Assembly: GCA_002343545.1 (NCBI GenBank)
Contig: DDRA01000021.1
Span: forward strand, 791-16,895
Length of the DNA stretch: 16,105 nt
Direction: 5' to 3'
Source of the DNA: Bacteriovoracaceae bacterium UBA2428
Lineage (GTDB): Bacteria; Bdellovibrionota; UBA2428
Shown here: in pieces, positions 1-16,105 of the stretch
Layout of the letters: every line of letters begins with the position of its first letter
How positions within the stretch are numbered: the first letter of the stretch is position 1
Position numbers and translations under genes: made by a program
The notes under the pieces: generated by a model
The model's database searches: none
What the model was told of the DNA's origin: nothing
Seen by the model: the letters and a program-made list of their open reading frames with translations, nothing else

Positions 1-158
1 TCCACGACAACGGCATCGGCCGCAACGCGGACGAACTCCTTCGCAAAGTGCAAGCGGCGCAATTCATCGCCTCGCACCCGAACGAAGTTTGCCCGGCCAA
101 GTGGCGTCCGGGCGAAGCGACGCTCAAGCCCGGCTTGAACCTCGTCGGCAAGATCTAG
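1..158 (+). CDS. ahpC: Alkyl hydroperoxide reductase AhpC, 3' end (partial)
   Basis: Only the last 51 codons are in the window, read in frame from position 3 to the TAG at 156-158. AhpC is the 2-Cys peroxiredoxin that reduces H2O2 and organic peroxides in the cytoplasm and is recycled by AhpF. The visible part contains the resolving-cysteine motif VCPAKW, followed by a tail (WRPGEATLKPGLNLVGKI) typical of bacterial AhpC. The downstream ahpF confirms the assignment. The gene is cut by the window edge, so its peroxidatic cysteine and promoter cannot be seen. Confidence 0.95.
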   Translation, partial: HDNGIGRNADELLRKVQAAQFIASHPNEVCPAKWRPGEATLKPGLNLVGKI

Positions 159-181
159 AGCGCTCAAAGCACTTCCGAATC

Positions 182-211
182 ACGCGCCGCGAGCGATCGC
201 GGCGCGTCTTT
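182..211 (+). terminator. Strong hairpin between ahpC and ahpF, attenuator or terminator-like
   Basis: A perfect 11-bp GC-rich inverted repeat (arms 182-192 and 197-207, first arm ACGCGCCGCGA) encloses a 4-base loop GCGA and is followed by TCTTT. It begins 23 bases after the ahpC stop codon. The stem is strong but the U-tract is short, so partial termination, or 3'-end protection of ahpC mRNA, is more likely than full termination. It would give more AhpC than AhpF, as the stoichiometry of the system needs. Confidence 0.65.
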
Positions 212-290
212 AGGCCCCCGCCCCACTCGACCGGAACGATAGACCTGCGCGCGGGGCCCCCTGGCTTCCGCTCGCCCGAAGGAGGACGCC

Positions 291-1847
291 ATGCTCGACA
301 CCGCCATTTTGGAACAACTCAAAGTCGTCTTCGCCCCGCTCGCGAACGATATCGTACTCCGCTACGACGAGTCGACGCACGCCGACCAAGGTCAGCTCGG
401 CGACATGCTCGAGTCGGTGGCCTCGGCGAGCCCACGGCTTTCCGCGCAGAGCTCGGGCCGAAACTCGCCCACCCCGCAATTTCGCTTCGTCCACGCCGGA
501 CGGGACACCGGAATCTCCTTCCGCGGCATCCCCGGCGGACACGAATTCACGACCCTTATCCTGGCCATCCTGAACTCGGACGGCCAAGGCAAACTCCCAG
601 ACGCCGCCATCGCCGATCGCGTACGGCGCCTCAAAGGCCCCCTCCGCCTTTCGACCTACCTTTCGCTCAGTTGCGAGACCTGCCCCGACGTCGTGCAGGC
701 CCTCAACCAGATGGCGCTCCTGCACCCCGACTTCCACCACGCCATGATCGACGGTGGCTACGCCCAGGACGAGATCGATGCGCTCGGCATCCAGGGCGTC
801 CCGAGCCTCATCGTCGACGGCAAGCTTTTGCATTCCGGCCGCATCAACTTCCTCGACCTGCTCACGAAACTCGAAGCGCACTTCGGCGCCTCCGACGCCG
901 CGACCGCCTCGAGCGCGCCCCGGGAGCTCGGCCACTTCGACGTGGTCGTCGTGGGCGGCGGTCCGGCCGGGGCTTCGGCCGCGATCTACAGCGTCCGCAA
1001 GGGTCTGAAAACCGCGCTCATCGCCGAGAAACTCGGCGGCCAGGTCCAAGAAACCAAGGGCATCGAGAACCTGATCTCGGTTCCCTATGTCGAGGGACCC
1101 CAGCTCGCCGGGCAACTCAGCCAACACTTGGGCCACTACCCCGTGCGCATGCTTGAGCATCGCCGCGTAAAACGCATCGAGAAGGGCGCGACGAAAACCC
1201 TTCACCTTGAAAGCGGCGAAAGTCTCACGGCCGAGACCGTCATCGTCGCGACGGGCGCGAAGTGGCGCGAACTGGGCGTGCCCGGCGAGAAGGAATACAT
1301 CGGCCGCGGCGTGGCGTTCTGCCCCCACTGCGACGGTCCCTACTACAAAGGCAAGAAGGTCGCCGTCGTGGGCGGCGGCAACTCGGGCGTCGAGGCCGCC
1401 ATCGACTTGGCCGGCATCGTGAGCGAAGTCGTCCTGCTCGAATTCGCCGATCAGCTCAAAGCCGACCACGTCCTCGTGGAAAAAATGAAGTCACTCCCGA
1501 ACGTCTCCTTCGTGACGAGCGCCAAGACCGAGCGCGTTTTGGGGGACGGCGCCAAGGTCGTCGCGCTCGAGTACCAGGATCGTAAAACGGAAAAGACCCA
1601 GCGCATCGACCTCGACGGGGTCTTCGTGCAGATCGGCCTGCTCCCCAATAGTCAGTTCCTCAAAGACACGGTCGAACTCACGAAATTCGGCGAGATCGTA
1701 GTGGACCCGAAAGGCCGCACCTCGGAACCCGGCATCTACGCCGCGGGCGACGTGACGACGCTCCCCTTCAAGCAGATCATCATCGCGATGGGCGAAGGCG
1801 CCAAAACGGCCCTCGCCGCGTTCGAGGATCGCATGCGCAAAGGCTGA
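291..1847 (+). CDS. ahpF: Alkyl hydroperoxide reductase subunit F (NADH:peroxiredoxin reductase)
   Basis: At 518 residues this is full length for AhpF. It is a cytoplasmic flavoenzyme that moves electrons from NADH through FAD and two disulfide centres to AhpC. In order: an N-terminal double-thioredoxin-fold domain with the redox pair CETC (about residues 128-131), an FAD-binding GGGPAG (about 222-227), the thioredoxin-reductase-like centre CPHC (about 344-347) followed by DGPYYKGKK, a nucleotide-binding GGGNSG just after it (about 361-366), and a C-terminal AGDVT FAD motif. The ATG has an AAGGAGG ribosome site 5-6 bases upstream, which fixes the start. It follows ahpC with a hairpin between them and is probably co-transcribed through it. 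No odd features. Confidence 0.97.
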   Translation: MLDTAILEQLKVVFAPLANDIVLRYDESTHADQGQLGDMLESVASASPRLSAQSSGRNSPTPQFRFVHAGRDTGISFRGIPGGHEFTTLILAILNSDGQGKLPDAAIADRVRRLKGPLRLSTYLSLSCETCPDVVQALNQMALLHPDFHHAMIDGGYAQDEIDALGIQGVPSLIVDGKLLHSGRINFLDLLTKLEAHFGASDAATASSAPRELGHFDVVVVGGGPAGASAAIYSVRKGLKTALIAEKLGGQVQETKGIENLISVPYVEGPQLAGQLSQHLGHYPVRMLEHRRVKRIEKGATKTLHLESGESLTAETVIVATGAKWRELGVPGEKEYIGRGVAFCPHCDGPYYKGKKVAVVGGGNSGVEAAIDLAGIVSEVVLLEFADQLKADHVLVEKMKSLPNVSFVTSAKTERVLGDGAKVVALEYQDRKTEKTQRIDLDGVFVQIGLLPNSQFLKDTVELTKFGEIVVDPKGRTSEPGIYAAGDVTTLPFKQIIIAMGEGAKTALAAFEDRMRKG

Positions 1848-1890
1848 TCCGATTTCGCCTCCCGGAATCGTGGAAAAGCTTCCATACTTT

Positions 1891-1913
1891 CCGCGCGGGT
1901 CGACCCCGTGCGG
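1891..1913 (+). terminator. GC-rich hairpin after ahpF
   Basis: Positions 1891-1899 can pair with 1905-1913 (9 bp including one G-U), with loop 1900-1904. A smaller inverted repeat, TGGAA/TTCCA, lies just before it at 1871-1884. No U-tract follows, so termination of the ahpCF transcript here is a guess. The hairpin also overlaps the proposed -35 of the next gene. Confidence 0.3.
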
Positions 1914-1928
1914 AGCGCCCTTTAGAAT
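1900..1928 (+). promoter_or_regulatory. Putative sigma70-type promoter of the RND gene
   Basis: TCGACC (1900-1905) and TAGAAT (1923-1928) each match 4-5 of 6 consensus bases and are separated by 17 bases. Transcription would start near 1935, only about three bases before the ATG at 1938. No ribosome site is visible upstream of that ATG, which fits a leaderless or near-leaderless message. Confidence 0.4.
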
Positions 1929-1937
1929 ATCCTACCG

Positions 1938-4900
1938 ATGAACCTCATTGATTTGTCCATCCGTCGACCCGTCTTCGCTTGGGTCCTCATGTTCACGTTC
2001 ATCAGCTTCGGGGCGATCTGCCTGAACCGGCTCGGCATCTCGCAGATGCCCGACGTCGACTTCCCGATCCTGAACATCTCGGTCAACTACGAAGGCGCCT
2101 CGCCCGAGGTCGTCGAGTCCGACATCATCGACCCCATCGAGCGCAACCTGCTCAACATCGAAGGCATCAAGGAAATGCGTTCGAGCGCGCGCCAGGGCTC
2201 GGGCTCCGTGCGTCTCGAGTTCGACATCCAACGCAACGTCGACGTGGCGCTGCAAGAAGTCCAATCGAACCTGAGCCAAGTCCGACTGCCCGAGGGCATC
2301 GACCCGCCCATCATCCGCAAACAGAACCCCGAAGAAGACCCCATCCTCCAGCTCTCGGTCTTCGGCGAGGCGCCCTTGCGCGAGATGCTCGTGTGGGCCG
2401 ACGGCTTCCTGCTCGACCAACTCCGCTTCCTGCCGGGCGTCGGCGAGGTGAGCGTCACGGGCTTCAGCGAGCGCAACCTGCGCGTCTGGTTCGACGTGAA
2501 GAAACTCAACGAGCTCGACCTCACGGTGAGCGACGTCATGAACGCGGTCCGGACCCAGCATCTCGAGAGCGCGGCCGGCCAGTTCACGGAAGGACGGCGC
2601 GAGCTGCGCGTCCGCTGGCTCGGCGAGGCGACCGAGGTCATGGATCTCGCGAAGATCCGCATCCTCAAGCGCGGCGGCCAGGACATCCACGACCGCGCCA
2701 TCTACGTGAGCGACGTCGCGCGCGTCGAGGACGGCCTCTCCGACATCCGCCGTCTCGCGCGGGTCGACGGCAAGGAAGCCATCTCGATCGGCGTGCGCAA
2801 GCAACGCGGCACGAACGAGGTCGACGTCGCCAAGTCCGTGCGCGCGAAACTCGAAGAGATCAAGGATCGCTTTCCGCCGGGCTACAACTACCGCGTCAAC
2901 GTGGACTTCACCCGCTCGACCGAAGCGACGGTGAACCTGACCCTCGAGAAGCTGGGCGCCGCCGCCATCATCACGATCATCATCTGCTTCCTCTTCCTGG
3001 GCAGCGTCTCGGCCGCGCTAAACATCCTCTTCTCGATTCCCGTCTCGATCGTGGGCACTTTCGTGATCCTCTATTTCTCGGGGTTCACGCTCAACCTCTT
3101 CACTTTGCTCGCGCTCACCCTCGCGATCTCGATCGTCGTGGACGACGCGATCATGCTCCTCGAGAACATCGTGCGCCACTACCGCATGGGCAAGCGGAGC
3201 GACCGCGCGTCCTCGGACGGCTCGAAGGAAGTCCTGCCGGCCGCCATCGCCGCCACCCTCGCCGTCATCGCCGTCTTCCTGCCGGTCGTCTTCATGGAAG
3301 GCGTCATCGGCAAGTTCTTCTTCCAGTTCGGCGTCACGATGAGCGCCGCCGTCCTCATCTCGCTCGTCGAGGCCATGACGATCACGCCGATGCGCGCGGC
3401 CGCCTTCCTGTCGAGCGAACCCAAGCCGAGCCGCCTCGAGCACAAGCTCGACGAGATCTTCGAGCGCTTCGCCGACGCCTACCGCCGCGTGCTCGTGGTA
3501 ACGCTCAAGTGGCGCTGGCCCGTACTCATCCTCTCGGGCGCTTTCTTTGCGGGATCGCTCGTGCTCGTGCGCGCCGTCAAGCAGGAGTTCGTGCCGGCCC
3601 AGGACCAGGACATCATCATCCTGAGCGCGCAAACCCCGCCGGGGTCCTCGCTCGAGTACACCGAGACGGTCTCGCGCGACCTCGAGGCCATCGTCAAGAC
3701 GAACGCGAACGTCGAGGGTTTCCTCGTCGCGATCGGCGGCGGTGGTCCCGGTGGCGGCGGCGTAAACTCGATCTTCCTGCCGATCGCGCTCAAACCCCGC
3801 AAAGATCGCAAGGTCACGCACCTCCAGGTCATGGACGAGCTGCGGCCCGCCTTCCGCCAACTCAAAGGCACGCGCGTGAACATGCGCGACATCTCGGCGC
3901 GAAATCTCGCCTCGGGCCGGCAGAACCCCGTCGCGATCAACCTGCGCGGCCCCGACCTGAAAGTCCTGGATGAAAAGAGCCAGGTGCTCATGGAACGACT
4001 CGAGAAGGAAGGCCTCGCGGTCGACCTCGACACGGATTACCGCGTCGGCATCCCCGAGCTCATCGTCGAACCCAAACGCGACGCCCTCGCCGCCCGCGGG
4101 GTCAGCGTGGAATCCGTGGGCCAAGTCCTCGCGGCCGCCGTTGGGGGCATCCGTCAGGGCCGCTACACTTCGGACGGCCGCCGCTACGATATCCGCTTCA
4201 AGGTCCCCGATTCCGACATGCGCTCGCCCGCCGCGATCCAGCGCCTCTTCGTGCGCAACGCCACGGGCAACCTCATCCCGCTCTCGGACGTCGTGAAGAT
4301 CACGGAAAAACCCGCCTCGCAGTCCATCACCCGGGTCAACCGCCAGCGGGCGATCTCGGTCTTCGGCAACCTCGCGGCCGACCAGTCGCAGTCCGCCGTG
4401 CTCGCGCGCGCCGAAGCCATCTCGAAGGAAATCCTGCCGACGGGTTACTCCTTCGCGCTCGAGGGCGCTTCGGCCGGCTTCGCGGAATCCTTCCGCAGTC
4501 TCGTGGGCGCGCTGCTCATCGGGATCCTCGTGGCCTACCTCATCCTGGCCGTGCAGTTCGATTCCTTCATCCACCCCGTTTCGGTCCTCGTGGCGCTGCC
4601 GTTCAGCGTGACGGGCGCGCTCATCGCGCTCTGGATCTTCGGCGCCTCCCTCAATCTCTTCAGCTTCATCGGGCTCATCGTCTTAATGGGGATCGCGAAG
4701 AAGAACTCGATTCTGCTCGTGGAGTTCACGAACCACGTGCGCGAGCAGGCGAAAGACAAGCCCGTTTGGGACGCCTTACTCGAAGCCTGCCCCGTGCGCC
4801 TTCGCCCCATCCTCATGACTTCGGTCGCGACCGTCGCGGCCGCGCTCCCCCTCGTCACGGGCGGCGGCATCGGCGCGGAGACGCGTTTGCCCATGGGACT

Positions 4901-5012
4901 TTCGATCGTCGGCGGCACGATCGTCTCGACGATCCTGACGCTCTTCGTGGTGCCGGCGCTCTACCTCGTGCTGTCGAAGCTCGAGCGCCCGCGCCGCCAC
5001 GCGGAGCTTTAA
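1938..5012 (+). CDS. RND-family (HAE1/AcrB-like) efflux permease
   Basis: This 1024-residue protein has the size and layout of proton-driven inner-membrane RND exporters. It has an N-terminal cytoplasmic and TM1 start (IRRPVFAWVL), a large periplasmic loop, a TM2-TM6 block, a second periplasmic loop and a C-terminal TM block. The proton-relay residues are present: the Asp pair D402-D403 in TM4 (VVDDAIMLLEN) and K922 in TM10 (IAKKNSILLVEF), corresponding to AcrB D407/D408/K940. A Gly-rich stretch lies in the second periplasmic loop near 3735-3760. RND pumps normally work with a periplasmic adaptor (MFP) and a TolC-like channel, but neither is next to it; ahpF is upstream and a blaI-like gene downstream. 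The substrate cannot be told from sequence. The start has no ribosome site, and the N-terminus aligns with the family. Confidence 0.93.
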   Translation: MNLIDLSIRRPVFAWVLMFTFISFGAICLNRLGISQMPDVDFPILNISVNYEGASPEVVESDIIDPIERNLLNIEGIKEMRSSARQGSGSVRLEFDIQRNVDVALQEVQSNLSQVRLPEGIDPPIIRKQNPEEDPILQLSVFGEAPLREMLVWADGFLLDQLRFLPGVGEVSVTGFSERNLRVWFDVKKLNELDLTVSDVMNAVRTQHLESAAGQFTEGRRELRVRWLGEATEVMDLAKIRILKRGGQDIHDRAIYVSDVARVEDGLSDIRRLARVDGKEAISIGVRKQRGTNEVDVAKSVRAKLEEIKDRFPPGYNYRVNVDFTRSTEATVNLTLEKLGAAAIITIIICFLFLGSVSAALNILFSIPVSIVGTFVILYFSGFTLNLFTLLALTLAISIVVDDAIMLLENIVRHYRMGKRSDRASSDGSKEVLPAAIAATLAVIAVFLPVVFMEGVIGKFFFQFGVTMSAAVLISLVEAMTITPMRAAAFLSSEPKPSRLEHKLDEIFERFADAYRRVLVVTLKWRWPVLILSGAFFAGSLVLVRAVKQEFVPAQDQDIIILSAQTPPGSSLEYTETVSRDLEAIVKTNANVEGFLVAIGGGGPGGGGVNSIFLPIALKPRKDRKVTHLQVMDELRPAFRQLKGTRVNMRDISARNLASGRQNPVAINLRGPDLKVLDEKSQVLMERLEKEGLAVDLDTDYRVGIPELIVEPKRDALAARGVSVESVGQVLAAAVGGIRQGRYTSDGRRYDIRFKVPDSDMRSPAAIQRLFVRNATGNLIPLSDVVKITEKPASQSITRVNRQRAISVFGNLAADQSQSAVLARAEAISKEILPTGYSFALEGASAGFAESFRSLVGALLIGILVAYLILAVQFDSFIHPVSVLVALPFSVTGALIALWIFGASLNLFSFIGLIVLMGIAKKNSILLVEFTNHVREQAKDKPVWDALLEACPVRLRPILMTSVATVAAALPLVTGGGIGAETRLPMGLSIVGGTIVSTILTLFVVPALYLVLSKLERPRRHAEL

Positions 5013-5054
5013 GTCCTGTTTTTTTAAGCGTTTAACTCGAAGCGCAATCAAATT

Positions 5055-5068
5055 ACTAAGACCTTAGT
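5055..5068. promoter_or_regulatory. BlaI-type operator 1
   Basis: ACTAAGACCTTAGT is a perfect palindrome of two 6-base arms around AC. With the flanking T at 5054 it reads TACTA-N6-TAGT, resembling the TACTA/TAGTA outer arms known for BlaI/MecI operators. It overlaps one candidate -10 element and lies immediately upstream of the other promoter's -35. Confidence 0.75.
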
Positions 5069-5075
5069 TGATATC

Positions 5076-5091
5076 TACTACGACCTTAGTA
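5076..5091. promoter_or_regulatory. BlaI-type operator 2
   Basis: TACTACGACCTTAGTA has TACTA/TAGTA arms and shares 13 of 14 core bases with the first operator. The two centres are 22 bp apart, two helical turns, so two repressor dimers would bind the same face of the DNA. It ends 11 bases before the repressor start codon. Confidence 0.75.
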
Positions 5092-5102
5092 ACAATGAAC
5101 CC

Positions 5103-5483
5103 ATGCACGATGAGAAGCTCCTGACCGACACCGAACTCGAAATGATGCGGGTCCTCTGGGCCAAGGGGGAAGGAAACGTGAACGAGGTGCTCGCCGAGCT
5201 GCGCGCCGAACGCGACCTCGCCTACACCTCGGTCAGCACGATCCTGCGCATCCTCGAATCGAAAGGTTTTCTGCGAAGCCGTAAGGACGGTCGTGCGCAC
5301 GTCTACCGCCCCACCCTCGCGAAGTCGGACTACGAAGCGCGCACGCTTCGTCACGTCGTGCACCACGTCTTCGACGGCGAAAGCGTGAGTCTCGTCCGGC
5401 AACTCTTGGGCTCGGGCCAGGTTCGCGCCGAAGAACTCGCCGAGCTGCGTAAGCTCTTGGACGAAAGCGAATCCTCGTCGTGA
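5103..5483 (+). CDS. blaI: BlaI/MecI-family transcriptional repressor
   Basis: At 126 residues this is the normal size of BlaI/MecI/CopY repressors. It has an N-terminal winged helix (LTDTELEMMRVLWAKGEG, then a recognition helix in TSVSTILRILESKGFL and a wing SRKDGRAHVYRP) and a C-terminal dimerisation part (HHVFDGESVSLVRQLL), the region cut by the cognate protease in staphylococcal BlaI. It binds palindromes in its own promoter, and two such sites lie just upstream. Its stop overlaps the start of the M56 protease gene by four bases (GTGA), the usual blaI-blaR arrangement. No beta-lactamase is adjacent. It therefore probably controls its own operon and unknown distant genes. Confidence 0.92.
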   Translation: MHDEKLLTDTELEMMRVLWAKGEGNVNEVLAELRAERDLAYTSVSTILRILESKGFLRSRKDGRAHVYRPTLAKSDYEARTLRHVVHHVFDGESVSLVRQLLGSGQVRAEELAELRKLLDESESSS

Positions 5484-7060
5484 CGGACGCCTTGCTCCTC
5501 TACGCGCGAGTCGGGATGGCCCTGTTCGTCGCGGGTGCGGCCGGGGTCGCCCTGGAACGCCTTTTCGCGCGCGACGCGATCGCGCGACCGCACGCGCGAC
5601 TGAAGTTGCACGCTTGGCTGTTCATCGGGACGATCGCGGCCCCCTTCCTTCGTCTTGAGACGCCCGAGAACTTTCGCTTCGAGGCGCCCCTGAAAGTCTG
5701 GGCCGCCGCCGGTCCCCACGCCGAAGCCTGGCACGCGGATCGCGTCCCCACCCTCGGCGCTCCCCTCGTGGCGGAGGGAAGCTGGCCCGTCGCGTGGCCC
5801 GCCCTCCTGCTCGGCTCCCTGCTCGCGATTTCCTTCACGCTTTGGGCCCGCAAGATTCGATCGCTCCGGCGGCTCGCGCGCGACGCGTATCGACTCCGAC
5901 GCGTCGGTCGCGTCGAGATTCTCGTCTCGGATCGCGTCGACGGCCCCCTTTCTTTTCGACTCCCGGGCCGCGCCATCGTCGTCCTGCCCGACTGGATCCT
6001 CGAGCGCGCGGAGCAACGGCGCATCGCCGTGCTCCACGAGCTCCAACATCACCGCGCCGGCGACACGCTCGTCGCGCACGGCCTCGCCCTTCTTCGGGCC
6101 TTCTACTTTTGGAATCCCTTTCTCCCGTCGTGGGAACGGGGAATCCAAGAGCTGCAGGAATACGCGTGCGACGGGGCCCTGATCGGCCGACGGAAAGTCT
6201 CGCCGCGCGCCTACGGCCGCTGCCTCTTGGCGGTGGCGCAACGTCCCTTCGAGCGCCCCCGGAGCCTGGTCGGTACCCCCGGCTTCGCGTGGCGTCTCTC
6301 GAAGGGACACCTCAAAAGGAGAATTGAGATCATGATTTCCGTGAAAGATTTGAAACCCGGTATCGGCCGCCGTACGCTCCTCGGATTCTTTGCCTTCGCG
6401 ATCGGGGGCTTCGGAGTCGCCGCGTGGGCGTCGCAAAACGTCATCAAGGACGCGCGGCTGAGCCTCGCGGACGCGCGCAAGCTCGCCGAAGGAGGCACCC
6501 GCGAAGGCGGCGTGCCGCTCTTCGTGAACGAGGCCGTGCTCGAGCAGCTCAACCGTTACGTGGCCACGCCCGCGGGCCGCGATTTCGTGCGCGAATCGAT
6601 CGCGCGACTCGAAACGATGCGGCCGACGCTCGAAGGAAAGGCCCGCCAGCATTCCGCGCCCGTGGAACTGCTCGCCATCCCGCTGGTGGAATCCGGTTAC
6701 CAGAATCTGCCCGCCGCGAGGAACCCCCAAGGTTCCGCCGGCGTTTGGCAGTTCATCCGGTCGACGGCGCGTCGCTACGGGATGAAGGTCGAAGGGAAAG
6801 TCGACGAGCGTCTCGACCTCGAGAAAGCCACGGACGCCGCCCTTCGATACGTGCTCGGCTCCAATCTCACCTTCCAAGATTGGTGGCTCGCGATCCTGAG
6901 TTACAACGCGGGCGCGCAAAATGTGCAACGACGCATCGAAGCCGCGGGAACCCGCGATGCCTTCGCGCTCGTCGCCTCGAAGGGCCTTGGCGATCCGAAT
7001 TACTTGCCTAAGGTGATGGCCGCCATGCTCATCCTGCGGCACCCGCAGCTCGTTCGCTAG
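5480..7060 (+). CDS. BlaR1-like M56 membrane metalloprotease fused to a lytic transglycosylase (SLT) domain
   Basis: 526 residues, GTG start overlapping the blaI stop (GTGA). The N-terminal half is an M56 antirepressor protease. It has membrane segments at about residues 4-26, 46-60 and 105-125, the zinc motif H186-E-L-Q-H190 (VLHELQHHRAGD) and the downstream ligand region E227-Y-A-C-D. A fourth membrane segment (about 298-317, GFFAFAIGGFGVAAW) leads to the C-terminal part. This is an SLT/MltD-like transglycosylase fold: catalytic Glu about residue 404 in PLVESGYQ, then SAGVWQFI, ERLDLEKATDAALRY and AILSYNAGAQNV. By BlaR1 topology, the protease would face the cytoplasm, to cut BlaI, and the SLT domain would face the periplasm, on peptidoglycan. 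BlaR1 and MecR1 carry a penicillin-binding domain there instead. Probably a cell-wall sensor-transducer; enzymatic activity is possible because the Glu is intact. Domain calls are by eye. Confidence 0.9.
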   Translation: MTDALLLYARVGMALFVAGAAGVALERLFARDAIARPHARLKLHAWLFIGTIAAPFLRLETPENFRFEAPLKVWAAAGPHAEAWHADRVPTLGAPLVAEGSWPVAWPALLLGSLLAISFTLWARKIRSLRRLARDAYRLRRVGRVEILVSDRVDGPLSFRLPGRAIVVLPDWILERAEQRRIAVLHELQHHRAGDTLVAHGLALLRAFYFWNPFLPSWERGIQELQEYACDGALIGRRKVSPRAYGRCLLAVAQRPFERPRSLVGTPGFAWRLSKGHLKRRIEIMISVKDLKPGIGRRTLLGFFAFAIGGFGVAAWASQNVIKDARLSLADARKLAEGGTREGGVPLFVNEAVLEQLNRYVATPAGRDFVRESIARLETMRPTLEGKARQHSAPVELLAIPLVESGYQNLPAARNPQGSAGVWQFIRSTARRYGMKVEGKVDERLDLEKATDAALRYVLGSNLTFQDWWLAILSYNAGAQNVQRRIEAAGTRDAFALVASKGLGDPNYLPKVMAAMLILRHPQLVR

Positions 7061-7070
7061 ACGTCCATCG

Positions 7071-7101
7071 ACCGGCCTCGGAGCCCAGCCCCGGGGCCGG
7101 T
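7071..7101 (+). terminator. Hairpin after the M56-SLT gene
   Basis: Arms 7071-7081 (ACCGGCCTCGG) and 7091-7101 form an 11-bp stem with one U-G pair in RNA and a 9-base loop. It lies 10 bases past the stop codon of the M56-SLT gene. No U-tract follows. It is a plausible transcript end or mRNA-stabilising structure. The rest of 7102-7199 shows nothing recognisable. Confidence 0.4.
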
Positions 7102-7199
7102 CCCCTTCGAAGACTTCTCGGTTCTTTCAGGATCTCCCGATTCCACAACTCTTCCGGCCCCCATCTATTCGACTGGTCCGGCAAAAGATCGCTCCCTTC

Positions 7200-7228
7200 T
7201 TGACGGAAATAACATCGCTTATTAAACC
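7200..7228 (+). promoter_or_regulatory. Weak putative promoter before the RAYT-like gene
   Basis: TTGACG (7200-7205) matches 5 of 6 bases of the -35 consensus. A TATTAAACC stretch (7220-7228) could supply a -10, but the best hexamer and the 17-base spacing do not coincide. Transcription would start close to the GTG at 7235, which has no ribosome site. Confidence 0.25.
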
Positions 7229-7234
7229 GAACAC

Positions 7235-7825
7235 GTGGCCAAGCGAAACGCACAATTGGATGCATTCGCGGACTTCAAGCGCCGCCTTCGCACGGGATTC
7301 GGTGGCGAGAGAACTCGTCGGTCTAACCCCACCGGGGCCCGACCCTTTTCTCCGCGCCTACCCGTACACGTCATCCTAAAATCGAGTCTCGCTCGGGGCG
7401 AAAGATCTCTGTTTTTGCGCGGACGCGCGATTGACCGAATTTTGAAAGAGGAAGTCGATCGCCAGGGCGGCAGACTCTTTGATGGATCGAATTCCGGCAA
7501 CCACCTGCACTTACTCGTGCAGTTCCGACGTCCCGAGGCATTGAGGTCTTTCCTACGCGCCATCGCGGGCCGTATCGCGCGCCTCGTTCTAGGAGCCAAA
7601 AAAGGAACTCGGATTCTGAAAAACGGCCAGCGATTCTGGGACGCCCGACCTTGGTCGCGGCTCGTCGGCTGGGGGCGCGATTTCGCGAACGTGCGTCGTT
7701 ACGCCCTCGTCAATGCACACGAACGCCTGGGGCTTTCGCGGGCTCACTCGCGCGAGATGATCCGCGAACTCGAGCATATCGGAATGGCCTGTTTTAGCGG
7801 CGGAGCCCCACCGCTCAAAGCCTGA
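7235..7825 (+). CDS. REP-associated tyrosine transposase (RAYT) / IS200-like HUH protein
   Basis: 196 residues. The core matches the Y1 HUH-endonuclease family used by IS200/IS605 elements and by domesticated RAYTs. A first strand reads PVHVILKSSLARG, the metal-binding pair H90-L-H92 sits in SGNHLHLLVQF, an FWDARPWSR segment follows, and Y156 in RRYALVNAHERLG is the probable catalytic tyrosine. The Arg/Lys-rich N-terminus is basic. The GTG is the first in-frame start after a stop (TAA, 7223-7225), and no better start exists. There is no tnpB or matching pair of element ends, so this looks like a single RAYT-type gene rather than a complete insertion sequence. It is convergent with the CPBP gene. 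Confidence 0.82.
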   Translation: MAKRNAQLDAFADFKRRLRTGFGGERTRRSNPTGARPFSPRLPVHVILKSSLARGERSLFLRGRAIDRILKEEVDRQGGRLFDGSNSGNHLHLLVQFRRPEALRSFLRAIAGRIARLVLGAKKGTRILKNGQRFWDARPWSRLVGWGRDFANVRRYALVNAHERLGLSRAHSREMIRELEHIGMACFSGGAPPLKA

Positions 7826-7869
7826 AGTCGTTCAAAAGTATTACGAACCGATAGCTCCCGATCCCAGCC

Positions 7870-8694
7870 TCAACCCGCGCGCAACGGCTTGCGCGCGAAG
7901 TAGATCGCCGTGACGAAGTACACCGCGGCCAGGATCACGCCGGACTCGCCGATGAAATAGGGGCCCAGTGGTCCCGCGACCAGAAGCGCCGGCACGACCA
8001 TCAGCACCCACATGTTGTGCACGGAGTGCGACAGGACGGCGGGCCACAGCGAATTCGTTTGGGCGCGTTGGCGATGGAGGAAGACGCTGAGGCTCGTGAG
8101 CGAGACCGTGAAGAGAAAAGCGCTCAGGAGCGGCTTGTCCGAACTCGAGTAGTCCGAGAAGACGATCGCGGGCCAATGCCACGCCGACCAGATGAGGCCC
8201 GTGGCGAGACCCGGACGACGAACGCCGGCTTCCTTGAAGCGCTCGAAGAGAAAGCCTCGCCAGCCGATCTCCTCGCCCAGACTGAAGACGAAGGCCACGA
8301 GCACGCCCAAGACCGCCGGGGTCAGGACGCCCTTCAGAACGTGCTCGCCCCAACCCCGCTCGCCGCCGCCTTCGACGGTCATGCCGAAAACGCCGATCCG
8401 GAAGGCGAGGATCAAAACGTAGCTCGCGACGGCGCAAAGCGCGGGCATCGCGTAGGCCGTCGTCATGGCGCGCCCGTCCGCGCGACGAAAGCCCGCGTCC
8501 TTGATGCGATGACCGAAGTACTTCGAGCACGCCATCGCGACGACGCCCGGAATCCAAACGAAGAAGATGAGAAGATGCATGTTCGGGACGAGCCCACCCC
8601 GGAAGATCATCTGCAGGTAAAAGGGGATCGAGACGAGATAGGTCAGTCCCACGAAAAGAGCGGCCTGGCCCAGCGGCGACGTCGTCTTTTTCAT
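7870..8694 (-). CDS. CPBP-family intramembrane metalloprotease (CAAX-protease-like)
   Basis: 274 residues, mostly membrane-embedded with seven or eight hydrophobic segments. The three signature motifs are present: E141-E142-x3-R146 in SLGEEIGWRGFLF, H173 in WSAWHWPAIVF, and H223-x2-H226-N227 in LSHSVHNMW. These residues place catalytic and metal ligands inside the membrane in the ABI/CPBP (Rce1-like) family. In bacteria such proteins act in membrane-protein processing, bacteriocin immunity or stress responses, and the substrate here is unknown. The ATG has AAAGGA five bases upstream. It is divergent from the cytochrome c/cbb3 operon, with an FNR-like box between them (8732-8747), so shared control is possible. 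The last codons contain a perfect inverted repeat (7876-7897). Confidence 0.9.
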   Translation of the reverse strand: MKKTTSPLGQAALFVGLTYLVSIPFYLQMIFRGGLVPNMHLLIFFVWIPGVVAMACSKYFGHRIKDAGFRRADGRAMTTAYAMPALCAVASYVLILAFRIGVFGMTVEGGGERGWGEHVLKGVLTPAVLGVLVAFVFSLGEEIGWRGFLFERFKEAGVRRPGLATGLIWSAWHWPAIVFSDYSSSDKPLLSAFLFTVSLTSLSVFLHRQRAQTNSLWPAVLSHSVHNMWVLMVVPALLVAGPLGPYFIGESGVILAAVYFVTAIYFARKPLRAG

Positions 8695-8731
8695 CTTTCC
8701 TTTGTAACAGCCCTTCGCAAAAAAATCCGAG

Positions 8732-8747
8732 CATGACGGCCGTCATG
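8732..8747. promoter_or_regulatory. FNR-like box upstream of the cbb3 operon
   Basis: CATGACGGCCGTCATG is a perfect 16-bp palindrome. Its TGAC-N4-GTCA core has the spacing of the FNR box (TTGAT-N4-ATCAA). Its centre (8739.5) lies 34.5 bases before the end of a -10-like TATCTT (8769-8774). That predicts a start near 8781 and a class II activator position of -41.5. Confidence 0.82.
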
Positions 8748-8768
8748 TTGGCGTCGACGGAAGCCGCC

Positions 8769-8774
8769 TATCTT
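8769..8774 (+). promoter_or_regulatory. -10 element of the cytochrome c/cbb3 operon
   Basis: TATCTT matches 4 of 6 bases of TATAAT. No -35 is seen because the FNR-like box occupies that region, as expected at class II activated promoters. An AGGAGG ribosome site follows at 8784-8789, nine bases before the ATG at 8799. Confidence 0.6.
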
Positions 8775-8798
8775 GGGACGCTCAGGAGGCCCATCCGA

Positions 8799-9629
8799 AT
8801 GCGTCAATATTTTGGTCCCGCGTTCTGGCTCGGCGTCGCGACGGGGGTCGCCCTCAAAGCGAGCGCCGCGCCCGAGTCCATCGCGACGCTCATGAACCGA
8901 CAGCAGCAAGTCCGAGCGGGAAGGGAATCTTTCGTGCGGAACTGCATCGGCTGCCACGGCACGAACGCCGACGGCCAAGGCCCCGCGGCCGCGTTCCTCT
9001 CGCCCAAGCCGCGCAACCTCGTCGAAGGAAGCTTCAAGTTCCGCTCGACGCCCGCCGGAAGCCTCCCGACCGAAGAAGACCTCCTGCGCACGATCGAACA
9101 GGGCGTCCCGCGCAGCTCGATGCCGCCCTTCCGCGCGCTCCCCCATCCCGAGAAACGCGCGCTCGTGGCCTACCTCCAAAGCCTGCGCCCCGACTGGAGC
9201 GAGATGAAGGGAGCGAGCTACGCGATCCCCGACCCGCCGCCCGACATTTTCGCGAAGAAGGAGACCCTTCTCGCTTCGGCCGCGCGCGGTTACGTCGTGT
9301 ACAAGGAAGCCTGCCTCACCTGCCACGGCGAGCGTGGCCTTGGCGACGGCGAAGGTTCCGTGGGGCTCGTCGACGGCGAAGGGCAGACGCTCTTGCCCGC
9401 GAACTTCACGCGCCGAAATCTCAAGAGCGGCCCGACGCCGAAAGACGTCTACCGGACGATCCTGACCGGACTCGACGGCACGCCGATGCCGGGCTTCGCC
9501 GACGTCTACTCGGACGCCCAACGCTGGGATCTCGTCGCGTACGTCCTCGTCCGTCGCGGCCAAGGCGCGGGTCTCTATCCCGCCGACCTCGACCTGAGCT
9601 TCGCCAACCCCACGGCCAAAACCCGCTAA
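8799..9629 (+). CDS. Periplasmic di-heme cytochrome c, probable CcoP-like subunit or donor of the cbb3 oxidase
   Basis: 276 residues from the ATG at 8799, chosen because AGGAGG precedes it and a signal peptide follows immediately (MRQYFGPAFWLGVATGVALK, then cleavage near ASA-A). An in-frame ATG at 8733 lies inside the regulatory palindrome and upstream of the -10, so it is not the start. Two cytochrome c domains each bind one heme: C49-I-G-C-H53 with a Met in SSMPPF, and C172-L-T-C-H176 with a Met in GTPMPGF. It heads the operon, 16 bases before ccoN, where a CcoP-type electron-input subunit is expected. However, it lacks CcoP's own membrane anchor. It may instead be a soluble donor. Confidence 0.88.
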   Translation: MRQYFGPAFWLGVATGVALKASAAPESIATLMNRQQQVRAGRESFVRNCIGCHGTNADGQGPAAAFLSPKPRNLVEGSFKFRSTPAGSLPTEEDLLRTIEQGVPRSSMPPFRALPHPEKRALVAYLQSLRPDWSEMKGASYAIPDPPPDIFAKKETLLASAARGYVVYKEACLTCHGERGLGDGEGSVGLVDGEGQTLLPANFTRRNLKSGPTPKDVYRTILTGLDGTPMPGFADVYSDAQRWDLVAYVLVRRGQGAGLYPADLDLSFANPTAKTR

Positions 9630-9645
9630 CCCGAACGAGGACATC

Positions 9646-11064
9646 ATGGAAGTCGCCCAAGCGCCCTCCCCATCCCCGACCGATAACCAGCCAGTCGATC
9701 ACGCCCTCGTCACGGCCTACTTCGTGGCCTTCCTTGGCTACCTGATCGTCACGCTGCTCGCGGGACTCAGCTACTCGCTGCAGTTCCTTCAGAAGTACCC
9801 CTTTCCCGGCGTCGAGCTTCTTTCGCCCGGGCGCGTCCGCATGGTCCATACGATGTCGGTCGCCTACGGCATGCTCGCGAGCGGGCTCTTCGGCATCGTG
9901 TCCTACATCGTGCCCAAGCTCACCGGCTTCCCCGTGCTCTCGCGCAAGCTCGCCTGGTGGCTCTACGGGATCTACAACGCGGCCGTACTCGCGACGGTCG
10001 CGATGATCCTTGGCGGCCACGCGCAGGGCCTCGAATGGGCGGAAACCCCGAAGATCCTCGACCCCTTCATCGCGCTCACCGTCGTCGGCATCGTCGTGAA
10101 CAACATCACGCCGATCTGGCGCGCGCGCGCCGAACCCTACTACGTGAGTCTCTGGTACATCCTCGCCGCTCTCATCTGGACCCCGCTCGTCTACGTCTTC
10201 GGGAACTTCCTCCCGGAGTACGTCTTCGGCGGCACGGCCGGCGCCGCGATCTCCTCGATGTACATCCATGATCTCGTGGGCCTCTTCGTGACGCCGCTGG
10301 GGATCGCCTCGGTCTACTACCTGCTGCCCGTGGCGATGCGCGTGCCGCTCTACAGCCACGCCCTCTCGATCATCGGCTTCTGGGGCCTCGCGTTTTTCTA
10401 TCCGCTCAACAGCGCGCACCACTACCTTTACTCGCCGATCCCGATGTGGGCCCAGTACGCGAGCATCGTCGCGTCGATCGGCGTGCACGTCGTCGTGTAC
10501 ACGGTCGTCTTCAATATCTTCGCGACCCTAGCCTCGGACTGGAAGCAACTCGTCACCAACTTCCCCGTCCGCTGGATCTTCATGGGTACGCTCGCCTACC
10601 TCATCACGTGCATCCAATGCGCGGTGCAGGTTACGCTCGCGGCGCAGGAAATCATCCACTTCACCGATTGGGTCGTGGGCCACGCGCACTTCGTGCTTTT
10701 CGGGACCTTTACTTTCTGGATCACGGCCTGGGTCTACTGGCTGCTCCCCCGTATCTGGGGCACGCCGATCTACTCGCTCAGCCTCGGACGATGGCACTTC
10801 TGGCTCGCGACGCTCGGCATCTGCATCATGCAGATCGACCTGCTCGCGGCGGGCGTCATGCAAGGTTACCTTTGGAAGTCGCTCGCGCCCTTCATCGACA
10901 GCGTGCGCGCCTCGATGCCCTTCTGGTGGACGCGGACCTTCTCGGGAATCCTCATCCTCGTGGGCGAGTCCTGCTTCATCCTGAACATCTACCTGACTTG
11001 GCAGGCCTCGCGTGAACGCCGGGCCGCGGCCGCCAACTTGCAACCGAGCGGAGCGACGTCGTGA
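9646..11064 (+). CDS. ccoN: cbb3-type cytochrome c oxidase catalytic subunit I
   Basis: 472 residues with about 12 membrane helices, the heme-copper subunit that reduces O2 with high affinity and pumps protons. The ligands are all present at positions very close to those of characterised CcoN: H68 (RMVHTMS) and H348 for low-spin heme b, H346 for heme b3 (TDWVVGHAHF), H208 (MYIHDLVG) and H258-H259 (PLNSAHHYLY) for CuB, and Y252 (FFYP) as the probable His-cross-linked tyrosine. The helix with the CuB His reads YIHD where CcoN usually has YGHN, a small deviation. GAGG precedes the ATG. Its stop overlaps the GTG of ccoO by four bases. NorB was considered, but the neighbouring CcoO settles it. Confidence 0.94.
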   Translation: MEVAQAPSPSPTDNQPVDHALVTAYFVAFLGYLIVTLLAGLSYSLQFLQKYPFPGVELLSPGRVRMVHTMSVAYGMLASGLFGIVSYIVPKLTGFPVLSRKLAWWLYGIYNAAVLATVAMILGGHAQGLEWAETPKILDPFIALTVVGIVVNNITPIWRARAEPYYVSLWYILAALIWTPLVYVFGNFLPEYVFGGTAGAAISSMYIHDLVGLFVTPLGIASVYYLLPVAMRVPLYSHALSIIGFWGLAFFYPLNSAHHYLYSPIPMWAQYASIVASIGVHVVVYTVVFNIFATLASDWKQLVTNFPVRWIFMGTLAYLITCIQCAVQVTLAAQEIIHFTDWVVGHAHFVLFGTFTFWITAWVYWLLPRIWGTPIYSLSLGRWHFWLATLGICIMQIDLLAAGVMQGYLWKSLAPFIDSVRASMPFWWTRTFSGILILVGESCFILNIYLTWQASRERRAAAANLQPSGATS

Positions 11065-11654
11065 AGATCATCGAGAAGTTCAGCGGAGTTTTTCTCATCG
11101 CGGGGCTCTTCCTGCTGCTGGGCGCGATGCTCTCGCTCGGGATCGTGCCCGCCATGATGGTCGACCGCGTGCATCCGCAGCAGGGCTTGCCGCTGGAAGT
11201 TCCCGAGGACCAGCGTATCCACTACGCCTCCGCAAAGGAGTACCAGGCGGCGCTGCTCCTGGGTCGCGATATCTACGTGGCCGAAGGCTGCTGGCACTGC
11301 CACAGCCAGTACGTCCGCCCCGTCGCGAACGAGAACTTGCAGTACGGCCCCGTCTCGACGCCCGGCGAGTACCAGACCGCTTTGCACCGCCCGCAGCTGC
11401 TCGGCACCCGCCGCGTCGGCCCGGACTTGAGCCGCGAGGCGGGCAAGAAGAGTGACGATTGGCACTACGCCCATCTCTACGACCCACGCTTCACCGTGCC
11501 GGACTCAGTCATGCCGGGATACCCTTGGCTTTTCGAGCGAAACGCCGATGGCCAAATACTACCGGGCCCGAAGGCGAAGGCCCTCGTCGCCTACCTCCAG
11601 AACCTCGGTCGCGGGATGGAGACCGACGTCGGCGACCTGCCGCCTCGGGAGTGA
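11061..11654 (+). CDS. ccoO: cbb3-type cytochrome c oxidase mono-heme subunit II
   Basis: 197 residues, GTG start in a GTGA overlap with ccoN. One N-terminal membrane anchor (about residues 8-30) is followed by a periplasmic mono-heme cytochrome c domain. The heme site is C77-W-H-C-H81 in the CcoO signature CWHCHSQYVRPV, followed by GTRRVGPDL and DDWHYAHLYDPR, with the axial Met in DSVMPGYPWLF. It carries electrons from the c-type cytochromes to CcoN. Length and motifs are normal for the family. Confidence 0.95.
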   Translation: MKIIEKFSGVFLIAGLFLLLGAMLSLGIVPAMMVDRVHPQQGLPLEVPEDQRIHYASAKEYQAALLLGRDIYVAEGCWHCHSQYVRPVANENLQYGPVSTPGEYQTALHRPQLLGTRRVGPDLSREAGKKSDDWHYAHLYDPRFTVPDSVMPGYPWLFERNADGQILPGPKAKALVAYLQNLGRGMETDVGDLPPRE

Positions 11655-11663
11655 GGAGCGAAG

Positions 11664-11930
11664 ATGCCGAACCCCGTTAACAAGCCCGTGAATCGCAGGA
11701 TCGGCTGGACCGCGCTCGGATTAGGCGGCGCCCTCGTGATGCTCGCTTTCCTCGCGGGCCGGGAGTGGGGAATTGGCGCGCAGATCGCCGCGATGGCCTA
11801 CGCCGTGCTCGTGACGATCTTCCTGCTCGCGCAGATCGCGGGTTTCATCTGGACGCAAACCCACTACGTCGAGTCCGTCGAGAACACGAAGCTTCGCGTG
11901 CTCGAAGCCGAAGCGGAGGACCCGCGATGA
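11664..11930 (+). CDS. Small two-TM membrane protein of the cbb3 operon
   Basis: 88 residues, preceded by GAGGAG. Two hydrophobic segments (about 14-32 and 38-62) are followed by a charged C-terminal tail (VESVENTKLRVLEAEAEDPR). I do not recognise a family. Its place directly after ccoO and its size recall CcoQ-type accessory subunits, but it has two segments rather than one. Its stop overlaps the next start (ATGA). Confidence 0.75.
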   Translation: MPNPVNKPVNRRIGWTALGLGGALVMLAFLAGREWGIGAQIAAMAYAVLVTIFLLAQIAGFIWTQTHYVESVENTKLRVLEAEAEDPR

Positions 11931-12139
11931 GGGCGGCGCGCGACGACGGACGGATCTGGCTTCCCTGTCTCGTGTGCGGCGTGGACTCCGGCCCCGTCCT
12001 GACCTTTTTCTTTTGGATCGTGGGCTGCGGCGTGCTCGGCTTCATCGCGCTCGGAGTGTGGGCTTATCTCACGGGCAAGCTCCGCCCCTCCGCGGCCGCG
12101 AAGCGTCCCTTGCAAGTCGAAGCGAACGAAGAATACTAA
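11927..12139 (+). CDS. Small one-TM protein with CxxC motif
   Basis: 70 residues, starting at an ATG that overlaps the previous stop (ATGA). The N-terminus has C14-L-V-C17-G, followed by one hydrophobic segment (about 23-47) that contains a further Cys (C33) and a polar tail ending NEEY. The cysteine pair just before the membrane segment could bind a metal such as copper or zinc, or be a redox site; that is inference. No CcoS or CcoQ signature is seen. Probably translated with its neighbour and tied to oxidase assembly or stability. Confidence 0.7.
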   Translation: MRAARDDGRIWLPCLVCGVDSGPVLTFFFWIVGCGVLGFIALGVWAYLTGKLRPSAAAKRPLQVEANEEY

Positions 12140-12158
12140 GCACGAAGGAGATCACGCT

Positions 12159-12299
12159 TTGGAAACGGACGAACTCAAGTACCGCGGATCGAAGATCCCC
12201 CGCATCCTGCGTTTCGCCTGGACGATCTTCGCGATCTTTATGCTCGTTTATCTCGCGCGCTATATGTGGCCCGACCTGAAGGAGTGGATGGCGAAATGA
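12159..12299 (+). CDS. 46-residue membrane peptide resembling the CcoP N-terminal anchor (FixP_N)
   Basis: TTG start with AAGGAG (12145-12150) eight bases upstream, and a stop that overlaps the next gene's ATG. The product has a charged start (ETDELKYRGSKIPRIL), one membrane helix (FAWTIFAIFMLVYLARY) and a short WPDLKEWMAK tail. The order of acidic start, Y-x-G/N-x-x-IPR, aromatic-rich helix and YxxPDL resembles the FixP_N anchor found at the N-terminus of CcoP. Here no cytochrome domain follows. It may be the missing membrane part of the di-heme cytochrome made at 8799. The similarity is judged by eye. Confidence 0.68.
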   Translation: METDELKYRGSKIPRILRFAWTIFAIFMLVYLARYMWPDLKEWMAK

Positions 12300-13255
12300 A
12301 GCCGACGCGGGACCTCGAGGACCCGCTTCCTTTCGGGGAAGAGGGTTCCGAGTTCCGACGCCGGCGGGCCGGCCTCAGTTTTTTGTTTTTCGCGGGCCTT
12401 TACTCGAGCGTGCACCGCCTTTGGATTCCGCTCGGACTCCAACTCACGACGCTCGCCGGCTCTCCCTACGCTCGACCGGATCCCCGTTTCTTGCCCGCGC
12501 TTTGGGTCGCCTGGCGCCTACGACGCGTCGAAAGTCGCTTCGGCCCGATCGAGGCCTTCCTCCTCGGGGGCGGGCTCGGCTGGGCCGCGTGGGAGAGCTT
12601 CCAGATCGCGACGGGCGTACACACGGGTTGGCTGGGACTGAGCCACGCCGTCTCGGCCTTGCCCATCGGCATCGCGTCGGTCGCCGTCTACTTGCAGCGA
12701 GCCCCTTCCGCGCGAAAGACGTTGCTTCCGTTTTGGGTGGGCGCCCTCGTCGCGGCCGGGCTGTCCTACGCGGTCGACTCCGGACGCTCGCTTCCCGCGC
12801 CGACGGAGCGCGAAGCGGTCGCGCCCCTTCCCCTTCCGTCCCAGGCGCCGAGCGCGGCCGTTGCGTGCGGCGCCACCCAACTCACGGCCGAAGCCTCGAC
12901 GAAACTCGAGACCTCGGGCGCGCTCGAAATCTTGGATTGCGGGATCCGCCCCGCCCTTCTCGCGGCGCCGCCCGACGGCCGCCTCCGCCTGCGCAACCGG
13001 GGGGTCGTCGCGATGAACCTTCGACTCGTGCTCGTCGGCCGCGACGGCGCCGAGCGAAGCGGCTGGAATCTTCTCTTGGCGCCCGGACGCGAGCTGCTCT
13101 CGCCGCCGCTGCGCTGGCGCGAAGGCGAGATCGCCCGCGTCCATTCGGACAACCGGGCCGAAGCGGGCCTCGCCCTCGTCTTCCCCGTTTCGACGGTCAC
13201 GGGCCGCTGGCACGCGGCCCGGCATCCCCTGCGCACGGAATGGAGAAGCCCGTGA
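12296..13255 (+). CDS. Membrane protein of unknown function with periplasmic beta-rich C-terminal domain
   Basis: 319 residues, ATG overlapping the previous stop (ATGA). The N-terminal half has about four hydrophobic segments (roughly 27-50, 86-106, 114-132, 142-160). A Pro/Ala-rich linker (163-187) leads to a C-terminal domain of about 130 residues rich in short beta strands (RLRLRNRGVVAMNLRLVLVG). That domain could be cupredoxin-like, but the copper-binding His/Cys/Met set is not seen. Two cysteines (C191, C215) could form a disulfide. I do not recognise a family. It sits in the middle of the cbb3 operon, which suggests a role in oxidase assembly or an accessory subunit. Confidence 0.75.
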   Translation: MKPTRDLEDPLPFGEEGSEFRRRRAGLSFLFFAGLYSSVHRLWIPLGLQLTTLAGSPYARPDPRFLPALWVAWRLRRVESRFGPIEAFLLGGGLGWAAWESFQIATGVHTGWLGLSHAVSALPIGIASVAVYLQRAPSARKTLLPFWVGALVAAGLSYAVDSGRSLPAPTEREAVAPLPLPSQAPSAAVACGATQLTAEASTKLETSGALEILDCGIRPALLAAPPDGRLRLRNRGVVAMNLRLVLVGRDGAERSGWNLLLAPGRELLSPPLRWREGEIARVHSDNRAEAGLALVFPVSTVTGRWHAARHPLRTEWRSP

Positions 13256-13353
13256 GCTTCGACGACTACCTGCACCTGCTCGAGTTTTTCCTGGTGGGTG
13301 GCATCGGCTTCGTCGTGGCGTGGGTCGTCCGTCGTACCCGGAGAAAATCGTGA
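13252..13353 (+). CDS. 33-residue single-TM peptide (CcoQ-like size)
   Basis: GTG start in a GTGA overlap with the preceding stop, with GGAG six bases upstream. The product has an acidic N-terminus (SFDDYLHLLE), one membrane helix (FFLVGGIGFVVAWVV) and a basic end (RRTRRKS), giving N-out/C-in by the positive-inside rule. An in-frame ATG at 13240 would add four residues but has no ribosome site. Too short for most gene finders. Its reality rests on overlaps at both ends and a clean helix. It may be a CcoQ-like or other small oxidase subunit. Confidence 0.6.
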   Translation: MSFDDYLHLLEFFLVGGIGFVVAWVVRRTRRKS

Positions 13354-13709
13354 GCGAGCCCATGCTTCGCATCGAGCCGGGCCCGACGCGACCGCTCGGC
13401 ATGCCGGTCTACTTCGTGAGCGAGCGCGACGAGACGCCGGCCACACTGCGCGTGCGGAGTCCGCGCGGGGAAAAAGCCACGCTCGCCTGGACGCGCGAGG
13501 AAGGCGCGTGGAAGGCCGAGTTCGTCGCCTACGAGGCGGGGGACTACGCCTTTGAAACGACGGGCCACGACTACGTCATCCATTATCGAGACGAGGGGCG
13601 CCTGCCCTTCCTCGGGGAGTTCGGGGCCACCGCGACGGTCGTCGCCCTGGCCTTCGCGATCGGGTTCGCCGTCCGCACGCAAAAACGAAGAAAGGGGAAT
13701 CCGGCATGA
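13350..13709 (+). CDS. Beta-rich (FixH/YtkA-like?) domain with C-terminal membrane anchor
   Basis: 119 residues from a GTG in a GTGA overlap; an ATG at 13362 is an alternative. Residues 5-85 look like an Ig/YtkA-type beta sandwich (MPVYFVSERDETPATLRVRS, then EGAWKAEFVAYEAGDYAFET), the fold of the FixH/CcoH family's periplasmic part. One membrane helix (about 90-108) and a basic tail (RTQKRRKGNPA) follow. FixH has its helix at the N-terminus. Here the order is reversed and no signal peptide is visible, so export of the domain would need an N-out tail. Function inferred from context: oxidase assembly or copper handling. Confidence 0.72.
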   Translation: MSEPMLRIEPGPTRPLGMPVYFVSERDETPATLRVRSPRGEKATLAWTREEGAWKAEFVAYEAGDYAFETTGHDYVIHYRDEGRLPFLGEFGATATVVALAFAIGFAVRTQKRRKGNPA

Positions 13710-13990
13710 CGAAGGATCGTTTTTGGGGAAGCGTCCACCTGTCGCTTTGGGCGCTGCTCATCCTCGCGGGGATCGTGGCGAAACGAAGCTTCGGCCACCC
13801 GGACTGGATGGTGTTCTTTCACCTGCCCGCCGCGGTCTTTCTCGTGCTCGGTTTCTACCGTCTTTCCGCCCCTTTCCGCCTCGAACGAGAGCGAGAAATC
13901 CGACGCCTCGCACAAGAATCGGCTAAGTCCGAAAATCTACCCCCGAAACATGACGGCCGACATACTCCGGCGGCCGTCACCGGCCGATAA
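13706..13990 (+). CDS. Small two-TM membrane protein, last gene of the cbb3 run
   Basis: 94 residues, ATG in an ATGA overlap with the preceding stop. Two hydrophobic segments (about 8-25 and 34-51) are joined by a short KRSFGHPD loop. A highly charged cytoplasmic-type tail follows (FRLEREREIRRLAQESAK). No family recognised. The last 15 codons contain the FNR-like box of the following HiPIP gene, so coding and regulatory sequence overlap here. Confidence 0.72.
   Translation: MTKDRFWGSVHLSLWALLILAGIVAKRSFGHPDWMVFFHLPAAVFLVLGFYRLSAPFRLEREREIRRLAQESAKSENLPPKHDGRHTPAAVTGR
13949..13964. promoter_or_regulatory. FNR-like box upstream of the HiPIP gene
   Basis: CATGACGGCCGACATA differs from the perfect box at 8732 by one core base and the last flank base. 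Its centre (13956.5) lies 34.5 bases before the end of the -10-like GATAAT (13986-13991), exactly the spacing at the cbb3 promoter, and again predicts a -41.5 position for a start near 13998. A degenerate second copy (10 of 12 bases on the minus strand) lies at 13968-13979. Confidence 0.75.
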
Positions 13991-13991
13991 T
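13986..13991 (+). promoter_or_regulatory. -10 element of the HiPIP gene
   Basis: GATAAT matches 5 of 6 bases of the consensus. It overlaps the stop codon of the preceding gene. The predicted start near 13998 leaves a 23-base leader with AAGGAG at 14007-14012 before the ATG at 14021. Confidence 0.6.
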
Positions 13992-14020
13992 AGGCGCATA
14001 CCCTAGAAGGAGTTCGGAAC

Positions 14021-14380
14021 ATGAAACTGAACCGTCGTGAATTCATCGCCTCCTCGTTCTTCGGCGTCGTGGCGGCCACCCTCATCGGCAAGGCCGCGTG
14101 GATGGGCCAGGCCCTCGCCGCGTCGTTTCGTGCGCCGGCCCCGAAGGATGCCGCCGATCCCACGAAGCCCGGTCCGGCCAAAGCGATGAAGTACGTGCAC
14201 CACGTCGCCGAGTACAAAGGCCCCCCCAAGAAGGCCGGCGCGAAATGCCTGAACTGCCTGCAGTTCAAGCCCGCCAAGGCCGGTGAGCCTTGGGGCAAAT
14301 GCGCGATGGTCGGCAACAAGCAGGTCTACGAAGACGGCATGTGCCAAGTCTGGGCCGCGAACCCCAAGGTCCCGATCTAG
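14021..14380 (+). CDS. High-potential iron-sulfur protein (HiPIP), Tat-exported
   Basis: 119 residues with a twin-arginine signal (NRREFIASSFFG, hydrophobic core, AxA near ALAAS). The mature part has the HiPIP cysteine pattern C76-x2-C79-x14-C94-x13-C108 that binds one [4Fe-4S] cluster, ending in MCQVWA. HiPIPs are folded in the cytoplasm, exported by Tat and shuttle single electrons in the periplasm, often to terminal oxidases. Its own FNR-like box and its position behind the cbb3 operon point to the role of electron donor to that oxidase. The start is fixed by AAGGAG. Its TAG overlaps the convergent fnr stop in a shared CTAG. Confidence 0.94.
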   Translation: MKLNRREFIASSFFGVVAATLIGKAAWMGQALAASFRAPAPKDAADPTKPGPAKAMKYVHHVAEYKGPPKKAGAKCLNCLQFKPAKAGEPWGKCAMVGNKQVYEDGMCQVWAANPKVPI

Positions 14381-15075
14381 AGCGAGAGATTCGCTTTCGC
14401 GACGAGGGCGTCGCGGTCGAGGATCTCGATCCGGCGTCCTTGCAGCGCGACGATGTCTTGGTCGGCGAAGTCCGCGAGCGTGCGCATGACGGTCTCGGGC
14501 GTCGTGCCCGCCCAGTCCGCGATCTCCTTGCGCGTCCACGTCTGGTCGGCGAAGTTCTGCTTGAGGAAGAGCAAGGCCTCGGCGATGCGCTCGGCCGCGT
14601 TCTTATCGGCCATCCCGCAGAGGCGATCCTCGGCGTGCCGCAACTCCTTCGACACGTACGCGAGAAACTTGAGCCCGACGGCGGGGAACTTGGCCAAGAG
14701 TTCGCTCACCGCGGGCTTCGGGATTTGGCAAACCTGGGAGTCTTCGTGCACGACCGCCGAGGCCTCGTAAGCCTCGTTCGCGAAGAGCGAGCGGTAACCC
14801 AAGATGCCGCCCGACTGGACGACGCGCAGGATGTGATTGTTCCCCGTACTGCCCGAGGCCTCGAGGCGAATGACGCCAGAGTTCACGCAGTACAATCCGC
14901 TCGGCAAGCTGCCCGTATGAAAGATCGCCTGCCCACGCTTGTAGTGGTTCACGATCTTGTGGCGGTCGAGCAGATCAAGCGCCTCGTCGGGCAAATCGCA
15001 GAAAACGTTCTTCGGGCGACTCTCGCAGTTCCGGCAATCGCTGGATCGCTTGATCGAAAAAACCGCCATATTCAT
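14377..15075 (-). CDS. fnr: FNR-type (Crp/Fnr family) transcriptional regulator
   Basis: 232 residues: a cyclic-nucleotide-type beta barrel, a dimer helix and a C-terminal helix-turn-helix. Cysteines C14, C17 and C26 (DCRNCESRPKNVFCDLP) together with C116 in DSQVCQIPK correspond to the four ligands of the FNR oxygen-sensing [4Fe-4S] cluster. The last lies in the same VCxIP context as E. coli C122. C14-x2-C17 is as in FNR, but the gap to the third cysteine is 8 rather than 5 residues. The recognition helix reads TTPETVMRTL: the Glu and Arg that read the TGA core in FNR are kept (E194, R198), and Met replaces Ser. It is the obvious candidate to bind the TGACGGCCGTCA boxes. Weak ribosome site; M1 or M3 may be the start. 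Probably co-transcribed with the CBS gene 56 bases upstream. Confidence 0.9.
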   Translation of the reverse strand: MNMAVFSIKRSSDCRNCESRPKNVFCDLPDEALDLLDRHKIVNHYKRGQAIFHTGSLPSGLYCVNSGVIRLEASGSTGNNHILRVVQSGGILGYRSLFANEAYEASAVVHEDSQVCQIPKPAVSELLAKFPAVGLKFLAYVSKELRHAEDRLCGMADKNAAERIAEALLFLKQNFADQTWTRKEIADWAGTTPETVMRTLADFADQDIVALQGRRIEILDRDALVAKANLSL

Positions 15076-15131
15076 AAGCTAGCAAAAAGCCCCTTTTTTC
15101 GCACGCCAAGATCACCCAGCGCGAAAATCCT

Positions 15132-15578
15132 TTAGGTCGCCGCCAGCCGGAGCGCGTCCCTAAGCGAAGCCGGACTGCGCTCGGCGAGCGACGCCAACAC
15201 CCGCAGGAAGTCCCCCTTTCGGAGGATGCCGATGGGCCGCTCGTCTTCCTCCACGACGACCGCCTGGACCCGGTCGTTCAGCATAGAGCGCACCGTCTCG
15301 GCCAAGTCGCTGCGGGCCCCGAGCGCGAGCACGGGCGAGGCCATGAATTCCCCCACGGAGAGGCGCCCGGGGAGCTCGCCGGAGTCCCGGCGGTAGCGCT
15401 CGACGAGGGTCTCGACGTCGCGCATGGAGATGACGCCGACGATCTCCCCTTCCAGGCGCACCGGCAAGTCCCGCAGCCCGAGTTTCTTCATGAGAAGGTA
15501 AGCCCGAGCCATCGTCGCGTTCGGGTCGATCTCCGGCGCTCCAGGGTTAGGATCCCTCATGCCTCCATTTTCCCCCAT
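15132..15578 (-). CDS. Tandem CBS-domain protein
   Basis: 148 residues comprising a Bateman pair. CBS1 covers about residues 14-62 (ATMARAYLLMKKLGLRDLPV, then EIVGVISMRDVETLV) and CBS2 about 70-130 (VGEFMASPVLAL, AVVVEEDERPIGILRKGDFL). Such pairs bind adenosine nucleotides and act as energy sensors, often near respiration or dormancy genes. Two starts are possible: ATG 15578 with GGAG very close, or ATG 15560 (residue 7), which fits the CBS1 boundary and would lie at the predicted transcription start. A perfect FNR-like box is just upstream, and fnr follows on the same strand. Confidence 0.9.
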   Translation of the reverse strand: MGENGGMRDPNPGAPEIDPNATMARAYLLMKKLGLRDLPVRLEGEIVGVISMRDVETLVERYRRDSGELPGRLSVGEFMASPVLALGARSDLAETVRSMLNDRVQAVVVEEDERPIGILRKGDFLRVLASLAERSPASLRDALRLAAT

Positions 15579-15594
15579 TTTCTCCGAGGGAATA

Positions 15595-15606
15595 TGACGG
15601 CCGTCA
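15595..15606. promoter_or_regulatory. FNR-like box upstream of the CBS-fnr pair
   Basis: TGACGGCCGTCA, a perfect 12-bp palindrome identical to the core of the 8732 box. Reading on the minus strand, a GAAAAT hexamer ends about 33.5 bases past the centre, one base closer than at the other two sites. This would start transcription at or beside the ATG at 15560. The fit to class II spacing is weaker here, so repression is also possible. Confidence 0.72.
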
Positions 15607-15630
15607 GGTTTAGGCGAAAAGCTTAGCCGC

Positions 15631-16105
15631 CTAGGCCGCTTTACGCAGGCCGATGACCCGGTTCAGGTCGTCGACGGCCTGATCGAGCAGCTCGACGCGC
15701 TCGCGCAGCGCCGAGGACTCGGTCGAGGTGCTTTCGGCGACTTCGCGTTGGGCCCGCAGGGATTCCGTCACCGTCGAAACGGCCTGGCGGATGTCTTGGA
15801 TGCCCTCGAGTTCCTCACGCGCGGACTCCAGGATCGCGGAGTTGGCCGACAACACTTCGCCGATCTTCTTCTTGAGGTCCACGATCTGGGCGCTCGCGCC
15901 CTCGATGCTTTCGACGCCGGCGCGGATGGAGCTTTCGCACTTCGCGCTCACCGCGCTCAGCCGCCGCTCGCTTTCGCCCACGAGTCGGTCGATCTGCTCC
16001 GTCGCGGAGTCGACTTCCTTCGAAATCTGGACGGAGGCCTGACCGCTCATCTGGGCGAGGTTTCCGACCTCCTCGGCCACGACCGCGAAGCCCTTGCCGG
16101 CCTCG
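15631..16105 (-). CDS. Methyl-accepting chemotaxis-like signalling protein, C-terminal part (partial)
   Basis: About 157 codons to the TAG at 15631-15633, with the 5' end beyond the window. It enters in the conserved MCP hairpin tip sequence EAGKGFAVVAEEVGNLA, the region that contacts CheA and CheW, and continues as a long heptad-rich coiled coil (QIDRLVGESERRLSAVSAK to the end). Normal MCPs follow the tip with RxLAxxS; here it is GNLAQMSG, a family variation. The sensing region and membrane segments are not visible. It lies upstream of the CBS-fnr pair on the same strand, with the FNR-like box between them. Confidence 0.85.
   Translation of the reverse strand, partial: EAGKGFAVVAEEVGNLAQMSGQASVQISKEVDSATEQIDRLVGESERRLSAVSAKCESSIRAGVESIEGASAQIVDLKKKIGEVLSANSAILESAREELEGIQDIRQAVSTVTESLRAQREVAESTSTESSALRERVELLDQAVDDLNRVIGLRKAA

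Follow-up and report, generated by a model that had tools for sequence, protein, structure and literature searches.

A conserved form of the BlaR1/BlaI system with a predicted MltD-like lytic transglycosylase as the outer domain of the membrane protease

What does a BlaR1-type membrane protease sense, and what does it control, when its outer domain resembles a lytic transglycosylase? The question is raised by two overlapping genes in a 16,105-nucleotide stretch of DNA from Bacteriovoracaceae bacterium UBA2428, called the window below. The BlaR1-BlaI and MecR1-MecI systems have paired palindromic operators. An earlier note on the window had described a BlaI-BlaR anatomy (twin operators, a repressor and an overlapping M56 protease with HELQH and EYACD), in which the penicillin-binding sensor is replaced by an SLT/MltD-like domain with the catalytic Glu and the motifs SAGVWQF and AILSYNAG.

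The M56-SLT protein is encoded by a single open reading frame on the forward strand (5480..7060), which has a GTG start and no internal stop and specifies 526 aa. Both halves are recovered by Pfam above the cut-offs: Peptidase_M56 at residues 111-283 (5810..6328; 60.1 bits, cut-off 31) and SLT at residues 387-494 (73.3 bits, cut-off 21.3). Four helices of the predicted structure are read as transmembrane: TM1 (residues 3-32, 5486..5575), TM2 (37-56, 5588..5647), TM3 with an extension (105-135, 5792..5884) and TM4 (293-320, 6356..6439). An MltD-like fold occupies residues 340-526 (6497..7057). The HELQH zinc motif (residues 186-190, 6035..6049) and EYACD, with the third zinc ligand E227 and with D231 (residues 227-231, 6158..6172), represent the M56 gluzincin motifs HExxH and ExxxD and sit within the four-helix membrane scaffold. 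R281 (6320..6322) aligns with BlaR1 Arg294. In the outer half, the catalytic Glu is E404 (6689..6691), and SAGVWQF and AILSYNAG lie at residues 419-425 and 471-478. The SLT fold with the catalytic Glu and the GxWQF and YNxG motifs corresponds to lytic transglycosylase family 1. An SxxK penicillin-binding domain (PF00905) was not matched in this protein up to E 0.1. The NCBIfam profile blaR1_generic (NF000326) gives 32.6 bits, far under its 400-bit cut-off, and the MltD equivalog (NF008050) gives 66.4 bits against a cut-off of 508, over residues 350-521 only. The catalytic fold, the Glu and the motif order are those of MltD of P. aeruginosa (8rhe/8rhf/8rhi), but the description of entry 8rhf includes two LysM domains, whereas the window protein has a membrane protease and no Pfam match to LysM. 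Judged by its sequence and its model, the protein is a BlaR1-type membrane protease with a C-terminal MltD-like lytic transglycosylase, and the domain reading of the earlier note stands.

The preceding gene (5103..5483, forward strand) encodes a BlaI-type repressor of 126 aa (Penicillinase_R, PF03965, 108.1 bits, cut-off 22.6) and overlaps the M56-SLT gene by 4 nt. Before it, operator 1, ACTAAGACCTTAGT (5055..5068), and operator 2, ACTACGACCTTAGT (5077..5090), form a tandem pair on the forward strand with a distance of 22 bp. With at most one mismatch, TACNACNTTAGT matches three times in the window against 0.07 expected, the third time at 10138, away from the operon. The two operators straddle the predicted promoter of the operon. 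Operator 1 ends in the first base of the -35, TTGATA (5068..5073), and the -10, AACAAT (5091..5096), follows directly after operator 2; with four of six matches to TATAAT this -10 is weak alone. Its short distance from the blaI ATG (5103) may make the transcript almost leaderless (5091-5110).

The same arrangement was sought in a comparison set of 42 SLT-type loci, consisting of the window and the fetched loci L038-L095 with blaI (L030 and L035 excluded, L082 included); upstream sequence is present for 41 of them. Two copies of ACTAAnnnnTTAGT scoring at least 17/20 were observed in 40 of the 41, the sole exception being L048. In 1306 control stretches drawn from these loci outside the operator region, the highest score was 16; when that region was included, 13 of 1060 random stretches reached 17 or more and were taken as overlapping true operators. 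Operator spacing is 22 bp in 33 loci and 21 or 23 in seven. The predicted -35 has at least four of the six bases of TTGACA in 35/41 loci, a match that the operator sequence partly imposes, and the predicted -10 has at least four of six of TATAAT in just 15/41. One relative (L050) reads TTGACA-17-TATAAT at the equivalent positions. By these sequence signatures, the adjacent BlaI/MecI repressor gene and the paired operators of a BlaR1/MecR1-type system are both present.

Matches covering both halves in one frame were found in at least 47 of the 368 genomes of the phylum, the own genome included. This count is a lower bound, since scoring covered the best three candidates of each genome and weak matches stand outside it. 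Fusion genomes are scattered over many families and their occurrence is patchy; in the own family, one of four genomes carries the fusion, and the other three have none among the listed matches. A protein search returned 203 proteins, and the best 120 of the 203 all have M56 and SLT; a second search, with a Sulfidibacter member as the query, covered the best 120 of 206. Record names place fusions in Acidobacteriota (Sulfidibacter corallicola and Acanthopleuribacter pedis) and in Myxococcota (Archangium gephyra, Myxococcus stipitatus and another Myxococcus). A frameshift, which the earlier note had named as a possible refutation, and a chimaera were both rejected as the origin of the fusion, given the single frame in at least 47 genomes. 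The genome G212, excluded from the 47, has the halves in two frames at L082 7773-9418, by a break or an assembly error, and its blaI and operators are present. A mobile origin was also rejected: 62 plasmid records match, none of them over 80% of the protein, and the ten matches listed cover 29-34%.

Loci were fetched for 46 of the 47 fusion genomes, all but G223. A blaI open reading frame lies directly upstream of the fusion in 43 of these 46, most commonly with a 4-nt overlap. In the three loci where blaI was not seen (L079, L081 and L090), the fusion reaches the contig end or lies at most 56 bases from it. M56-SLT proteins are a conserved, widespread family.

Both active sites are retained in this family. 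In an alignment of 219 fusions (the window, 180 listed protein matches and 38 sequences from genomes; 217 clusters at 95%, without exact duplicates and without P0001, the window's own record), E404 is Glu in 219/219 and the other SLT motifs are mostly retained. On the protease side, H186, E187, H190, D195, E227, D231, Y245 and R281 are each kept in 217-218 rows (H186, H190 and R281 in 217; E187, E227 and D231 in 218). One row, from the split gene of G212, is without the protease region, and P0067 and P0120 have one zinc-motif His altered in each. The retention of catalytic residues in both domains indicates that protease and transglycosylase are under strict constraint. These eight protease positions match, in an alignment with BlaR1, residues that the structure paper on BlaR1 singles out (PMC9834060).

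This constraint bears on the possibility that anhydromuropeptides made by the SLT domain, once imported and processed, are the ligands of BlaI and that the protease is secondary. A peptidoglycan dipeptide is described in B. licheniformis work as binding BlaI/MecI and destabilising the DNA complex (PMC3305447), and would set a precedent. Such a route, however, leaves unexplained why both enzymes are in one polypeptide with strictly conserved protease residues, and it is considered very improbable.

In BlaR1, the first outer loop lies within the cleft of the sensor, and the drug displaces it (PMC9834060). The corresponding loop of SLT-family proteins (EL1) contains a P-x-K-V-W motif (residues 70-74, 5687..5701 in the window), a short strand in two models, with P70 in 182/219 and W74 in 175/219 rows. 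The linker after the fourth helix contains V-x-D-x-R (D324 195/219, R326 172/219). Short strands are located at 71-73 and 322-324 in the model of the window protein and at 74-77 and 330-332 in that of P0025; DSSP gives no strand partners for the two. We infer from the models that the EL1 and linker strands may pair, and that the loop would thereby be coupled to the SLT domain. Position 271, which is aligned with BlaR1 Phe284, is bulky and hydrophobic in only 140/219 rows.

Staphylococcus BlaI is cut at Asn101-Phe102, and the structure paper terms the Phe of this cleavage site almost invariant (PMC9834060). In an ungapped alignment with MecI, this pair falls opposite Gln100-Leu101 of the window BlaI. 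Of 42 SLT-type BlaI sequences, 26 have Gln and 11 have Arg at position 100, and 40 have Leu and two have Phe at position 101. Their sequences thus retain a bulky hydrophobic residue on the prime side, while the known Asn-Phe pair is not conserved.

A second blaI-M56 unit is present in the own genome (L057 9214-11657, contig C35). It consists of blaI (9214-9609) and a gene for an M56 protein of 683 residues that carries a PF00905 transpeptidase domain (128.1 bits), and it has its own pair of operators, of the ACTAG type. Units of this kind in the phylum share with the M56-SLT operon the M56 scaffold, the operon order and the 22-bp paired operators. They differ in the C-terminal PF00905, in the operator flanks (T/A against A/T in the SLT type) and in the BlaI residues at 45 and 49 (Ala and Lys against Ser and Arg). 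Twelve loci of this PBP type were compared with the 42 of the SLT type, four of them assigned by Pfam and the others classed by a low fusion-profile score. Residue 45 is Ser in 42/42 SLT-type and Ala in 12/12 PBP-type repressors, and residue 49 is Arg in 42/42 and Lys in 12/12. The left flank of SLT-type operators is A in 39/40 (operator 1) and 31/40 (operator 2), and the right flank is T in 40/40 and 39/40; PBP-type operators have T on the left and A on the right in 11/11, L088 being under the score cut. The window BlaI has the SLT-type recognition helix (S45, R49). The window operators are atypical for the class, being the lone exception of 40 at the left of operator 1 (T) and the lone exception among 40 at the right of operator 2 (A). 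From these repressor and operator sequences, the two types look like parallel circuits insulated from each other; the compared loci are kin by descent, and the fixed differences may therefore stem from one event.

In an M56 tree of 66 rows, from which the PBP loci L091 and L093 were omitted as short, a supported branch (98/93) sets the 13 PBP rows apart from all others. The 52 SLT rows do not form a single side, and 30 of the 62 forks are open. Since the tree has no root, no claim is made on the direction of domain exchange. The statement of the earlier note that the sensor is replaced fits as a comparison between paralogues. P0184, which lies among the SLT rows, joins the M56 scaffold to an M23 (LytM) domain (63 bits at 344-436; HxxxD and HxH motifs by eye). 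Like the fusions it has a C-terminal wall hydrolase, but an endopeptidase and not SLT. By sequence it is a third kind of wall-enzyme domain on M56, represented by this single example.

Relatives of the SLT domain also occur alone. L055 8784-9476 (reverse strand), in the one-contig genome G105, and L136 785-1432 (reverse strand), in G207, encode SLT-only proteins with signal-peptide-like starts (by eye) and without M56, and no match to M56 or blaI lies within about 3 kb upstream of L055. The L136 gene adjoins a VanY-like open reading frame (by eye). A third SLT-only frame (L135) runs off its contig and is uninformative. A search of the genome contigs for related loci yielded a single fusion locus and a single SLT-only match. 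Free-standing relatives lend weak support to an enzymatic function of the SLT module.

They would also fit a reading in which the protease controls the enzyme, not the reverse, with M56 autocleavage or signal peptidase freeing or degrading the SLT domain and BlaI merely setting dosage. BlaR1 is described as cutting itself spontaneously, and a signal-peptidase site before the sensor is reported, in the structure paper (PMC9834060). The repressor partner and the operators are nearly always retained, however, which points to signalling to DNA, and control of this kind is judged improbable.

What the operon regulates was approached through its operators, which were surveyed in 20 fusion genomes, the own genome (G000) being 74% complete. 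The exact site AACTAAnnnnTTAGTT, counted on one strand, occurs 36 times, 32 times before the operon and four times elsewhere; its reversed control occurs 22 times. The four off-operon sites, two in G188 and two in G270, are all inside open reading frames, and the window genome and G062 have no exact site. One of those in G188 (L138 434-449) is located 74 nt into a MurD-like frame (by eye); by count it is at chance level, and it may be a functional operator in a wall-synthesis gene. With one mismatch, AACTAAnnnnTTAGTTG gives 82 occurrences against 118 in the control, and imperfect single sites are indistinguishable from chance in such genome counts. The tandem pattern with at most three mismatches gives 22 against 12: 18 before the M56-SLT operon, three before the M56-transpeptidase operon and one elsewhere, in G062, where no open reading frame of at least 90 aa starts within 400 nt. 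The pattern misses the own operons of G320 and G062 because their spacing is 23, and the own-genome transpeptidase operon, with its ACTAG operators, is beyond its reach.

Neighbouring genes were also compared. No family of downstream open reading frames of at least 90 aa within 3 kb is found in more than four loci, and the recurrent upstream genes are blaI (51 loci) and frames antisense to blaI (eight loci), with none other. A larger BlaI regulon was rejected, as there is no excess over the reversed pattern in the 20 genomes and the off-operon exact sites are inside open reading frames. Neither a beta-lactamase nor a low-affinity PBP gene was seen as a target in the 20 genomes, within which weak single operators cannot be told from chance. 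In the window, an RND (AcrB-type) transporter gene (1938-5012, forward strand) ends 90 bp before the blaI start. It was rejected as a target, since the operators follow its stop codon and precede blaI and this neighbour is not recurrent. Elsewhere in the window are a 196-aa frame with the look of a REP-associated transposase (7235-7825, forward strand; no Pfam match at 0.001) and a cbb3-type oxidase cluster (8733-15075; cytochrome c, COX1 and FixO matches), followed on the opposite strand by a Crp/Fnr-type regulator.

With no operator excess elsewhere and no conserved downstream gene, the sole visible output is BlaI and M56-SLT, and the plain reading of these sequences is that the operon regulates itself. 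As the operon is seemingly its own sole target, the SLT domain is likely to be both sensor and output. The alternative is that the SLT domain is a pure receptor, which only binds wall glycans or muropeptides with incidental catalysis, and that BlaI has further wall or resistance targets through weak or single operators. Classical BlaR1 would be the model for this: it senses by acylation of the sensor domain and induces the separate genes blaZ and mecA (PMC9834060). The exact site early in the MurD-like frame of G188 would fit as well. Invariant E404 and the largely retained SLT motifs argue against incidental catalysis, and the absence of operator excess over the control in the 20 genomes, the position of the four exact off-operon sites inside frames and the lack of a conserved neighbour argue against further targets. 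A receptor of this kind is thus unlikely.

We lean, with modest confidence, towards a self-regulating envelope switch of the BlaR1 kind, whose transglycosylase would be both sensor and output. At rest, the operon would be repressed by its own BlaI, and M56-SLT, present at a low level, would sample the wall. The trigger would be a filling of the SLT cleft, either by an inhibitor such as bulgecin or by accessible glycan strands, for example uncrosslinked strands during wall stress, during growth or, in predators, on meeting a foreign wall. Filling of the cleft would shift EL1 (P-x-K-V-W) against the start of the SLT domain and free the cytoplasmic protease to cut BlaI. The operon would then be derepressed and more membrane-anchored transglycosylase made. 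A single protein would serve as sensor and effector, and BlaI re-made from the common transcript would reset the switch. Several observations speak against this reading: the altered BlaI cleavage pair, the variability at position 271, the site in the MurD-like frame of G188, the patchy occurrence of the fusion and the atypical operator flanks of the window. The earlier note had likewise read the locus as a peptidoglycan-sensing switch; the BlaR1-like anatomy, the MltD-like domain, the fusion, the blaI partner and the operators are supported by their conservation, and it foresaw neither the self-only target nor the parallel blaI-M56-transpeptidase operon.

The system is similar to staphylococcal and Bacillus BlaR1-BlaI and MecR1-MecI in helix order, in the M56 gluzincin HExxH...ExxxD, in the Tyr and Arg equivalents, in the C-terminal outer domain and in the BlaI-type repressor. 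It differs in the outer domain, MltD-like lytic transglycosylase instead of penicillin-binding domain, in the operator ACTAAnnnnTTAGT and in operons without a visible beta-lactamase or other conserved target. NCBI records of Bdellovibrionota, Sulfidibacter, Acanthopleuribacter, Archangium and Myxococcus are named 'M56 and MltD domain-containing protein'. Their architecture is the same, and although the entry is a name only, the fusion itself is thereby not a discovery. No study of it was found by titles and abstract starts among the papers listed, in a search that covered mainly literature outside subscription. The points that are new, at the level of sequence comparison, are the self-only output, the paired paralogue and the tandem operators across the family. 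This is a real, conserved form of the BlaR1/BlaI system of which no description was found.

How bacteria gauge the condition of their cell wall is for the most part an open question, and here a wall-cutting enzyme appears wired to a transcriptional repressor. This conserved unit of two genes, for which no further target was seen, offers a compact system for asking whether a hydrolase, once occupied by substrate, would signal through the membrane, together with two matched, apparently insulated BlaI-operator pairs. The lineages carrying the fusion include predators of other bacteria. As a tentative and on balance doubtful generalisation, M56 scaffolds with transpeptidase, lytic transglycosylase or LytM endopeptidase domains may form a class of autogenous wall-enzyme receptors, each with its own BlaI and orthogonal operators and with the wall enzyme as sensor and sole induced product. 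If this is true, the enzyme's own substrate would adjust the capacity for cutting or building the wall to the wall's condition.
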